Shown in pieces: positions 1 to 64,000 of a stretch of DNA of 64,000 nucleotides. Within the stretch, counting starts at the first letter, position 1; every line of letters begins with the position of its first letter. The stretch lies in NCBI RefSeq assembly GCF_018986915.1, contig NZ_CP076723.1, positions 4,182,228 to 4,246,227 of the forward strand. The letters run 5' to 3'. The DNA comes from Geomonas oryzisoli. Its GTDB lineage: Bacteria; Desulfobacterota; Desulfuromonadia; Geobacterales; Geobacteraceae. The position numbers and the translations under genes are program-made. Below the pieces are notes generated by a model. The model made no database searches, had not been told where the DNA came from, and saw nothing but the letters and a program-made list of their open reading frames with translations.

Positions 1-274
1 CTTTATTACAAGAGCGGTGCCAAAAACGGGCTCTTGTCGAAAATTTTGCAAGTGACCGTTTTACCTGATATTTAATGAGGGGTCGCCGCCTACGCACAAT
101 GAACCGCGTATCCAGCAGTTGAACATGAGCCGGGACGACACCGCGCCCTCAGACGGAAAAACAATGCAATTACGATGACTTTCAGACCTTGAGCACCAGT
201 TCAACTTTTGCACAGGTGTCAAAAAAACCAATGAGAAGGTGTCATCGTTCCGAGTGGGAGCCGTGCTCGGCACC
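1..274. other. Gene-free stretch at the window edge
   Basis: No open reading frame here has a credible ribosome binding site or recognisable product. The two copies of the octamer AGGTGTCA (near 214 and 236) are noted but too short to interpret. The stretch may be the intergenic tail of a gene outside the window. Confidence 0.4.
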
Positions 275-307
275 AAAAAAAAGGCCACGGTAGTCTGCGC
301 CGTGGCC
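275..307 (-). terminator. Intrinsic terminator after the DUF1318 lipoprotein gene
   Basis: Read on the minus strand, an 8-bp GC-rich stem (GGCCACGG with CCGTGGCC) closes a 9-nt loop and is followed by eight U residues. It lies about 25 nt past the stop codon of the lipoprotein gene and should end the AsmA-lipoprotein transcript. Confidence 0.85.
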
Positions 308-331
308 TTTCCCTTCAGCTGTTTGTTCCGG

Positions 332-1006
332 CTACTTCTGCACCCACCGGTCGTTTTGCAACTGCATCCACCACCCCGGCTGGGCCGCTTCACGCTTGGT
401 TTCTGCGTAGGTGGTCGCCGCCTTACCCATGACCTGGTTCAGCGCCTCCTTGCTCTCCTTCTGCTTCTGCAGCTTGAGTATCGCCTTCGCCATGCTGAGG
501 ACCACGACCTTCCGGCTCTGGTTTTCCGCGGCCACCAGCGCTTCATCCTGCGCCCCGAGCTTCGCTTTGACGGAGGGAGGGACCACCACCAACCCCTGCT
601 TGGACAGCCCGACCGCACCGCTGGTGAAAAGCGCGTTCAGCCTCGGAAGCCGCTTGCTCATCTCGTCGTAGGCCTTCAGTACCTCGGGCATGCTGGACAG
701 CTCGATGGCTAGGGCGTCCGCGTCGGCATCGGTATCTGCGGCATAGGCCTCAGCCACCAGGGAGAACTGCGGCAGGCTGTCAAAAAGCCGACTCTGAGGT
801 TTGTCCTGGGGCGCGGCCGGGGGAAGGCCCGGGGGAGGCGCGGGGCTGGACGGTTTCTCGCCGCTCTTCAGTAGCATGTCGTCCAGCGACTTGTAGGCCT
901 CCTTGGCAGCCTTCTCGGGGAAGTAGACGTTGACCGTGATCACCGCGCAGGCGGCAAGGGAGCAACAGGTAAGGGCCAACAGCAACTTGATCAGTTTCGT
1001 TTTCAT
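332..1006 (-). CDS. DUF1318 (YdbL-type) lipoprotein with a YnbE-like N-terminal segment
   Basis: The 224-aa product has a lipoprotein signal (lipobox LAAC, Cys20, Ala at +2), so it is expected in the outer membrane. After the Cys comes ITVNVYFP and an amphipathic stretch resembling the short E. coli lipoprotein YnbE. A Pro-rich linker follows, then a C-terminal half with the DUF1318/YdbL pattern (SGAVGLSKQGLVVV, then AAENQSRK). It lies 67 bp after the AsmA-like gene on the same strand, mirroring E. coli ydbH-ynbE-ydbL. There YnbE partners the YdbH lipid bridge and YdbL controls YnbE. Assignment to DUF1318 is fairly firm; the fusion reading is inference. Confidence 0.75.
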   Translation of the reverse strand: MKTKLIKLLLALTCCSLAACAVITVNVYFPEKAAKEAYKSLDDMLLKSGEKPSSPAPPPGLPPAAPQDKPQSRLFDSLPQFSLVAEAYAADTDADADALAIELSSMPEVLKAYDEMSKRLPRLNALFTSGAVGLSKQGLVVVPPSVKAKLGAQDEALVAAENQSRKVVVLSMAKAILKLQKQKESKEALNQVMGKAATTYAETKREAAQPGWWMQLQNDRWVQK

Positions 1007-1073
1007 GGGATACCCCCGTCGGATTCTTTTATCTGCTCCTTAAATGGCACTTCACGAATATAACACAGCAGCA

Positions 1074-4000
1074 TCACTCTTCCCACTTGAACTCCGGCAC
1101 CACTTCCGGTTTCGCCGGTGCCTTCTCCTCGGACGGTATACCGGTCGCGGGCTTGCCACGTACGGCGGCCTCCTTGACCGACTCCAGCAGATGGTCCAGG
1201 GCGATGCGGTTTTGGGTCGGGGCGATGTTCACGTTCAGGTCCTTCACCCCGAAGAAGTTGGTGTTGACGATCTTCAGGGTGTTGAAGGTCAAGTCCCCCT
1301 CCTGCAGGGTGGCCTTGATCTCCGCCTCGTCATAGTCCCGGTCGCGTCCTAGGAAAAATCCACTCAGCTTCTGCTTGGCCAGGCGCTGCAGGAACTCCTT
1401 GCTGACCAGCATCTTCTCCCCTCCCCCCTCGCGTGCCCAGAGGTCGACGAAACCGGTCATGCCCGCGACGCCGCCTCCGACGCCCCTGAAGCTGATCACG
1501 CCGTCCACCCGCCCCGAGATGTACCCCTGGACGCTGGGGATGCTGCGGCAAAGCTGTTTCAGGCTCAGCCCGTTGACCAGCAGGTCGGCACGGTAGGTGA
1601 GCTTCTCCTTCACCGCGAGGTACCCGGTTCCGAGCATGGTGCCGTCGTAAAGGGTGGTGCGCAACGGTGCGATCTCCATGAGCCCCTGCGAGGCGCGCAG
1701 TTGGAGGGTGAGCTTCCCCAGCTCCAGGGTGCCGAAAACGGTCCTGGCCACCGTCAGCTGCTCACCAGCCGCCGGAAGCGCGCGCAGTTGGCCCAGCAGG
1801 CGCGGATAGTTGCCCCTGCTGAATTCCCGCGTGTCCTTGGGCTGCGGCGCGCTTTTGCCGGAGAGATCCAGCGAGACGGGGATCCTGCCGTCGATGCCGG
1901 TCACTGCAAGCTTCTGGGGCGCCGACTCGATGCTCCCGCCGTGCACATCGATCCCGCCGTCCAGGAGTTGCCGCCCGTCCCGAAACTCCAGCTTCGCGTT
2001 GGCGGAGAACACCCCTTTGAGCGTCGCCTCCTGCAGCGATGTCGGCAGCAGGTTCACGGTCGCGTCGACCAGGGCATCGGCGGGGGTGTCGGGGAGCGTA
2101 AAGTTGATGGTGCCGCGACGCTTGGGTGACAAGGCTGCAGCCACCTCCCCCCGCGCCCGCAGCGCGACACCCTTGCCCGGCGAAAACAGCCCTTCGCCGA
2201 TGGAAAGCGTCCCCGCCGCATAGGTTCCGGAGAGGAACAGGGAGGCCCCGGAGAGAGCACTCCTGCCGTTTTTGGAGAGGGCGAGGCTGCGCCCCTTGGT
2301 ATCGAAACGGCAATCCAGCCCCCCTTTCCCCGAATAGGAGCCGGAAACCCGCGCGTCCAACCGGCCCGCCGTCGGGCGCACCGCCGCCGTTTTGGGCAGA
2401 AAGGACGCTGCCTGGGCTGCGGCCCCATCCTGCAGCGCAGCCTTGAACGTGCCCCCCGTCCCGGGAACAAAGGGACGGAAAGCGGCCTCCGCCGTCAACT
2501 TCCCCCCCAGAAACCTGCCTTCCAGCTCGGCGCGGCCGCCTTCCCTGGTGAAGCTCGCCTGCACCAGCGCAGATCCCGCGGCATTCCCCTTCATGGTGAT
2601 GGCACGGGAAGAAATCGTCCCCTTCCCCTCCAGCCATTTTTCCGTTCCTGCCGTGACCAGAGTCCCCTGGGCCTGCCCCGACAAACCCGAAAGCTCCAGG
2701 TCGCCCTGGCGCAACGTCCCCCCTTCGAGCTCCGCCACCAGAGGAACCCGTCCCCCTTGATGTCCCGGAGGCGGCAACCGGCCGGCGATCCGGGTGGCGA
2801 CGAGCCTTACCCCCCCCAGCCGTGCCTGCACCCCTTCCAGGCTGACCTTCTCGTCCTCGACCCGGTAGCTGAAGCGTGCATCCCCGGTCTGGGAGCCGAG
2901 GGTCACCCCGGCCAGGCGGCACTCGCCGGAGGCCTGGCGGTGGGCTCCCTGCTGCCGCAACTCGACCGTGGCCACCCCCTCCTTGACGGCAACAGGTTCC
3001 TTGCCACGCTTCCCCGCAACGTCGGCGAGCGCGATCCGGCCCGAGAGTTTCAGATCCTGCGCGTTCTTCCCGGTCACGACCACGGTCGCCGTTGCCGTGC
3101 CGGAGGCCGCCTGCAGATCGTGGCGTTGCAGCAGCGGGTTCAGGGAGACGAGCTTTGCCTGCGGGAGCCTCAGCGTAGTCGACAGCGGCTCTGGCCGTTG
3201 CAGATCGTAGGTGAGGTCACCCTCGACCGCGACGCCGTAGACCCGGGCACTGAACCCGCTGCTTTGGGCACGCACCGGCCGCAAACGCGACGAAAGAGTG
3301 ACATCGAAGGGAAGACGGAGCGCGTCGACCACTGCCCTGCCCGTGCCCTGCGCGGCGGAAAGTGTCCCGACAACGGCAACGCCTTCCCCCTTCCTGGCAA
3401 GGGCCGCCTTCCCGGAGATCCCGGCCGCCAGCAGTTCCCCCTTCCGCGCCAGCGACCCGTCCCGGAGCAGCAGGATTCCGGCGGCGCTGTCCAGGCCTCC
3501 CCCGGCCCCCTCCAGCCGCAGCGACTCGCAGCGCAAATCCCCCTCGAGCAGCAGCCCGCGCCGGGCCTCGTCGGTCAGCAGTACGTTCAGCAGGGCGAGG
3601 TCGACCTGGTCCACCCCGAAGAGCAGGGCGAAGCGACGCTCTTTCCTGACCCCGGTCAGGCTGCCTTCGGCGTGCAGTTGCGCGACTTTGGCGATATCGA
3701 GGGTGGCGTCGTTCAGGTCGACCCTATCCTCGGCGATGCTGTAGGAGCCGTTGAACTGCAGCGTCCCCGCGATCGGGTAGCTCCCCTCGGCTGCCGGCAA
3801 CAGCACATCGCTGAACCGGAAGGAGCCGGAACTGCGCAGCTCCCCCTTGGCCAGCACCGCGTTCACCGTGAGCGAACCGCGCGCCTTTGCCAGCGCTTGC
3901 GGGTTCTTCAGTTTCAGCAGGGTGGCCACCCTCTGCAGCGACAGGATCGGTGCGCTCAGGGTGAGATCCACCGCGGCCTGCGCGCCCGGCCTCGCAGTCC

Positions 4001-4625
4001 CCTGCAGTTGGTAGCGGTTGTTCGCCGCATCCTGGAAGGCAAGCTCCACCTGGGCGTTGCGCGATCCACCCGTAGTCAGGTTGTAGAGCTTCACGTCGAC
4101 GCCGCGCACCCCCTCCCCCTGCACCGTGAACGCACCCTTTTGCACCAGGAGCTTGCCGATCACCGTCTCCGGGGCGGGCCTGGCGGGCTTCCTGGCGGCG
4201 AGCCGGCGCTGGAGGTCGGTGAAGTTCCAGGTGCCGGCGGCGTTTTTCACGAGGTTGATGCTGCCGCCGTCGATGGAGATGAGGTCGAAACGTCGCTTCC
4301 CACGCAGCAGGCCAAGCCACTGCGGCTTTACGGCCACCCTGTCCGCCGCGACCAGGTCGGGACCGGCGAACCCTTTCGGGTTGTGCAGCCTGACCTTGCG
4401 CAGCACGAGCGTCGTGCCCGAAAGCGAGACGTCCTGCACGGTGAATTCCTGCTGGAGCGACGAGGTGACGTAACCGGCAAGCTGGCGGGCGGGGAGCGGC
4501 GTGGCGAGGTAGATCTGCAGCAGCACGAAGACGAGCAGGCACACCCCGAGCAGGCCGGCGGCAACAAATGCCAGCATCCTCACCGGTCCTTCCGGGATTA
4601 AGTTTCTGCCGCCGAGCTCTCTCAT
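1074..4625 (-). CDS. AsmA/YdbH-like intermembrane bridge protein
   Basis: The 1183-aa protein has one N-terminal membrane anchor (about residues 18-42). A very long, repetitive, beta-rich periplasmic region rich in Gly, Leu and Arg follows, the layout of AsmA-like proteins (AsmA, TamB, YdbH, YhdP). These form hydrophobic grooves that carry phospholipids between the inner and outer membranes. The start ATG follows a GAAAGGGGA ribosome site. Its downstream partner is a DUF1318 lipoprotein, which points to the YdbH branch rather than TamB, since no TamA/BamA-like gene is adjacent. At nearly 1200 residues it is longer than E. coli YdbH (about 880). AsmA superfamily membership is confident; the subfamily rests on context. 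Confidence 0.8.
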   Translation of the reverse strand: MRELGGRNLIPEGPVRMLAFVAAGLLGVCLLVFVLLQIYLATPLPARQLAGYVTSSLQQEFTVQDVSLSGTTLVLRKVRLHNPKGFAGPDLVAADRVAVKPQWLGLLRGKRRFDLISIDGGSINLVKNAAGTWNFTDLQRRLAARKPARPAPETVIGKLLVQKGAFTVQGEGVRGVDVKLYNLTTGGSRNAQVELAFQDAANNRYQLQGTARPGAQAAVDLTLSAPILSLQRVATLLKLKNPQALAKARGSLTVNAVLAKGELRSSGSFRFSDVLLPAAEGSYPIAGTLQFNGSYSIAEDRVDLNDATLDIAKVAQLHAEGSLTGVRKERRFALLFGVDQVDLALLNVLLTDEARRGLLLEGDLRCESLRLEGAGGGLDSAAGILLLRDGSLARKGELLAAGISGKAALARKGEGVAVVGTLSAAQGTGRAVVDALRLPFDVTLSSRLRPVRAQSSGFSARVYGVAVEGDLTYDLQRPEPLSTTLRLPQAKLVSLNPLLQRHDLQAASGTATATVVVTGKNAQDLKLSGRIALADVAGKRGKEPVAVKEGVATVELRQQGAHRQASGECRLAGVTLGSQTGDARFSYRVEDEKVSLEGVQARLGGVRLVATRIAGRLPPPGHQGGRVPLVAELEGGTLRQGDLELSGLSGQAQGTLVTAGTEKWLEGKGTISSRAITMKGNAAGSALVQASFTREGGRAELEGRFLGGKLTAEAAFRPFVPGTGGTFKAALQDGAAAQAASFLPKTAAVRPTAGRLDARVSGSYSGKGGLDCRFDTKGRSLALSKNGRSALSGASLFLSGTYAAGTLSIGEGLFSPGKGVALRARGEVAAALSPKRRGTINFTLPDTPADALVDATVNLLPTSLQEATLKGVFSANAKLEFRDGRQLLDGGIDVHGGSIESAPQKLAVTGIDGRIPVSLDLSGKSAPQPKDTREFSRGNYPRLLGQLRALPAAGEQLTVARTVFGTLELGKLTLQLRASQGLMEIAPLRTTLYDGTMLGTGYLAVKEKLTYRADLLVNGLSLKQLCRSIPSVQGYISGRVDGVISFRGVGGGVAGMTGFVDLWAREGGGEKMLVSKEFLQRLAKQKLSGFFLGRDRDYDEAEIKATLQEGDLTFNTLKIVNTNFFGVKDLNVNIAPTQNRIALDHLLESVKEAAVRGKPATGIPSEEKAPAKPEVVPEFKWEE

Positions 4626-4726
4626 GTGTCCCCTTTCGTGCAGCGTGAACTTTACCCTGCTTCGCCGCGCTGGGCAAGGGCGGCTTCAGTCGGCTCCGTC
4701 ACGAGGAACAGGCCTGCCGCTGGAAC

Positions 4727-4755
4727 AAAAAAGGGGCACCCGGCGTGGGTGCCCC
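4727..4755 (-). terminator. Intrinsic terminator after the GAPDH gene
   Basis: On the minus strand GGGGCACC pairs with GGTGCCCC across a 6-nt loop and is followed by six U residues. It lies about 40 nt past the GAPDH stop codon. Confidence 0.88.
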
Positions 4756-4791
4756 TTTTCATGTGGGTAGTACTTCCGTGCCGAACCGGAA

Positions 4792-6237
4792 TCAGGCCGG
4801 CAGCGCGGGAAGTTCCAGACCGGCCATCTGCTGGACCATGCGCACGACCTGGCAGCTGTAGCCGAACTCGTTGTCGTACCAGACGTAGAGCACGCAGCGG
4901 TTCCCCTGCACGATGGTGGCCAGGGAGTCGACCACGCCGGCGTGGCGCGAACCGACGAAGTCGCTGGAGACGACGTCCGGGGAGTTGGTGTAGTCGATCT
5001 GGTTCTGCAGCGGCGAGTCGAGCGAGATGGCGCGCAGGTAGCTGTTCAGCGTCGCGACATCGGTCTCCGTGTTGAGCTGCAGGTTCAGGATGGCCAGCGA
5101 GACGTTCGGGGTCGGCACGCGGATCGCGTTGCCGGTCAGCTTGCCGGTCAGCTCCGGAAGCACCTTGGCCACGGCCTTGGCCGCGCCGGTCTCGGTGATG
5201 ACCATGTTCAGCGGGGCGCTCCGCCCGCGGCGATCGGCCTTGTGGTAGTTGTCGATCAGGTTCTGGTCGTTGGTGTAGGAGTGGCAGGTCTCCACGTGGC
5301 CGCTGACGATGCCGAACTTGTCGCTCACCACCTTCAGCACCGGCACGATGGCGTTGGTGGTGCAGCTCGCGGCGGAGAAGATGGTTTCCTGCGGCACGAT
5401 CAGCTCGTTGTTGATCCCGGCGACGACATTGGGGATGTCCCCCTTGCCCGGTGCGGTGAGCAGCACCTGGGAGACGCCGGGCGCCTTCAGGTGACGGCCG
5501 AGACCTTCGCGGTCACGCCACTTGCCGGTGTTGTCGATGACGATGGCGTTGTTGATGCCGTACTGGGTGTAATCGACGTTCTCGGGGGCATCGGAGTAGA
5601 TGATGCGGATCATGTTGCCGTTGGCGATGATCGCGTTCTCTTCCTCGTCGATGGTGATGATGCCGTTGAATGGACCGTGCACGGAGTCGCGGCGCAAGAG
5701 GCTCGCCCTCTTCACCAGGTCATCCGGGCCGGCCTTGCGGACAACGGCGGCGCGAAGGCGGAGCTTCTCGCCGCTGCCGGACTTCTCGACCAGGATGCGG
5801 GCAAGCAGGCGGCCGATGCGGCCGAAACCGTAGAGCACGATGTCCTGCGGCTCGTCCAGCAGCGAGGTGCGGCCGGTGTTGACCGAGGCGAGCTCGCTGG
5901 CGACGAAGTCGTCGATGGAGACCTTGTCCTGCACGGCCTGGTAGCGGACCGCAAGCCTGCCGAGGTCGATGCGCGCCGGCGCCAGGTCCAGCTTGGCGAG
6001 GGCTTCCAGGACCGGGAACGTCTCCTGGACGGTCAGCTCGCCGTCGAGGATCAGACGAGCGAAACGATGCGCCTTGAGGATCTCGATGGTCGGGCTGTTT
6101 ACCAGCGAACGGCCGTACACCGTGGTGACGATGTTGTTGTCGCGGTAAAGATGACCGATGATCGGGAGCATGCGCTCGGCAAGCTCCTCATGGCCCTGCC
6201 ATTCCTTCAAATAAGCTTCCTGTTTCTCAATCTTCAT
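4792..6237 (-). CDS. gap: Glyceraldehyde-3-phosphate dehydrogenase, long N-terminally extended form
   Basis: This enzyme oxidises and phosphorylates glyceraldehyde 3-phosphate with NAD(P). The dinucleotide-binding GFGRIG lies at about residues 137-142 and the catalytic Cys292 is in ASCTTN. The HSYTNDQN and NVSLAILN signatures follow. The protein is 481 aa, because about 130 residues precede the Rossmann fold, whereas classical GAPDH is about 335 aa. Such extended forms exist in gamma- and deltaproteobacteria. I chose the ATG at 6237 because AAGGGACGG sits just upstream; the reading frame is open further upstream but enters the promoter. The gene is monocistronic, with its own promoter and terminator. 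Whether it works in glycolysis or gluconeogenesis cannot be read here. Confidence 0.92.
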   Translation of the reverse strand: MKIEKQEAYLKEWQGHEELAERMLPIIGHLYRDNNIVTTVYGRSLVNSPTIEILKAHRFARLILDGELTVQETFPVLEALAKLDLAPARIDLGRLAVRYQAVQDKVSIDDFVASELASVNTGRTSLLDEPQDIVLYGFGRIGRLLARILVEKSGSGEKLRLRAAVVRKAGPDDLVKRASLLRRDSVHGPFNGIITIDEEENAIIANGNMIRIIYSDAPENVDYTQYGINNAIVIDNTGKWRDREGLGRHLKAPGVSQVLLTAPGKGDIPNVVAGINNELIVPQETIFSAASCTTNAIVPVLKVVSDKFGIVSGHVETCHSYTNDQNLIDNYHKADRRGRSAPLNMVITETGAAKAVAKVLPELTGKLTGNAIRVPTPNVSLAILNLQLNTETDVATLNSYLRAISLDSPLQNQIDYTNSPDVVSSDFVGSRHAGVVDSLATIVQGNRCVLYVWYDNEFGYSCQVVRMVQQMAGLELPALPA

Positions 6238-6301
6238 AGTTCCGTCCCTTCGCAGAAAATAACGCCGGACACTTCGAAGCGCTCCGACGCAAAACTCAGC
6301 G

Positions 6302-6329
6302 TACATAACGGCCGACGCGCCACTGTCAA
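6302..6329 (-). promoter_or_regulatory. Sigma70-type promoter of the GAPDH gene
   Basis: The -35 box is a perfect TTGACA (6324-6329), separated by 16 nt from a TATGTA -10 box (6302-6307). The transcript would start near 6295 with a leader of about 58 nt. The promoter lies inside the upward extension of the GAPDH reading frame, which supports the shorter start. Confidence 0.7.
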
Positions 6330-6344
6330 CTGCACACCAAGGCA

Positions 6345-6678
6345 ACGCCTAAGTACACCGAATCATTTCGCGGTTGACAGAACGACAGCAGCAAGAGCGG
6401 CCAAAACGCCTGCATACTACAGTATTTTTGTGATGTAAACAATTGAAACTTCAGGGAGATAAACAAGTAATGTTTTTGTTAATTATTTCGAGTAAATATA
6501 TCTGTCACAGATTCACCGTCCGCATTTTATGCCGCCACAACCTTTGCGCCCGGCGCACTCTTCGTGCTATCCTTGCCAGTCGCCGCCGCGGTTGGTGGCG
6601 CGCCGCCGGCCTGCACTTCCAACCGCGGCGGGAGCGCCGGCTCGTGCCAAGGCGGCCAAATCTTTACCTGGATAGACT
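6345..6678. other. Intergenic region with an AT-rich block and a large perfect hairpin
   Basis: The first part (about 6420-6520) is clearly AT-rich against a GC-rich background. Further on, a perfect 13-bp inverted repeat (6583-6595 with 6619-6631) encloses a 23-nt GC-rich loop, about 50 bp before the DMT-family gene. It has no U-run on the plus side. I see no convincing gene. Confidence 0.5.
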
Positions 6679-7008
6679 ATGAGAACCATCGTACTACTGA
6701 TCCTTTCCAACGTTTTCATGACCTTTGCATGGTACGCACACCTGAAGGACCTGCGCAGCGCGCCGGTGTACGTGGCCATCCTGGCGAGCTGGGGCATCGC
6801 CCTGTTCGAGTACATGCTCCAGGTGCCCGCGAACCGCGCCGGGTTCGGGACCTTTAGCCTGGGACAATTAAAGATCATGCAGGAAGTGATCACCCTTTCG
6901 GTCTTCGTCCCGTTCGCTGTGTTCTACATGGGACAGCCGCTCAAACTGGACTACCTGTGGGCGGGCATCTGCATGGCGGGTGCCGTCTTTTTCATCTTTC
7001 GCGGATAA
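6679..7008 (+). CDS. DMT-family small membrane protein (DUF486)
   Basis: The 109-aa hydrophobic protein has four predicted transmembrane segments and matches the DUF486/COG3169 pattern, including the FAWYAHLK segment near residue 16 and VPANRAGFG near residue 50. Members look like half-size drug/metabolite transporters, but no substrate is established. The ribosome site is weak, and the large hairpin at 6583-6631 lies in the leader. It is followed after 12 bp by a monooxygenase-like gene, so the two are probably cotranscribed. Confidence 0.8.
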   Translation: MRTIVLLILSNVFMTFAWYAHLKDLRSAPVYVAILASWGIALFEYMLQVPANRAGFGTFSLGQLKIMQEVITLSVFVPFAVFYMGQPLKLDYLWAGICMAGAVFFIFRG

Positions 7009-7020
7009 CGGAGGGCTGCA

Positions 7021-7326
7021 ATGATCTGTGTAATCGCATCAATCAGGGTTCGTGAGGGGGCGCGGGACGCGTTCCTGGAAATCTTCAACGACAACATCCC
7101 CAAGGTGAAGGCGGAACCGGGGTGCATCGAATACTTCCCCTGCGTCGACGTGGACGCAGCGCTCCCGGTACAACTCCGGGACGACCTGGTGGTAACCATC
7201 GCGGAGAAGTGGCAGAGCGTCGACGCGCTGCACGAACACCTCGCCTCGCCGCACATGCTCGAGTACAAGGAGCAGGTGAAGGACCTGGTGACCGAGGTGT
7301 CGCTCAAGGTGCTGCAACCGGTCTAG
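7021..7326 (+). CDS. Antibiotic biosynthesis monooxygenase (ABM) family protein, YgiN-like
   Basis: The 101-aa single-domain protein has the dimeric alpha/beta-barrel (ABM) pattern: MICVIASIRVREG start, KAEPGCIEYFPC in the middle, and EKWQSVDALHEHLASPHM. Relatives include the quinol monooxygenase YgiN and other small cofactor-free oxygenases or stress proteins. A GGAGGG ribosome site lies 8 nt upstream. It sits between the DUF486 gene and a DUF2127 gene on the same strand. The substrate is unknown. In an anaerobe it may act in oxidative or quinone stress, but that is only a guess. Confidence 0.8.
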   Translation: MICVIASIRVREGARDAFLEIFNDNIPKVKAEPGCIEYFPCVDVDAALPVQLRDDLVVTIAEKWQSVDALHEHLASPHMLEYKEQVKDLVTEVSLKVLQPV

Positions 7327-7340
7327 AGCGGGAGGCGGGG

Positions 7341-7817
7341 ATGCCGGCAAAGGCGAGAAGTGCGAAGGGGCGCGGACTGCGCGTGGTGGCGGTCTTCGAG
7401 GCCTTCAAGGGGGCGGTGGTCCTGCTGGCGGGGTGCGGGGTGCTGACGCTGGTGCACAGGAACCTGCACGACATCGCGGTGCGGCTGGTGCTGGTCCTGC
7501 ACATGAACCCGGCGCGCCATTATCCGAGCATTTTTATTGACGCCGCCAACCGCGTCACCGATGTGCAGCTTTGGATGCTGGCGCTTTCCGCGCTGGCGTA
7601 CGCCGCGGTCCGGCTCGTCGAAGCGTACGGGCTGTGGCACGAGAAGAGATGGGCGGAGTGGTTCGGCTTCCTCTCCGGAGCGATCTACCTCCCCGTCGAG
7701 CTCTTCGAGATCTTCCGCAAGCCGGACTGGGCCCGCGTCGCCGTCTTCCTGGTGAACGTGGGGGTGGTCGGTTACCTCGCCTCCGCCCTCAAGCGCTCCA
7801 GGAAGTCGCGCCGCTAG
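7341..7817 (+). CDS. DUF2127 family integral membrane protein
   Basis: The 158-aa protein has about four transmembrane segments. It begins with a basic tail and RVVAVFEAFKGAVVLLAG, with GLWHEKRWAEWFG and YLPVELFEI further on, features of DUF2127 (COG3305). The function is unknown. The ATG at 7341 follows GGAGGCGGGG, and the gene starts 14 bp after the ABM gene, so it is likely the third gene of that operon. Its 3-prime end overlaps the convergent TIM-barrel gene by 4 bp. Confidence 0.75.
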   Translation: MPAKARSAKGRGLRVVAVFEAFKGAVVLLAGCGVLTLVHRNLHDIAVRLVLVLHMNPARHYPSIFIDAANRVTDVQLWMLALSALAYAAVRLVEAYGLWHEKRWAEWFGFLSGAIYLPVELFEIFRKPDWARVAVFLVNVGVVGYLASALKRSRKSRR

Positions 7818-8584
7818 CCCAGATAAGGGGCCAACACCTGCAATGAATTCTCAAGGTGCGGCCTGCTGTGCGACTCGATGGTGAACGCGGCGTCCGGCGC
7901 ATACTTATCCATCAGTTCGAAGAACAGCTTGAAGTCGATGGCGCCGTCTCCCGGGGGTGCGTGGTCGTCCCTGGTGCCGCTGTTGTCGTGGATGTGCACC
8001 TCCCTGATCCACCCCCCCAGCGCCTCGAACCACTCTTCCATCCCCACCCGCTTGAACAGGTTCCAGTGACCCACGTCGAAGCAGTGCCCGAACGAGGGCT
8101 CCTGCACCGCCTCGAACAGCGCCTTCAGGGTCGAAGGTTCCTCCTCGAAGATGTTCTCCACCGCGACCACCGTGCCGATCTCCCTGGTCCGCGGCAGGAC
8201 CTCCCGCCACGCGGCGACGCTCAATTCGAGCCACTGCCCCTGCGCCTCACCGTAGCGCCAGCGGTCGAACCCGGGGTGAAACACCATCACCTCGGGGCGG
8301 AGCAGTTCGGCGGCGTCGAGCACCTGCCGGAAGCGGTGCATGGTGGCGTCCCGCAGCATCCGCTCCAGCGAACCGGGGTTGAGGTCCATGAAGGGTGCGT
8401 GGATGGTGCAGGAAAGCCCCTCCCCCTTGAGCGCACGCGCCGTCTCGGCGAGCTGCGCCGGCGTCGCGGCATCGAGCGCGTCGGCGGAGAGGTAGATCTC
8501 GGGGTTCAGCTTGCGCTCCAGGATGAACGGGAGATGCTCCGCGATCTGGCTGTAAGGGACGTGTACGAAGACTTTTTTACTCAT
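7814..8584 (-). CDS. Sugar phosphate isomerase/epimerase-like TIM-barrel protein
   Basis: The 256-aa protein matches the xylose isomerase-like (AP endonuclease 2 superfamily) TIM barrel. The putative metal ligands are spaced as in that family: HAPFMDLNPG early, FHPGFD, VENIFEE (Glu ligand), CFDVGHWN (Asp/His), VHIHDN and the C-terminal TIESH Glu. The family includes isomerases, epimerases and endonuclease IV-like hydrolases; the substrate cannot be inferred. It overlaps the upstream K+ channel gene by 8 bp and is cotranscribed with it. Confidence 0.78.
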   Translation of the reverse strand: MSKKVFVHVPYSQIAEHLPFILERKLNPEIYLSADALDAATPAQLAETARALKGEGLSCTIHAPFMDLNPGSLERMLRDATMHRFRQVLDAAELLRPEVMVFHPGFDRWRYGEAQGQWLELSVAAWREVLPRTREIGTVVAVENIFEEEPSTLKALFEAVQEPSFGHCFDVGHWNLFKRVGMEEWFEALGGWIREVHIHDNSGTRDDHAPPGDGAIDFKLFFELMDKYAPDAAFTIESHSRPHLENSLQVLAPYLG

Positions 8585-9629
8585 CTTTTTTCCTGTGCTT
8601 TTTGATCAGGTCCTCGGCGCAGCTGTCGCAGCGGACCAGCTGGTCCAGCTTCTGGATCGCCGCCGGTTCACCCAGCACGATCAGCGTGTCGTGCGCCTCG
8701 ATCTTGGTGTGGGACTCCGGGTTGAAAACCATCTTACCGGTCTGCTTCTTGACCCCCACGATGATGACGCCGGTTTCCTTGCGGAAGCCGGAGCTGGCCA
8801 GCGTCTCCCCGATGAAACCGGAATGCGCGGGGATCAGTATCTCCTCCATCTGCAGTTCCATGTGCTCGCGTCCGGTCGCGATCTCGATGAAGTCGACCAC
8901 GGTGGGGCGCAGGATCGCCTGCGCCATCCTGGAGCCGCCGATCAGGTACGGCGAAACGACCTTGTTGGCGCCGGCGCGCTTCAGCTTCAGCTCGCTTCCC
9001 TCTTCACCGGCGCGCGCCAGGATGAAGAGGTCGGGGTTGAGCCCCCGCGCCGTCAGCGTGATGTAGACGTTCTCGGTGTCGGAGGTGACCACCGAGATGA
9101 GCCCCTTGGCCCTCTTGATCCCCGCCCGCAGGAGCACGTCGTCCACGGTGGCGTCACCCGGCAGGAACAGGTAGCCGTGACCGTCCTGCTCCATCTGGGC
9201 GATCATCTCGACGTCCTTTTCCACCACCACGAAGGGAAGCGGCTTGGCTGAGAACTCCTTGCAGATCAGCGAGCCGATGCGCCCGAAACCGCAGATGATG
9301 TAGTGCCCGTCCAGGGCGGCTATCGCCTTTTCCACCTTTTTCCTCCCGATGATGCGCTGGAACTGCCCCTCGAACATGATCTGGGCCAGACTGCCGACGA
9401 TGTAACCGATGACGCCGACACCGAAGAAGATCAGCATCATGGTGAAGACCTTACCGACGTGGCTCAGGTCGTGGACCTCGCGGAAGCCGACGGTGCCCAG
9501 GGTGATCACCGTCATATAGAGGGCGTCGAGCAGACTCCACCCCTCCAGCGTCATGTAACCGCAGGTCCCCACCGTCAGCAGGAGCAGCAGCACACATATA
9601 GAAATCTTGAAATGGCGTACCGGGTCCAT
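8577..9629 (-). CDS. Potassium channel with C-terminal RCK (TrkA-N/TrkA-C) domains
   Basis: The 350-aa protein has two membrane helices around a pore loop (about residues 10-85). An RCK Rossmann domain (CGFGRIGS at about 113-120) and a TrkA-C domain (about 260-335) follow, the layout of MthK-type gated channels. The selectivity filter reads TVGFR (46-50) instead of the common TVGYG, with Phe for Tyr and Arg for the last Gly. A GAGGGAG ribosome site precedes the ATG. It is divergent from the GntR regulator and shares a transcript with the downstream isomerase-like gene. It probably conducts K+ under cytoplasmic ligand control. Confidence 0.88.
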   Translation of the reverse strand: MDPVRHFKISICVLLLLLTVGTCGYMTLEGWSLLDALYMTVITLGTVGFREVHDLSHVGKVFTMMLIFFGVGVIGYIVGSLAQIMFEGQFQRIIGRKKVEKAIAALDGHYIICGFGRIGSLICKEFSAKPLPFVVVEKDVEMIAQMEQDGHGYLFLPGDATVDDVLLRAGIKRAKGLISVVTSDTENVYITLTARGLNPDLFILARAGEEGSELKLKRAGANKVVSPYLIGGSRMAQAILRPTVVDFIEIATGREHMELQMEEILIPAHSGFIGETLASSGFRKETGVIIVGVKKQTGKMVFNPESHTKIEAHDTLIVLGEPAAIQKLDQLVRCDSCAEDLIKKHRKKDE

Positions 9630-9722
9630 AGCTAAACTCCCTCAGCGTCGCAACATACAGAGCGTGCCGGTAGATTTCAAGCTTTTTCATGTGCAACGCC
9701 ACAATTTTGAAGAGGGAAGTTC

Positions 9723-9750
9723 TTGACAATCTTTGGATACTGTATACAAT
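9723..9750 (+). promoter_or_regulatory. Promoter of the GntR gene with an overlapping palindromic operator
   Basis: A perfect TTGACA (9723-9728) is followed after 16 nt by TACAAT (9745-9750). The palindrome GTATAC (9742-9747, in the context CTGTATACAA) overlaps the -10 box and resembles the NGTATACN core bound by FCD-type GntR regulators. This suggests autorepression. Confidence 0.7.
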
Positions 9751-9774
9751 ACGGCGATCATTGAAGGGGGCCGC

Positions 9775-10467
9775 ATGAAGAAGAACGTTGAGAAGCACCT
9801 TACCCTTAGAGAACGGATACTTGAGACGATCCGCGACGCCATCATGTCGGGCGCCCTCAAGCCGGGAGAAAAGGTAGCTGAGCCCGAACTCGCAGCCCGC
9901 TTCGGCATCAGCCGCACCCCGATCCGGGAAGCGTTCCGCCAGTTGGAATCCGAAGGGTACCTCTCCGTCATACCGCGCAAGGGAGCGCTGGTCGCCAGCT
10001 TCTCCGCAAAAGACGTCGAAGAGTTCTACGCCATCAAGAGCATTCTCGAAGGTTACGCCGCCCGCAAGGCGTGCAGCCTGCTCAGCACCAGGGAAATCAA
10101 CAAGCTGGAAGCGATCAACGAGAAACTGCGCGAGATCGCCGAGGAAGGGGACGTGCGCCACTTCTTCAAGGTGCACAACAGCTTTCACGACCTCTTCATC
10201 AAGGGAGCCGGCAACGATAAGCTGCACGACATGATCGCCCAGCTCTTGAAGAAATTCCAGCGCCTGCGCATGGCCTCGCTGATGAAGCCGGGGCGGATGC
10301 AGCTCTCGGTGGAAGAGCACGAGAAAATCATCGAAGCCTTCCGCAAGCGCGACCCGGTCATGGCAGAGATGTTGGTGCAGAAAAATGCCGAGTACGGCGG
10401 CAAAGTCCTCATCGAGGAAGACACCGCAGCCGAAGAAGCCTGGACCAGCAAAGGGCTCGATCTCTAA
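9775..10467 (+). CDS. GntR-family transcriptional regulator, FCD (FadR) subfamily
   Basis: The 230-aa regulator has an N-terminal winged helix (about residues 10-75, with the GISRTPIREAFRQLE recognition helix). A helical FCD ligand domain (about 85-215) follows, and its metal-site residues are partly visible (HNSFHDLF, EEHEKIIEAF). Such proteins sense small organic acids and usually repress nearby genes or themselves. I chose the ATG at 9775 because GAAGGGGG precedes it; an in-frame TTG at 9733 falls inside the promoter. No catabolic gene is adjacent, so the target is unclear; autoregulation is suggested by the operator over its own -10 box. Confidence 0.88.
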   Translation: MKKNVEKHLTLRERILETIRDAIMSGALKPGEKVAEPELAARFGISRTPIREAFRQLESEGYLSVIPRKGALVASFSAKDVEEFYAIKSILEGYAARKACSLLSTREINKLEAINEKLREIAEEGDVRHFFKVHNSFHDLFIKGAGNDKLHDMIAQLLKKFQRLRMASLMKPGRMQLSVEEHEKIIEAFRKRDPVMAEMLVQKNAEYGGKVLIEEDTAAEEAWTSKGLDL

Positions 10468-10477
10468 AAATCAAGAA

Positions 10478-10515
10478 GGTCCCCGTTTGAACCACAGGCG
10501 CGGGGCCTGTCTTTT
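10478..10515 (+). terminator. Probable terminator after the GntR gene
   Basis: A CCCCG/CGGGG stem, extended by GG/CC around a bulged U, is followed by TGTCTTTT. It lies about 10 nt after the regulator stop codon. The loop is long (13-15 nt), so strength is uncertain. Confidence 0.5.
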
Positions 10516-10655
10516 CTAAGACTTGCGGTGCCGGCGCATCTGCCCGGCATTGCCACGCCGTCCCCTGTTTTCCGTCCGCCCCCTTCCCTTTCTATTGCTC
10601 CTGCCAACCAGCGCTACCCGCTCACCCATGACTTATTCAAGCTCCACCACCGGGA

Positions 10656-10793
10656 GGGGACTGGCTCCGCCAGGTGCCTGTCTCCTTAGTCGCTTGTCCG
10701 CCAGGGGCCTGTCCCCTTGGGGTTGTAAGGCGGGGCTAAGCGGAATGGAGCGTTCCGCCAGAGGGACAGGCACCAGTCGGAGCCTGTCCCTTC
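10656..10793 (+). repeat. Palindromic dispersed repeat, copy 1 (long form)
   Basis: This contains the arm GGGGACTGGCTCCGCCAGG then TGCCTGTC, a second partial arm (about 10693-10718) and an inverted arm near 10761-10790. The inner segment has GCGGAATGGAGCGTTCCGCC. Related copies lie at 15444, 21754, 28487 and 38659. It occupies most of the 429-bp gap between the GntR gene and selA, which otherwise holds no gene I can see. Confidence 0.8.
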
Positions 10794-10896
10794 TGCACGC
10801 GCCCTCTCCCCATCCCCCAACCTGTGGTTTTTCTTTGCCTCATGGCTCACTTTGCGCTAAATTAGCCCTTTGCCATTTCAATGAGAAGGAGGCACC

Positions 10897-12285
10897 GTGC
10901 AGCAGCTGAAAATGATCCCGAAAGTTGACCGCGTGCTCGAATGGGAGGCGGTACGGAGCCTTTTGGCAGCTCAGCCGAGGGAGCTGGTCCTCAAAGCGGT
11001 ACGCGTGGTACTGGATCGGCTGCGCAGCGGAGCCCGCGCAGGCGGCCTCGCCGACGAGGCGTTCGGGGAAGCGGCGGTCTGCGCCGAGGTGGCGCGCGAG
11101 CTGCGACTGCTGACCCAGCCCAGCCTGAAGCGGGTGATCAACGGCTCCGGCATCGTGATCCACACCAACCTCGGCCGTTCCATCCTCCCCGAGGCGGCGC
11201 GCGATGCGCTGAACACCATCGCCTTCTCCTATTCCAACCTCGAATTCAACCTCGACGAGGGGGTACGCGGCAGCCGCTACAGCCACGTCGAGGCGCTTTT
11301 GTGCGAACTGACCGGCGCCGAGGCCGCCATCGTGGTGAACAACAACGCCGCCGCGGTGCTGCTCACCCTGAGCGCCATGGCGGCGGGACGCGAGGCGGTG
11401 GTGTCGCGCGGGGAACTGGTTGAGATCGGCGGCTCCTTCCGTATTCCCGAGGTCATGAAGCTCTCCGGCGTGACCCTGAAGGAAGTCGGCACCACCAACC
11501 GGACCCATCCCAAGGATTATCTCGGCGCGGTCAACGACGACACCGCCGTCTTCCTCAAGGTGCACTGCAGCAACTTCGCCGTGCTCGGCTTCACCAAGGA
11601 GGTCACCGCCGAGGAGATGGTAGAGCTGGGGAAACAGGCGGGCGTTCCGGTGCTCGCCGACATGGGCAGCGGCAACCTGGTCGACCTCTCCAACCGGCTC
11701 CCCTGCCCCGAGCCGACGGTCCAGGACTTCGTCCGCGCCGGGGTCGACGTGATCACCTTCAGCGGCGACAAGCTCCTGGGCGGACCGCAGGCCGGGATCA
11801 TCGTAGGGAAGAAGCCGTTCATCGAGGCGATGAAGAAGCATCAGCTTTTGCGCGCGCTCAGGATGGACAAGTTGACCCTGGCGAGCCTGGAGGCGACCCT
11901 CGCCCTGTACCGCGACGAGATGGTGGCGCTCAAGGAAGTGCCGACCCTGCGCATGCTGACCGCCACTCTCCCGGAACTGACCGCGCGGGCGCGGAAGATC
12001 GCCGGCCGGTTGCGCCGCCGGACCCCGGACGCCGTCAGCTTCAAACTCAGCGAGGGATTCTCGCAGGCCGGCGGGGGGACGCTGCCGCTGTTGAACCTCC
12101 CCACCATGCTGATCGAGGTCGCCGTCGCGGGGCTCACCCCGAACGACATCGAAGCGAGGCTGCGCGGCATGGAGATCCCGGTGATCGGTCGCATCAACAA
12201 GAATGCCTTCCTGCTCGACCCGAGGACCCTGCAGGATGCCGATCTCGATGACCTGGCCGCCGCCCTGGGCGCCCTCGCGGCATAG
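10897..12285 (+). CDS. selA: L-seryl-tRNA(Sec) selenium transferase
   Basis: SelA converts seryl-tRNA(Sec) to selenocysteyl-tRNA(Sec) using selenophosphate and PLP. The 462-aa length fits bacterial SelA. Visible features are the N-terminal IPKVDRVLE region, GSGIVIHTNLGRS (about 87-99), the glycine-rich core, and TFSGDKLLGGPQAG with the PLP Lys at about residue 292. It uses a GTG start 7 nt after AGAAGGAGG. selB, selD and tRNA-Sec are not in the window. Its presence implies that the organism reads UGA as selenocysteine in some genes; I found no interrupted gene here that needs this. Confidence 0.96.
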   Translation: MQQLKMIPKVDRVLEWEAVRSLLAAQPRELVLKAVRVVLDRLRSGARAGGLADEAFGEAAVCAEVARELRLLTQPSLKRVINGSGIVIHTNLGRSILPEAARDALNTIAFSYSNLEFNLDEGVRGSRYSHVEALLCELTGAEAAIVVNNNAAAVLLTLSAMAAGREAVVSRGELVEIGGSFRIPEVMKLSGVTLKEVGTTNRTHPKDYLGAVNDDTAVFLKVHCSNFAVLGFTKEVTAEEMVELGKQAGVPVLADMGSGNLVDLSNRLPCPEPTVQDFVRAGVDVITFSGDKLLGGPQAGIIVGKKPFIEAMKKHQLLRALRMDKLTLASLEATLALYRDEMVALKEVPTLRMLTATLPELTARARKIAGRLRRRTPDAVSFKLSEGFSQAGGGTLPLLNLPTMLIEVAVAGLTPNDIEARLRGMEIPVIGRINKNAFLLDPRTLQDADLDDLAAALGALAA

Positions 12286-12330
12286 GCCGTACTTTGGTCA
12301 TATTTAACTGGTTTTTTCACAGCCAAACTG

Positions 12331-12336
12331 TATAAT
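12331..12336 (+). promoter_or_regulatory. Candidate -10 box of the ispD-ispF operon
   Basis: A perfect TATAAT lies 38-44 bp upstream of ispD. The -35 region is poor (TGGTTT at suitable distance). A small CCCCTTCGGGG hairpin follows in the leader. Confidence 0.45.
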
Positions 12337-12373
12337 TCGGCGATTTCCCCTTCGGGGACGCCGCCATTCAGAG

Positions 12374-13075
12374 GTGACTTTGGCCAGAACGTTCGCACTC
12401 ATCCCTGCCGCCGGCATGGGCAAGAGGATGGGAGCAGGCTCCAACAAGCAGTACCTCATGCTGGACGGCATGCCGATCCTCGCCCGCACCGTGCAGACCT
12501 TCCAGGAAGCCGACTGCATCGATGCGATCTATCTGGTTTCGCCGGAACAGGAGATCCCGTTTTGCCGCAGCGAGGTGGTAGAGCGCTACGGCTTCACCAA
12601 GGTCCGGGGCATCATTCCCGGCGGCAGCGAGCGGCAGCACTCGGTGTACAACGGCCTGCGCGCCATCGACGGCATCCAGGCCGATGACGTGGTGCTGATC
12701 CACGACGGGGTGCGCCCCTTCGTTTCCGTGCGGATGCTGGAGGATGCCGTCGCTGCAGCCCGCGAGGCCGGCGCCTGCGTGGTCGCCGTTCCCGTGAAGG
12801 ACACGGTGAAGGTGGTAAGTGAAGGTATCGTCGCCGCCACCCCGCCCCGCGAAACCCTCTGGCTCGCCCAGACACCGCAGGGGTTCCGCTACAGCCTGAT
12901 CCGTGCCGCCCACGACGAGGCCGCCGCTGAAGGCTTTCTCGGGACCGACGATGCCTCGCTGATGGAGTGGCAGGGGCAGCCGGTCCGGGTGGTACTGGGC
13001 GATTATCGCAACATAAAGATCACCACGCCCGAGGACATGATCCTCGCCGAGGCGTTTTTGAAGGAGAGGAACTGA
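12374..13075 (+). CDS. ispD: 2-C-methyl-D-erythritol 4-phosphate cytidylyltransferase
   Basis: IspD joins CTP and MEP to make CDP-ME in the non-mevalonate isoprenoid pathway. The 233-aa length is typical. The nucleotide loop [10 protein letters not shown] (about 11-20), the conserved [22 protein letters not shown] and the C-terminal ITTPEDM are all present. The start is uncertain. GTG at 12374 has only a distant GGGGACG, while an in-frame TTG at 12380 lies too close behind AGAGGTGA; the difference is two residues. It ends 1 bp before ispF, so the two MEP-pathway genes are translated together. Confidence 0.95.
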
Positions 13076-13076
13076 C

Positions 13077-13556
13077 ATGATGCGCATCGGACACGGCTAC
13101 GACGTACACCGACTTGTGGAGGGGCGCAAACTGATCCTGGGAGGGGTGGACGTCCCGTACGCGAAGGGGCTCCTCGGGCATTCCGACGCGGATGTGCTCC
13201 TGCACGCCATCTCGGACGCCATCCTGGGCGCCATCGGCGAGGGGGACATCGGCAAGCACTTCCCCGATACCGACCCCGCCTTCAAGGGGGCGGACAGCCG
13301 CAAGCTCCTGCGCCACGTGATGGATCTGGCCGAGCGCAAGGGGTACATGATCGGCAATGTCGACGCCACCATCGTGGCGCAGCGCCCCAAGCTCGCCCCC
13401 TTCATCCAGCAGATGAGGGAGAACATCGCCGAGACGCTGGGGACCGAAGAGGACCGCGTCAACGTCAAGGCGACCACCACCGAGGAACTCGGGTTCGCCG
13501 GCAGGGGCGAGGGGATCGCCGCCTATTCGGTCGCGCTGTTGGCAAAGAAGGAATAA
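13077..13556 (+). CDS. ispF: 2-C-methyl-D-erythritol 2,4-cyclodiphosphate synthase
   Basis: IspF cyclises CDP-ME 2-phosphate to MEcPP, a later step of the same pathway as ispD. The 159-aa protein carries the zinc ligands in GHGYDVHR (Asp9/His11 region) and the [15 protein letters not shown] motif (about 35-49). It also has [14 protein letters not shown] and the C-terminal [15 protein letters not shown]. It follows ispD by 1 bp, with GGAGAGG inside the end of ispD as ribosome site. The trimeric enzyme acts in the cytoplasm. Confidence 0.97.
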
Positions 13557-13563
13557 ACGGTAT

Positions 13564-13664
13564 CACCCCTCCCCGGCCCTCTCCCTCCCCCGGAGGGGGA
13601 GGGCCGGGGAGGGGGAAGCAGGCAGGCAAGCCCCCCTCCCGACCTCCCCCCTCCAGGGGGAGGA
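13564..13664. repeat. C/G-tract palindromic repeat between ispF and glnS
   Basis: A roughly 50-nt near-perfect palindrome of CCCTCCCC/GGGGAGGG blocks (13566-13615) is followed by a second shorter one (about 13630-13662). Similar pyrimidine/purine-tract palindromes recur at 23148-23186, 24997-25110 and 61180-61219. They can form strong hairpins and may limit readthrough. Confidence 0.65.
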
Positions 13665-13737
13665 GAATGTGCGGAGCACGAACAATAAAACTCTACGCAA
13701 CGTCGGCACGCCGCCGGCGGCGGACAGGACACTTGAT

Positions 13738-15426
<1,689 letters not shown>

Positions 15427-15443
15427 GTAAGGGTGTGGCAGAA

Positions 15444-15539
15444 GGAACTGGCTCCGGCAGGTGCCTGTCCCTCTAGCGGAACGCTCCATTCTGCCCAGCC
15501 GACTTCCCCAAGCCCTAACGGGACAGGCACCTGGCGGAT
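15444..15539 (+). repeat. Palindromic dispersed repeat, copy 2
   Basis: The left arm GGAACTGGCTCCGGCAGG-TGCCTGTCCC (15444-15471) and right arm GGGACAGGCACCTGGCGG (15520-15537) flank an inner AGCGGAACGCTCCATTC. It lies directly after glnS and has the same architecture as copy 1. Confidence 0.8.
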
Positions 15540-15564
15540 ACCAAGTGATGCACGCGAACCGGCG

Positions 15565-15654
15565 TCCCCCCCTTTGCGAAGGGGGGACAGGGGGGATTTG
15601 CCTCTCCCCGCTCAAAACCAAATCCCCCTAAATCCCCCTTCGCAAAGGGGGACT
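15565..15654. repeat. Long inverted repeat of CCCCTTTGCGAAGGGG type
   Basis: Two facing arms built from CCCCCTTTGCGAAGGGGG and GGGGGATTT (15565-15600 and 15620-15654) can fold into one long hairpin ending just before the cysS ribosome site. A related single arm occurs at 62705-62740. It has the look of a MITE/REP-type element common in GC-rich proteobacteria. Confidence 0.7.
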
Positions 15655-15683
15655 TTTATAACCTTTTAGAAAGAGGATCTGAC

Positions 15684-17126
<1,443 letters not shown>

Positions 17127-17168
17127 TGTAACAGGAAGGTGTCCCGGGAAACCGGGAACTGCAGGAAT

Positions 17169-17199
17169 AAAAAAAGGCCGCTTAACGCGGCCGTTTTTT
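17169..17199. terminator. Bidirectional terminator between cysS and the RHH gene
   Basis: GGCCGC pairs with GCGGCC (17176-17192) around a short loop, with U-runs on the plus side (17194-17199) and, through the A-run at 17168-17175, on the minus side. It serves both convergent transcripts. Confidence 0.85.
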
Positions 17200-17227
17200 A
17201 TGTTTCGGCGGGGTGATGCAAGGCGGC

Positions 17228-17407
17228 CTAGGCCGCCTTCTGGTTCATCTCGGCGCTGCGTGCCTTCACGAGTTCCATCGCTTCCCTCATGATGTCGGAA
17301 ACGCTTTTCTTGGTGGAGTCCATGATTGCTTCGAGGGTCTCACGCTCTGCGTCGCTGATCCTCATGGAAATGACATTGTACCTCGGGTTCTCTCTCATTC
17401 TGCCCAT
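17228..17407 (-). CDS. 59-residue ribbon-helix-helix (CopG/Arc-type) DNA-binding protein
   Basis: The small product reads MGRMRENPRYNVISMRI, then SDAERETLEAIMDSTKKSVS and DIMREAMELVKARSAEMNQ. That is a beta-strand (NVISMRIS) followed by two helices, typical of RHH repressors such as CopG. An excellent AAGGAGAAG lies 8 nt upstream of the ATG. The gene stands alone behind a near-perfect sigma54 promoter and ends at a terminator. No toxin gene is adjacent, so it is probably a free regulator rather than an antitoxin. Its target is not visible in the window. Confidence 0.8.
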   Translation of the reverse strand: MGRMRENPRYNVISMRISDAERETLEAIMDSTKKSVSDIMREAMELVKARSAEMNQKAA

Positions 17408-17459
17408 TTGCTTCTTCTCCTTGTACTGCTCAAGATTGGTGACACGATGTCTACAATAT

Positions 17460-17475
17460 TGCTATATGCGTGCCA
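17460..17475 (-). promoter_or_regulatory. Sigma54 (-24/-12) promoter of the RHH gene
   Basis: On the minus strand the site is TGGCACGCATATAGCA. It has the invariant GG and GC separated by 10 nt and matches the TGGCACG-N4-TTGCW consensus at all but one position. The start would be near 17450, with a leader of about 43 nt. A palindromic candidate enhancer lies about 120-140 bp upstream. Confidence 0.8.
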
Positions 17476-17570
17476 ACCTCAAAAAAGAGCAGCCCTGCTG
17501 CGTAACCCACTGTTTTCACGTATACCCTTAATTTTGCGTTAAAAACTTATAATCCAACCGTGTATACAAA

Positions 17571-17590
17571 GTGCGCCACTTTTGGCACAC
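17571..17590. promoter_or_regulatory. Candidate enhancer palindrome (8-4-8)
   Basis: GTGCGCCA-N4-TGGCACAC has one mismatch between half-sites. The same architecture, with GTGTGCAA-N4-TGGCACAC, lies over the promoter of the sigma54 activator gene at 20002-20021. The spacing upstream of the sigma54 promoter fits an enhancer for an NtrC-type activator. Confidence 0.6.
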
Positions 17591-17653
17591 GGTGCGTAAT
17601 TGTGCCCATTTGTATCATTTTGGCCACGCCGGCGTTACTGCCCGTGTGGCAAA

Positions 17654-19936
17654 TCACTCATCTTCTTCCTCCCGAGCGCGGATTGTGCGCCCTTTCAACC
17701 CATGCTTGGCCAAAAGACGATAAAAGGTCCTTCTGGGGATGTTGGCAAGTTGTGCCGCTTTTGACACATTGCCTCCAGCGTCGGCCAGGTAACGCTGGAT
17801 CAGCTTCTTCTCGACCCGCAGTACGTGCGGCTCGCGCTCCTTTTTAAACGAGCGCAGGTCGATGACATCCTCCCCCTCGTCGGCGTAGCTTTCGGCGAAG
17901 GCCAGCGGCAGGTTGCCCAGCTTGATGATGTCATCGTGGGTGAGGACGGCGGCGCGCTCGATGACGTTCTGCATTTCCCTGATGTTGCCCGGCCAGGGAT
18001 ACTTGACCATGGCGTTGATGGCGCGCTCCTCGATCCCCACGATGTGCTTGTTCAGCTTGTTGCGCGCCTTCTCTAGGAAGTAGTGCGCGAGCTGCGGGAT
18101 CGACTCCACCCGTTCCCTAAGCGGCGGCATGGTGATGGAGAAGACGTTCAAGCGGTAGTAGAGGTCCTCGCGGAACCAGCCGTCGCGCACCCCGTCCTCC
18201 AGCGACTTGTTGGTGGCCGCGATGAGGCGGACGTCGACGCGGCGCGCCACGGTGCCGCCGACCGGCCGGACCTCGCCCAGGTCGAGCACGCGCAACAGCT
18301 CCGCCTGAAGCTTGGGGGTGATGTCGCCGATCTCGTCCAGGAAGATGGTGCCGCCGTCGGCCGCCTCGAAGAGGCCCTTCTTTTCGGTGATGGCGCCGGT
18401 GAAGGAGCCTTTCTTGTGGCCGAACAGTTCGCTCTCCAGCAGCGAATCCGTGATGGTGGTGCAGTTGACCGTTACCAGCGGTTTGTCGTTTCTCTTGCTG
18501 TAACGGTGGATGGCGCGCGCCGCCAGTTCCTTACCGGTACCGGACTCGCCGCGGATCAGCACCGTGGTCGGCGTCGGACCTACCTGCTTGATCTGGTCCA
18601 GCGCTTCCAGCGTGTTGCCGTCGCTCCCCACGATGAACTCGTCGCCGTACTCGCGGTCCAACTCCCTCTTGGCCAGTTCGTACTTCTGGATCAGGCGCCC
18701 GCGCTCCTCCTCCAGCTGCTGCAGGTTGTGCGGCAGGCACATCTCGAGGTCCGCCAGCCCCTGGAACACCGCTACCGCGTACTCGCGGCAGGTACGGTAA
18801 CCGCAGGTGCGGCAGTTGAGCTCGTCTTTCTGGGTGAACTTGTTGGTTGCCTGGAGGATCTTTTTCACGTCGCCACCCTTCGGGGTGGGGAGCTTGGCGT
18901 ACTTGTCCGAGAAGGTGCGCGACAGGTTGATGTCCCACTCCTTCTGGTAGTGCGGCGCCACGCGGTACGGGGTCTCGCCCCTGAAGTGGTTGATCACCAT
19001 GTTGCGCCGTGAAAACTCGGTCAGTTCCTTGTTGCGCCCCGGACCGCCGATGCAGCCGTCGTAGCAGAACCGGAGGTCGACCAGCTTCGGGCTGATGCGC
19101 CCGGCGGCGAGGTCCTTGATGATCCCCATTACGTTCACTTCGCCTTCGGCGGTGACGATGTCGGTATCGAGCGGGTCGGGATTGATGCCGAACGCCTGGA
19201 AGGAGCCCTGGGACAGCGAGAAGACCCGCCCCATGTGCGGCGCCCTGCCATCGAACGGCTCCTCCTGCAACGCGGAAAGGTCGATGCCGCGCTCCCTGAA
19301 GATCGACTCCAGTTCACGGTAGGTGAGCAGAACGTCCACCGCGCCCTTGGTCTGCTCCGCCTGCACCTCGAACTTCCCGGCGATGCAGGAGCTGATGTAG
19401 ATCACTTTCACCTGCTCGCCCAGCACGTGCTTGAGGTAGCGCCCCATGGCGACCATGTGGGTGACCACGCCGACCAGGTTCTCGATCAGCTGCGGGTAGT
19501 GCCGCTCCACGAGATCGACCACGGCGGGGCAATGGGAAGAGATGAGCGGCAACTGGGCTTTATCGATGGCGTTTCTGTACTCGCCTGCGATCAGCTCCAC
19601 GCCGCGGGCCCCCTCATGCACCTCGGCAAAACCGAGCTGACGCAGCCCGGCGGAAAGCTGGCCGGGAGAGCAGTTGTGGAAGAAAGCGGGGAAGGAGCAG
19701 CCCAGGACGGCGACGACGGGGTCACCGGAGGTAAGCAGCGCCTCGGTCACCACCACGTTGTCGGCGATGACCTTGGCGTGCTGCGGGCAGTTGCTCAGGC
19801 AGTTGCCGCAGCCGATGCAGCGCTCGAAGATGATCTCGGTGTAGCTCTTCTCCACCTTGATCGCCTTCACCGGGCAGCTGCGCACGCATGAGTAGCATTT
19901 TCGGCATTGGTCGGTAATGGTTACAATAGGATACAT
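17654..19936 (-). CDS. Sigma54-dependent activator fused to a non-catalytic [FeFe]-hydrogenase-like Fe-S sensor
   Basis: The 760-aa protein has five parts. First, two [4Fe-4S] ferredoxin motifs (Cys11/14/17/21 and 40/43/46/50). Second, a hydrogenase large-subunit-like domain (about 70-330). Third, a further four-Cys Fe-S motif (Cys375/378/383/400). Fourth, an AAA+ sigma54 domain (Walker A GESGTGKE 463-470, GSFTGA loop 510-515, Walker B near 530-536). Fifth, a Fis-type helix-turn-helix (about 705-745). The cluster-binding Cys of all three hydrogenase motifs are kept (SSHCP, SSCIAGKFE, RFCYDGC). The proton-relay Cys is His135 and the lysine of the second motif is Gly187. It is probably a redox or gas sensor, not an enzyme. 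Confidence 0.85.
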   Translation of the reverse strand: MYPIVTITDQCRKCYSCVRSCPVKAIKVEKSYTEIIFERCIGCGNCLSNCPQHAKVIADNVVVTEALLTSGDPVVAVLGCSFPAFFHNCSPGQLSAGLRQLGFAEVHEGARGVELIAGEYRNAIDKAQLPLISSHCPAVVDLVERHYPQLIENLVGVVTHMVAMGRYLKHVLGEQVKVIYISSCIAGKFEVQAEQTKGAVDVLLTYRELESIFRERGIDLSALQEEPFDGRAPHMGRVFSLSQGSFQAFGINPDPLDTDIVTAEGEVNVMGIIKDLAAGRISPKLVDLRFCYDGCIGGPGRNKELTEFSRRNMVINHFRGETPYRVAPHYQKEWDINLSRTFSDKYAKLPTPKGGDVKKILQATNKFTQKDELNCRTCGYRTCREYAVAVFQGLADLEMCLPHNLQQLEEERGRLIQKYELAKRELDREYGDEFIVGSDGNTLEALDQIKQVGPTPTTVLIRGESGTGKELAARAIHRYSKRNDKPLVTVNCTTITDSLLESELFGHKKGSFTGAITEKKGLFEAADGGTIFLDEIGDITPKLQAELLRVLDLGEVRPVGGTVARRVDVRLIAATNKSLEDGVRDGWFREDLYYRLNVFSITMPPLRERVESIPQLAHYFLEKARNKLNKHIVGIEERAINAMVKYPWPGNIREMQNVIERAAVLTHDDIIKLGNLPLAFAESYADEGEDVIDLRSFKKEREPHVLRVEKKLIQRYLADAGGNVSKAAQLANIPRRTFYRLLAKHGLKGRTIRAREEEDE

Positions 19937-19980
19937 CGGTCCTCGCTGGCACAGCCGGATGAAATTGCAGGTCAGGTGGG

Positions 19981-20009
19981 ATTGTATAGGAATCGCGAAA
20001 AGTGTGCAA
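19981..20009 (-). promoter_or_regulatory. Sigma70 promoter of the hydrogenase-like regulator gene
   Basis: On the minus strand TTGCAC (20004-20009) and TACAAT (19981-19986) are separated by 17 nt. The transcript would start near 19974, about 38 nt before the ATG. The -35 box lies inside the palindrome at 20002-20021. Confidence 0.7.
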
Positions 20010-20021
20010 CAGTTGGCACAC
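20002..20021. promoter_or_regulatory. Operator palindrome over the regulator promoter (8-4-8)
   Basis: GTGTGCAA-N4-TGGCACAC overlaps the -35 box. With one extra flanking AA/TT on each side the inverted repeat grows to AAAGTGTGC/GCACACTTT. Its half-sites match the palindrome upstream of the RHH promoter. Binding here should repress, which suggests negative autoregulation. Confidence 0.65.
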
Positions 20022-20039
20022 TTTCAATGTGGTAGGTAC

Positions 20040-20120
20040 AAAAAAAAACCCTAGCGACTAGGAGGGCAAGTCGGCTAGGGGAAGGAGGATCCTACGATCC
20101 TCCGCAACTCTTATCTATGT
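20040..20120 (-). ncRNA. Candidate small RNA of about 80 nt with two hairpins
   Basis: A good promoter (20126-20154) is followed by a short A-rich leader. An 8-bp hairpin comes next (GGAGGATC/GATCCTCC, 20084-20103), then a strong terminator hairpin (CCCTAGC-GACT pairing across 20049-20080, one bulge) ending in nine U residues (20040-20048). The terminator loop is TGCCCTCCT, complementary to a strong Shine-Dalgarno sequence. No reading frame of note lies inside. It sits between the divergent regulator and transglutaminase genes. I do not recognise it as a known RNA family. Confidence 0.65.
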
Positions 20121-20125
20121 CTCCC

Positions 20126-20154
20126 ATTATACTGAGACGCTCAAAAGACTGCAA
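20126..20154 (-). promoter_or_regulatory. Sigma70 promoter of the candidate small RNA
   Basis: On the minus strand TTGCAG (20149-20154) is 17 nt from a perfect TATAAT (20126-20131). No gene follows before the terminator at 20040, so the promoter would drive an untranslated RNA. Confidence 0.75.
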
Positions 20155-20250
20155 CAGCTTAACTGCAATTAATCAAAGGACTCTGTCAAGGCAGCGCCTC
20201 ATGAGCCCCGTCCGGAGCGCGTTTCATAAGAAAAAGAGCGGGTTGGCACA

Positions 20251-20280
20251 TTGCACCCGGCGCACGTCGTGTGGTATAAG
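20251..20280 (+). promoter_or_regulatory. Promoter of the transglutaminase-like gene
   Basis: TTGCAC (20251-20256) and TATAAG (20275-20280) are 18 nt apart. A half-site TTGGCACA, like the 8-4-8 palindromes, lies just upstream at 20243-20250, so shared control is possible but unproven. Confidence 0.55.
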
Positions 20281-20309
20281 TTACCGCGAACTCAGCCAAG
20301 GAGGATGGT

Positions 20310-21755
20310 ATGACAACCACGGCACGCTTTCATTTCTCACTACGGCTCATGGCGATACTGGCCCTGGTCCTCTTGCCGCTGCAACTCCTGGCGGCCGCCC
20401 CTCTTCCCAAGCTGGCCGCTCCGCCCGAGGGTGAGCGCTGGTTCAGCATCATCATGGGGGACGATCAGGTCGGTTTCGGCCAGACCACGGTGACCCGCAC
20501 TGCCGGCGGCTACCAGATCTCCTCGCGCGGCAGTGTCAAAATGAAGGTCATGGGCTTCTCCCGGGAAGCCAGCTCGACCGAGTCGTACCAGGTGGCGCCC
20601 GACCTCACCCTGCGCTCGTTCCAGGTCGAAAACCGCATCGACGGCAGCCCGGTGGAGATCAGCGGGGACGTCACCGCAAAGGGGATCACGGTACGGACGC
20701 ATTCGGCGAACGGGAACAAGGAGCGGACCCTGAAGGTCAAGGGAGCCGTCTACCCTCCGCACGCACTGAATCTCTACCCGCTCATGCAGGGCGCTGTGCC
20801 GGGGAAGACATACAAGATCCAGTACCTCGATCCGGAAGCGGTTAAGGTGAAGCAGGCGAAGGTCGAGGTGGTCGGCCCGGAAACGCTGGACGGAAAGCAG
20901 GTGGTCCACCTCAAGAACGACCTCTACACCATGGTCGACAACGACATATGGGTCGATTTCTCGGGGAACGTCCTGAAGGAATCGGTGCGGGACGGGCTGG
21001 TGCTCACGCTGGCCCGCGACGAGGCGGCGGCGCGGGCGGAACTGGCGGAAGCGGCCATGGACAGGAAGGACCTCGTGTACGACTTCAGCCTGATCCGGAT
21101 CACCCCTCCACTGGAGCATCCCGAGCGGCTGCAAAAACTGGTAGTGCAGATCACCGGGATACCGGCCCAGCAGCGCCTGCTGCAGGGGGCGTGGCAACGT
21201 GCGGAGCGCCAGCCAGACGGCAGCGTCATCTTCGTCCTGCCCAACCCGGCCCCTGCCGCGGAAGAACTCCCCACCCAGGCGGACCTGCAACCCGGAGAGC
21301 GCACGCCCAGCGACAACCCGGAGATTGTCGCCCGCATGATGGCGATCGTGGGAGACGAGAAGGTGGCCCCGGCCCAAAAAGTGGCCCGACTGACGGCGTG
21401 GGTCGCCACGCAAATCAAAGCCGACGTCATCGATTCCCAGTCGCCGTTGGAAACACTGCAAAAAGGGCGCGGCAACTGTCAAAGCCACGCGCGGCTTTAC
21501 GCCTCCCTGGCGCGGGCCGCCGGCATCCCGACCCGCTTCGTCTCCGGCCTTGTGTATCAAGGCGACGGGTTCCTGTACCACAGCTGGGCCGAAAGTTACC
21601 TGGAGGGGAAATGGGTTTCGGTCGACCCGACCTTCAACCAGGTCCCGGCCGACGTCACCCACATCAAGCTGATCGAGGGAGACTCGCTGGATGAATTGGG
21701 GAGCATCGCCGGCATGATCGGCAGGGCGCGGGCCAAGGTGCTCGAGAAGCGGTAG
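20310..21755 (+). CDS. Secreted transglutaminase-like (cysteine protease fold) protein
   Basis: The 481-aa protein has a signal peptide (to about residue 29, LLAAAPLP). A roughly 320-residue beta-rich region of unknown role follows, then a C-terminal transglutaminase-like domain. The catalytic triad is visible as Cys in GRGNCQSHA (about 390), His in YHSWAE (about 430) and Asp in VDPTFNQ (about 445). An AAGGAGGAT ribosome site precedes the ATG. Such periplasmic proteins may crosslink or cleave peptides; the substrate is unknown. It stands alone and is followed directly by a dispersed repeat. Confidence 0.85.
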   Translation: MTTTARFHFSLRLMAILALVLLPLQLLAAAPLPKLAAPPEGERWFSIIMGDDQVGFGQTTVTRTAGGYQISSRGSVKMKVMGFSREASSTESYQVAPDLTLRSFQVENRIDGSPVEISGDVTAKGITVRTHSANGNKERTLKVKGAVYPPHALNLYPLMQGAVPGKTYKIQYLDPEAVKVKQAKVEVVGPETLDGKQVVHLKNDLYTMVDNDIWVDFSGNVLKESVRDGLVLTLARDEAAARAELAEAAMDRKDLVYDFSLIRITPPLEHPERLQKLVVQITGIPAQQRLLQGAWQRAERQPDGSVIFVLPNPAPAAEELPTQADLQPGERTPSDNPEIVARMMAIVGDEKVAPAQKVARLTAWVATQIKADVIDSQSPLETLQKGRGNCQSHARLYASLARAAGIPTRFVSGLVYQGDGFLYHSWAESYLEGKWVSVDPTFNQVPADVTHIKLIEGDSLDELGSIAGMIGRARAKVLEKR

Positions 21756-21860
21756 GGACTGGCTCTGTCAGGTGCCTGTCCCTTTAGCGGAACGCACCTT
21801 TCAGCTCAGCCACCTTCCCAAGCAGAAAGGGGACAGGCACCTACCGGAGCCTGTCCCCTC
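21754..21860 (+). repeat. Palindromic dispersed repeat, copy 3
   Basis: Left arm GGGACTGGCTCTGTCAGG-TGCCTGTCCC, inner AGCGGAACGCACC, right arms GGGGACAGGCACC and GGAGCCTGTCCCC. It starts at the stop codon of the transglutaminase-like gene. Confidence 0.8.
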
Positions 21861-21871
21861 CTTCTTGCCGT

Positions 21872-22009
21872 CTAATGGCAGGCCTGCGCCGCCACCGCAC
21901 CGACTACGTGCTCTCTCGTACCCTTCTTCAAGCTGCTCCGGTAGCAGGCGATCTGCACCAGGATTGCCACTACGTACACCACCCCAACCGCAATAAAGAA
22001 ACCACCCAT
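21872..22009 (-). CDS. 45-residue single-span membrane peptide
   Basis: The reading frame begins MGGFFIAVGVVYVVAILVQI, one strongly hydrophobic span. A short basic stretch (YRSSLKKGTREH) and a tail ending in AQACH follow. GGAGTGACAG lies directly before the ATG. I recognise no family. The good ribosome site and clean membrane pattern make it a plausible real small gene. No promoter is evident upstream. The roughly 270 bp behind it (22010-22280) holds only the cbiO terminator and no other gene I can see. Confidence 0.55.
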   Translation of the reverse strand: MGGFFIAVGVVYVVAILVQIACYRSSLKKGTREHVVGAVAAQACH

Positions 22010-22231
22010 CTGTCACTCCATAAATACTTAGATTCGCCACGGAGGAGATACTCCTCGACTGCGGGCGCATCTTCTAATGAGCACGATGCATGCCGCATCT
22101 GCCCTAGCGTGCGGATTTGTGGGATAACGTGGAGTTACGGCATAGAGGGGGCAGTCGTCCAACCGAACGTGTGCGAAAGTGGGACGCCGGCCTGTCTCAT
22201 TAGCTAACGTCGCCGCAGCAGCGTGACACGG

Positions 22232-22257
22232 AAAAGGGCGGCCCGGTGGGGCCGCCC
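22232..22257 (-). terminator. Intrinsic terminator of the B12 operon
   Basis: On the minus strand a perfect 9-bp stem (GGGCGGCCC/GGGCCGCCC) with a 4-nt loop is followed by UUUU, about 24 nt after the cbiO stop codon. Confidence 0.85.
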
Positions 22258-22280
22258 TGGGAGGGAGCGTGGTGCAAAAA

Positions 22281-23126
22281 TCATCTTTTTCGGGACATCG
22301 CCTCTACCATCTCGCGGCGGGCTTCGCCGATGGTCAAGGGGAGACGGGTGAAGGGGAGCCCTTCCTCGTGCTTTAGCTGGTAGATCAGCTCGGCGATGTG
22401 GGGGAGGCGCAGCTTGACGTTGGCCAACTCCTCAGGGGCGGTGAAGACGTCTTCGGGGGCGCCGCCGCGGACCAGCTTGCCTTTGCTCAGGATATGGAGC
22501 TGGTGCAGGAATATGGGGACCAGGTCGACGCTGTGGGTCGCCATGACGATGGTCACCCCCTGGTCCCGGTTCAGGCGGGTCAAGAGCTCCATCATCCGGT
22601 ACTCGCCCATCGGGTCCAGCCCGGCGGTCGGCTCGTCCAAAAGCAGGATCTCGTGCCCCATGGCGAGAAGTCCCGCGATGCAGACCCGCTTCTTCTGGCC
22701 GTAGCTCAGGTTGTGAATCCCTTTCACGGCGAACTCCGACATGTCCACGCTGGCCAGGGCGGCTTCGACTCGGCTTTTCACCTCGGCTTCGGCGCATCCC
22801 ATGTTGCGCGGACCGAAAGCGGCATCCTCGAAGACGTTGCTGGCGAAGAGTTGGTCGTCGGGGTTCTGGAACACGAGACCGACCTTGCGGTAGATGTCAC
22901 GCGGGTGCAGACGCAGCACGTTGTCGCCGTCAAGGAGCACCTCGCCGCGATACCCCTTGATCAGGCCGTCCATGATCTTGAGCAGCGTCGTCTTTCCCGA
23001 GCCGTTGGAGCCGAGGATGCCGGCAAACTCGCCCCGGGCGATGTTGAGGCGCAGGTCGGAGAGGGCAACGGTGCCGTCGGGGTATTTATAGCTTTCGAGG
23101 TTGACGGAGATTCTGGTTTGATCCAC
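22281..23126 (-). CDS. cbiO: Cobalt ECF transporter ATPase
   Basis: CbiO is the ATPase of the energy-coupling factor cobalt importer. The 281-aa protein has Walker A GSNGSGKTT (39-47), a Q-loop region (VFQNPDDQLFA), the ABC signature LSYGQKKR (about 139-146) and Walker B ILLLDEPTAGLD (about 159-170). It is the last gene of the B12 operon, and a G/C-tract repeat lies between it and cbiQ. A single ATPase gene implies that it works as a homodimer with CbiQ. Confidence 0.93.
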   Translation of the reverse strand: MDQTRISVNLESYKYPDGTVALSDLRLNIARGEFAGILGSNGSGKTTLLKIMDGLIKGYRGEVLLDGDNVLRLHPRDIYRKVGLVFQNPDDQLFASNVFEDAAFGPRNMGCAEAEVKSRVEAALASVDMSEFAVKGIHNLSYGQKKRVCIAGLLAMGHEILLLDEPTAGLDPMGEYRMMELLTRLNRDQGVTIVMATHSVDLVPIFLHQLHILSKGKLVRGGAPEDVFTAPEELANVKLRLPHIAELIYQLKHEEGLPFTRLPLTIGEARREMVEAMSRKR

Positions 23127-23147
23127 GCGGCGTTCCTTTTTCTGCTT

Positions 23148-23186
23148 GCGCCCTCACCCTAGCCCTCTCCCGGAGGGAGAGGGGAT
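23148..23186. repeat. G/C-tract palindrome between cbiQ and cbiO
   Basis: CCCTCTCC and GGAGAGGG arms form a hairpin inside the operon. It is related to the tract repeats at 13564 and 24997. Confidence 0.55.
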
Positions 23187-23198
23187 GTGGACGTGAAT

Positions 23199-23960
23199 TT
23201 ATGACATCAACCTCAACACTGCGATAGCACTCACCAAGAGAAACGCAGAGCCGACCTCGACCGCCCGCAGCGGCCGATGCACTGACGCGGGCATGGCGCC
23301 GTCATAGCCGCGCTGCACCATGGCGGTGGTGATGCTCTGGCTGTTGTCGAAGGCCTTGATGACCAACACGCCTGCCAAGGTCCCCAGCGAGGAGAGGGCG
23401 CGGCGGCAGCCGACGTAGCCGAGACGGTTCTTCTGGGCGTTGTACACGACTTGGGCATCCTCGAGGAGCAGGAACAGGTAGCGCCAGGCAAAGAGCGCGA
23501 CGTCCACCAACACCTGCGGCACCCGCAGCCACGAGAGCGCAGCCATCAGCTCGGTGAAGGGGGTGGAAAAGCCGACCACGGCGAGCAGGGACACCCCCCC
23601 CAGGATACGCCCGGCAATGAGAAGCCCCGCCGCCAGCCCGTCGCGGTGCCCGACCAGCTCCCACCCTGCCACACCGATGCTGAACATGAGGATGGTGCCG
23701 GAAAAGAAGGTCTTCAGCGCCAGCACCATGACCGCGATGAAAAGCGGCTCGGAAAAGCGCAGCAAAAGGATACGCACCGGCGTCCCCAGGTGCAGGCAGA
23801 GGCCGAGCCCCAGCGCCGCCACCGCCAGGGGAAAGGCGATCCCCTGAGAGCTCAGCACCATGACCAAGAGGGCCAGGGCGCTCACCAGCTTCACCCTCGC
23901 ATCTACTGAAGCGAGAGGATGAGCCTCGTGGTGGCGGTATGCGTTGAAGTGATGGTGCAT
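23199..23960 (-). CDS. cbiQ: Cobalt ECF transporter T component
   Basis: The 253-aa membrane protein has about five to six transmembrane helices and the two coupling-helix motifs of the T component (the Ala-Arg-Gly type). Here they are partly visible as NAQKNRLGYVGCRRA and QSITTAMVQRGYDGA. It begins with a His-rich, possibly metal-binding stretch (MHHHFNAYRHHEAH). It links the substrate-specific CbiM/CbiN to the CbiO ATPase. Its start directly abuts the end of the upstream cbiN-like gene. Confidence 0.9.
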   Translation of the reverse strand: MHHHFNAYRHHEAHPLASVDARVKLVSALALLVMVLSSQGIAFPLAVAALGLGLCLHLGTPVRILLLRFSEPLFIAVMVLALKTFFSGTILMFSIGVAGWELVGHRDGLAAGLLIAGRILGGVSLLAVVGFSTPFTELMAALSWLRVPQVLVDVALFAWRYLFLLLEDAQVVYNAQKNRLGYVGCRRALSSLGTLAGVLVIKAFDNSQSITTAMVQRGYDGAMPASVHRPLRAVEVGSAFLLVSAIAVLRLMS

Positions 23961-24253
23961 CAGCCTTCCTTGTTGTCCTTACCCGTCAACTGCCGCCAGT
24001 AATATCCGGCGGCGAACCCGCCCACGACGCCCGCCCCCAGAAAGGCGAACAGGAGCAGGTCACCGGAGCCGGGATCGATGAACGGCGCCTTGGCCTCACG
24101 ACCGTGTTCCTTGGCGATCTTCTCCACCACGGCCTCATCCACTCCCTGGTAGGACTTGGGAGCCAGCGAGAAGAAGTAGAAAGCAAACAGCAGCGTCGGC
24201 AGCATCACGGTGTGCAGCAGCAGTACTTTCCACCTGCGTTTTCTATCAGGCAT
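23960..24253 (-). CDS. cbiN: CbiN-like small membrane subunit of the cobalt transporter
   Basis: The protein of about 97 aa has two transmembrane helices (about 12-31 and 64-85) flanking a 30-residue extracytoplasmic loop, the topology of CbiN. The sequence (APKSYQGVDEAVVEKIAKEH and FIDPGSGDLLLFAFLGAGVV) differs from classical CbiN, so the call leans on topology and on its place between cbiM and cbiQ. I start at the ATG at 24253, which overlaps the cbiM stop region by 8 bp; an upstream TTG is less likely. Confidence 0.65.
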   Translation of the reverse strand: MPDRKRRWKVLLLHTVMLPTLLFAFYFFSLAPKSYQGVDEAVVEKIAKEHGREAKAPFIDPGSGDLLLFAFLGAGVVGGFAAGYYWRQLTGKDNKEG

Positions 24254-24989
24254 TGCCGGCAACCTCCTTTTCCGTGATAACCCTCATCTTCACCAGCAGG
24301 TCCGGGCGCTTGCGGTACAAAAGCGTGACCATGCCCGCGGTGATCACCCCTTCCAGGATGCCCAGGGGCAACTGCGTGGGGAGGAACGCGATGACTATTT
24401 TCACGACCAGCGGCCACAGCGGCGACTCCCCCCGGATGCCGAGGGCGAGGAGGAGCGAGGTGGTGGCGTAGGTGGCCCAGTCTGCCACAAGCCCGGCGAT
24501 AAATCCAGCCAGAGCTAAGCTCCCACCGACCTTGCGCAGGGCCCGGAAGGCGAACCAGCCGGCGAAGGAACCGACCACGCCCATGGAGAGAGTGTTGGCG
24601 CCGAGCGTCGAGAGCCCGCCGTGGGCCAGGAACAGCGCCTGGATCAGCAGCGATACCGCCGCGATGATCACGCTTACCAGCGGGCCTACCAGTATGGCCG
24701 ACACGCCGGTGCCGCAGGGGTGCGAGCAGGTCCCGGCGGTAGGCACCGGGATCGGCATGCAGGAGATGATGAAGACCACGGCGGTGAGCAGCCCCACCAG
24801 CGGCTTCATGGAGAGGTCCTCGCGCGCCAGGGCGTTCAACTGCCTGATGCCGAGGGCCAGAAACGGCACCAGCACCACGAACCAGGCCAGCGCCCAGGGG
24901 AAGGGGAGGATCCCTTCGGAGATGTGCATGGCGTGGGCGGGGGTGGCCGGCAACAACGGAAAAAACGTTCCTACCATCAGCGCCCACAT
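24246..24989 (-). CDS. cbiM: Cobalt ECF transporter substrate-binding membrane protein
   Basis: CbiM binds Co2+ in the membrane. The 247-aa protein carries an N-terminal signal peptide ending in AHA before MHISEG, so processing would expose the Met-His N-terminus whose His2 binds the metal. Later motifs are typical: TAGTCSHPCGTG (about 89-100), GLSTLGANTLSMGVVG and LPTQLPLGILEG. I chose the ATG at 24989 with GGGGAGAG upstream; an internal Met at 24977 is possible. It follows bzaF after a repeat-filled gap. Confidence 0.92.
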   Translation of the reverse strand: MWALMVGTFFPLLPATPAHAMHISEGILPFPWALAWFVVLVPFLALGIRQLNALAREDLSMKPLVGLLTAVVFIISCMPIPVPTAGTCSHPCGTGVSAILVGPLVSVIIAAVSLLIQALFLAHGGLSTLGANTLSMGVVGSFAGWFAFRALRKVGGSLALAGFIAGLVADWATYATTSLLLALGIRGESPLWPLVVKIVIAFLPTQLPLGILEGVITAGMVTLLYRKRPDLLVKMRVITEKEVAGNA

Positions 24990-24996
24990 CCCGGCT

Positions 24997-25110
24997 CTCC
25001 CCCTCCCCTTGCGGGAGGGGGCAGGGGGGTGGGGGGAGGCGCCATCATTTCCTCTGCTTGCGGCTTCACCCACCCCCCGCCCCCCTCCCGTCAAGGGAGG
25101 GGGAGGTTGG
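24997..25110. repeat. G/C-tract palindromic repeats between bzaF and cbiM
   Basis: Two arms (CCCCTCCC/GGGAGGGGG, about 24997-25035 and 25075-25108) flank a short AT-richer centre. They form an inverted pair inside the operon and explain the 176-bp gap. Confidence 0.6.
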
Positions 25111-25165
25111 AGCAAGAAGGGGGAACCGGGATGGAGCGGTGCTTTGTTCAGCAGCTTGCCCAGCA

Positions 25166-26473
25166 TCAAATCTTGTCCCCGCGCAGGTCGGCGGCGAAGA
25201 TCTTGCCGGCGCCGCGGGAGGCACAGAAGTCGCCGCACATGGTGCAGGTCTGCTCGTCCTCGGGAACGCGGCTTTTCCTGATGGCGGCGGCGTCCTCGGG
25301 GAAGAGGGCGAGTTCGAACTGGCGCTGCCAGTCGAGATCCCGGCGCGCCTTGCTCATCTCCTTGTCGCGCTCCCTGCCCCGCTCGGGGTACTTGTTCATG
25401 TCGCCGATGTAGGCGGCGATCTTGGCAGCCTTCACCCCCATCTTGACGTCCTCCTCGTTGGGAAGCGCCAGGTGCTCGGCCGGGGTGATGTAGCAGATCA
25501 GGTCGGCACCGTAGCGCGAGGACTGTGCGGCGCCGATGGCGGCGGTGATGTGGTCGAAGCCGGGCGCCACGTCGGTGGAGATGGGGCCGAGCATATAGTA
25601 AGGGGCGCCGCCGCTCATCCGTTTTTGCAGCTTGATGTTCCCCTCCACCTCGTCCAGCGGGACGTGACCCGGACCTTCCACCAGCATCTGGCATCCCATG
25701 TCGCGACCCAATTCAGCCAGCTCGCAGTTGATCAGCAGTTCCTGGATCTGGGCGCGGTCGCTGGAGTCGTGGATCGCGCCGGCCCTGAGGCCGTTACCGA
25801 GCGAGAGGACGGTGTCGTAGCGCTTCAGGATCTCCACCACGCGGTCGAACTTCTCGTAGAGCGGGTTTTCGCGGTTGTTGGCGATCATCCAGGCAGCCAT
25901 GCTGACGCCCCCCTTGGAAACGAGGCCGCCGTAGCGGTACCCCTGCTTCCGCAGGCGCTCGAGCGTGTAAAGGTTGATGCCGCAATGGACCGCCATGAAG
26001 GCCATGCCGTCGGCGCACTGGCGCTCGATGATGTCGAAGAGCATCTCCTCGTCCAGCTTGTTGGGGTCACCGTACTTGCGTGCCGCCTCGCAGAAAGCCT
26101 GGTACAGCGGCACGTTCCCCACCGGCAGGTCGACCGCGGCGATCACCTCGCGCCGCACCCGGTCCAGGTCGCCGCCGACGGAGAGCTCCATCAGGGTGTC
26201 AGCGCCAGCCTCCTGCGCCACCTTTGCCTTGCGCACCTCGGCCTCGTAATCGATGATGTCGGACGAGGTGCCGATGGATGCATTCACCTTGGTGCGTAGC
26301 CCGGTGCCGATGCCGGCCACCTTCGGTTTCCTGACGTGGTTCCAGGGGATGACGATCTGCCCCGCTGCCACCTTGTCCCGGACGTACTCCGGCGTTACCT
26401 GTTCGTCCAATGCCACCTGTGCCATCTGCGGGGTGATGATCCCCGCACGCGCCGATTCGATCTGTGTCTTCAT
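25166..26473 (-). CDS. bzaF: ThiC-superfamily radical SAM enzyme, probably 5-hydroxybenzimidazole synthase
   Basis: ThiC and BzaF both rearrange aminoimidazole ribotide by radical SAM chemistry. ThiC makes the thiamin pyrimidine; BzaF makes 5-hydroxybenzimidazole, a B12 lower-ligand precursor, in anaerobes. This 435-aa protein has the family core ([31 protein letters not shown]) and the C-terminal cluster motif CTMCGDFC. It is the short type without the extra N-terminal domain of E. coli ThiC. Its place between cbiA and cbiM behind a B12 riboswitch, next to cobT, argues for BzaF. No TPP riboswitch or thiamin gene is adjacent. Superfamily is certain; the BzaF assignment is contextual. The start overlaps the cbiA stop (ATGA). 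Confidence 0.8.
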
Positions 26474-27858
26474 GTGAGACTCCTTGTCCGGTATGCCCTG
26501 CAGTGTCCCACGAAGTCACGTGCGATACCCGGCGAGCTGCCGAAGTGTAAATGTATGTAGGAGGCCAGGCAGTTTCGGTAGCGGTACCCTTCCCCCCCCA
26601 GGTCGACACCTTTCCTGCTGACCCGGTAGAGCCGCTCGAACCCCTCCGGCATCTCCTCCATCTCGGAATAGTGAAATTCATGCCCCCGGGCGACGGTGCC
26701 CCGGGTGCCGATCACAGCGTCTTCGACAAGTTCTATTTCCCGGTAACCGAGCGCCTTGCGGCGCGGCAGCATCCGGGTCCGCACCGGGAAGATGCCGACC
26801 AACTGAAAGGTCCCCTCGCCCCCGGCTAACCCTTCAGTCAGGTAGATGAAGCCGCCGCACTCTGCATAGACCGGCATGCCCGCCTCGATGCTCTGGCGGA
26901 TCGCCCGCTTCATCGGCTCGTTGGCCGCCAGCTTCTCGGCGAAGAGTTCCGGGTAGCCGCCCGGAAGATAGATGCCGCCGATACCCTCCGGCAACGCCTC
27001 TTCTTCCAGAGGAGAGAAGCAGCAGACCTCGGCGCCGTTTTCTTCAAGCAGCCGCAGGTTGTCCGGATAGGCGAAGCAAAAGGCGGCATCGCGGGCGACG
27101 GCGATGCGCACCGGTTGGGGACGGTTGTCCGGCTCGGCTGTTGCCTGCGCTCCGTGGGGCAGCGCCGGAAGGTCCTGCTGCCCCATTCCCAGGAGAAGCT
27201 CCAGGTCGAGGTGCCGCTCGACCACCTCCACCAGGTGGTCCAGGAACTCCGCGGAGAGCGGGTTGTCCTCGGCCGTGGTCAGCCCCAGGTGGCGCGACGG
27301 GATAGCGAGCGACGCGTCCCTGGGGAGGCACCCCAGCACCGGCACCTCGGGCAGATGCGCCTCCAGCGCCTCGCGCAGAATACGCTCGTGGTTCGCGCTG
27401 GCAACGTTGTTGAAGATGACCGCCGCCACGCGCACGGCGGGATCGAAGCCGGCAAATCCGCCCACCAGGGCGGCCGCGCTGCGGGCCTGACTGCGGGCAT
27501 CGACCACCAGGATGACCGGCGCCGCCAACTCCTTGGCGACCTGTGCCGTACTCCCGGCATCGGAGACGCCGTCGATGCCGTCGAACAGCCCCATCACCCC
27601 CTCGATCACGGCGACGTCGGCCGATGCCGCATGCAACGCGAAGGTGTCCCGGAGGAAACTGGGAGCGCACATCCAGCCGTCCAAGTTCACGGAGGGTACG
27701 CCGGTCACCAGGGTGTGATAACCGGGATCGATGAAATCCGGTCCCACCTTGAAAGGTGCCACCTTGAGGTCGCGGCGCCGGAGCGCCGCCATGATCCCGA
27801 GGGTCACGGTGGTTTTCCCGGAGCCGCTATGCGGCGCTGCGATGACGATGCGCTTCAT
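26470..27858 (-). CDS. cbiA: Cobyrinate a,c-diamide synthase
   Basis: This enzyme amidates cobyrinate at a and c using glutamine and ATP. The 462-aa protein has an N-terminal dethiobiotin synthetase-like ATP domain (P-loop PHSGSGKTT, 9-17, then [12 protein letters not shown]). A C-terminal class I glutamine amidotransferase-like domain follows, with the Cys nucleophile in [11 protein letters not shown] (about 340). Its length fits CbiA/CobB rather than CobQ. The gene shares an ATGA overlap with bzaF. Confidence 0.93.
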
Positions 27859-27874
27859 GCCGTCCGTGTCTCCG

Positions 27875-28471
27875 TCAGCCGTTGACCAGTTGGACTACGG
27901 TGTTGCCGTCCGCCCAGTAGTCGATGATGTTCACGGCGCAGTACTGCTGATCGATGCAGAAGAAGGAGCCCAGGGGCGCCTTGATGGCGTCCAGGAGGAC
28001 GATCCGGTTCACGCCGCCGTGGGCCACCACCAGGACGTCCTCGCCCCGGTGACGCTCCACGATCTCCCTCAGGGCCGGTAACACGCGCCCCGCGAGCTCG
28101 CCCAGGCTCTCGCCGCCGGGCGCGCAGAAGTTTTCCAGGTCCGCCATCCGCGCCGCCCATTCGTCGGGGCGCTGTTCCTGGATCTGGGCCACGGACAGCC
28201 CTTCCCACACGCCGCAGTTCAGCTCGCGCAGGGCGGGGACGGTCACCGGCTCCACCCCGAGATAGGGGCCCAGTATCTCGCCGCCGCGCACGGTGCGCTG
28301 GAGGTCGCTGGTATAGACTGCGCTGATCCGGTCCGGGTCCAGGCGCGGTTTCAGCTGGTGGTACATCTCCTCGCCGCGCTGGGTGAGGCGGACGTCGTAG
28401 TGGCCGTTGTAGCAGTAGGACCGCTCCACCTCGCCGTGGCGGATCAGGTGTATCCTCGTTCTTTCGATCAT
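27875..28471 (-). CDS. cobC: Alpha-ribazole phosphatase (histidine phosphatase family)
   Basis: CobC removes the phosphate from alpha-ribazole phosphate or adenosylcobalamin phosphate late in nucleotide-loop assembly. The 198-aa protein has the phosphohistidine motif LIRHGE (His12) and the second catalytic His in VVAHGGVNR (about 152). The catalytic Glu lies in [12 protein letters not shown] (about 82-93). The superfamily is broad; the place between cobS and cbiA supports CobC. It is preceded by a dispersed repeat arm (28487-28518). Confidence 0.85.
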
Positions 28472-28486
28472 GCATTCTCCTTGGGA

Positions 28487-28518
28487 GGGGGACAGGCACC
28501 TGACGGAGCCAGTCCCCT
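28487..28518 (-). repeat. Palindromic dispersed repeat, copy 4 (single arm)
   Basis: One arm, GGGGACAGGCACCTGACGG then AGCCAGTCCCC, fills the gap between cobS and cobC. The orientation is opposite to that of copies 1-3. Confidence 0.8.
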
Positions 28519-29265
28519 CTACCCCAACCTGCCTAAGAGCGCCAGCAGGAAGATAAGGCAGAAGATCTCATTCAGCTCGCTGGCGCAGCCGATCACATCG
28601 CCGGTGACGCCACCAAGCCTTTTGTGCGACCACCCCTTGATCCCGAAGGTGAGACAGAACAGAAGCAGCAGGGTCACCAGACCGGCAAGATGGAGCAGCG
28701 CCCCCGCAACCACAACGGTGCAGGCGCCGGCCAGGACCAACTGCAGCGTCCCGGCCCCGCCGACGAAGGCATGCCCCAAGCCGTCCTTCCGGGCGCGCTG
28801 CGACCCGACCGTCATCTGCACCTGGGCGAAACGCGCGGCCATGGGAAAGAAGAGCAGCGCCGCCCGTTTGTATTCGGGCGGCAGCGCGAGCAGCGCCTGG
28901 TACTTGAGCAACAGCCCCAGTACCAGTCCCACCGCACCGACTGCGCCGACCCGGGAATCCTTCATGATCTCGAGGAAACGTTCCCGGGAGCCGCGCGCTG
29001 CCAGCCCATCGCAGACGTCCGAGAGACCGTCCAGATGCAGGGCGCCGGTCACGATGCTCATGATGGCGACCAGCAGGAGATCCGCCAACGTGCGCGGCAG
29101 AAGCGGCGCCAGCACGAAGTCGGCCCCGACCAGGAGCGCCCCGATGGTCAGCCCCACCAGCGGGAACAGGGCCATGGAGCGCCCGAGGTCCTTCTCCTCG
29201 CAGCGCACCGAGACCGGGAGCGGCACGATGGTCAGGAACTGGAAGGCGATGATGAATAGCCTCAT
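28519..29265 (-). CDS. cobS: Adenosylcobinamide-GDP ribazoletransferase (cobalamin synthase)
   Basis: CobS joins adenosylcobinamide-GDP with alpha-ribazole (phosphate) in the inner membrane. The 248-aa polytopic protein has the family features FQFLTIVPLP near the start and the metal-binding ALHLDGLSDVCDGLAA (about 75-90), followed by RERFLEIMKDSRVGAVG. About five to six transmembrane helices follow. The length is typical. Confidence 0.93.
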   Translation of the reverse strand: MRLFIIAFQFLTIVPLPVSVRCEEKDLGRSMALFPLVGLTIGALLVGADFVLAPLLPRTLADLLLVAIMSIVTGALHLDGLSDVCDGLAARGSRERFLEIMKDSRVGAVGAVGLVLGLLLKYQALLALPPEYKRAALLFFPMAARFAQVQMTVGSQRARKDGLGHAFVGGAGTLQLVLAGACTVVVAGALLHLAGLVTLLLLFCLTFGIKGWSHKRLGGVTGDVIGCASELNEIFCLIFLLALLGRLG

Positions 29266-29288
29266 GGAATCACCTCAGGCCGCCGCCC

Positions 29289-30341
29289 TTAGGAGGAGGC
29301 CACCCCGGCTTCTTCGAAGGTGGCCATTTCCTTCAGGATCTTGACACCTGCCTCGATGAGCCCCATGGCCAGCGCGGCGCCGGTTCCCTCACCCAGGCGC
29401 AGCTGCAGGTCGAGCAGCGGCTTGACGCCGATGCGCTCCAGCATCATCTGGTGCCCGATCTCGACGGAGTTGTGCGCGGTGAAGATGTAGTCGCGCACGG
29501 CAGGATGCATTTCGGAGGCGATCAGCGCGCCTGCGGTGGAAATGAAGCCGTCCACCACCACCGGCATCCGGTTGGCGGCGGCGCCCAGCACGAGGCCGGC
29601 GATGCCTGCGATCTCCAGCCCGCCTACCTTGGTGAGCACGTCCAGCGGGTCCTGCGGCTCGGGGCGGTTCAGGTCGAGGCCTGCCTGGATCACCTTGATC
29701 TTCTTCTCGAGCGCCTCGTCTCCGATGCCGGTGCCGCGGTGGGTGACCTCGCGGACGGTGCAACCGGCGATGGCTGCGATGATGGCGGAGGAGGGGCTGG
29801 TGTTGCCGATCCCCATCTCACCGGTGCCCACCATGGCGACCCCTTCCTTCTTGGCTTCGTCGGCGAGAGCGATACCGACCTCGATGGCGGCGACGGCCTC
29901 CTCGCGGGTCATGGCGCTCCCCTTGGCGAAATTGCGGGTTCCCTTGGCCACCTTGCGGATGATGAGCCCCGGAGCGGGTTCGAAGTCGTAGTCGACCCCC
30001 ACGTCCACCACGCGTACCTCTGCGCCGCTGTGACGGGCGAGCACGTTGACGCCGGCGCCGCCGCGCAGGAAGTTGAGCACCATCTGCGGCGTCACCTCTT
30101 TGGGGAACAGGGAGACGCCCTCTTCCACGATGCCGTGGTCGCCGGCGAAGGTGAAGATCACCTTCTTGGCGGTATCGGGGGCGAGGCTGCCGGTGATGGC
30201 TGAGAAGCGGCGGCCGACCTCCTCCAGGCGCCCCAGCGAGCCCAGCGGCTTGGTCTTGTTATCGAGTTTGGCCTGGGCCTTGGCGAGCAGCGCCTCGTCC
30301 ACCGGCTGAATCTTGGCGAGTGTCGTTTCCAGAAGTTGCAT
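29289..30341 (-). CDS. cobT: Nicotinate-nucleotide-dimethylbenzimidazole phosphoribosyltransferase
   Basis: CobT activates the lower-ligand base to its alpha-ribotide. The 350-aa protein has the usual signatures: [15 protein letters not shown] (about 23-37), [24 protein letters not shown] and the C-terminal catalytic Glu region [14 protein letters not shown] start at the ATG at 30341 because AAGGAGGAACCG precedes it directly; an in-frame Met at 30362 lies ahead of that ribosome site. It can accept different benzimidazoles, which fits a neighbouring BzaF making 5-hydroxybenzimidazole. Confidence 0.94.
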
Positions 30342-30385
30342 CGGTTCCTCCTTGGTTTTCATGGCATTTCACGTGTCATGGCATA

Positions 30386-30907
30386 TCACTTCAGCCTGAG
30401 CGGCAGTCCTGAAATGGTGACGTACACCTCGTCCGCGGCGGCGGCGATGATCTCGTTGGCCTCCCCGGCCAGGTCGCGGAAACTGCGGGAGAGCGGGTGC
30501 TCGGGGACGATCCCCATCCCTACCTCGTTGGTGACGATGATGAGTGGAGTCTTGAGCGAGGCGAAGCTGCCGGCGAAATTCTCCACGTGGGCCAGTGCCT
30601 CGACGGCCCCGCCCGGGCAGCGGAAGAGGAGGTTGGAGATCCAGAGGGTCACGCAGTCCAGGAGCATCACGTTGAAGCGCCCCTCGTGGGTGCGGATCGC
30701 CTCAGCCACCGCGAGCGGCTCCTCGACGGTCTGCCATTCCGGGCCGCGCCGTCCCTGGTGCCGCGCGATGCGCTGGGCCATCTCGGCGTCACCCGGCTCG
30801 CCCGTGGCGAGGTAGCCCCGCAGCGGCGCGTACTTCTCGGCCAGCCCCTCGGCGAAGCGGCTCTTGCCGCTGCGGGCGCCGCCGGTAACCAGGACCACTT
30901 TGGACAT
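30386..30907 (-). CDS. cobU: Adenosylcobinamide kinase/adenosylcobinamide-phosphate guanylyltransferase
   Basis: CobU phosphorylates adenosylcobinamide and then transfers GMP to it. The 173-aa protein has the P-loop VTGGARSGKS (7-16), the conserved YLATGEPGDAEM, RHQGRRGPEW (with the His that takes GMP) and VTNEVGMGIVPE. It is the first gene of the operon. Its ATG follows the seven-U tract of the leader terminator directly, and its GAAGGGGGG ribosome site lies in the terminator stem. Riboswitch control should therefore act on it most strongly. Confidence 0.94.
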   Translation of the reverse strand: MSKVVLVTGGARSGKSRFAEGLAEKYAPLRGYLATGEPGDAEMAQRIARHQGRRGPEWQTVEEPLAVAEAIRTHEGRFNVMLLDCVTLWISNLLFRCPGGAVEALAHVENFAGSFASLKTPLIIVTNEVGMGIVPEHPLSRSFRDLAGEANEIIAAAADEVYVTISGLPLRLK

Positions 30908-30940
30908 AAAAAAACCCCCCTTCCCATGACGGAAGGCGGG
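30908..30940 (-). terminator. Riboswitch-linked terminator abutting the cobU start
   Basis: On the minus strand CCTTCC pairs with GGAAGG around a GTCAT-type loop and runs into U7, which is directly followed by the cobU ATG. The 3-prime arm carries the cobU ribosome site, so folding would both stop transcription and hide the start. Confidence 0.75.
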
Positions 30941-31008
30941 TCAAAAACGCACTACAGGTGCGATTCCGGCTTTAGCCCCTCTGCCACGGAGGTTCCAATA
31001 AGCTTGCA

Positions 31009-31162
31009 TCCTGGCAGGTTTCCTGACTCACGGGTCGTCTTACTCGCCGCGCCTTCCCGATTCGATCAGTGGCGTTGTTGCGGCTTTCATCTCCGTTCAC
31101 AGTTGCGGGACAGCGAGGGATTCACACCCTCTTCCCTTTTAACCCCTCTCGGGGCACCAGGA
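31009..31162 (-). ncRNA. Cobalamin (AdoCbl/B12) riboswitch
   Basis: The leader has the conserved B12-box elements in order on the minus strand: P1 arms TCCTGG/CCAGGA, then GGGTGTGAATCCC, CTGTCCCGCAACTGT, AACGCCACTG, GGGAAGGCGCGGCGAGTA and GTCAGGAAACCTGCC. It begins about 255 nt before cobU. Bound cobalamin is expected to favour the terminator at 30908-30940 and shut off B12 synthesis and cobalt uptake. Confidence 0.95.
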
Positions 31163-31222
31163 CGAACGTCTATGTATGTATTGCGTGCAGCGACCTTTTA
31201 CTAACAGACGCCGCGGGGAAAG

Positions 31223-31858
31223 TCAATCACTATCGGGTTCCGCTTCCTCAGCAAATTCGCCGGTTTCGCCCTTGCCGGGGGCGAGAACGGCGTCGATGCG
31301 GGTCCAGACCGCATCTTTTCCTTCCTTGCTCAGTGCGGAGAAGAAGGTAAGCTCTTCCTTGGCCACGCCGAGGGTGCTGCAGATCACCGCTGTCTGGCGG
31401 GCCCGTTCGTTCTTGGACAGCTTGTCGCACTTGGTAACCACGATGATGGGCGCGATGGAGTAGGCGCGCAGCCAGGCAAGCATCTGCAGGTCGTCGTCGT
31501 TGGGGACACGGCGGATGTCCAGGATGAGCACCACCCCGCGCAGGTTTTCCCTTTTTGACAGGTAGGTCTCCATCATCGGGCGCCAATCCTTCTTCACCGC
31601 CAATGGCACCTTGGCATAGCCGTAGCCCGGGAGGTCCACCAGCATGAAATCGTCATTGACCTGGAAGAAGTTGATGAGTTGGGTGCGGCCGGGGGTGGAA
31701 CTGGTGCGCACCAGGTTCTTCCGGTTCACCAACACGTTGACCAATGAGGACTTACCGACGTTGGAGCGCCCCGCAAAGGCTATCTCCGGGAGGTCGCCTG
31801 CGGGGTAGTGGGCGGGGCGGGTCGCGCTTTTAATGAATTCAGTGTTCTTTACAATCAA
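31223..31858 (-). CDS. engB: Ribosome biogenesis GTP-binding protein YihA/YsxC
   Basis: This essential-type GTPase helps assemble the large ribosomal subunit. The 211-aa protein shows G1 GRSNVGKSS (about 30-38), G2 near SSTPGRT, G3 DLPGYG (about 74-79), G4 TKCDK and a short acidic C-terminal tail. It is monocistronic, lies 60 bp upstream of the B12 riboswitch on the same strand and is divergent from the HDOD gene. I see no terminator between engB and the riboswitch, so some readthrough into the leader is possible. Confidence 0.95.
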
Positions 31859-31931
31859 TGTGGGGCCTTATCCCTTTTTTTCCGCGCAGTATAGACTGCG
31901 GTGGAGCCCCTTTCAATCATTAAATCCGCGC

Positions 31932-31959
31932 TTGCTTAAAGGAATCGTTTTGGTATATT
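31932..31959 (+). promoter_or_regulatory. Candidate promoter of the HDOD gene
   Basis: TTGCTT (31932-31937) and TATATT (31954-31959) are separated by 16 nt, about 46 nt before the ATG. Confidence 0.5.
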
Positions 31960-32005
31960 TTTGAACCTGACCTGAACCGGCCCTCACCAACGTAAGGATC
32001 TAGGC

Positions 32006-32857
32006 ATGAATAAAGAACTTGAGACTGCGATCATGACCGCAGCAGACCTGCCCACCATTCCCATCGTTGCCATCAAGGTGATGGAGCTCATCGAAAGCGA
32101 GAATGCCACGGCAGAAGAACTCGCCAAAATCGTCTCGTCCGACCCGGCCGTCGCGGCACGGGTCCTCAAAATATCCAACTCCTCATTTTACGGCTGCCGC
32201 AGGCAGATTCAGACCCTCTCCAGCGCCATCGTCGTCCTCGGCTTCAGCACCCTGAGAAGCCTCGTGGTGGCGGCATCGGTGAAGCAGGTCTACAAGCCCT
32301 ACGGCCTGACCGAGAAGATGCTCTGGGAACATTCCTTCGCAGCCGGACTCGCCGCCAGGATCATCGCCGGGCGCACCCGTGCCGCCAACGAGGAGGAGGC
32401 CTTCCTCGCCGGACTGTTCCACGACATCGGCAAGATCATCATGAATACCCTGGACCGGGACAAGTTCCAGGAAGTGATGCAGCACTGTTACAACGAGGGG
32501 ATTACCTTCGGGCAGGCGGAAAAGGGGATCTATCCCTTCACCCATGACGAGGTGGGTGCGTACGTGATCAAGAAGTGGAACTTCCCCGAGGTCCTGACCA
32601 CGGCGATCCTGCAGCACCACCAGCTGGACTTCAGCGAACTGGATGACCCCGCACTGGTCAACCTCACCGCGGTGACCTCGTTGGCGGACCAGTTCTGCCT
32701 CAAGCTCGGTATCGGGGTCAGGGAACCGCGGGAAGACATCGACATCGCCGCTTCCAAAGCTGGCCAGATGCTGAAGATCACGGAACAGAACGCAGCCGAA
32801 ATGCTGGATGTCTTCGACAAGGCCTTCGCCGAGGACAAGGCCCTGTTCACCAGCTAG
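32006..32857 (+). CDS. HDOD domain signalling protein
   Basis: The 283-aa protein is almost entirely an HDOD domain (about residues 10-210). It has the DPAVAARVLKISNSSFYG entry segment, the degenerate HD motif FHDIGKI and the ILQHHQ stretch. HDOD proteins are signalling relatives of HD-GYP phosphodiesterases, mostly without catalytic activity, and are frequent in Geobacter near chemotaxis and motility genes. It has its own promoter and a TAAGGATCT ribosome region. The partner is unknown. Confidence 0.87.
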   Translation: MNKELETAIMTAADLPTIPIVAIKVMELIESENATAEELAKIVSSDPAVAARVLKISNSSFYGCRRQIQTLSSAIVVLGFSTLRSLVVAASVKQVYKPYGLTEKMLWEHSFAAGLAARIIAGRTRAANEEEAFLAGLFHDIGKIIMNTLDRDKFQEVMQHCYNEGITFGQAEKGIYPFTHDEVGAYVIKKWNFPEVLTTAILQHHQLDFSELDDPALVNLTAVTSLADQFCLKLGIGVREPREDIDIAASKAGQMLKITEQNAAEMLDVFDKAFAEDKALFTS

Positions 32858-32860
32858 CGG

Positions 32861-33043
32861 CTATTCGGAGGCATCCTCGGCTTCGGCTTTCTCAAGCAGT
32901 TTCTTGGCTTCATCGGATATGCTGACGCTGTCGGCCGGCTCCGATTTCTGGGCCTGCCTGCCGCGCCTGCGCTGATGCTCCTGCCCCCCGGCGTCCGGGT
33001 CGATCCTGAGCCCCCCCGAAATCCTGTCGACGCTGTAGCTCAT
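32861..33043 (-). CDS. Small hypothetical protein (60 aa)
   Basis: The product begins MSYSVDRISGGLRIDPDAGG, is basic and glutamine-rich in the middle, and ends with DSVSISDEAKKLLEKAEAE. The ATG at 33043 follows a very strong GGGAGGAGG, so translation is likely. SVSISDEAKKL-type tails recur in small flagellar-associated proteins and loosely recall FlgM, but I cannot assign a family. It is convergent with the HDOD gene, 3 bp apart. Confidence 0.6.
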   Translation of the reverse strand: MSYSVDRISGGLRIDPDAGGQEHQRRRGRQAQKSEPADSVSISDEAKKLLEKAEAEDASE

Positions 33044-33157
33044 GCCTCCTCCCATCGCTGCTGGTCCTGGCGCATATCAACGACCGGCATCTTAGCAGCA
33101 AGTCCAAGCTAATGGAAGACAATTAATTCATCACAGCCCGCGCCCCGTAGATCTGCC

Positions 33158-33186
33158 TTGTCTAGCCAGGGGCGCTGCTGTATACT
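33158..33186 (+). promoter_or_regulatory. Promoter of the histidine kinase/response regulator operon
   Basis: TTGTCT (33158-33163) and TATACT (33181-33186) are 17 nt apart, with the predicted start about 33 nt before the kinase ATG. Confidence 0.6.
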
Positions 33187-33225
33187 TGCGAGCTTAGTGA
33201 AAACTCATAGATCGGAACGAAAGCC

Positions 33226-34704
33226 ATGAAACTGAACACGAAGCTGGTGATGATCATGCTCACCATGCTGGTAGTCGCCACACTGATCCTCTTCATCCTG
33301 AACCAGTTCAGTCAGAACGATCTGGTGCAGGAGATCCAGGAGAGTTCCACGGTAGTTTCCAAGGCCATTCAGCTGAGCGTCGAGGACCTGACCTCGGAAG
33401 AGGAATCAACCCGCCTCTCCGAGTACTTAAGCCACGCCAAAAACAAGGGCGTCAACGAGATCAACATCATCAACAACGAAGGTGAGATCATCAACTCCTC
33501 CGACCCGGCCCAGGTCGGCAAGAAGCGCGAGATCAAGAAGCTGGAGAAGGGACTCAAGCGCCGCGGCGGCGGGGGCGGCAGCTCGCTCAAGCCTTACGAC
33601 CTGGTGGTGCCTGTCATCGTAGGCGACGAGCAGCTTGGCTACGTGCAGATCAACCTCCTTCTGGACAACATCCGCGACATCCAGCACGCCAACTTCGTCC
33701 GTCGCCTCTCCGTGACTGTCCTGGTGTTCATGGGGGGGATGATACTGATCATCTTCCTGGCGCGCCGCTACACCAGTCCGATCCACCGCCTGGCGTCGGG
33801 GGTCAACAACGTCTCCGCCGGCGACCTGAGCGTCACCTTCGACGCGGAAAGCGGCGACGAGATCGGCGAACTGGCCGAGAACCTGAACGAGATGGTGAAG
33901 AAGCTCAAGGAAAAGGAACAGCTCGAGAAGCGACTTTACGAGGCGGAGCACCTTTCCAAGGTGGGGCAGCTGGCGGCGGGCATCGCGCACGAGATCAGGA
34001 ACCCGCTCAACTACATAAGCCTCGCCATCGACCACCTCAAAAGCGAGCTGCTTCCCACCTGCCCCGAGAAGGGGGGCGAGTTGGAGGCGATCGCGGACAA
34101 CATCAAGGAAGAGGTGCGCAAGGCCAACTACATGGTGCTCAACTTCATGAACTACGGCCGGCCGCTCAAGCTCAAGCTGCAGCAGGTGAACTACGCCGAC
34201 CTGGTCGACCGGGCGATCCACCTCATGCAGGACCGGCTGGTCGAGAGGAACATGCAGGTGGTGCGCGAGATCCCGCAGGACCTGCCCGCCATGCAGATCG
34301 ACCCGGAGCTGATGCGCAACTGCCTGTGCAACTTCATCAGCAACAGCATGCAGGCCATGAGCGACGGTGGCACCATCACCCTGGGCGCCGCCGTGGACCA
34401 GGAAACCGGGGAGTGCCGCCTGAGCTTCAGCGACAGCGGCGTGGGCATCGAAGAACAGGACCTGGAGAAGGTGTTCCAGCCCTACTTCACCACCCGCGAG
34501 GCGGGCATCGGCCTCGGGCTCGCCATCACCGAACGGATCGTCAAGGAACACGGCGGACGCATCACGGTGCAAAGCCGCAAGGGAGAAGGAACCACCTTCA
34601 CGGTGATCCTTCCCGCGGGGGCGCTGGCCGGAGCCGGGCGCGGCAAAGACGCGCGGCAGGTGGCGCGGGCAGCGGCAACATCGGACCAGGCAGCGGGAAA
34701 CTAG
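33226..34704 (+). CDS. Membrane-bound sensor histidine kinase
   Basis: The 492-aa kinase has two membrane helices (about 7-26 and 163-183) around a periplasmic sensor of about 135 residues. That sensor includes a striking basic-glycine linker, KGLKRRGGGGGSS. A HAMP domain (about 184-236), a HisKA domain with phospho-acceptor His255 in GIAHEIRNPL, and an HATPase domain with N, G1 (DSGVGI) and G2 (GLGLAI) boxes follow. It is encoded 9 bp before an NtrC-type regulator, its evident partner. The stimulus is unknown; the kinase domain resembles the NtrB/AtoS type. Confidence 0.93.
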   Translation: MKLNTKLVMIMLTMLVVATLILFILNQFSQNDLVQEIQESSTVVSKAIQLSVEDLTSEEESTRLSEYLSHAKNKGVNEINIINNEGEIINSSDPAQVGKKREIKKLEKGLKRRGGGGGSSLKPYDLVVPVIVGDEQLGYVQINLLLDNIRDIQHANFVRRLSVTVLVFMGGMILIIFLARRYTSPIHRLASGVNNVSAGDLSVTFDAESGDEIGELAENLNEMVKKLKEKEQLEKRLYEAEHLSKVGQLAAGIAHEIRNPLNYISLAIDHLKSELLPTCPEKGGELEAIADNIKEEVRKANYMVLNFMNYGRPLKLKLQQVNYADLVDRAIHLMQDRLVERNMQVVREIPQDLPAMQIDPELMRNCLCNFISNSMQAMSDGGTITLGAAVDQETGECRLSFSDSGVGIEEQDLEKVFQPYFTTREAGIGLGLAITERIVKEHGGRITVQSRKGEGTTFTVILPAGALAGAGRGKDARQVARAAATSDQAAGN

Positions 34705-34713
34705 GAGATTGGA

Positions 34714-36087
<1,374 letters not shown>

Positions 36088-36103
36088 GTAGCGAGGAGGC
36101 GGT

Positions 36104-38656
36104 ATGAACCTCTTCTCGACGCTGCACCGCTTCACCGTTGTCCCTTCGCTCCCCAAGGAGCTCGCCGGGCTGCAACGGATCGCATACAACCTCTGGTGGA
36201 CGTGGGAGCCGGAGGCCATCGGACTTTTCAAGCGCCTCGACCCGGAACTGTGGCGGGCGACGCGCCACAACCCCCTGGAGATGCTGGGGTGCCTGCAGCA
36301 GGCCACCTACGACAGCCTCATGCTGGACGAGGGGTTCATGTCGCACCTGGCCCAGGTGGAGGAGAGGCTCGACGAGTACCTCGCCGCGCGCACCTGGTAC
36401 GAGCGGCACGGCACGCCCCGGGCGCGCATCGCCTACTTCTCGATGGAGTTCGGCCTGCACGAGTCGCTCCCCATCTACTCCGGGGGGCTCGGCATCCTGG
36501 CCGGCGATCACCTGAAGTCGGCCAGCGACCTCGGGCTGCCGCTGGTCGGGATGGGGCTTTTGTACCGCCAGGGGTACTTCCGGCAGCACCTTAACTTCGA
36601 GGGGTGGCAGCAGGAGGTCTACCCCGAGAACGACTTCTACAACCTTCCGCTGCACCTGGAACGGGACGCGCAGGGAGCCCCCCTCAACCTGGAGCTGGAG
36701 TTTCCGGGCCGAAACGTCCGGGTGCAGATCTGGCGGGTCCAGGTGGGACGGGTGCGGCTCTACCTTCTGGACAGCAATCTCGAGGAGAACGCGCCGGCCG
36801 ATCGCGAGATCACCACGAGGCTCTACGGCGGCGACCAGGAGATGCGCATCAGGCAGGAGATCGTCCTGGGGATCGGCGGCATCCGCGCGCTGCGCCTTTT
36901 GGGAATCGAGCCCAACGTCTGCCACATGAACGAGGGACACGCCGCCTTCCTCGCCCTGGAACGGGTCCGGATCCTCATGGAGGAGCGCTCGCTCCGCTTC
37001 CGCGAGGCCATGGAGGCGGTCCGCGGCGGCAACGTCTTCACCACCCACACCCCGGTCGAGGCCGGCATCGACCACTTCCCCCCCGAACTCCTCGAGCGCT
37101 ACCTCGGCTATTACTACCGCCACCTGGGGCTCAGTCGCGAACAGTTCCTGACCCTGGGAATGCAGAACCACGGCCGCAGCAACGAGAACTTCTGCATGGC
37201 GGTGCTGGCCATGAAGCTCTCGCTGCACTCAAACGGGGTCAGCGAGCTGCACGGCATGGTATCGCGCCGCATGTGGGCCGACGTCTGGCCCGATCTTCCC
37301 GAAGAACAACTCCCCCTCACCTACGTCACCAACGGCGTGCACCAGAAGAGCTGGCTCTCCGAGGAGATGAGCGGCCTTTTGACCCGCTACCTCGGCACGC
37401 GCTGGCTGGAGCAGAGCGACGACGCCCTCTGGCGCAAGGTGTCCCGCATCCCCGACGCGGAGCTTTGGCGCACGCACCGACGCGGCACGGAACGCCTGGT
37501 GGCCTACGCCCGCGTGAGCCTCAGGGCGCAGTTGCAGAAGCTGGACGCGGGGGCCAAGGAGATCGACCGCGCCGGCGACGTGCTCGACCCGGAAATCCTC
37601 ACCATCGGCTTCGCGCGCCGCTTCGCCACCTACAAGCGCGGCACGCTTTTGTTGCACGACAAGGAGCGGCTGGAGCGGATCCTGAACCACCCGGAACGCC
37701 CGGTGCAGATCGTCTTTGCCGGCAAGGCCCATCCCGCCGACCACCAGGGCAAGGAACTGATCCGGCAGATCGTGCAGCTCGCGCAGCAGGAGAAGTTCCG
37801 GCGCCGCATCGTGTTCCTGGAGGACTACGACATCTCGGTGGCGCGCCGCCTGGTGCAGGGGGTGGACGTGTGGCTGAACACCCCGCTGCGCCCCCAGGAG
37901 GCCAGCGGCACCAGCGGCATGAAGGTCGCCTTCAACGGCGGGCTGAACATGAGCATCCTGGACGGCTGGTGGTGCGAGGGGTACCGGGGCAACAACGGCT
38001 GGGCCATCGGCAGGGGCGAGGTGTACGACGACCTCCCCTACCAGAACGAGGTGGAGAGCAGGGCTCTCTACGACCTCCTGGAGAAGGAGATCGTGCCCCT
38101 GTTCTACAACCGCGGCAGCGACGGCGTGCCTCGGGGATGGACGGCCTTCATGAAGGCGTCGATGCAGAGCCTCTGCCCGGTCTTTTCCACCGATCGCATG
38201 GTGCAGGAGTACGCCCGGCGCTGCTACCTCCCCGCCTTCGAGAACTGGGAGCGGCTGAACCGGGACGACCTGAGGCTCGCCGTGGAGCTCGCGCGCTGGA
38301 AGGAGCGGCTGCACGGCGTGTGGGGGGGGCTTGCCATCGTGGCGGTCCAGGCCGAGTGCGATCGGGAGGTGACGGTGGGGCAAAAGGTCCCCATCTCGGT
38401 GCAGATCATGTCGGGGGATGTGCCGCTCTCCGAGATCGCGGTCGAGGTCTATTTCGGGGTGCTGGATTCGCGGGGCGCCATCGTCGGGGGAGAGGTCGTG
38501 CCGCTCGACCCCGCCCCGGACCCGGACAAGGTCGGGCACTTCGGCGGCGAGCTGGAATGCCGCTTCTGCGGCCGGCATGGGTTCCTCTTGCGGGTCATGC
38601 CGCGGCACCCGGAACTGGGCACCGTGTACGACCCGGGCCTTATCCTATGGGGGTGA
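36104..38656 (+). CDS. glgP: Alpha-glucan (glycogen) phosphorylase, GT35
   Basis: This PLP enzyme releases glucose 1-phosphate from glycogen or maltodextrin. The 850-aa protein has the short-type N-terminus (RIAYNLWWTWEPEA, about 26-39), YSGGLGILAGDHLKS, CHMNEGHAAF and the PLP region EASGTSGMKVAFNGG (about 599-613). It belongs to the alpha-glucan phosphorylase branch of about 850 aa seen in many anaerobes. A GAGGAGGCGGT ribosome site precedes the ATG. It follows the kinase/regulator pair closely, which hints at regulated glycogen use. Confidence 0.95.
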   Translation: MNLFSTLHRFTVVPSLPKELAGLQRIAYNLWWTWEPEAIGLFKRLDPELWRATRHNPLEMLGCLQQATYDSLMLDEGFMSHLAQVEERLDEYLAARTWYERHGTPRARIAYFSMEFGLHESLPIYSGGLGILAGDHLKSASDLGLPLVGMGLLYRQGYFRQHLNFEGWQQEVYPENDFYNLPLHLERDAQGAPLNLELEFPGRNVRVQIWRVQVGRVRLYLLDSNLEENAPADREITTRLYGGDQEMRIRQEIVLGIGGIRALRLLGIEPNVCHMNEGHAAFLALERVRILMEERSLRFREAMEAVRGGNVFTTHTPVEAGIDHFPPELLERYLGYYYRHLGLSREQFLTLGMQNHGRSNENFCMAVLAMKLSLHSNGVSELHGMVSRRMWADVWPDLPEEQLPLTYVTNGVHQKSWLSEEMSGLLTRYLGTRWLEQSDDALWRKVSRIPDAELWRTHRRGTERLVAYARVSLRAQLQKLDAGAKEIDRAGDVLDPEILTIGFARRFATYKRGTLLLHDKERLERILNHPERPVQIVFAGKAHPADHQGKELIRQIVQLAQQEKFRRRIVFLEDYDISVARRLVQGVDVWLNTPLRPQEASGTSGMKVAFNGGLNMSILDGWWCEGYRGNNGWAIGRGEVYDDLPYQNEVESRALYDLLEKEIVPLFYNRGSDGVPRGWTAFMKASMQSLCPVFSTDRMVQEYARRCYLPAFENWERLNRDDLRLAVELARWKERLHGVWGGLAIVAVQAECDREVTVGQKVPISVQIMSGDVPLSEIAVEVYFGVLDSRGAIVGGEVVPLDPAPDPDKVGHFGGELECRFCGRHGFLLRVMPRHPELGTVYDPGLILWG

Positions 38657-38658
38657 CA

Positions 38659-38711
38659 GGGGACTGGCTCCGCCAAGGAGGGGACTGGCTCCGCCAGGTG
38701 CCTGTCCCCTT
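38659..38711 (+). repeat. Palindromic dispersed repeat, copy 5
   Basis: The arm GGGGACTGGCTCCGCCA is duplicated (38659 and 38680) and followed once by GGTGCCTGTCCCC. It starts 2 bp after the glgP stop codon. Confidence 0.8.
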
Positions 38712-38764
38712 AGGCGGCTGAGGCAGGTCCGCTAGGGACGAATTAGGCAGGTTGAATCAAGGGA

Positions 38765-38792
38765 GGTGAGGCGAGTGCCTCACCTTTTTTTT
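38765..38792 (+). terminator. Plus-strand intrinsic terminator overlapping the flhB 3-prime end
   Basis: A perfect 8-bp stem GGTGAGGC/GCCTCACC with a GAGT loop is followed by T8. It terminates transcription from glgP. The T8 tract and part of the stem also encode the last residues and stop codon of the convergent flhB. Confidence 0.9.
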
Positions 38793-39838
38793 AAGCTGTA
38801 CACGTAGGCAAGGATCTCGGCGACAGCGGCGAAAAGGCCTTCCGGGATCTCGTACCCCTCCTCCACCTGGGCGTAGAGCTCGCGGGCCAGGAAGCGGTTC
38901 TCGACCAGGGTCACGTTGTTTTCCCGCGCCACGATCTTCATCTGCAGCGCCATCTGGTCCACACCCTTAAAGAGCACCACCGGTGCCGACATCTTGAAAC
39001 GGTCGTACTTGAGCGCCACGGCGTAGTGGGTCGGGTTGGTGACCACGACGTCGGCGGTGGGGATGATCTGGCGCATGCGCCGGCGCGCCATCTGAAAGGC
39101 CTTCTGGCGCTGCTTTCCCTTGATGGCCGGGTCCCCCTCGGTGTTCTTGTGCTCGTCCTTCACCTCCTGCTTGGTCATCTTCAGGTTGTCCAGGAAGCGC
39201 CACTTGACGAAGGCGAGGTCGAGCACCGCCAGGATGATCAGCACCCCGCAGGTGTGCAGCACGATCTTGAAGGCGATGTGACCGATGAATTGCAGGATCC
39301 CTTCCAGGTCCTGGTCAACCAGGAAGATGATCCCCTCCATCTCCTCGGCGAGGATCTTGTAGGCCATGTACCCGACGATCGCCATCTTGATGAAGGACTT
39401 GGCGACCTCGAACAGCGAGTCCTTGTTGAAGAGCCGCCCTACCCCCTGCACCGGGTTCAGGCGCCCCAGGTCGAACTTGAGCTTCTCGGAGCTGAGGTTG
39501 ATCCCACCCTGGCTGATCTCGACTCCGAGCCCGGCGATCAGGCAGACCAGCATGAACGGCGTCAGCATGATGGCCAGGTTGGCAAACTCCCGGATCATCA
39601 GGTGGTGCACCCCGGAGGGGGTGATCTCGATGGTGGCAAGCCCGCCGAAGATGTCCCTCATGGTCCCCTGCAGGGTCTTCAGCATGATTCCGGAGCTGGC
39701 GTAGAGCGCGACCATGGCGGCGATCAGGGTGACGGCGGAGGTCATCTCGCGGCTGCGCGCTACGTTCCCCTTGCTCTTGGCATCGGTGATCTTCTTACTG
39801 GTAGGTTTTTCTGTTTTGGAATGTTTGTCGTCTGACAT
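38780..39838 (-). CDS. flhB: Flagellar type III export apparatus protein FlhB
   Basis: FlhB is the export-gate switch that changes substrate class from hook to filament. The 352-aa protein has four membrane helices (to about residue 215) and a cytoplasmic domain with the self-cleavage site NPTH (about 266-269) in VVTNPTHYAVALKYD. Its last residues, SLKKR, are encoded in the terminator shared with glgP. It is the last gene of the fliL-flhB operon, 9 bp after fliR. Confidence 0.96.
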   Translation of the reverse strand: MSDDKHSKTEKPTSKKITDAKSKGNVARSREMTSAVTLIAAMVALYASSGIMLKTLQGTMRDIFGGLATIEITPSGVHHLMIREFANLAIMLTPFMLVCLIAGLGVEISQGGINLSSEKLKFDLGRLNPVQGVGRLFNKDSLFEVAKSFIKMAIVGYMAYKILAEEMEGIIFLVDQDLEGILQFIGHIAFKIVLHTCGVLIILAVLDLAFVKWRFLDNLKMTKQEVKDEHKNTEGDPAIKGKQRQKAFQMARRRMRQIIPTADVVVTNPTHYAVALKYDRFKMSAPVVLFKGVDQMALQMKIVARENNVTLVENRFLARELYAQVEEGYEIPEGLFAAVAEILAYVYSLKKR

Positions 39839-39847
39839 GGCGAGGCC

Positions 39848-40633
39848 CTAGGCGAGCAGCTTGAACAGGGCGTGCATCTGCTGCACGAAGGCGCCGAAGC
39901 TCCCGTTGAGGACGCGCAGGAATACCGGCAGCGAGATACCGAGGATCAGGAAGCCGATGCCGATGTTGAGCGGCATGCTGACCATGAATACGTTCATGGC
40001 GGGGAAGCTGCGCGCGACGATCCCCAGCGCCACGGTGGTCGCCAGAAGCGCCACCGAGACCGGTGCCGCCAGCTTGAGGGCGATGATGAACATCCCCGTG
40101 CTGGTCTGGGTCAGGAACTTCAACAGGCCGTTACTCACGTGCCAGGCCCCGAGCGGTATCACCTGGTAGCTCTCCACGATCCCCTTGATGAAGAAGTGGT
40201 GCACGTCGAGGGCGAGGAAGATGAGGGTGGCCAGCACCCCCTCGAAGATGGCCATGGTAGGGACGTTGTTCTGGGTGGTGGGGTCGAACTGGGCGGCGAT
40301 GGAGATCCCCATCTGGGTCCCCACCAGTTGCCCGCTGAACTCCACCGCCGCGAAAACGAACTGCGAAATGGCCCCGAGGGTGAGACCGATCAGCGTCTCA
40401 CGCAGCACCAGGAGCATGAGGGAGAGGGAATCGTCGGCGACGGGGATTCCCTTCAGCCTGATCACGGGGAAGATGAGCAGCGCCATGGCGAAGATGAGCA
40501 CCGCCTTGATGCGGTTGGGAACCAGGCGTGCCCCGAACATCGGGATGGCCATGAACAGCCCCGCGACCCGGGCCAGGACCAGGGCGAAGGGGATCAGGTC
40601 GGCCAGGGCCTTGAGCGGGAGGGCGTCGAACAC
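39848..40633 (-). CDS. fliR: Flagellar export gate protein FliR
   Basis: The 261-aa membrane protein has about six hydrophobic segments and FliR family features such as RVAGLFMAIPMFGARLVP (about 22-39) and GTQMGISIAAQFDP. It forms the export gate together with FliP and FliQ. It directly follows fliQ, with coordinates abutting. Confidence 0.94.
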   Translation of the reverse strand: MFDALPLKALADLIPFALVLARVAGLFMAIPMFGARLVPNRIKAVLIFAMALLIFPVIRLKGIPVADDSLSLMLLVLRETLIGLTLGAISQFVFAAVEFSGQLVGTQMGISIAAQFDPTTQNNVPTMAIFEGVLATLIFLALDVHHFFIKGIVESYQVIPLGAWHVSNGLLKFLTQTSTGMFIIALKLAAPVSVALLATTVALGIVARSFPAMNVFMVSMPLNIGIGFLILGISLPVFLRVLNGSFGAFVQQMHALFKLLA

Positions 40634-40903
40634 CTAGTGCCTCATGTTGGCGATCATGCCGTAGATCTCGTGGGTGAAGTCGCTCATGTACATCATCATC
40701 CAGGGGAAGAAGATGACCATGGCCACCATGACCGCGATGATCTTGGGTGCGAAGGCGAGGGTTGCCTCGTTGATCGAGGTGACGGCCTGGAAGATGCTGA
40801 CCAGGAGGCCGACCACCAGGGCGCAGATGAGCAGCGGCGCCGAGAGGAGGATCACCGCCTCGAAGCTCCGCCTGCCGAGTTGAACTACCATTTCCGGGGT
40901 CAT
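40634..40903 (-). CDS. fliQ: Flagellar export gate protein FliQ
   Basis: The 89-aa protein has two transmembrane helices and the family pattern TPEMVVQLGRRSFEAVILLS then QAVTSINEATLAFAPK. The length is exactly typical. It sits between fliP and fliR. Confidence 0.95.
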   Translation of the reverse strand: MTPEMVVQLGRRSFEAVILLSAPLLICALVVGLLVSIFQAVTSINEATLAFAPKIIAVMVAMVIFFPWMMMYMSDFTHEIYGMIANMRH

Positions 40904-40918
40904 ACCTAACTCCTGTCT

Positions 40919-41677
40919 TTATCCGAAGCTCTTCACCAGCGACCCGATCACGAGCCCCCAGCCGTCCACCAGCACGAACAGGAGGATCTTGAAGGGAAGC
41001 GAGATCATCACCGGCGGCAGCATCATCATACCCATGGACATGAGCACCGAGGCGACCACCATGTCCAGCACCAGGAACGGGATGAAGATCAAGAAGCCGA
41101 TCTGGAAGGCGGTCTTCAGCTCGCTCACCATGTAGGCCGGGATCAGGGTCATGGTCGGGATGTCATCTGCGTTGCGCGGCCTGGGGAGCTTGGAGAGGTT
41201 GATGAAGAGGGCCAGGTCCTTCTCGCGCACCTGCGAGAGCATGAACTTGCGCAAGGGGGCCACGCCGCGCTTGAGCGCCTCCTCCTGAGTGATGGTCTGC
41301 GCCTTGTAGGGCTGCAGCGCCTGGGTGTTCACCTGCTGCCAGACCGGCGCCATGATGAAAAAGGTGAGAAACAGCGACAGCCCCACCACGATCTGGTTCG
41401 AGGGGGCCTGCTGGGTTCCCAGCGCGGACCGGAGGAAGGAGAGCACCACGACGATGCGGGTGAAAGAGGTGGTCATCATCAACAGGCTGGGCGCCAGCGA
41501 GATGACGGTCATCACGAAGAAGATCTGCAGCGCCACGGAGACGTCGGCCGGCTTGCTCACCTTGCCGACCCCCACGCTCACCGTGGGCAGGGAGAGCGGC
41601 TCCGCGCCCGCGGTCGCCGCCAGTATCAGGGATAGAGCCACCAGGAGCAGCGCCCCCAGCATCTTTTTATGTTTCAC
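40919..41677 (-). CDS. fliP: Flagellar export gate protein FliP
   Basis: The 252-aa protein has a cleavable signal peptide (to about residue 25) and four membrane helices. It carries FliP signatures such as TSFTRIVVVLSFLRSALGTQ (about 71-90) and the C-terminal LVIGSLVKSFG. Its start overlaps the fliO stop by 4 bp. Confidence 0.96.
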   Translation of the reverse strand: MKHKKMLGALLLVALSLILAATAGAEPLSLPTVSVGVGKVSKPADVSVALQIFFVMTVISLAPSLLMMTTSFTRIVVVLSFLRSALGTQQAPSNQIVVGLSLFLTFFIMAPVWQQVNTQALQPYKAQTITQEEALKRGVAPLRKFMLSQVREKDLALFINLSKLPRPRNADDIPTMTLIPAYMVSELKTAFQIGFLIFIPFLVLDMVVASVLMSMGMMMLPPVMISLPFKILLFVLVDGWGLVIGSLVKSFG

Positions 41678-42144
41678 GCAAACCCACCGCTTTTGCCGAG
41701 CTGCCCAAGCGGCGCCTCCTTACGGGGGAGGCCTCCGGCCAGGGTCTCCAGCTTTTTCTTGAGCCGGGCCGGGATCAGGGCCGCCGCGCTTCTTTCCTCG
41801 ACCACCTCGATCTCCTCCAGCATCTCCACCTGTTTGATGAGGCTCACCCCTTCGCCGCTGTTGGACAAAAGCAGGTATTCGCCTCCTACCTCGACCAGCA
41901 TCAGCGACTTCTTGGGGGCCAGGTGCTTGGTCTCCACCACCCGGATGTACCCGGCGGCGTTTCCCTGCGGCATCTTCATGAGCCGCCCGGCAAGGTAGTA
42001 GAGGATCAGGATGATGCCGATCACCAGGATGAGCGAGCCAACCATCTGCGCCAGGCTCCCCAAAAGGTCGGGTCCGCCGGTATCGGCATGCGCCGCCGCC
42101 GGGATGAGCAGCGTGGCCGTTGTCACCGCCGCGAGCTTTCTCAT
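41674..42144 (-). CDS. fliO: Flagellar biosynthesis protein FliO
   Basis: The 156-aa protein has a signal-like N-terminus, one main membrane helix (about residues 35-53) and a cytoplasmic domain with RVVETKHLAPKKSLMLVEVG typical of FliO. FliO helps assemble the FliP complex. Overlaps with both fliN and fliP (4 bp each) show translational coupling. Confidence 0.9.
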   Translation of the reverse strand: MRKLAAVTTATLLIPAAAHADTGGPDLLGSLAQMVGSLILVIGIILILYYLAGRLMKMPQGNAAGYIRVVETKHLAPKKSLMLVEVGGEYLLLSNSGEGVSLIKQVEMLEEIEVVEERSAAALIPARLKKKLETLAGGLPRKEAPLGQLGKSGGFA

Positions 42145-42446
42145 AGCACCTTGTCCACCCTTTCATTGGGGCTCACGATGTCCAGGAGCCGGATGCCAAA
42201 CTTGTCGTTCACCACCACCGCCTCGCCGCGCGCCACCAGCTTCGAGTTCACGAAGACATCCAGCGGCTCGCCCGCGAGCTTGGTCAGCTCCACCACCGAC
42301 CCCTGGTTCAGTTGCAAGACGTCCCGCACCAGGAGCTTGGTCCGCCCCAGCTCTACGGTTAGCTGCAGCGGGATGTCCATGATGAAGTCCAGGTTCTTCG
42401 GCTGCGGAACTTCCTTCTGTTCGTCCAAAGCGAGTTTTTCGCTCAA
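42141..42446 (-). CDS. fliN: Flagellar motor switch protein FliN
   Basis: The 101-aa protein is a short FliN with the SpoA (surface presentation) domain: MDIPLQLTVELGRTKLLVRD then LNQGSVVELTKLAGEPLDVF and the conserved GEAVVVNDKFGIRL. It builds the switch C-ring with FliM and FliG. It overlaps fliM and fliO by 4 bp each. Confidence 0.95.
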   Translation of the reverse strand: MSEKLALDEQKEVPQPKNLDFIMDIPLQLTVELGRTKLLVRDVLQLNQGSVVELTKLAGEPLDVFVNSKLVARGEAVVVNDKFGIRLLDIVSPNERVDKVL

Positions 42447-43420
42447 TCTTCACCTCCAGTCAGGGCACGCGTGATCTGTACCGCCTTGTTTCCGCCGCTT
42501 ACCCCGGCAATGCCCATAAACTTCTTCGTTCCCCCAACCTTGACCACCAGCTCGTCCTTGCCGCTGGCATCGAGCATGATGACGTCCCCAGGGGTGAGCC
42601 CCATCAGGTCCGCCAGCGATATGGTCGCGCCCCCCATCTCCACCGACATGTCCATGGGCGCACCCATCAGTTCCTCGGAGAGGCGGTAGGACCAGAGCGG
42701 GTCCACCACCATCATGTCCATCTGCACGCCCCGCTTCAACTTGTCGCGGATCGGCTCGATGGTCAAAAACGGGATGGCCAGGATCATGTTCCCCACCGTC
42801 TCCTCGATCTGGATCTTCATGCTCATGGTCACCACCTGGTACTCGGGGGGGACGATGTTGACCAGGCGCGGGTTCATCTCCAGGCGCAAAAGGTTCATGC
42901 TGGCCGGGCAGAGCGGGGCCCAGGCACGCTCGAGGTCGGCCAGGGCATCCTTGACGATCTTCTCCACCAGGCGCAGCTCGATGGAGGTGAAGAGCCGGTT
43001 CATCCCTTGCCCGGACGGCACCCCCGAGCCCCCCAGGATGCTGTCCACGATGGTGAACACCAGGGTGCTGTCGAAGGCGATCAGCGCCGCCCCCTTCAAC
43101 GGGTCCATCTTGTAGATCGCCATACAGACCGGCGACGGGAGCACGCTCAGGAAGTCCCCGAACTTATAGGGGACCGCCTCCTCCTTCTTGATGTCCACCA
43201 TGCGCCCCAACCGGTTCGACATGGTGACCCGGTTGTAGCGGATGAAACCGTCGTAGACGATGTCAAGGTTCGGGATGGCGCGGTGGGCCTCGATGTCGAG
43301 CAGGTCGAACTGCTGCGCCTGAGGCCCTTCCTTGGCCAGCTCGTTATCCGGGATCAGGCTCCCGTCGAAAACGGCCGCCACCAGGGCGTCGATCTCTTCC
43401 TTGGTAAGGAATTTTTCCAT
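42443..43420 (-). CDS. fliM: Flagellar motor switch protein FliM
   Basis: FliM binds phospho-CheY and forms the C-ring. The 325-aa protein has the N-terminal CheY-binding-like segment LTKEEIDALVAAVF, the middle CheC-like domain with GGSGVPSGQGM, and the C-terminal SpoA domain. I start at the ATG at 43420 because AAAGGTG is correctly placed before it; a GTG at 43429 would lie too close. Confidence 0.94.
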   Translation of the reverse strand: MEKFLTKEEIDALVAAVFDGSLIPDNELAKEGPQAQQFDLLDIEAHRAIPNLDIVYDGFIRYNRVTMSNRLGRMVDIKKEEAVPYKFGDFLSVLPSPVCMAIYKMDPLKGAALIAFDSTLVFTIVDSILGGSGVPSGQGMNRLFTSIELRLVEKIVKDALADLERAWAPLCPASMNLLRLEMNPRLVNIVPPEYQVVTMSMKIQIEETVGNMILAIPFLTIEPIRDKLKRGVQMDMMVVDPLWSYRLSEELMGAPMDMSVEMGGATISLADLMGLTPGDVIMLDASGKDELVVKVGGTKKFMGIAGVSGGNKAVQITRALTGGED

Positions 43421-43432
43421 CGATGGCACCTT

Positions 43433-43963
43433 TTACTGCACCACGAAGTCGGTGAAATAGACCTTGGTTACCTTGCTGGGGGGGACCACCTTGGAGACCG
43501 CAGCCAGAATCTGCTCGCGCAGCTGGTTTTTCCCCTGCAGGTCCTGGATCTCCTGCATGGTCTTGGTGGTCAGAAGGATCAGGATGGCGTCGCGCAGCGG
43601 GGCGAGCTTCGCGTCGAGCTCCGCCTTCGCCTGCGGGTTGGCCATCTCGAACTCGACCTTGAGCTTCAGGTACCGGAGCTCCTGGCCGTCGTAGATGTTG
43701 ACGATGAAAGGCTCCAGGGGGTAGACGGTGCCGCCGCCGGCGGCTGCGCCCTCACCTCCCTTGGCGGGTGCGCCGTGCTCGCCGCCCCCTTCGGCCTTGG
43801 CCTCGACCTTGGCTCCCTCGGGCGCCTTTTCTTTCTTGCTTCCCCCCATGAAGAAGGCTGCCGCCCCTCCGATGGCAAGGACCGCTACCACGGCGCCGAT
43901 GATGATGAAGAGCTTCTTGTTGTTCTTTTCCGGGGTCTCTTGCGGCTTCGCCGGTTCGGCCAT
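43433..43963 (-). CDS. fliL: Flagellar basal body-associated protein FliL
   Basis: The 176-aa protein has a short cytoplasmic N-terminus and one membrane helix (about 19-41). A Lys/Ala/Gly-rich linker and the FliL periplasmic domain (YPLEPFIVNIYDGQELRYLK onward) follow. FliL supports the stator at the rotor. A good AAAAGGAGAA precedes the ATG, and a sigma54 promoter lies about 55-70 bp upstream. It is the first gene of the fliLMNOPQR-flhB operon. motA and motB are not adjacent. Confidence 0.92.
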   Translation of the reverse strand: MAEPAKPQETPEKNNKKLFIIIGAVVAVLAIGGAAAFFMGGSKKEKAPEGAKVEAKAEGGGEHGAPAKGGEGAAAGGGTVYPLEPFIVNIYDGQELRYLKLKVEFEMANPQAKAELDAKLAPLRDAILILLTTKTMQEIQDLQGKNQLREQILAAVSKVVPPSKVTKVYFTDFVVQ

Positions 43964-44017
43964 GCTGGGTTCTCCTTTTTAAACAGCTCAAGCTGGTGTA
44001 TTCGAATTGAACACCCT

Positions 44018-44033
44018 TGCAACCCAGATGCCA
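44018..44033 (-). promoter_or_regulatory. Sigma54 promoter of the fliL operon
   Basis: On the minus strand the site is TGGCATCTGGGTTGCA. It has GG and GC separated by 10 nt and a consensus TTGCA -12 element. The predicted start is near 44007, about 44 nt before fliL. Confidence 0.8.
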
Positions 44034-44395
44034 GATCGGTAAAGCCGCGCCAGATATGCCTGGAGAGGAGGGTGCCCACCGCGCGGCTGACGGCGGCAAA
44101 GCCTTATGTTACGGAAGGTTGCAGGTTCGATACCGATACTGGCCCGGAGCGGGGGAGCGGGAGCGGAGGGAGCGTGGGTCAACTTTTTGACCGACGAAAA
44201 GAAGGGTGTCGCCGCCGGCGCACGGCTGGGCGGCGATCCGGGAGGGGCGCGGGGCGGGGCAACAGGGGGAAAAAGGACGCACGGGTGCCCAGGCGGCGCA
44301 CAACGCGGGGTTCGCGGAGCGGCGCGTCAGAGATCCGGCCCGAGAGGGCGGTGTCAGAGCTTCGACGCCGGGGGGAGCTTTGACACGGCGAGGAT

Positions 44396-44423
44396 GGGGG
44401 GCGCGGCTGTTGCCGCGCCCCCT
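44396..44423. other. Strong GC hairpin downstream of flgE
   Basis: GGGGGGCGCGGC and GCCGCGCCCCC pair around a TGTT loop about 20-45 nt after the flgE stop codon. There is no U-run on the minus side, so it is more likely an RNA-end stabiliser or weak terminator. Confidence 0.6.
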
Positions 44424-44442
44424 TTGCTGCCCTGTGCCCGCC

Positions 44443-45327
44443 CTAGCGGATCAGCTGCAGGACTTCCTGCGTCATCTGGTCCGTGGTGGTGATGGTCTTG
44501 GAGTTGGCGGAGTAGGCCCTCTGCGTGATGATCATCTTGACGAATTCGCTCGCCATGTCCACGTTGCTCTGCTCGAGGGTGTTGGAGAGGATCTTCTCGC
44601 TGACGCCGTTGGGCTTGTTGGCGACCAGGGAGAAGGCGGCCCCGGAGACGCCGGCGTCGGCGGTGGCCTGGTACAGGGAGCCCCCCATCTTGCTGAGTGC
44701 GGTGGGGTCGGATGCGGTGACCACGGCCAGGCGCTGCACGGTGGCGGCGTTGGCGGGGGTGGCCGCGACGCCCACGGCACCGGAGGTGTTGTAGTAGTTC
44801 TGGGTGATGCCGTCGGTGGCGAGGTAGGTGATCAGGCCGGAGTTGTCGATGCTGATGATCTTGCCGAAGTCGGTGTTCGGAGCCGTGCCGGAGTTAACGA
44901 ATTTGATAGGGTTACCCTGGGTGTCCAGCACCTGGTAGCCGTCCGGGTTCACCAGGGTCAGGTTGTTGTCTACCTGGAAGGCGCCGGCACGGGAGAGGAA
45001 GGCGGAATTCTGGGTCGCCACCGGGGAGGTCGCGGTCGGCGGTTTGAGGGCGAAGAAGCTGGTCCCCTGGATGGCGAGGTCGGTCACGTTCTCAGAGCTC
45101 TGGGTCGAGCCTTGGCTGAACACGTTCTGTACCGCCTGCATCTGCACGCCCTTACCGATCTGGGAACCGCCGCCGATGTTCTGGGAGAGCATGTCCGAGA
45201 AGAGGGTCCTGGCCCCCTTGAAACCGATGGTATTTACGTTGGAGATGTTGTTGCCGATGACGTTCATCGCTTCGCCGTTTTGAATCAGACCAGTAACGCC
45301 GGTAAACAATGCGGAAGTAACACTCAT
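44443..45327 (-). CDS. flgE: Flagellar hook protein FlgE (short form)
   Basis: FlgE polymerises into the hook. The 294-aa protein has the N-terminal rod/hook motif MNVIGNNISNVNTIGFKGAR (about 21-40) and the C-terminal coiled-coil EQSNVDMASEFVKMIITQRA then LQLIR. The middle is only about 150 residues, so much of the exposed D2 domain of typical FlgE (400 aa or more) is missing. FlgF or FlgG are alternatives by length. The position after flgD and fliK favours FlgE. An AGGAGG ribosome site is present. Confidence 0.8.
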   Translation of the reverse strand: MSVTSALFTGVTGLIQNGEAMNVIGNNISNVNTIGFKGARTLFSDMLSQNIGGGSQIGKGVQMQAVQNVFSQGSTQSSENVTDLAIQGTSFFALKPPTATSPVATQNSAFLSRAGAFQVDNNLTLVNPDGYQVLDTQGNPIKFVNSGTAPNTDFGKIISIDNSGLITYLATDGITQNYYNTSGAVGVAATPANAATVQRLAVVTASDPTALSKMGGSLYQATADAGVSGAAFSLVANKPNGVSEKILSNTLEQSNVDMASEFVKMIITQRAYSANSKTITTTDQMTQEVLQLIR

Positions 45328-45427
45328 TTTTTTGCCTCCTTAGGCTTGGTTGTGGGACTCCTCAGTCGGTCGGTGTCCCGCGGGCTTTCCTTCTGGAGGG
45401 CCAGCCCGTTTCAGTTGTCGTTTGCGC

Positions 45428-45820
45428 TTAGAAAAATACTGCCGAATCGATGTTGGTGAAAACGTTCCCCTTCATACCCTGACGATCCATGGCGGTCACC
45501 ACTGTCCGGTTTTTGACACTCACCACCAGGGCCGCGTCTCCCATCAAGATCAGCGATTCCCGGCCGCCCTTTTGTGCCACGCTGTCCACCGCCCCTTCCA
45601 GCTGCTTCATGTCGGCGTCGGAGAGGGTGATGCCGCGGGACTTGAGCCGCTCCTGGGCGTGCTGGGAAAGCTTGACCGGCTGCCCCGGCAGTTTCTGGTC
45701 CAGGACCTGGGCGAACGGGGTGCCGCTCCCGGTGCTCTTCGCGGCCGGCTTGGCGCCGCTTGGGTTCGGTTTGACCGGCGCCTGGATCGGTTGGGGAAAC
45801 AAGATGCTGTTGTCGATCAT
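45428..45820 (-). CDS. Flagellar operon protein, TIGR02530 type
   Basis: The 130-aa protein has a Pro/Lys-rich N-terminus and a conserved core, VKLSQHAQERLKSRGITLSD then GRESLILMGDAALVVSVKNRTVVTAMD. This pattern belongs to the small protein usually found between flgD and flgE in Firmicutes and deltaproteobacteria. Its role in hook assembly is presumed. It lies in exactly that position here. Confidence 0.85.
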   Translation of the reverse strand: MIDNSILFPQPIQAPVKPNPSGAKPAAKSTGSGTPFAQVLDQKLPGQPVKLSQHAQERLKSRGITLSDADMKQLEGAVDSVAQKGGRESLILMGDAALVVSVKNRTVVTAMDRQGMKGNVFTNIDSAVFF

Positions 45821-45831
45821 CTCAGGCTCCC

Positions 45832-46494
45832 TTAGGCTGCCTCGCTCACGGAGGTCACGTCGGTCAGGTTGATCTTCAGCCCGCCTACCGAGAGCACCGG
45901 GGTACTGCCGGACATGTCGACGCCGCTCACCTTACCCCGCACGATACCCGTGGCGGTGACGGCTGTGCCGGCGGCGTCATTGGCGGAGACGCTGAAGCTG
46001 TAGGTGCCGGGGGTGAGTTGCGCCCCGGAGTTGTCGGTTCCATCCCAGGTTACCGTGTTGCCGCCGGAGTTCTGGGCGCCGCCGTTGATGGTCTTGACGA
46101 CCTTGCCGCTGGCATCGAGCACGGAAACCGTCACCGACTGCGCGCTCTTGCCCAGGTTGTAGTTGATGGTGCTGCTCCCCGAGGTGAGTTCCACCTGGGA
46201 ACCGGAGGCCACCACCTGTTTGCCGATCAGTGAGACCGCCGCCATGGTGCCGGCGTTGCTCCCCTGGTTCAGCAGGTTCTGCAGGTTGGTGTTGGTGTTG
46301 TAGGCCTGTTCGACCTGGGTCAGCTGGGCGAGCTGCGAGATGAACTGGGTGCCGTCCTGGGGATTCAGGGGGTCCTGGTTCTGCAGCTGGGTCACGAACA
46401 GCTTCAGGAAATCGTCCTTGTTCATGCCCGTCGCCTGCTTCATCGCCGCCGCGGCCGAGGCCGTGGTTGCTGCTGATGTTGCGTCGGTTATCAT
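45832..46494 (-). CDS. flgD: Flagellar hook capping protein FlgD
   Basis: FlgD caps the growing hook. The 220-aa protein has the N-terminal signature KDDFLKLFVTQLQNQDPLNP (about 25-44) and QLAQLTQVEQ. The C-terminal Ig/FlgD domain has WDGTDNSGAQLTPGTYSFSV. It follows fliK by 13 bp. Confidence 0.95.
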   Translation of the reverse strand: MITDATSAATTASAAAAMKQATGMNKDDFLKLFVTQLQNQDPLNPQDGTQFISQLAQLTQVEQAYNTNTNLQNLLNQGSNAGTMAAVSLIGKQVVASGSQVELTSGSSTINYNLGKSAQSVTVSVLDASGKVVKTINGGAQNSGGNTVTWDGTDNSGAQLTPGTYSFSVSANDAAGTAVTATGIVRGKVSGVDMSGSTPVLSVGGLKINLTDVTSVSEAA

Positions 46495-46507
46495 CCTTAC
46501 CTCCTTG

Positions 46508-48574
46508 CTAGAATCGTACGTCGAGCAGGCTGTTGACCTCGGTTGTCATATATTTGACCCGGGGTGTTTCCTGACCGTCGTACCCTGCGCCCCTGGCGAA
46601 CCTGGGGGCCTGTTGCTGCTGGTTTCCCCTCTCATCGTTGAGGGGGCCGTTGAACCCGCCACCACCGGTCGAGACGTTGAACCCTTCCATGGTGAGGTTC
46701 TTCCCGGAAAGGGCCTCGCGCAGGGAGTCGAGGTTGCTCATCAAGAGGTCCTTGACCATGCGGTTGTCCGCCTGGACCTCCACGTTGAGCCGGTTGTTGT
46801 CCATGCGGAGCTGGATCTTGAGCTCCCCCAGCTCGCCCGGGTTCAGCCTGATGCTCATCTGGCCGTTCCCCTTGCCGTCGTGGGTCACCACCCCTTCCCG
46901 TACCTGGGAGAGGATGTTTTCGTGCAGGAAGGTCTTGCCGCCGGCAAGCCTGTTTTCACCCGGCACCGCTTCCGCCGGGGTCCCCTGCGCCGTCAATCCC
47001 GCGCCGAGCATCTGGCCGTTCAGGTTTTCCTGCCCTTTCTGGTGCGACTGTCCCTGCTCACCCTGCGCGCCCGACATGTCCCGCACCGCCCCCGGCTCGG
47101 AGACGGAGTTGGCAGTTGCCGTCGTTGCATTCTTGGTGCCGGACACGTCCTCTCCCGAAGGCTTGGATAGGTTCGCCTGCTGGGCCTGTACCGCTTCCCG
47201 CACCTGCTTCCCGGTCACGGTTTCGCCCTGGTGGGCGTCCTTGCGCGGGGATTGCGGAGCCTGCTCCGCCTGTGCCGCCTTATCCTGGGAGACCGCTGCC
47301 GGTTCCCCCTGCTGTTCCGGCTGCACCTTCACCTGGGCCGCACCCGCCTCGGGCTTGGCCTCGCGGACCGTTGCGCCCGTGGTGCCTGCGGCTGCGGCGC
47401 CGGCCGTCTCCGGGGTCGTCTGCGGCTGCGGGGTTGTCCCCTGCAGTGTTGCCGCATCCTGCGTTACGGCCTGGTCCTGCTGGACCGGTGCGCTCTCCTG
47501 CCCGGCCGCTTTTGCTGCGGCAGGGTCGTTTGCCGTCGCGGGCTCGGCCTGCTTCCTGACCGGCATGGCCACGAAGCGTCCCGCTCCGGTTTCTTTCGCC
47601 GCCAGGTGGGCGGCTGCCACGGTCTGGTCGGCCGTTACCGCTGTTTTTGCGGCATCCGGCAGTACCGGGGCTTCCTGTCGCTGCGCTGCGCCCTGAGCCA
47701 CCTGCGCCGGGGGCGTCTCAACCTGCGCTCCTTCTGTCGCGCCCGTCGAAGGGACCACCTGCGCTGCCCCCGGTGCCGGGGAGAGCTGTGCCGCCTCGAC
47801 CTTCTGGCCGGCTTGGCTGCCGGTCGTGCCGGCGGTGGTCTGGTGCTGCGGGTTTTGCTGTTGTACTGCCTGCTGCGGCGGCTCCGGTTGCGCCTGGTCT
47901 GCGCCGGCTGCCGTTTCCGGCGCCGTTGCCTGCTGCGTGCGCTGCTGCAGGGCCTGGAGCCTTTCCAGCGCGGTGGTACCTGCTGCCGCGTTGGTCTCCT
48001 CTCCCCGTGCCGCTACCTTGGTTTCGATCGCGGCCATGGCCACGACCAGCCCGGGGTTTACGTCCGGCTTGACTTCCGGGACCGTCCCGGTTACCGCATC
48101 TGCGGCCTGAGCGACAACCGCGGTTTCCGGTGTTGCCGGCACCGCCTGCTCCGCGCCGGCGTTGTCCGCCACGTTCCCGGCGGCGCCTTCCGCTGCCGTG
48201 TCCTGCGCCGGTGCCGTTTCCTGCTCCGCATCGCCCTTGCGGGCCTCGCGCTTGCCTTCAACCGCCGCCTTGTCGGCAGCCGATGTCCGGACCGCGTGGG
48301 CCGGTTTTTCCTCGCGCGCGGAGCCGGTTTCCTGTGCCTGCGCCGGTCGCGCCTTCTCCTCGGCCTTGGCGGAACGGGAAGCGCCCTTCGCGTTCTGTAC
48401 CGGCGTCGGCCGGGTCGGCGTCGCCGCGGGGTGGTCCGGGGTCTGCCTTCCCTGCAGCAGCTGCTGGAACACCCCCGCACCGGGGGCTGCCGCTGCGTTT
48501 GCCATCCCGGTTTGTGCCGCTGGGGCCGGGATCGCGTCTGGAATGAATGCTGCGTTTTGAACCATCATGTACAT
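46508..48574 (-). CDS. fliK: Flagellar hook-length control protein FliK
   Basis: FliK is the molecular ruler that triggers the FlhB switch. The 688-aa protein has a very long, low-complexity region rich in Ala, Gln, Pro, Thr and Glu (about 20-540), expected to be extended. The conserved C-terminal hook-length domain carries SIRLNPGELGELKIQLRM and VKDLLMSNLDSLREAL. AAGGAGGTGAC precedes the ATG. At almost 690 aa it is long for FliK (E. coli about 375). Identity rests on the C-terminus and on its position before flgD. Confidence 0.9.
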   Translation of the reverse strand: MYMMVQNAAFIPDAIPAPAAQTGMANAAAAPGAGVFQQLLQGRQTPDHPAATPTRPTPVQNAKGASRSAKAEEKARPAQAQETGSAREEKPAHAVRTSAADKAAVEGKREARKGDAEQETAPAQDTAAEGAAGNVADNAGAEQAVPATPETAVVAQAADAVTGTVPEVKPDVNPGLVVAMAAIETKVAARGEETNAAAGTTALERLQALQQRTQQATAPETAAGADQAQPEPPQQAVQQQNPQHQTTAGTTGSQAGQKVEAAQLSPAPGAAQVVPSTGATEGAQVETPPAQVAQGAAQRQEAPVLPDAAKTAVTADQTVAAAHLAAKETGAGRFVAMPVRKQAEPATANDPAAAKAAGQESAPVQQDQAVTQDAATLQGTTPQPQTTPETAGAAAAGTTGATVREAKPEAGAAQVKVQPEQQGEPAAVSQDKAAQAEQAPQSPRKDAHQGETVTGKQVREAVQAQQANLSKPSGEDVSGTKNATTATANSVSEPGAVRDMSGAQGEQGQSHQKGQENLNGQMLGAGLTAQGTPAEAVPGENRLAGGKTFLHENILSQVREGVVTHDGKGNGQMSIRLNPGELGELKIQLRMDNNRLNVEVQADNRMVKDLLMSNLDSLREALSGKNLTMEGFNVSTGGGGFNGPLNDERGNQQQQAPRFARGAGYDGQETPRVKYMTTEVNSLLDVRF

Positions 48575-48666
48575 GTCACCTCCTTTTGCCTGAAATACGG
48601 CTGCGCCGATACACAGCCGGTCGAAATCCGCCGCGGCAAGCGGCGGTTCGCACTGGGGTCAGCCGG

Positions 48667-49164
48667 TCACTTCCCGGCCAGGTTCAGCCTGGTCCACTCC
48701 AGGACCCGGGGCTGGTTGATGAAGGGGATCAGCTTCACGGCGGTCTTCTGGTCCATCTGGTTCAACATCTGGATCACCATCTTCTCGTCCAGCTTGTTGA
48801 GCAGGGTCCCCGCCTCCTCCGGCTTCAGCCCCTTGTAGATCTTGATCATCTTCTTGTAGCGGTCGTCGTCCTGCTTCTTCTTGGCGGTGAGGGCCTCCTC
48901 GATCCCCTTCTTGGCCGCGTTCAGCTCGGCCACCCGGGCGTCCAGCTTGGCGGAGAGCTGGTTCAGGGCCGCTTCCTTGGCGGAGAGCGCCGCCTCCTTC
49001 TGCGCCAGCTGTTGCCGCTTGGCCTCCAGGGCCGCGCTCTCGCTGGACATGCTCCGGGGCGGGTTCTTCACCTCGGCCGCCTGGGCGTTAAAGACCTGCC
49101 GTTCGTTCCATAACAGCGGCAGTGCCACGAGAACCAGCACCAGCGCGCCTATCAGCTTTTTCAC
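48667..49164 (-). CDS. motE: MotE-family flagellar protein (MgtE-N-like domain)
   Basis: The 165-aa protein has an N-terminal membrane anchor (about 4-20) and a long coiled coil (about 42-100, rich in Ala, Lys, Gln and Glu). The C-terminal MgtE-N/FliG-like domain (YKGLKPEEAGTLLNKLDEKM) follows. Such proteins, often called MotE or FliJ-adjacent chaperones, sit in the periplasm and help the stator. It overlaps fliJ by 4 bp and precedes fliK. Confidence 0.8.
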   Translation of the reverse strand: MKKLIGALVLVLVALPLLWNERQVFNAQAAEVKNPPRSMSSESAALEAKRQQLAQKEAALSAKEAALNQLSAKLDARVAELNAAKKGIEEALTAKKKQDDDRYKKMIKIYKGLKPEEAGTLLNKLDEKMVIQMLNQMDQKTAVKLIPFINQPRVLEWTRLNLAGK

Positions 49165-49601
49165 TTATGCCCCCTCCCCTGGACGGCTATCTCGTCCAGG
49201 AAGGCCCGTTCGCGGTTCAACTGCTCCAGTCTCAGGTCCCGCATCTTCTTCTCCTTGAAGACCTCGAGCGCCTTCTTCTCCTTGGCCGCGGCCAGAAGCG
49301 CCTCGCGCTTTTCCTGGACCGCCTTCTCCAGCACCACCAGGCTCTCCCGCAGCTGCTGGATTTCCTGGGCCTTTCTGCGCGAGAAGTCGCCGTAGAGCTG
49401 CAGGTCCTTGGCCTCGATTCCCGCCCTCTGGCGCTGGGTGTATTCCTGCTCCAGCTGCTCCATCATGGACTTTTCATTCTTCAGCCGCTCCCTGGCGCTC
49501 TCGTGCTGCTGCTTCGCCGCCGCGAGTTCCAGCTGGTGCATCTTCTCCACTTCCTTGCGGAACTTGAGCACCTGTTCGAGCCTGAATTCCTGTCCTGCCA
49601 T
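49161..49601 (-). CDS. fliJ: Flagellar export chaperone FliJ
   Basis: The 146-aa protein is predicted to be nearly all helical coiled coil (FRLEQVLKFRKEVEKMHQLE onward), with a high content of Glu, Lys, Gln and Arg. That is the FliJ pattern; FliJ links FliI to the export gate. It lies about 100 bp after fliI. Confidence 0.88.
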   Translation of the reverse strand: MAGQEFRLEQVLKFRKEVEKMHQLELAAAKQQHESARERLKNEKSMMEQLEQEYTQRQRAGIEAKDLQLYGDFSRRKAQEIQQLRESLVVLEKAVQEKREALLAAAKEKKALEVFKEKKMRDLRLEQLNRERAFLDEIAVQGRGHK

Positions 49602-49700
49602 GGCCTACCCCTCCCACCTTCGCTAAAGCTACGGCGGGCAAGCCCTTGCCGCACCGCAACCTCACTGTCATCATGTCCGGCCGCCGCTTCCGGCGGCCCG

Positions 49701-51026
49701 CTAATCGTTCAAACTGCCGACTCCGAAGATACGGGCCAGCGCCTCGATGGATTCCTCGAAGGTGACCTGGTCCGCCACGTCCTGCTTCAGATAGGCGATC
49801 ATCTGATCCATCCGGGATATGGCGAGATCGATCTTTGGGTTGCTGCCGGCCTTGTAGGCGCCGATGTTGATCATGTCCTCGGCCTGCCGGTAGGTGGCCA
49901 GGGTCTCCTTGAACTGCCCCGCCAGCGCCCGGTGCTCGCGGCTGGTCACGTCGCTCATGACACGGCTCGCGCTGTTCAAGAGGTCGATGGGTGGGTAGAT
50001 GTTCCTCGCCGCCAGCTCACGGGTCAGGATGATGTGCCCGTCCAGGATGCTGCGCATGGCGTCGGAGATCGGCTCGTTGAAGTCGTCCCCCTCGACCAGG
50101 ACCGTGTACAGGCCGGTGATGCTCCCCCCCTGGAAGTTGCCGGTCCGCTCCAGAAGCCTCGGCAGGGCGGCGAAGACGCTCGGGGTGTACCCCTTGGTGG
50201 TGGGGGGCTCGCCGATGGCCAGCCCCACCTCGCGCATCGCCATGGCGAAACGGGTGGCGGAGTCCATCATGAGGAGCACCTTCTTCCCCTGGGCCTGGAA
50301 GTACTCGGCGATGGTGGTCGCTATGTAGGCGCCGCGCATCCGGACCAGCGGGGGCTGATCGGAGGTCGCCACGACCACGACCGATTTCCTGAGTCCTTCC
50401 GCCTGCAGGTCCTTCTCGATGAACTCCCTGAGCTCCCGGCCGCGCTCGCCGATCAGGGCGATCACGTTGACGTCGGCCTCGGTGTAGCGGGCGATCATGC
50501 CCAGAAGGGTCGACTTGCCGACGCCGGAGCCGGCCATGATGCCGACCCTCTGCCCCTCGCCGCAGGTCAAAAGACCGTTGATGGCGCGGATGCCGAGGTT
50601 CAGGGGCTTCCTGATCGGGCGCCTTTTCATCGGGTTCACCGGCAGCGCGTAGATGGGATACTCGTCCGCCACCTCGATGGGACCCTTGTCGTCGATCGGC
50701 TCTCCCAGCCCGTCGATGACCCGCCCCAGGAGCGCGGGGCCGACCCCCAGGGCCGCCTTCTCGCGCCGGACCGAGATCACGCTCCCCAGTCCCACGCCGC
50801 GCAACTCGCCAAGCGGCATCAGCAGGGTCTTGTTCTCGCGGAAGCCGACCACCTCGGCAGGAATCGGGGCATGCCCCTCGGAGTGCACCTCGCAGACGCT
50901 CCCCACCGCCGTCTCGGGGCAGTACCCCTCGATGACCAGGCCGACCACCTGGGTCACCTTGCCGTGAAAGCGCACCGGCTTGGCCGCCTCGACCACCGGC
51001 AGGTAGCGTGCCAGATCAATCCCCAC
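49701..51026 (-). CDS. fliI: Flagellum-specific ATPase FliI
   Basis: FliI is the export ATPase. The 441-aa protein has the F1-like domain order with Walker A GIMAGSGVGKSTLLGM (about 162-177), Walker B VLLMMDSATRFAMA (about 247-260) and REVGLAIGEPPTTKGYTPSV. It overlaps fliH by 11 bp. Confidence 0.97.
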   Translation of the reverse strand: MGIDLARYLPVVEAAKPVRFHGKVTQVVGLVIEGYCPETAVGSVCEVHSEGHAPIPAEVVGFRENKTLLMPLGELRGVGLGSVISVRREKAALGVGPALLGRVIDGLGEPIDDKGPIEVADEYPIYALPVNPMKRRPIRKPLNLGIRAINGLLTCGEGQRVGIMAGSGVGKSTLLGMIARYTEADVNVIALIGERGRELREFIEKDLQAEGLRKSVVVVATSDQPPLVRMRGAYIATTIAEYFQAQGKKVLLMMDSATRFAMAMREVGLAIGEPPTTKGYTPSVFAALPRLLERTGNFQGGSITGLYTVLVEGDDFNEPISDAMRSILDGHIILTRELAARNIYPPIDLLNSASRVMSDVTSREHRALAGQFKETLATYRQAEDMINIGAYKAGSNPKIDLAISRMDQMIAYLKQDVADQVTFEESIEALARIFGVGSLND

Positions 51027-51732
51027 TTTCGACGTCCTCCCGCCGCGCGTTCCTCTCCTCGGAGAGCCGGCGCATGATCTCCTCGAGCTGGGCGTCGAGC
51101 CCTGCGTCGATGTTGCCGCGCACCGTCTCCACCAGGCAGCTCGCCGGCCCCAGGGCCGGGTCCTCGCGCAGGGTTATCTTCTTCCGGTCCCGGGAGAGTG
51201 CCTGGAACTGCGGCGAATAGGCCACCACCTGGTACTCCTCCGGGTTCAGCCGCACCACGATCTCACCTTCGTCGGCGGCCAGCTCCACCGCACCGTGCAC
51301 CAGCCCGGCGATCAGCCCCGGGTCCAGGGAGAGCTCGCGCATCATCACCTTGCGTGCGATCATCACCGAGAGCTTCAAAAGGTCCTCCTCGGCGTCGTGC
51401 ATGATCTGCCCCCGCAGCGTGCCGGTGGAGAGAAGCGCCTGGGCCAGCGCCTCGCTCACCTTGGACAGATCCTCCTCGGCCTGCTGCCGCCCCTTTTTCA
51501 TCCCGTCGGCATGCGCCTGCTGGATCCTCCTGAGCGCCTCGTCCTCGGCGATCACGGCGGGAGGGGTCTCTGGTTCCTCCTCCGCCTCGTCCGGCGCGGC
51601 GGTTTCCTCCCCCCCCAGCTGGATGGGGCGAAAGACCTCCTGCCCGACCGGCGGGACCAGTTCGCCCCCCAGCGGCTCCAGCGTGTAGGCCTCGGATTCG
51701 ACCCCTTTCCTGATGATCTTAGACGAGAACAT
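51016..51732 (-). CDS. fliH: Flagellar assembly protein FliH
   Basis: FliH regulates FliI. The 238-aa protein has an acidic variable N-terminus and a helical centre with a GMKKGRQQAEEDL stretch. The C-terminal FliH/YscL domain (ARKVMMRELSLDPGLIAGLV then VVRLNPEEYQVV) follows. It overlaps fliG by 14 bp and fliI by 11 bp. Confidence 0.92.
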   Translation of the reverse strand: MFSSKIIRKGVESEAYTLEPLGGELVPPVGQEVFRPIQLGGEETAAPDEAEEEPETPPAVIAEDEALRRIQQAHADGMKKGRQQAEEDLSKVSEALAQALLSTGTLRGQIMHDAEEDLLKLSVMIARKVMMRELSLDPGLIAGLVHGAVELAADEGEIVVRLNPEEYQVVAYSPQFQALSRDRKKITLREDPALGPASCLVETVRGNIDAGLDAQLEEIMRRLSEERNARREDVESGD

Positions 51733-52711
51733 CTTCCGCCCCGCGACCCGCGATGACCACCTTCCCTTCCTCTTCCATCTTCCGGACGATCTTGATGATC
51801 TCGCTCTGTGCCTTCTCCACGTCCGAGAGGCGTACCGGCCCCATGACCTCCAGGTCCTCCTTGATCATCTCGGCCGCGCGGCTGGAGATGTTGCGGAAGA
51901 TCTTGTCCTTGACCTCGTCCACCGAGGTCTTCATGGCCAGGGTAAGGGTGTCGTTGGAGACCTCCCTCATGATCGACTGGATGGCGCGGTCGTCCAGCTT
52001 GAAGATGTCCTCGAAGGTGAACAGGTGCTTCCTGATCACCTCCGCCAGCGGCGGGTTCATGGTGTCCAGTTTGTCCAGGATCTTCTTCTCGCGGCTTCGG
52101 TCCAGGTGCGCGAACATGTCCACCACCTTCTCCACGCCCCCCACCTTGAAGCGCTGCACCCCGCCCAGGGCGGTCAACTCGACCCGGATCACCTCGTCGA
52201 TCTCGGAAAGGATCTCCGGGGAAACCTGGTCCACCTCGGCGATGCGGATCACCACCTCGGCCTGCAGCTCCTGCGGCAACAGCGCTATGATCTCGCTGGT
52301 CTGCTTGGGCTTCAGCTTGGCCAGTACCACGGCGATGGTCTGCGGGTGCTCCTGGGAGAAGAAGTTGGCGATGGTGCGGGGGTCCATGGTGGAGAGGATG
52401 TCGGCCATGTCGCCGATACCCGAGGTGCGGATCTCCTGCAGCAGGGTCTCGGCGCGCAGCGGCCCAAGGGCCTTCTCCAGGATCTTCTTGACGAACTCCT
52501 CCCCCTGGGAGAAGAACCCGGTTTCCGGGTTGGTGATGTCGGTGAACTCCTCCACCACCGACGCGATCTCCTCGCGCGGGACGTGCCCGAGCTTGGACAT
52601 GCTCTGGCTGATCCGCTTGATATCGCCATCGTCCATGTGTGAGAAGACCTTGGCGGTCGCCTCGGGGCCCAGGTACAAAAGGAGTATGGCGGCCTTCTCG
52701 GCTCCGGTCAT
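51719..52711 (-). CDS. fliG: Flagellar motor switch protein FliG
   Basis: FliG transmits stator torque. The 330-aa protein has three armadillo-like parts, with EHPQTIAVVLAKLKP (about 120-134) and the C-terminal charged torque helix DDRAIQSIMREVSNDTLTLA (about 246-265). The length is typical. It sits between fliF and fliH. Confidence 0.97.
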   Translation of the reverse strand: MTGAEKAAILLLYLGPEATAKVFSHMDDGDIKRISQSMSKLGHVPREEIASVVEEFTDITNPETGFFSQGEEFVKKILEKALGPLRAETLLQEIRTSGIGDMADILSTMDPRTIANFFSQEHPQTIAVVLAKLKPKQTSEIIALLPQELQAEVVIRIAEVDQVSPEILSEIDEVIRVELTALGGVQRFKVGGVEKVVDMFAHLDRSREKKILDKLDTMNPPLAEVIRKHLFTFEDIFKLDDRAIQSIMREVSNDTLTLAMKTSVDEVKDKIFRNISSRAAEMIKEDLEVMGPVRLSDVEKAQSEIIKIVRKMEEEGKVVIAGRGAEDVLV

Positions 52712-52740
52712 GCTGCACCTCTAAAAGTCATCGTTCTCAT

Positions 52741-54312
52741 CTATTCCTTGCGCGCCAGCCAGTTCTGCAGGATCTGGGCAGCCTGGTAGGGGTCCTGCTT
52801 CACCTTCTCCACCAGCTCGATCTGGGTCACCCGCATCTTCTCCTGGGCGATCTTCTGCATCTCCAGCATGTGGGCGTTCTCGGCGTCGTCCTGGATGGGG
52901 AGGAAGGAGGAGGCCGGCTTCTCGCTCTTCAGCGTCTTCAACAGCGGCCGGATCACGAACAGGATCAGGGCCAGGAAGCCCAGGCCGATCAGGCCGTTCT
53001 TGATCAGGGTCTGCACGATGGGGGCGTCGTACCACTTGGGCGCCTCGCCGCCGCTGTCGCCGGTCTCCTGGAAGGGGATGTTGGCCACGGTGACCTGGTC
53101 GCCGCGCTCCGCGTTGAAGCCGACCGCGCTCTTCACCAGGGCCTCGATCTTCTGCATCTCGTCCGGGGTGCGGGGCTGGTACTTGGGCTGCGCGCCCGGC
53201 TTCGCCCCCACCGGGAGGTCGTATTTTCCGTCCACCAGCACCGCCACGGACACCTTGGAGAGCGCTCCCACCGGCTCGATGATGCGGGCCGTGGAACGGC
53301 TCACCTCGTAGTTCAGGGTCTCGTCGGTCTTGGAACCGCCGCCGCTCTGCCCGCCCGCTCCCGGGGGGGTCCGCCCCAGGTTGGTCTGTGCGCCGGGGAC
53401 GCCGGAGGCGGTGGTCGTGGTGCCCCCCTTCTCCTCGCTTCTCTGCTCGCTTCTCACCGCCGCGGACTCGGGGTCGTAACGCTCCTCGTACTTCTCCACC
53501 TGCTTGAAGTCGAAGTTAGCGGTGACGCGGGCCACGCACTTGCCGGAGCCGACCACGCGGTCCAAAAGCGACTGCAGCTTGTCTTCCTGGGTCTTCTCGA
53601 AGTTGCGCTGGGTCTCCTGGCGCGAGCCGGTCAGCTTGCTGGCGGGGTCGGAGGAGGTGTTGCCGGAGAGCATCTTGCCCCGGCTGTCGAGCACGGTCAC
53701 CTGCTCCGGGTCCATTCCCTCGATGGAGGAAGCGACCAGGTGCACGATCCCCTGCACCTCGCCCTCCCTGAGCATCCGGTTCGATTTCATCTTGAGCACG
53801 ACCGAGGCGGTCGCCGGCTTCTCGGCATCCTTGAACAGGGTCTTCTCGGGGATGGCCAGGTGCACCCGGGCCGACTCGACCCCGGCGATCTGCGCGATGG
53901 TGCGGGAGAGCTCGCCCTGCAGGGCGCGCTGGTAGTTCAGCTTCTGCACGAACTCGGTCATGCCGAAGTTCTTGCGGTCGAAGATCTCGTAGCCGACGCC
54001 GCCCCCCTGGGGCAGACCGTCGCTGGCCATGGAGAGCCTCAGGTCGTACACCTTATCCGAAGGGACCAGGATCGCCTTGCCGTCGGCGGCGATCTGGTAG
54101 GGGACCTTCTGCTCTTTCAATTTTTTGACAATCTCGCCGGCGTCGTCGCTGTTGAGGTTGGCGAACAGCGGGCGGTAGTCGGTCTTGTTCGCCACGGTGA
54201 TCAGCGCCGCGAAGGCGAGCAGCGAGGCGAGTGCGACCCCCGCGACGACCATCCGCTTCCCGGTCGACATCGCGAGAAAAGGTTCCAAAAGTTTTTTAAG
54301 CCCTTCCGGCAT
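52741..54312 (-). CDS. fliF: Flagellar MS-ring protein FliF
   Basis: FliF forms the MS ring in the inner membrane. The 523-aa protein has two membrane helices (about 21-40 and 436-455) around a periplasmic YscJ/FliF domain (DRKNFGMTEFVQKLNYQRAL and ESARVHLAIPEK). The C-terminal cytoplasmic tail binds FliG. It lies 17 bp after fliE. Confidence 0.97.
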   Translation of the reverse strand: MPEGLKKLLEPFLAMSTGKRMVVAGVALASLLAFAALITVANKTDYRPLFANLNSDDAGEIVKKLKEQKVPYQIAADGKAILVPSDKVYDLRLSMASDGLPQGGGVGYEIFDRKNFGMTEFVQKLNYQRALQGELSRTIAQIAGVESARVHLAIPEKTLFKDAEKPATASVVLKMKSNRMLREGEVQGIVHLVASSIEGMDPEQVTVLDSRGKMLSGNTSSDPASKLTGSRQETQRNFEKTQEDKLQSLLDRVVGSGKCVARVTANFDFKQVEKYEERYDPESAAVRSEQRSEEKGGTTTTASGVPGAQTNLGRTPPGAGGQSGGGSKTDETLNYEVSRSTARIIEPVGALSKVSVAVLVDGKYDLPVGAKPGAQPKYQPRTPDEMQKIEALVKSAVGFNAERGDQVTVANIPFQETGDSGGEAPKWYDAPIVQTLIKNGLIGLGFLALILFVIRPLLKTLKSEKPASSFLPIQDDAENAHMLEMQKIAQEKMRVTQIELVEKVKQDPYQAAQILQNWLARKE

Positions 54313-54329
54313 GGTATCCCCTTAACCTC

Positions 54330-54635
54330 TTAAACCGGCATCCTCATGATCTCCTGGTACGCCTCGACCGCCTTGTTGCGCACCTGGGTCAGCATCTGGA
54401 AGGAGATGCTGGCCTTTTCCACCGCGAGCATCACCTCGTGCAGCCCCTTGGTCTCGCCGGTGGCGAGCGCCTGGATCGATTGGTCCGCGGCGCCTTGCTG
54501 CTGGTTCACCTTGGAGACCATCTCCTCCAGAAACTTGCCGAAGCCGACGGTTGCGTTGCCCTGCGTCCCCTGGGTCCCCTGGGCGGGAAAAGCCTGGGAG
54601 AGCCCGTCTACCTTGGTAAGTGCCGATATTTCCAT
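54330..54635 (-). CDS. fliE: Flagellar hook-basal body protein FliE
   Basis: FliE connects the MS ring to the rod. The 101-aa protein has the typical C-terminal helices (GLHEVMLAVEKASISFQMLT then RNKAVEAYQEIMRMPV). Length and position between flgC and fliF fit. Confidence 0.95.
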   Translation of the reverse strand: MEISALTKVDGLSQAFPAQGTQGTQGNATVGFGKFLEEMVSKVNQQQGAADQSIQALATGETKGLHEVMLAVEKASISFQMLTQVRNKAVEAYQEIMRMPV

Positions 54636-54651
54636 GTATAACCTCCGTTAC

Positions 54652-55089
54652 CTAGCGCAGCAGGTCGAGCGTCTTCAAAGCCATGCTCTTGGCCGCGTTG
54701 GTCGCCGTGATGTTCGCCTCGTAGCTGCGGCTGGCGGTGATCATGTCCGCCATCTCCTCGACCACGTTGATGTTGGGATAGGCCACGTAGCCGTTGGCGT
54801 CCGCGTCGGGGTGCCCCGGCTCATACTGCAGCCGCGGCGGCCGCTGGTCCTCGTTCACCTGGGTCACCTGGACGCTCCTCGCCTCGTTGGCGCGGGAGAG
54901 CGCCGCGCCGAAGGAGCTCCCCTCCTTGACCGGGGTGGCGGTGAACACCGCGTCCTTGCGGCGGTAGGGTCCCCCTTCCGCGGTCCTGGTGGAATTGACG
55001 TTGGCCAGGTTGGAGGAGATCAGGTTCATCCTGGTGCGCTCGGCGGCAAGCGCCGAGGCGCTGATGTCCATGGAAGTGAAAAAGTCCAT
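54652..55089 (-). CDS. flgC: Flagellar basal-body rod protein FlgC
   Basis: The 145-aa rod protein has the N-terminal motif RMNLISSNLANVNSTRT (about 20-36) and the C-terminal helix EEMADMITASRSYEANITAT (about 111-130). It directly follows flgB, sharing one base. Confidence 0.96.
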   Translation of the reverse strand: MDFFTSMDISASALAAERTRMNLISSNLANVNSTRTAEGGPYRRKDAVFTATPVKEGSSFGAALSRANEARSVQVTQVNEDQRPPRLQYEPGHPDADANGYVAYPNINVVEEMADMITASRSYEANITATNAAKSMALKTLDLLR

Positions 55090-55511
55090 TATAAGGTACC
55101 CCTTATGGCCTGCTTCAGTTCCTCGAACTTCTTGGTGAGGAGCTGCACGCTGGCGTTGTACATGATCTGGTTCTCGGCCAGACGCCCCATCTCGCTCTCC
55201 ATCTCCACGCCGTTGCCGTCAGGCCCCATGTTGCCGGAGTTGAGCTCGACCACGTCGCCCTGCACCTTCTCCAGGGAGGCAGCGGAGCCACCCTTGAGCG
55301 GGATGTGACGCGGGTTGGTCAGGGTGCCGGCGCCGGGTCCCCCCTTGAGGGCGCTTTTGAGCTGCCCCTCGAAGGAGAGGTCGCTGGCCTTGTAGCCCGG
55401 GGTCTCCACGTTGGCCAGGTTGGCCGAGATCATGGTCTGCCGCTTGGCCCTCAGGTCCAGGGTCTTCCCCAACAGTTCGACGGTGTTTCCGAAAATTCCT
55501 TGTACTGGCAT
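55089..55511 (-). CDS. flgB: Flagellar basal-body rod protein FlgB
   Basis: FlgB is a proximal rod subunit. The 140-aa protein starts MPVQGIFGNTVELLGKTLDL and has the rod motif ISANLANVETPGYKA. I start at the ATG at 55511, directly after AAGGAGGATGAG; an in-frame TTG at 55532 would coincide with the transcription start. It is the first gene of the flagellar block, behind a sigma54 promoter. Confidence 0.95.
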   Translation of the reverse strand: MPVQGIFGNTVELLGKTLDLRAKRQTMISANLANVETPGYKASDLSFEGQLKSALKGGPGAGTLTNPRHIPLKGGSAASLEKVQGDVVELNSGNMGPDGNGVEMESEMGRLAENQIMYNASVQLLTKKFEELKQAIRGTL

Positions 55512-55540
55512 CTCATCCTCCTTGGTAGCCAAGCAGCATC

Positions 55541-55556
55541 AGCAAAAGGCGTACCA
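55541..55556 (-). promoter_or_regulatory. Sigma54 promoter of the flgB operon
   Basis: On the minus strand the site is TGGTACGCCTTTTGCT, matching TGGCACG-N4-TTGCW except for one base. GG and GC are separated by 10 nt. The predicted start near 55530 gives a leader of about 20 nt. Confidence 0.85.
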
Positions 55557-55623
55557 CCCACGGCAGATCAATGTTATCGATAGGTTACACTGCGGGAAAA
55601 CAACCAGGTCATCTTTTTGACAG

Positions 55624-57711
55624 TCAGGGAAGCTGCCCGGCGATCTTCATGCGCCAGTTCAGGTCGTTGAGCGCCTCGGAGGCGAGCCTCCCCCAGGTCC
55701 CCCCGGCTCCGGCCGCCTTCTCCCAGCTCGCCTTGGCCTGGCGCACCTCGCCCAGCTGCAGCTGCAGCTCGCCGCTCTTGTAGAGGAACTGGCCGCTCAT
55801 CTCGCCGGAGGCGACGCTGCCGCCCACCTGGCAGGCCGCCAGGGCCCGCTGGTAATCCTTGCCGGCCGCGAGGGCGGTGGCCAGGGTGAAGTAGCCGTCC
55901 GGAAGGAAGGGGTCATCCCGCTTGGCGGCCACGGTGAAGCGGGACAGGCTGCGCACCGCGCCGCCGTGGTCCTTGGCGGCGGCAAGCGCCTTGCCCAGGT
56001 AGTACTCGCTGTCCGGCAGCTGCGCCCTGGCACCCTTGGCGCCCAGGAAGGCGAGCTGCGCCGCCGCGCCGGGGAGATCCCCCCGCTCGAAGGCGAGCCG
56101 CCCCAGCTGCTCGCGGACCCGGCCCAGGTGGGGGTCGCGGGGGAAGCGGGCCAGGAAATCCCGGGCGGTCGCCTCGGCCAGCGGCACGTTGCCGAAAGCG
56201 ACGGCGTCGTCTACGATGCGGGCCAGCAGGAAGGGGGCGCTGCCGGCGGCCCAGTTCTTCTGCTCCAGGTACCCGAACAGCTCCAGTTCCTTCGCCGTGG
56301 CACCGGTCTTCTCGAATGCCTGCGACACCCTGGGGGCGAACCCCGGGTCGCCGAAGCAGCGGGCCAGGTATTCCCGGTTGTCCAGGGCAAGCTGGACCAG
56401 CCCCTGGTCGTTGCCGGCCGCGGCGGTCTCCTGGTACACGGGGAAGAGGATCTCCTCCCGCATCTTCTTGATGATGGTGCTGAAGATGCCGCGCGGGTAG
56501 CGCCGGTCATAGGTGACCACGGTATCCAGGGCCTCCTTGGGGGAGGCGTACAGCGAAAGGAGCAGCGTCATCTTGAAGAGCGCCTCGTCGCGCGAGGCGG
56601 GATCGCCGGGCTCCTCGTAGACCGCCCGGTACTTGGCCAGAAGTTCCCGGTAGCGGTCGCGGGAGAGGGTAAAGAGCTCGCGGTCGGCAAGTTTCAGGCG
56701 CGCCCGACCCGCCGCGGGGCTCCCGGCCGAGTAGACCACCACGCTGCGGTACATGGCGAGGGCCGCCGCCTTCTGGCCGTTGCGCTCGATGAGATCGGCC
56801 AGGCGGTTCAGAAGCTCCGCCTGGTAAGGGGTCCCCACGTACCGGTCCATGAGGCGCAGCAGCATGGCGCGGGCGGCGGGAAAGTTGCCGGTCCTCGCCA
56901 GAGCGTCCGAGTAGGGCTGCAAAAGCTCCGGGGCCTGCTCCAGGTACTGGGGCCACAGCCCCTCTCCCTGCCGGAAATAGGACAGGGCGTCCTGGTGCCG
57001 TCCCAGCCGTTCCAGGGCTTCGCCGAGCCGGAAGCAGGCCAGCGCCTTGGGGCCGGGCGCCTTGTTCAGGAACATGGAGAAGACGTTGACCGCCTCCTCG
57101 GCCCGGTCCCGGTACAGCAGACTTTCCCCCTGCTGGAACAACAGCGCTTCCCCCTCGGGGAGGAGCCCCTTCAGCACCTTGCCGTCGGTGGGGGCAAAGG
57201 GAATGCCGCCGGGATCGGCGTCGAAATCGCGTACGAAGCGCTCGGTGCCGGAGAGGATCGGTTCACGCCCGGGGGCGATGTCCACCCGCGCCGCCCGCTT
57301 CACACCCGGCCCGATATCCAGCGACAGCACGCTGGGATTGGCGCACGAAATCACCTGGACCCCGGGTTCCGCACCGCGCACCGGGATGGAGACACTCAGC
57401 ACGCCACGCAGTTCGGAGGTGGTGACGCCGGCGAGCTGCTTGTCGTTCAGGACGCGCAGTTTCTTGAAGCTCGGGGAATCGGCCCCCCGCACCTCGAGCC
57501 TGACCCGCCCGGAGAGGACCCGGAGCGTGTAGTCGGGGGGGGACTGGAAGAAGAGATTGACCCTGGTGAAGCCCTGGTGCGGGTGCACCGCGATGCGCAA
57601 CAGGCGGTTTTCCTGCTGGGCCGGTGCGCTTTGCGGGAGGGCGCAGGCGAGCAGTATGGTGACGAGCCCCAGGAAAAGCCTCGGGCCGGGTATGCGCAGC
57701 GTAAAGGTCAT
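55624..57711 (-). CDS. Secreted TPR-repeat protein
   Basis: The protein of about 695 aa has a signal peptide (about 1-32, LLACALPQSAPAQ). A beta-rich N-terminal domain of about 110 residues (HQGFTRVNLFFQSPPDYTLR) that may resemble an AMIN-like fold follows. The rest is many tetratricopeptide-like helical pairs (such as ALACFRLGEALERLGRHQDA) to the C-terminus. No start has a clear ribosome site; I chose the Met that opens the signal peptide. It lies between the chemotaxis-like genes and the flgB promoter on the same strand, so a role in motility or envelope assembly is possible. Confidence 0.7.
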   Translation of the reverse strand: MTFTLRIPGPRLFLGLVTILLACALPQSAPAQQENRLLRIAVHPHQGFTRVNLFFQSPPDYTLRVLSGRVRLEVRGADSPSFKKLRVLNDKQLAGVTTSELRGVLSVSIPVRGAEPGVQVISCANPSVLSLDIGPGVKRAARVDIAPGREPILSGTERFVRDFDADPGGIPFAPTDGKVLKGLLPEGEALLFQQGESLLYRDRAEEAVNVFSMFLNKAPGPKALACFRLGEALERLGRHQDALSYFRQGEGLWPQYLEQAPELLQPYSDALARTGNFPAARAMLLRLMDRYVGTPYQAELLNRLADLIERNGQKAAALAMYRSVVVYSAGSPAAGRARLKLADRELFTLSRDRYRELLAKYRAVYEEPGDPASRDEALFKMTLLLSLYASPKEALDTVVTYDRRYPRGIFSTIIKKMREEILFPVYQETAAAGNDQGLVQLALDNREYLARCFGDPGFAPRVSQAFEKTGATAKELELFGYLEQKNWAAGSAPFLLARIVDDAVAFGNVPLAEATARDFLARFPRDPHLGRVREQLGRLAFERGDLPGAAAQLAFLGAKGARAQLPDSEYYLGKALAAAKDHGGAVRSLSRFTVAAKRDDPFLPDGYFTLATALAAGKDYQRALAACQVGGSVASGEMSGQFLYKSGELQLQLGEVRQAKASWEKAAGAGGTWGRLASEALNDLNWRMKIAGQLP

Positions 57712-57843
57712 GGGAGAGTGCAAGGCAAAAGCCATGCCGTAGGGGCACACGGAAGGGGCGACGCGCTAAACCATCGGGACTACGGCATTTTATCTTTGTG
57801 GGAAATTTTCTCGGCGCCGGGAAGGTGCCCGAGGCGGCCGGCC

Positions 57844-57880
57844 AGTCAAAAAAACGAAGGGGAGGGATGTTTTTTTGACT
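57844..57880. terminator. Bidirectional terminator-like inverted repeat
   Basis: A perfect 12-bp inverted repeat, AGTCAAAAAAAC with GTTTTTTTGACT, encloses a 13-nt G-rich loop just after the stop of the CheX/pseudo-receiver gene. The stem is AT-rich, unlike the other terminators here. Confidence 0.55.
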
Positions 57881-57886
57881 CGCCGG

Positions 57887-58891
57887 TCAGTGGTGCAGGA
57901 TCTTGTCGAGCTTCTCGGCGAGCTCGTGCGGAGCATAGGGGGGCATCACCACCCCCTTGACCCCCGCCTTGAGCGCCTTCAGCACCGCGGTCCGGGTCCA
58001 TTCCGGTGCGGAGAGGAGCACGGCCCCGCCGCTTCGGTCCACCATCGGGACCACCCGCTTGCAGATGGCGAGATCACGGTCGGAGGTCTGCTTGAGGAAG
58101 ATGAAGGCGGCGCGCACGTCGCCCTGGGCGAAGAGCCCGGGGAGGTCGGCGCCCAGCGGCGCGTCGATCAGGTTGAGGCCGCTGTCAGAGAGCCCCTGCA
58201 CCAGTTCCTGGCGCCCCTGGTCGTCACCAAGGACCAGGATGGAGGGGAGCGGCCCGGCGCTCTCCTCCGCCGCCGCCTCGACCTCGGCTACGGCCTCGAC
58301 CGCAGCCTCCTCCGGCTGCGGGTCGAACAGGTTGGCCAGCGGGTGCGGGATCAGGATGTCCACCATGTTCATCTCGTGCCCCTCGATCTGCAGGGGGGCA
58401 CGGTACATCAGGTACTCGCCGTCCGGGAAGGGGACGTCGTCACTGAGCGGATCGGTCCCGGGAACGTACTTCTGCGGCGGAAGGAGCTTCAGGTGCACCT
58501 TGTCGGGCAGGTTGGGCTGGAACACCGAGTTGAAGGAGCCGATGATCTGGTTGGCGATCTCGCCGAAGGCGTCCACGTCGTCGGGTTCCTGGATGGAAAG
58601 CCGGCGTTTCTCCTGGATCCTCGGCCCGGGGATCCCCAAGAGGATGGAGCTCATCACGATGGTGTCGCCCAGCGAGAAGAGGAGGTAGAACACGCCGGGG
58701 TAGGCCTCGCGCGACTCCACCCCCACCACGTAGATGGGGTTGTCCTCGTCACCCAGGTAGCTCTTGCGGTTGGTGTTGAGGACGTCGGAAGCGGCCACGG
58801 ACATGCCCTGGCCGAGGAGCATGCTGCTCTCCTCGCCGGCCTGCTTCATGGCGGCGTCCAACATGGATTGTAGCTTTTCGAATGCAGCCAT
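57887..58891 (-). CDS. CheX/CheC-like protein fused to a degenerate receiver domain
   Basis: The 334-aa protein has an N-terminal CheC/CheX-type domain (about 35-190). It has one phosphatase-like E-x2-N pattern in DAFGEIANQIIGSF (about 107-120). An acidic Ala/Glu linker and a C-terminal receiver-like fold (about 218-334) follow. The receiver lacks the phospho-acceptor Asp (FIFLKQ in its place) and the usual C-terminal Lys (MPPYAPHEL), so it is probably a pseudo-receiver. It lies 11 bp after cheX in a signalling operon next to the flagellar genes. Confidence 0.75.
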   Translation of the reverse strand: MAAFEKLQSMLDAAMKQAGEESSMLLGQGMSVAASDVLNTNRKSYLGDEDNPIYVVGVESREAYPGVFYLLFSLGDTIVMSSILLGIPGPRIQEKRRLSIQEPDDVDAFGEIANQIIGSFNSVFQPNLPDKVHLKLLPPQKYVPGTDPLSDDVPFPDGEYLMYRAPLQIEGHEMNMVDILIPHPLANLFDPQPEEAAVEAVAEVEAAAEESAGPLPSILVLGDDQGRQELVQGLSDSGLNLIDAPLGADLPGLFAQGDVRAAFIFLKQTSDRDLAICKRVVPMVDRSGGAVLLSAPEWTRTAVLKALKAGVKGVVMPPYAPHELAEKLDKILHH

Positions 58892-58902
58892 TACGGTACC
58901 GC

Positions 58903-59412
58903 CTAGACTTCCTTCCTGAGCTTCAGCCCGACCAGGAACCGGTCACCCTCGTTGGTGAAGGGGATGATGACGCAGTCGCTGTCGGCCATCGAGTTGACCG
59001 TGTAGTCCTCGCCGGAGATGACGGTCGGGATGGAGAGGTTGATGTCCAGCCCCCCCTTGGAGAGGATCTGCTTCACGTACCCCCCCAGCATGTTGGCGAT
59101 CTCGCCCAGGGCGTCGTTGACGTCCTCCCCCACTTCCTCCACGTCCATGCCGAGCATGTTGGAGGTGATCCTCAGCGCCAGGTGCTGCGGGCAGTGGATC
59201 GACAGGATGCCGGTGTAGGTCCCCGCCAGGCCGACCATGCCGGTGACCGAGCAGTGGAAGGAGGTGACCGGCTCCTTGAGGGGGTAGCTGTCCTCGAGGG
59301 CCATCATCACCATCGTTTCGAACACCTCCTTGGTGGCGTTGATGACATAGGATGCCAGATCCGCCTCCTCAAGGTGTGTCGCGGCTGCGATATCCTGGTT
59401 CAGGGACATCAT
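58903..59412 (-). CDS. cheX: Chemotaxis phosphatase CheX
   Basis: CheX dephosphorylates CheY-P. The protein of about 169 aa has the family pattern ATKEVFETMVMM, GMVGLAGTYTGILSIHCPQH and the catalytic ALGEIANMLGGYVKQIL (about 102-118). Its start (59412, ATGATG) overlaps the stop of the upstream receiver gene by 4 bp, so a CheY-like protein and its likely phosphatase are coupled. Confidence 0.88.
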   Translation of the reverse strand: MMSLNQDIAAATHLEEADLASYVINATKEVFETMVMMALEDSYPLKEPVTSFHCSVTGMVGLAGTYTGILSIHCPQHLALRITSNMLGMDVEEVGEDVNDALGEIANMLGGYVKQILSKGGLDINLSIPTVISGEDYTVNSMADSDCVIIPFTNEGDRFLVGLKLRKEV

Positions 59413-59771
59413 AAAAGTCCTCCGAGCTTCTCGTTCAACTGGTCGGGCGTGAACGGCTTCTTGATGCTGTCGCTGGCGCCGTTGTTGATCGCCTCCTTGA
59501 GGATGTCCTCCCCCCCCTCGGTGGTGATCATCACGATCGGGGTGTTGACCCCCTTGCCCCGGACGCACTTGATGAACTCCAGCCCGTCCATGTTGGGCAT
59601 GTTGATGTCCGACAGGATCAGGTCGATCGTTTTTCCCTCCATGGTGGAGAGGGCCTCGATACCGTCGCCGGCCTCGTAGATGTCGTCGATGGCGAGCCCC
59701 GCCTGGCGCAGGCTGCGGGAAATGATCTTTCTCATGGTCGAGGAATCGTCCACTATCAATACGTTGCCCAT
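59409..59771 (-). CDS. CheY-like single-domain response regulator
   Basis: The 120-aa receiver has Asp8/Asp9, phospho-acceptor Asp55 (LILSDINMPNMDG), the Thr of VMITTEG (about 82) and Lys in SIKKPF (about 105). I start at the ATG at 59771, right after AAGGAGGAGAAC. It has no output domain and, with cheX, probably acts on the flagellar motor or as a phosphate relay for the upstream kinase. Confidence 0.92.
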   Translation of the reverse strand: MGNVLIVDDSSTMRKIISRSLRQAGLAIDDIYEAGDGIEALSTMEGKTIDLILSDINMPNMDGLEFIKCVRGKGVNTPIVMITTEGGEDILKEAINNGASDSIKKPFTPDQLNEKLGGLL

Positions 59772-59905
59772 GCTGTTCTCCTCCTTGGCTGTTAACGATG
59801 CGCGCACAGGGCGGCTTATTTTCTTCTCTTCGGGGGTCCTGCCCCCTCGGGCGAGCCCGATGAGAGCCTAATCGGCGTCGAACCCCGGGAACTTTAACCC
59901 TTAAA

Positions 59906-60943
59906 TCAAGGCGTGAAGCTGCACCGTTCGTTGTGCAGCGGCAAAAGGACCGAGAAGCAGCTCCCCTTGCCGGCGCTGCTCTCGACGCGGATACTCCCGC
60001 CGTGGGCCTCGACGATCGCCTTGCTGATGGTGAGCCCGAGCCCGGTCCCCTTGAACCCCTGGGCGCCCGAGGCGCGGAAATACTTGTTGAAGATGCGCGG
60101 CAGCTCGCTCTCGGAGATGCCGATACCGGTATCGCGGACCTGGACCAGCAGGCACTCTCCCTCGATGGTGCTGGTGACGCTGATGGTGCCGCGCCTGGGG
60201 GTGAACTTCACCGCATTGCCGATCAGGTTGGCGAAGACCCGGGTGATCTGCTTCTCGTCCAGGTCGAGTGTCGGGATCCCGTCGCAGATCTCGCTCAGGA
60301 AGTAGGAGCCGTGCACGGCGGCTTCCCGCTCGCCGTCCCGGCAGCACCCCTCCAGCAGGCTGCGCGCGTCGCAGGGCTGGCGGTCGATCTGCAAAAGCCC
60401 CGCCTCGAGCCGGTAGGCGTCCAGCACGTCGTCGATCATGGAGAGCATCTTCACCGCGCTCTTGTCCATCTCCTTCACGAACAGGTGCAGCGAGGGGTCC
60501 ATCTTGGAGGGCATTTCGCCCATGAGGGCCTGCACGTACCCCATGATCACGGTAAGCGGCGATTTGAGGTCGTGGGTCATCATGGCCACGAACTCCTCGC
60601 GCTGGCGTTTTTCCTTCCGGTCGTGGCTGATGTCGCGCAACTGGAACAGCTCGCCTTCCGGGGAGTCTCCTCCCAGCGGCACGGAACGGACCTGGATCAC
60701 GGAGCCGTCGATGCTGACCTCCACCGGTTCATCCTGCGCGTTCTCGCTCAGCACCCGGTAGATCGGGGTCCTTAGCGGCAGCATGTCCACCCGCTTGCCC
60801 AGGACCTTGGCACGCTCGACGTGGAGGAGCTCCTCGGCCCTGCGATTGATGAAGAGCAACTTACCGCCGGCGTCGAGATAGACCGCACCGCAGTCGACCT
60901 CCTCCAGCAGGCGCGCCGCCAGGTTTTCACGTTCCTCCTGCAT
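59906..60943 (-). CDS. Cytoplasmic PAS-domain histidine kinase
   Basis: The 345-aa kinase has an N-terminal PAS domain (about 10-105, CGAVYLDAGGKLLFINRRAE). A HisKA domain with His124 in MMTHDLKSPL and an HATPase domain (NLIGNAVKFTP, DTGIGIS, GTGLGLTIS) follow. There is no membrane helix. I start at the ATG at 60943 after GGAGGTAGC; an earlier in-frame Met lacks a ribosome site. It is the first gene ahead of the CheY-like/CheX genes and may phosphorylate that receiver. Confidence 0.9.
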   Translation of the reverse strand: MQEERENLAARLLEEVDCGAVYLDAGGKLLFINRRAEELLHVERAKVLGKRVDMLPLRTPIYRVLSENAQDEPVEVSIDGSVIQVRSVPLGGDSPEGELFQLRDISHDRKEKRQREEFVAMMTHDLKSPLTVIMGYVQALMGEMPSKMDPSLHLFVKEMDKSAVKMLSMIDDVLDAYRLEAGLLQIDRQPCDARSLLEGCCRDGEREAAVHGSYFLSEICDGIPTLDLDEKQITRVFANLIGNAVKFTPRRGTISVTSTIEGECLLVQVRDTGIGISESELPRIFNKYFRASGAQGFKGTGLGLTISKAIVEAHGGSIRVESSAGKGSCFSVLLPLHNERCSFTP

Positions 60944-61044
60944 GCTACCTCCACCGTGAAGCAAGCCCTGTTTTGGCTTATCGGAACCTGTCTGCATAGC
61001 TTGAGCCAAAAGAACTGCAAAAGTTTACCAGAATGGGAGTGGAT

Positions 61045-61147
61045 GGGAATTATGGCGGCAACGGGAATTTTTAGGAGTAACGGTTTTTTGGAGAGTAACG
61101 GGAATCTTTGCGAGTAACCGGAAATTTGCGGAGTGATGGGAAAACGG
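61045..61147. repeat. Degenerate 18-19 bp tandem repeat
   Basis: About five and a half units of the form GGGAATTTTTNGGAGTAAC start at 61045, 61063, 61082, 61100, 61119 and 61138. The units drift from each other but keep length and the AGTAAC end. It lies upstream of the kinase gene. The remainder of the gap (61148-61218) is a G/C-tract palindrome. Confidence 0.7.
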
Positions 61148-61179
61148 AAGGTGTACCCTGGAGGGTTTTCGAGGGGGTG

Positions 61180-61219
61180 GGGCTCCCTCCCCCGGAGGGG
61201 GAGGGTTGGGGAGGGGGAC
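61180..61219. repeat. G/C-tract palindrome after the rhodanese gene
   Basis: CCCTCCCCC and GGGGGAGGG arms form a hairpin that runs into the last codon of the rhodanese gene. It is the same repeat type as at 13564. Confidence 0.55.
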
Positions 61220-61605
61220 TAGCGCCCCAACTGCAGCGGCAGGTGGTTGTTGTACCAGCCGACGATGCCGTCGGTCATGTTGTAGACCTCGCGGTACCCC
61301 CGGGAGGAAAGAAAACTGGCGGCCGTCGAGGAACGGGCGCCTACGGCGCAGTACACCAGCACCGGGCGGTCGCGCGGGATCTCCTGCACCCGGCGGTTCA
61401 GCTCCCCCAGCGGGATCAGCTGGGCGCCCTTCAGGTGCGCCTGCCGGTACTCGTCCGGGGTGCGCACGTCCAGAAGCACCATCTTGGCGTTTTTGGCCAG
61501 CAACGCCTGGGCCTGCTTCGAGGTGACGTTGGCGGGGCCCACTGCCTGGGAAAGGGAAGCGGTCAGCAGCAAAACGGAAAACAGCACGGCGATAAATCTC
61601 ATCAT
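61219..61605 (-). CDS. Periplasmic single-domain rhodanese-like protein
   Basis: The 128-aa protein has a signal peptide (about 1-21, LLTASLSQAVG) and one rhodanese domain (about 35-125) with LLDVRTPDEYRQAHLKGA. The active Cys lies in VYCAVGARSS. Such proteins bind and move persulfide sulfur. I start at the ATG at 61605 after AGAGAGGAAG. It is the third gene after a DUF2892 gene and an MBL-fold gene. Confidence 0.88.
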   Translation of the reverse strand: MMRFIAVLFSVLLLTASLSQAVGPANVTSKQAQALLAKNAKMVLLDVRTPDEYRQAHLKGAQLIPLGELNRRVQEIPRDRPVLVYCAVGARSSTAASFLSSRGYREVYNMTDGIVGWYNNHLPLQLGR

Positions 61606-61627
61606 CTTCCTCTCTTTACGGTGTGAA

Positions 61628-62458
61628 CTAGTCGACTTCGAGTACGTAGCCCACCTGCATCGGCTTGAAGCCGCCGGGGAACGCGGCGGCGAGACGGGCG
61701 GCGGCATGGAACCCGGTGCAATGGCCGGGACAGATCTTCTTCAGCCCGTAACGCTTCAGGGCCTTGATGGTGGCGTCGATCTGGGGCTGCGACGAGAAGG
61801 CGAGGTGGCATCCCCCCATCACCCCGTAGACCTGCTCCACACCGGTCTTCTCCCGTGCGAGCTCCAGGGTGTTCACCACCCCGGCGTGACAGCACCCCAA
61901 GAGCAGCAAAAGCCCCTTCTCCGTCACGATCACCAGGGATTGGTCGTCCGGGACCTGGTCCCTGTGGCAGCCCGCCTCGTCGCAGAAAAGTCCCGCGTCC
62001 CCCTCCTCGTAGCCGGTACGGCGCGGCACCTCGCCGGTCAGGAAGACGCCGGGGACGACTTCCCGGAAGGCGTCGCTGTAGGAGAAGCTGGCGCCAAGGC
62101 CGGTGAGAAATTCCTCCGAGTAGGGCACCCCGACCGAGCGGGCACTCCCCTCGCGCAGCACGTAGCGCCGGGTGAAGATCTCGGGGTGGGCCAGGACCCG
62201 CTTGGGACCCGCCGCCTGCAACAGCGGCCACAGCCCGCCGGCATGGTCGTAATGCCCGTGGGAGAGCACCACCTGGTCCACGCTCTTCAGGTCGATGTTC
62301 ATGCGCTGGGCGTTGTGCAGCAGCGTGTGCCCCCCGCCCGTGTCGAAGAGCAGCGACTGGTCCCCTGCCTGCACCAGCGCGGCAAAACCGTGCTCGCCCA
62401 GGGTCCCGGAGATCGAGCCGGCGCTGTTGTCGCAGAGGACCTTGATGCGGCAGATCAT
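61628..62458 (-). CDS. Metallo-beta-lactamase-fold hydrolase (COG1237 type)
   Basis: The 276-aa protein has the MBL metal motif SHGHYDHAGG (about 66-75), further His in LLLGCCHAGVVN and MGGCHLAF, and the C-terminal PGHCTGFHA. It is most like the family that includes a ribofuranosyl-aminobenzene phosphate (pterin pathway) synthase homologue. Several Cys lie next to the metal ligands. I start at the ATG at 62458, which overlaps the DUF2892 stop by 4 bp. The substrate is unknown; the rhodanese neighbour suggests sulfur chemistry. Confidence 0.82.
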   Translation of the reverse strand: MICRIKVLCDNSAGSISGTLGEHGFAALVQAGDQSLLFDTGGGHTLLHNAQRMNIDLKSVDQVVLSHGHYDHAGGLWPLLQAAGPKRVLAHPEIFTRRYVLREGSARSVGVPYSEEFLTGLGASFSYSDAFREVVPGVFLTGEVPRRTGYEEGDAGLFCDEAGCHRDQVPDDQSLVIVTEKGLLLLLGCCHAGVVNTLELAREKTGVEQVYGVMGGCHLAFSSQPQIDATIKALKRYGLKKICPGHCTGFHAAARLAAAFPGGFKPMQVGYVLEVD

Positions 62459-62667
62459 TTGCCGCAGCCCTGCGGCGGCAGCTTGGGCACACCCAGCTTG
62501 TCCAGTATGGTCATCATCGGGCACCAGTTGGTGAAGCCGGACTGGAGCAGGTTCAACCCGATGAAGGCGGTGAACCAGAGCCAGCGCGGGTCGTGGTAAT
62601 GGGCCAGCGCCAGGGAAATAAGGGTGAAGGTGCCGGCAATCAGTCTCAACAGTCTGTCGATGTACAT
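62455..62667 (-). CDS. DUF2892 (YgaP-like transmembrane) protein
   Basis: The 70-aa protein has two hydrophobic spans (about 6-22 and 28-42), the NWCPMMTILDKLGV end typical of DUF2892, and a Cys near each end of that segment. In E. coli YgaP the same two-helix part is fused to a rhodanese domain. Here a separate rhodanese is encoded two genes further on. It is the first gene of the trio. Confidence 0.88.
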   Translation of the reverse strand: MYIDRLLRLIAGTFTLISLALAHYHDPRWLWFTAFIGLNLLQSGFTNWCPMMTILDKLGVPKLPPQGCGK

Positions 62668-62704
62668 AGGAACCTCCGTTTGCTAAAGCGGTTTAGCCGC
62701 TAAA

Positions 62705-62827
62705 GGTCCCCCTTGTCAAAGGGGGATTTAGGGGGATTTTGATCTCGTTCCCAAGGTCCACCTTGGGAACGCAAAGCCTCTCCGAAGCTACAACTTCCCT
62801 CGGATGCAAAGCTGGAGCTTGGGAACC
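62705..62827. repeat. Composite intergenic repeats
   Basis: A CCCCCTTGTCAAAGGGGG arm with GATTT tails (62705-62740) is followed by a perfect palindrome, GTTCCCAAGGTC-CACCTTGGGAAC (62747-62770). A related half, GCTGGAGCTTGGGAACC, lies at 62811-62827. Similar arms occur at 15565. The region between the two genes holds no coding frame I can support. Confidence 0.7.
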
Positions 62828-62847
62828 AGGAAAATTGCTTTGCGGAA

Positions 62848-63276
62848 TCACTTTTTCTGCAGCAGCTCGGCCACCTTTCCCGCCGTGTTGGCGGTGAACT
62901 CGACGCAGCGCTTCTTGCCGTCGGCGGTGAGCGCCTTGCAGCAGGTGACGCGGTACTGCTCCTTGAACCAGTGGTGCAACTCCTTGGTCAACGCCGCGGC
63001 CGCCTTGCGGTCCTTGACCGCCAGGCCGATCGCCATGGTGCCGCCGGCGATGGCGCCGCAGATGCAGCCGGCACCGGAACCGCCGCCGAAACCAGAGGCC
63101 AGATGGACCAGTTCATCGCCCGCTTCGGGGATGAATTCGTTCTTTACCGCGGCCAGCACCGCCTCGGCGCAGTGCATCTTCCCGGAGCGGTAGAACCCTT
63201 CGGCCTCGTTGGCGACCTTCTCGGCCACCGACTCGCCGTTCACATTTTCAGCAACATTTTTTCTCAACCAGAACAC
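62848..63276 (-). CDS. C_GCAxxG_C_C family redox protein
   Basis: The 142-aa protein has the family order of cysteines: CAEAV (about 36), GAGCICGAIAGGTMAIGL (about 69-86) and the later Cys pair TCCKAL and RCVEFT. Members are thought to be redox-active or metal-binding, and some relatives use selenocysteine; no UGA is used here. It lies between the sulfur-related trio and an RND efflux gene on the same strand, 21 bp from the latter. Confidence 0.82.
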   Translation of the reverse strand: MFWLRKNVAENVNGESVAEKVANEAEGFYRSGKMHCAEAVLAAVKNEFIPEAGDELVHLASGFGGGSGAGCICGAIAGGTMAIGLAVKDRKAAAALTKELHHWFKEQYRVTCCKALTADGKKRCVEFTANTAGKVAELLQKK

Positions 63277-63297
63277 TAAAAACCTCCTAAAGGCAGG

Positions 63298-64000
63298 TTA
63301 CGGCACCTCAACCTCAACCTGCTTCTTATGTTTCTCCTTCCAGGACTGCACCATGAAATACAGGATCGGGATGGTGATCCTGGAAAGCGTGGTGGAGGCG
63401 ATCTCGCCGCACATCATGGCCAGCGCGAGCCCCTGGAAGATCGGGTCGAACAGGATCACGAAACTCCCCACCACGACGGCCGCGGCCGTGAGCAGCATGG
63501 GACGGAAGCGGACCGCACCGGCGTCGATGATGGCCTCGTCCAGCGCCATCCCCTCCCGGCGTCGCAGTTCCGCGAAATCGATCAGGATGATGGAGTTCCT
63601 GACGATGATTCCCGCCAGGGCGATGAAGCCTATCATACTGGTGGCCGTGAAGAAAGCCCCCATGATGGCGTGCCCCGGCAGGATGCCGATCAGGGTGAGC
63701 GGGATGGGCGCCATGATCACCAGCGGCGTGGTGAAGTCGCGGAACCAGGCGACCACCAGCACGTAGATGAGCACCATCACCGCGGCGAAGGCCGCCCCGA
63801 GGTCACGGAACACCTCGTAGGTGATGTGCCATTCGCCGTCCCACTTGATCCCCGGGCGCTCCTCGCTCCAGGGCTGGGTCGCCGCGCGCTGCTCGATATG
63901 GTAGCCGCCCGGAAGCGGGATGTTGTCGATATCCTTCTGCATCTTGAGGATGGCGTAGACCGGCGCCTCAATCACCCCGGCGACGTCCCCGATCACATAG
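63298..64000 (-). CDS. RND efflux pump, CusA/CzcA type (C-terminal part, cut by window edge)
   Basis: The visible part (more than 230 aa) has the last membrane segments of a heavy-metal or hydrophobe RND pump: [53 protein letters not shown] and a cytoplasmic Lys-rich tail. The 5-prime end lies beyond 64000. The [13 protein letters not shown] segment is typical of the inner-membrane RND subunit. The substrate cannot be read from this part. The downstream C_GCAxxG_C_C gene is probably cotranscribed. Confidence 0.9.

Follow-up and report, generated by a model that had tools for sequence, protein, structure and literature searches.

A putative redox-responsive sigma54 activator with a [FeFe]-hydrogenase-fold sensor adjoins an hgtR-like gene in Geomonas oryzisoli

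The window analysed here, a stretch of 64,000 nucleotides from the Geomonas oryzisoli genome, encodes a 760-aa sigma54-type activator and, downstream on the same strand, a 59-aa protein beginning MGRMRENPRYNV (Table 1). Sequence reading showed that the preliminary description of this DNA had placed the activator frame correctly, in coordinates and strand; no in-frame ATG, GTG or TTG occurs in the window sequence between the upstream stop codon and its ATG. Pfam profiles matched Fer4_10 (residues 5-51), Fe_hyd_lg_C (PF02906; 74-299; 162.8 bits against a cut-off of 22.1), FeS (PF04060; 373-402), Sigma54_activat (435-601), AAA_lid_14 (607-687) and HTH_8 (708-744). The AAA+ domain reads GESGTGKE at Walker A and GSFTGA at the GAFTGA-type loop, and with these and the helix-turn-helix (HTH) the protein has the features of a sigma54 enhancer-binding protein. 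As described earlier, PAS, GAF and receiver domains were absent from the best 25 of 30 Pfam matches up to E 1. Scores against the NCBIfam nifA and norR profiles fell under cut-off, and the group B1 monomeric profile TIGR04105 gave 193.3 bits, not reaching its curated cut-off of 450. A plasmid look-up returned short matches in two Azospirillum records. Divergent from the activator, a 481-aa transglutaminase-core protein is encoded at 20310-21755 (+) of the window; a similar gene lies near the small gene in three activator-less genomes (G001, G002, G046).

Table 1. Features read at the activator locus, in window positions
Feature	Position	Strand	Basis
59-aa ribbon-helix-helix-like protein, putative HgtR orthologue (GSU3364)	17228..17407	-	profiles and position
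sigma54 -24/-12-like element TGGCACGCATATAGCA	17460..17475	-	pattern reading
Dyad TGTGCCAAAAGTGGCGCA, 13/14, putative upstream activating site in the gap between activator and small gene	17572..17589	-
Activator with hydrogenase-fold sensor, 760 aa	17654..19936	-	ORF and Pfam
Fis-type HTH, residues 708-744	17705..17815	-	PF02954, E 5.9e-9
Weaker dyad TGTGTCAAAAGCGGCACA, 12/14, in HTH coding region, possible intragenic second site	17751..17768	-
sigma54-interacting AAA+ domain, residues 435-601	18134..18634	-	PF00158, E 1.1e-66; sequence; conserved columns
Cx2Cx4Cx16C cluster motif, residues 373-402	18731..18820	-	PF04060; spacing as in available text of PMC8163306
H-domain, residues 74-299	19040..19717	-	PF02906, alignment, fold
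Two ferredoxin-type [4Fe-4S] sites, residues 1-60	19757..19936	-	Fer4 profiles
sigma70-type promoter of activator, TTGCAC-N17-TACAAT	19981..20009	-
Dyad TGTGCCAACTGTTGCACA, 13/14 fixed positions, upstream of activator gene	20003..20020	-
atoC RNA (RF01733), 73.3 bits	20042..20133	-	Rfam search

Sensor residues were mapped by aligning the activator to HydA2 (7qv7_D), a solved hydrogenase subunit, and conservation was read from 35 full-length orthologues of the family, the broken copies in G028 and G032 being excluded. Cys136, Cys184, Cys291 and Cys295 align with the cubane ligands of HydA2 and fall within the three cluster motifs, as in catalytic hydrogenases; the ferredoxin-type sites use C11, C14, C17 and C21 and C40, C43, C46 and C50, and a fourth set reads C375-x2-C378-x4-C383-x16-C400. 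All 16 cysteines are invariant in 35/35 orthologues, which rules out chance matches. The cubane ligands and two ferredoxin clusters of the preliminary description are thus upheld. The further four-Cys motif it listed is real (C375-C400), but it is not an addition: it is the Cx2Cx4Cx16C motif described, in the available text of PMC8163306, for both sensory subclasses. The profile comparison and fold check proposed there also pointed to a hydrogenase rather than an unrelated family, the modelled H-domain being predicted to share the fold of solved [FeFe]-hydrogenases.

The catalytic residues C299, Lys358, Met353 and Met497 (CpI numbering) are replaced by H135, G187, S182 and R289. His135 aligns with the first Cys of TSCCP, the proton-relay Cys, and Gly187 with the second-motif Lys, two exchanges read correctly before; the alignment adds Arg289, at the Met of EVMxC ahead of motif 3, and Ser182-Ser183, where Met-Pro precede the Cys184 position. 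In catalytic enzymes the second-motif Lys is in contact with a cyanide ligand at the diiron site. At residue 135, 34 of the 35 orthologues have His and one has Gln; residue 187 is Gly in 24 and Ala in 11, residue 289 is Arg throughout, and Ser-Ser/Thr stand at the Met-Pro position; the 72 named loci have His in 71 and Gln in one at residue 135, and Arg in all 72 at residue 289. Eight distant relatives (38-43% identity) carry Pro, Asn, Ala or Ile at residue 135 and Leu, Asn or Tyr at residue 289, and all keep the motif 2 Pro and Lys. Because the clade residues differ from those of these relatives, the pocket appears to have been re-lined in the Geobacterales/Desulfuromonadales activator clade. 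Three other H-domain proteins of the same family (L048, L049 and L050; ~590-630 aa) have SSACP or AQPCP motifs and, as read from sequence, phosphatase-like and chemoreceptor-like output regions.

The activator is the only PF02906 match in its closed 4.85-Mb genome. Maturases were searched for as HydF and HydG, whose best matches in this genome reach 86.8 bits (cut-off 325.55) and 21.4 bits (cut-off 312.15), respectively. Each exceeds its cut-off in 11 of 48 family genomes. With the broken copies included, 37 of the 48 carry the activator, and both maturases are under cut-off in 35 of these 37 bearers, four of them (G025, G031, G032, G034) being less than 90% complete; only G005 and G038 have both. 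Of the 11 genomes without the activator, nine have HydF and nine have HydG. The motif residues and the maturase scores rule out an ordinary catalytic hydrogenase, and the activator very probably lacks the catalytic [2Fe] subcluster, or diiron site. This agrees with the enzyme relic proposed earlier, with cubane ligands kept and direct fusion to a sigma54 activator. The same description also suggested direct H2 sensing; binding of H2 by a normal H-cluster is unsupported, because HydF and HydG are missing and the pocket residues changed. With three full-length [NiFe] large subunits encoded in this genome, alongside four weaker matches, H2 use presumably proceeds via [NiFe] enzymes. Catalytic-type HydA (~310 bits) was seen in 11 family genomes (G001, G002, G038-G046), which except for G038 lack the activator; G005 combines the activator with HydA-like fragments. 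Strong matches to the small gene remain in HydA genomes G001, G002, G039-G042, G045 and G046; G043 has a match of only E 9e-9 and G044 none.

Neither the adjacent sigma54-driven hgtR-like gene nor the dyad sites figured in the preliminary description. The 59-aa product matches RHH_1 (E 0.015) and DUF6290 (E 1e-4), both weakly and under cut-off. Of the 119 genomes bearing the activator, 109 have a similar gene next after it; in the remaining 10 the two genes are on different contigs (eight) or farther apart on one contig (G106, G121). Downstream sequence is long enough in 70 named loci, L079 and L101 being too short to count, and in 56 of these the small gene stands behind the activator. The other 14 are L080 and L081, where no sigma54-like element was found downstream of the activator, and the sister-clade loci L108-L110, L112-L118, L121 and L122. 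All 56 loci with the small gene have a -24/-12-like element, its -12 mostly TAGC or TGGC, not TTGC.

GSU3364 of G. sulfurreducens has a predicted RpoN promoter and is preceded by a gene for an enhancer-binding protein (available text of PMC2725144). GSU3364 is HgtR, which is induced by H2 and represses citrate synthase, according to passages of PMC7726332, PMC7894505 and PMC8691401 that cite Ueki and Lovley (2010); the available results of PMC7894505 report that the HgtR protein itself was not detected. Because the small gene holds the same position behind an enhancer-binding-protein gene, with an RpoN-type promoter, we infer that it is hgtR, an identity based on gene order rather than on sequence comparison with GSU3364; the H2 link comes from G. 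sulfurreducens only. The ispD-ispF-glnS-cysS order beside the small gene in the window presumably fits G. sulfurreducens as well.

Dyads were scored against TGTGCCA-N4-TGGCACA (14 fixed positions), a consensus drawn from the scored loci themselves. In all 56 loci with the small gene, a dyad of at least 11/14 lies 93-117 nt before the -24/-12-like element, and 68 of 70 named loci have one ahead of the activator gene, its right half usually TTGCACA; this score was reached in 16/809 control windows and 5/1200 shuffles. Because the loci are orthologous and supplied the consensus, this occurrence represents conservation, not independent discovery, and because named and unnamed loci are orthologous the conservation is partly due to common descent. 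The intragenic HTH dyad scores 12/14 in 61 of 97 orthologue rows, duplicates included and codon usage left out of account. The -35 box of the activator's sigma70-type promoter is the right half of the upstream dyad. A -10 matching 4-6 of 6 positions at spacing 17 was found in 52 of 87 distinct upstream regions as the best of spacings 15-19, the rate for random positions at a fixed spacing of 17 being ~4%; several sister-clade loci had no match to this promoter. Since the dyad covers the -35 box, the activator would be expected to repress its own gene.

A scan of the activator's own genome allowing two mismatches returned 19 sites (palindromic sites counted once) versus 22 for the reversed pattern, or 38 versus 44 matches counted by strand; the dyad is not enriched. 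Three of the 19 sites fall in the activator locus, one of them the intragenic HTH site. Fifteen were read as loci, the intragenic site being among the four left out, and the 13 outside the activator locus all lie over open frames of at least 120 codons, a weak test in that an open frame (stop-to-stop, ahead of the ATG) likewise covers one activator-locus site of the 15. None of the 15 had a strict sigma54 match within its 3-kb stretch, the pattern used being one that misses the TAGCA -12 seen here. These data do not back a broad dyad regulon. Given the lack of genome-wide enrichment and the position of outside sites over open frames, regulation by the activator appears confined to its own locus, wider effects being left to HgtR, an arrangement that is favoured, not proved.

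Strong small-gene matches were also found in 14 genomes without the activator. A sigma54-like element precedes the small gene in 10 of the 11 read, G042 giving no match to the element pattern; the best dyads in these 10 score 10, 11, 11, 12, 12, 13 and 10 of 14, and 9, 9 and 9 in family f2. Retention of the element suggests that another activator can serve hgtR. A search of eight activator-less genomes for a like HTH gave matches in six, the best at 44% identity, and sensor swapping thus found no support.

Upstream of the activator, a TTGCAG-N17-TATAAT promoter (20126-20154) lies at the 5' end of the atoC RNA, which is ended by a terminator before the activator's promoter. The table seen in PMC2864571 lists atoC RNA as probably cis-regulatory; here it is probably no leader of the activator but a free small RNA that carries a CCCUCCU loop and ends at a terminator. 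Terminators with a like C-rich loop occur upstream in 39 of 91 loci, those of the closer relatives. In the sister clade (L110, L112-L118, L121, L122) a candidate sigma54-driven small RNA replaces the small repressor gene. One or two dyads lie downstream of the sister-clade activators, where 10 of the 12 loci also have a sigma54-like element; L109 has a terminator without an element, by pattern search, and L108 has neither. The candidate RNA is 87-110 nt long and ends in a GC-rich hairpin whose loop reads CUCUCU; among nine aligned sequences, 5 of 15 consensus pairs are changed on both sides, a count made without a shuffle control. No Rfam family reached threshold over this stretch in the seven loci searched. 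PrrB/RsmZ and isrK matches from the RNA family searches fell under gathering score and were set aside. Elsewhere in the window, a cobalamin riboswitch (125.2 bits; 30996-31176, minus strand) lies near apparent cobalamin biosynthesis ORFs.

The N-terminal part of the activator was found in 119 of 141 genomes of the order, fragments included. From at least 525 matches listed in a scan of genome contigs, 80 relatives were taken and typed by ORF length, alignment and reading of sequence, not by profile: 72 are of the sigma54 type, two are Moorella sigma54 fusions and six are histidine-kinase fusions. Most of the 72 loci have Geobacter-related or Desulfuromonadales names, with L116 and L122 being shorter, and the closest named relative among the matches listed is from Geomonas anaerohicana (98%). 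A tree of 33 rows grouped the sigma54 type of Geobacterales/Desulfuromonadales in one clade (100/99) with Moorella outside, so the hydrogenase-sigma54 fusion may have arisen twice; long branches (L049 and the kinase kin) leave their own places and the deeper order unsure. The kinase kin (L123, L126-L130) read as histidine kinases. By translation and inspection of neighbours, L126 and L128 adjoin [NiFe]-hydrogenase-like genes, L127 NuoE/NuoF/HydA-like genes and L123 HypA/HypB-like genes; the same reading, which left out L130, found no hydrogenase neighbour for L129.

The architecture, residue losses, HydF and HydG scores, gene order, promoter and dyads, all taken from sequence, are consistent with a one-component, redox- and indirectly H2-responsive sigma54 activator of hgtR built on a diiron-less hydrogenase scaffold, a reading to which we assign a probability of about 0.6. 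Such a sensor would keep four [4Fe-4S] sites: the two ferredoxin clusters, the former H-cluster cubane and the C-terminal cluster. A low-potential electron pool, expected to rise when [NiFe] hydrogenases oxidise H2, would reduce these clusters, and the C-terminal cluster, beside a helical linker, would relay the change of redox state to the ring of AAA+ domains. Once active, and bound to TGTGCCA-N4-TGGCACA ~110 bp upstream, the ring would remodel sigma54 polymerase at the -24/-12 promoter and switch on the putative hgtR, a repressor gene that H2 induces and that acts on citrate synthase and further genes of central metabolism, while the same dyad over the -35 box would let the activator repress its own gene. 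H2 induction of hgtR could also come from carbon state instead of cluster redox. At somewhat less than even odds, a hydrogenase has here been converted for good into a gas/redox-sensing activator, with a re-lined pocket (His135, Arg289) and four clusters reading electron supply, and is the missing H2-responsive hgtR activator across Geobacterales, the sister clade driving a small RNA with the same sensor and dyads.

The same four predicted [4Fe-4S] sites would also suit a sensor of Fe-S damage, iron or O2, in which the AAA+ ring and hgtR would respond to clusters being lost or oxidised (under iron shortage, Co(II) or O2) instead of reduced. In G. sulfurreducens, hgtR rose under toxic Co(II), though not under toxic Fe(II) (available text of PMC7726332), which fits a damage sensor. 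The H2 induction cited for HgtR (in the part of PMC7894505 seen) speaks against it, and a whole hydrogenase fold would exceed what such a sensor needs; we regard this as improbable, if a serious contender. A near-invariant His and an invariant Arg in the motifs beside the missing diiron site could instead line a pocket in which CO, NO or H2 binds to exposed cubane iron. The Arg may, however, simply fill the cavity, and we know of no ligand for a cubane-only site, so that this proposal is unlikely.

Still less likely is a direct sensor of H2 (or CO) with a complete H-cluster made by unrecognised maturases or taken up from elsewhere. The cubane Cys and the predicted fold are intact, and a group D relative, despite having no relay Cys, assembles an H-cluster and shows H2 turnover (available text of PMC8163306). 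Against this stand HydF and HydG under cut-off in nearly all bearers and the exchanges of Lys for Gly/Ala, Met for Arg and Met-Pro for Ser-Ser/Thr; the eight kinase-type and Moorella kin keep the Pro and Lys that the activator clade does not. That the hydrogenase part is scaffold only, the activator being constitutive or controlled by its own amount, would accord with the dyad over its own promoter, but retention of 16/16 cluster Cys in 35/35 orthologues makes this the least credible reading.

On the redox reading, a single promoter, candidate binding site and output gene at this locus could be put to the test in a genetically tractable genus. If true, this reading would show a metalloenzyme turned sensor through loss of the catalytic half of the molecule, and it might account for the way in which Geobacter, important for reducing metals and respiring on electrodes, distinguishes conditions rich in hydrogen from those rich in acetate. 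Among the papers listed by our literature search none dealt with a hydrogenase-sigma54 fusion regulator, and those available made no mention of GSU3363, the name expected for the activator gene in G. sulfurreducens; the link between the activator and hgtR is not claimed as unpublished.

With two N-terminal clusters, the Cx2Cx4Cx16C motif and no C299, the activator resembles the group C/D sensors, probably without carrying their H-cluster; the sensory role of these [FeFe]-hydrogenases is itself still termed putative in the available text of PMC8924675. It shares with group D/M2e TamHydS, as far as PMC8163306 describes it, the two N-terminal clusters, H-domain and Cx2Cx4Cx16C, the lack of a relay Cys and of PAS, and a Ser at the M353 place. 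TamHydS, however, assembles a functional H-cluster and lacks an output domain fused to it (same source), whereas the activator has Gly and Arg at the Lys358 and Met497 places, lacks the maturases and is fused to a sigma54 activator. The C-terminal cluster of TamHydS did not respond to H2, according to the abstract of PMC13104023, a result that counts against the redox reading. In group C (TmHydS; C1 with a histidine-kinase-type ATPase domain) the same module is joined to a signalling output, but there it is PAS/kinase and here AAA+/HTH, and no PAS follows the C-terminal cluster among the best 25 of 30 Pfam matches. C1 proteins of Hydrogenedentota showed scarcely any H-cluster motifs (available text of PMC11406978). 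Unlike the activator, the kinase kin keep the motif 2 Pro and Lys. The Moorella fusions (L124, L125) have the same domain order by sequence reading and a sigma54-like element downstream, but lie outside the clade, carry STPCP/GPCVAKK motifs, have other neighbours and lack the dyad (best 8-9 of 14). In G. sulfurreducens, the predicted RpoN promoter of HgtR (GSU3364) likewise follows an enhancer-binding-protein gene, as far as PMC2725144 was available. One-component activators of the NifA/NorR type have in common with this protein the order sensor, AAA+ and Fis-type HTH, a putative upstream dyad and an adjacent target; what sets the activator apart is a hydrogenase fold as sensor.
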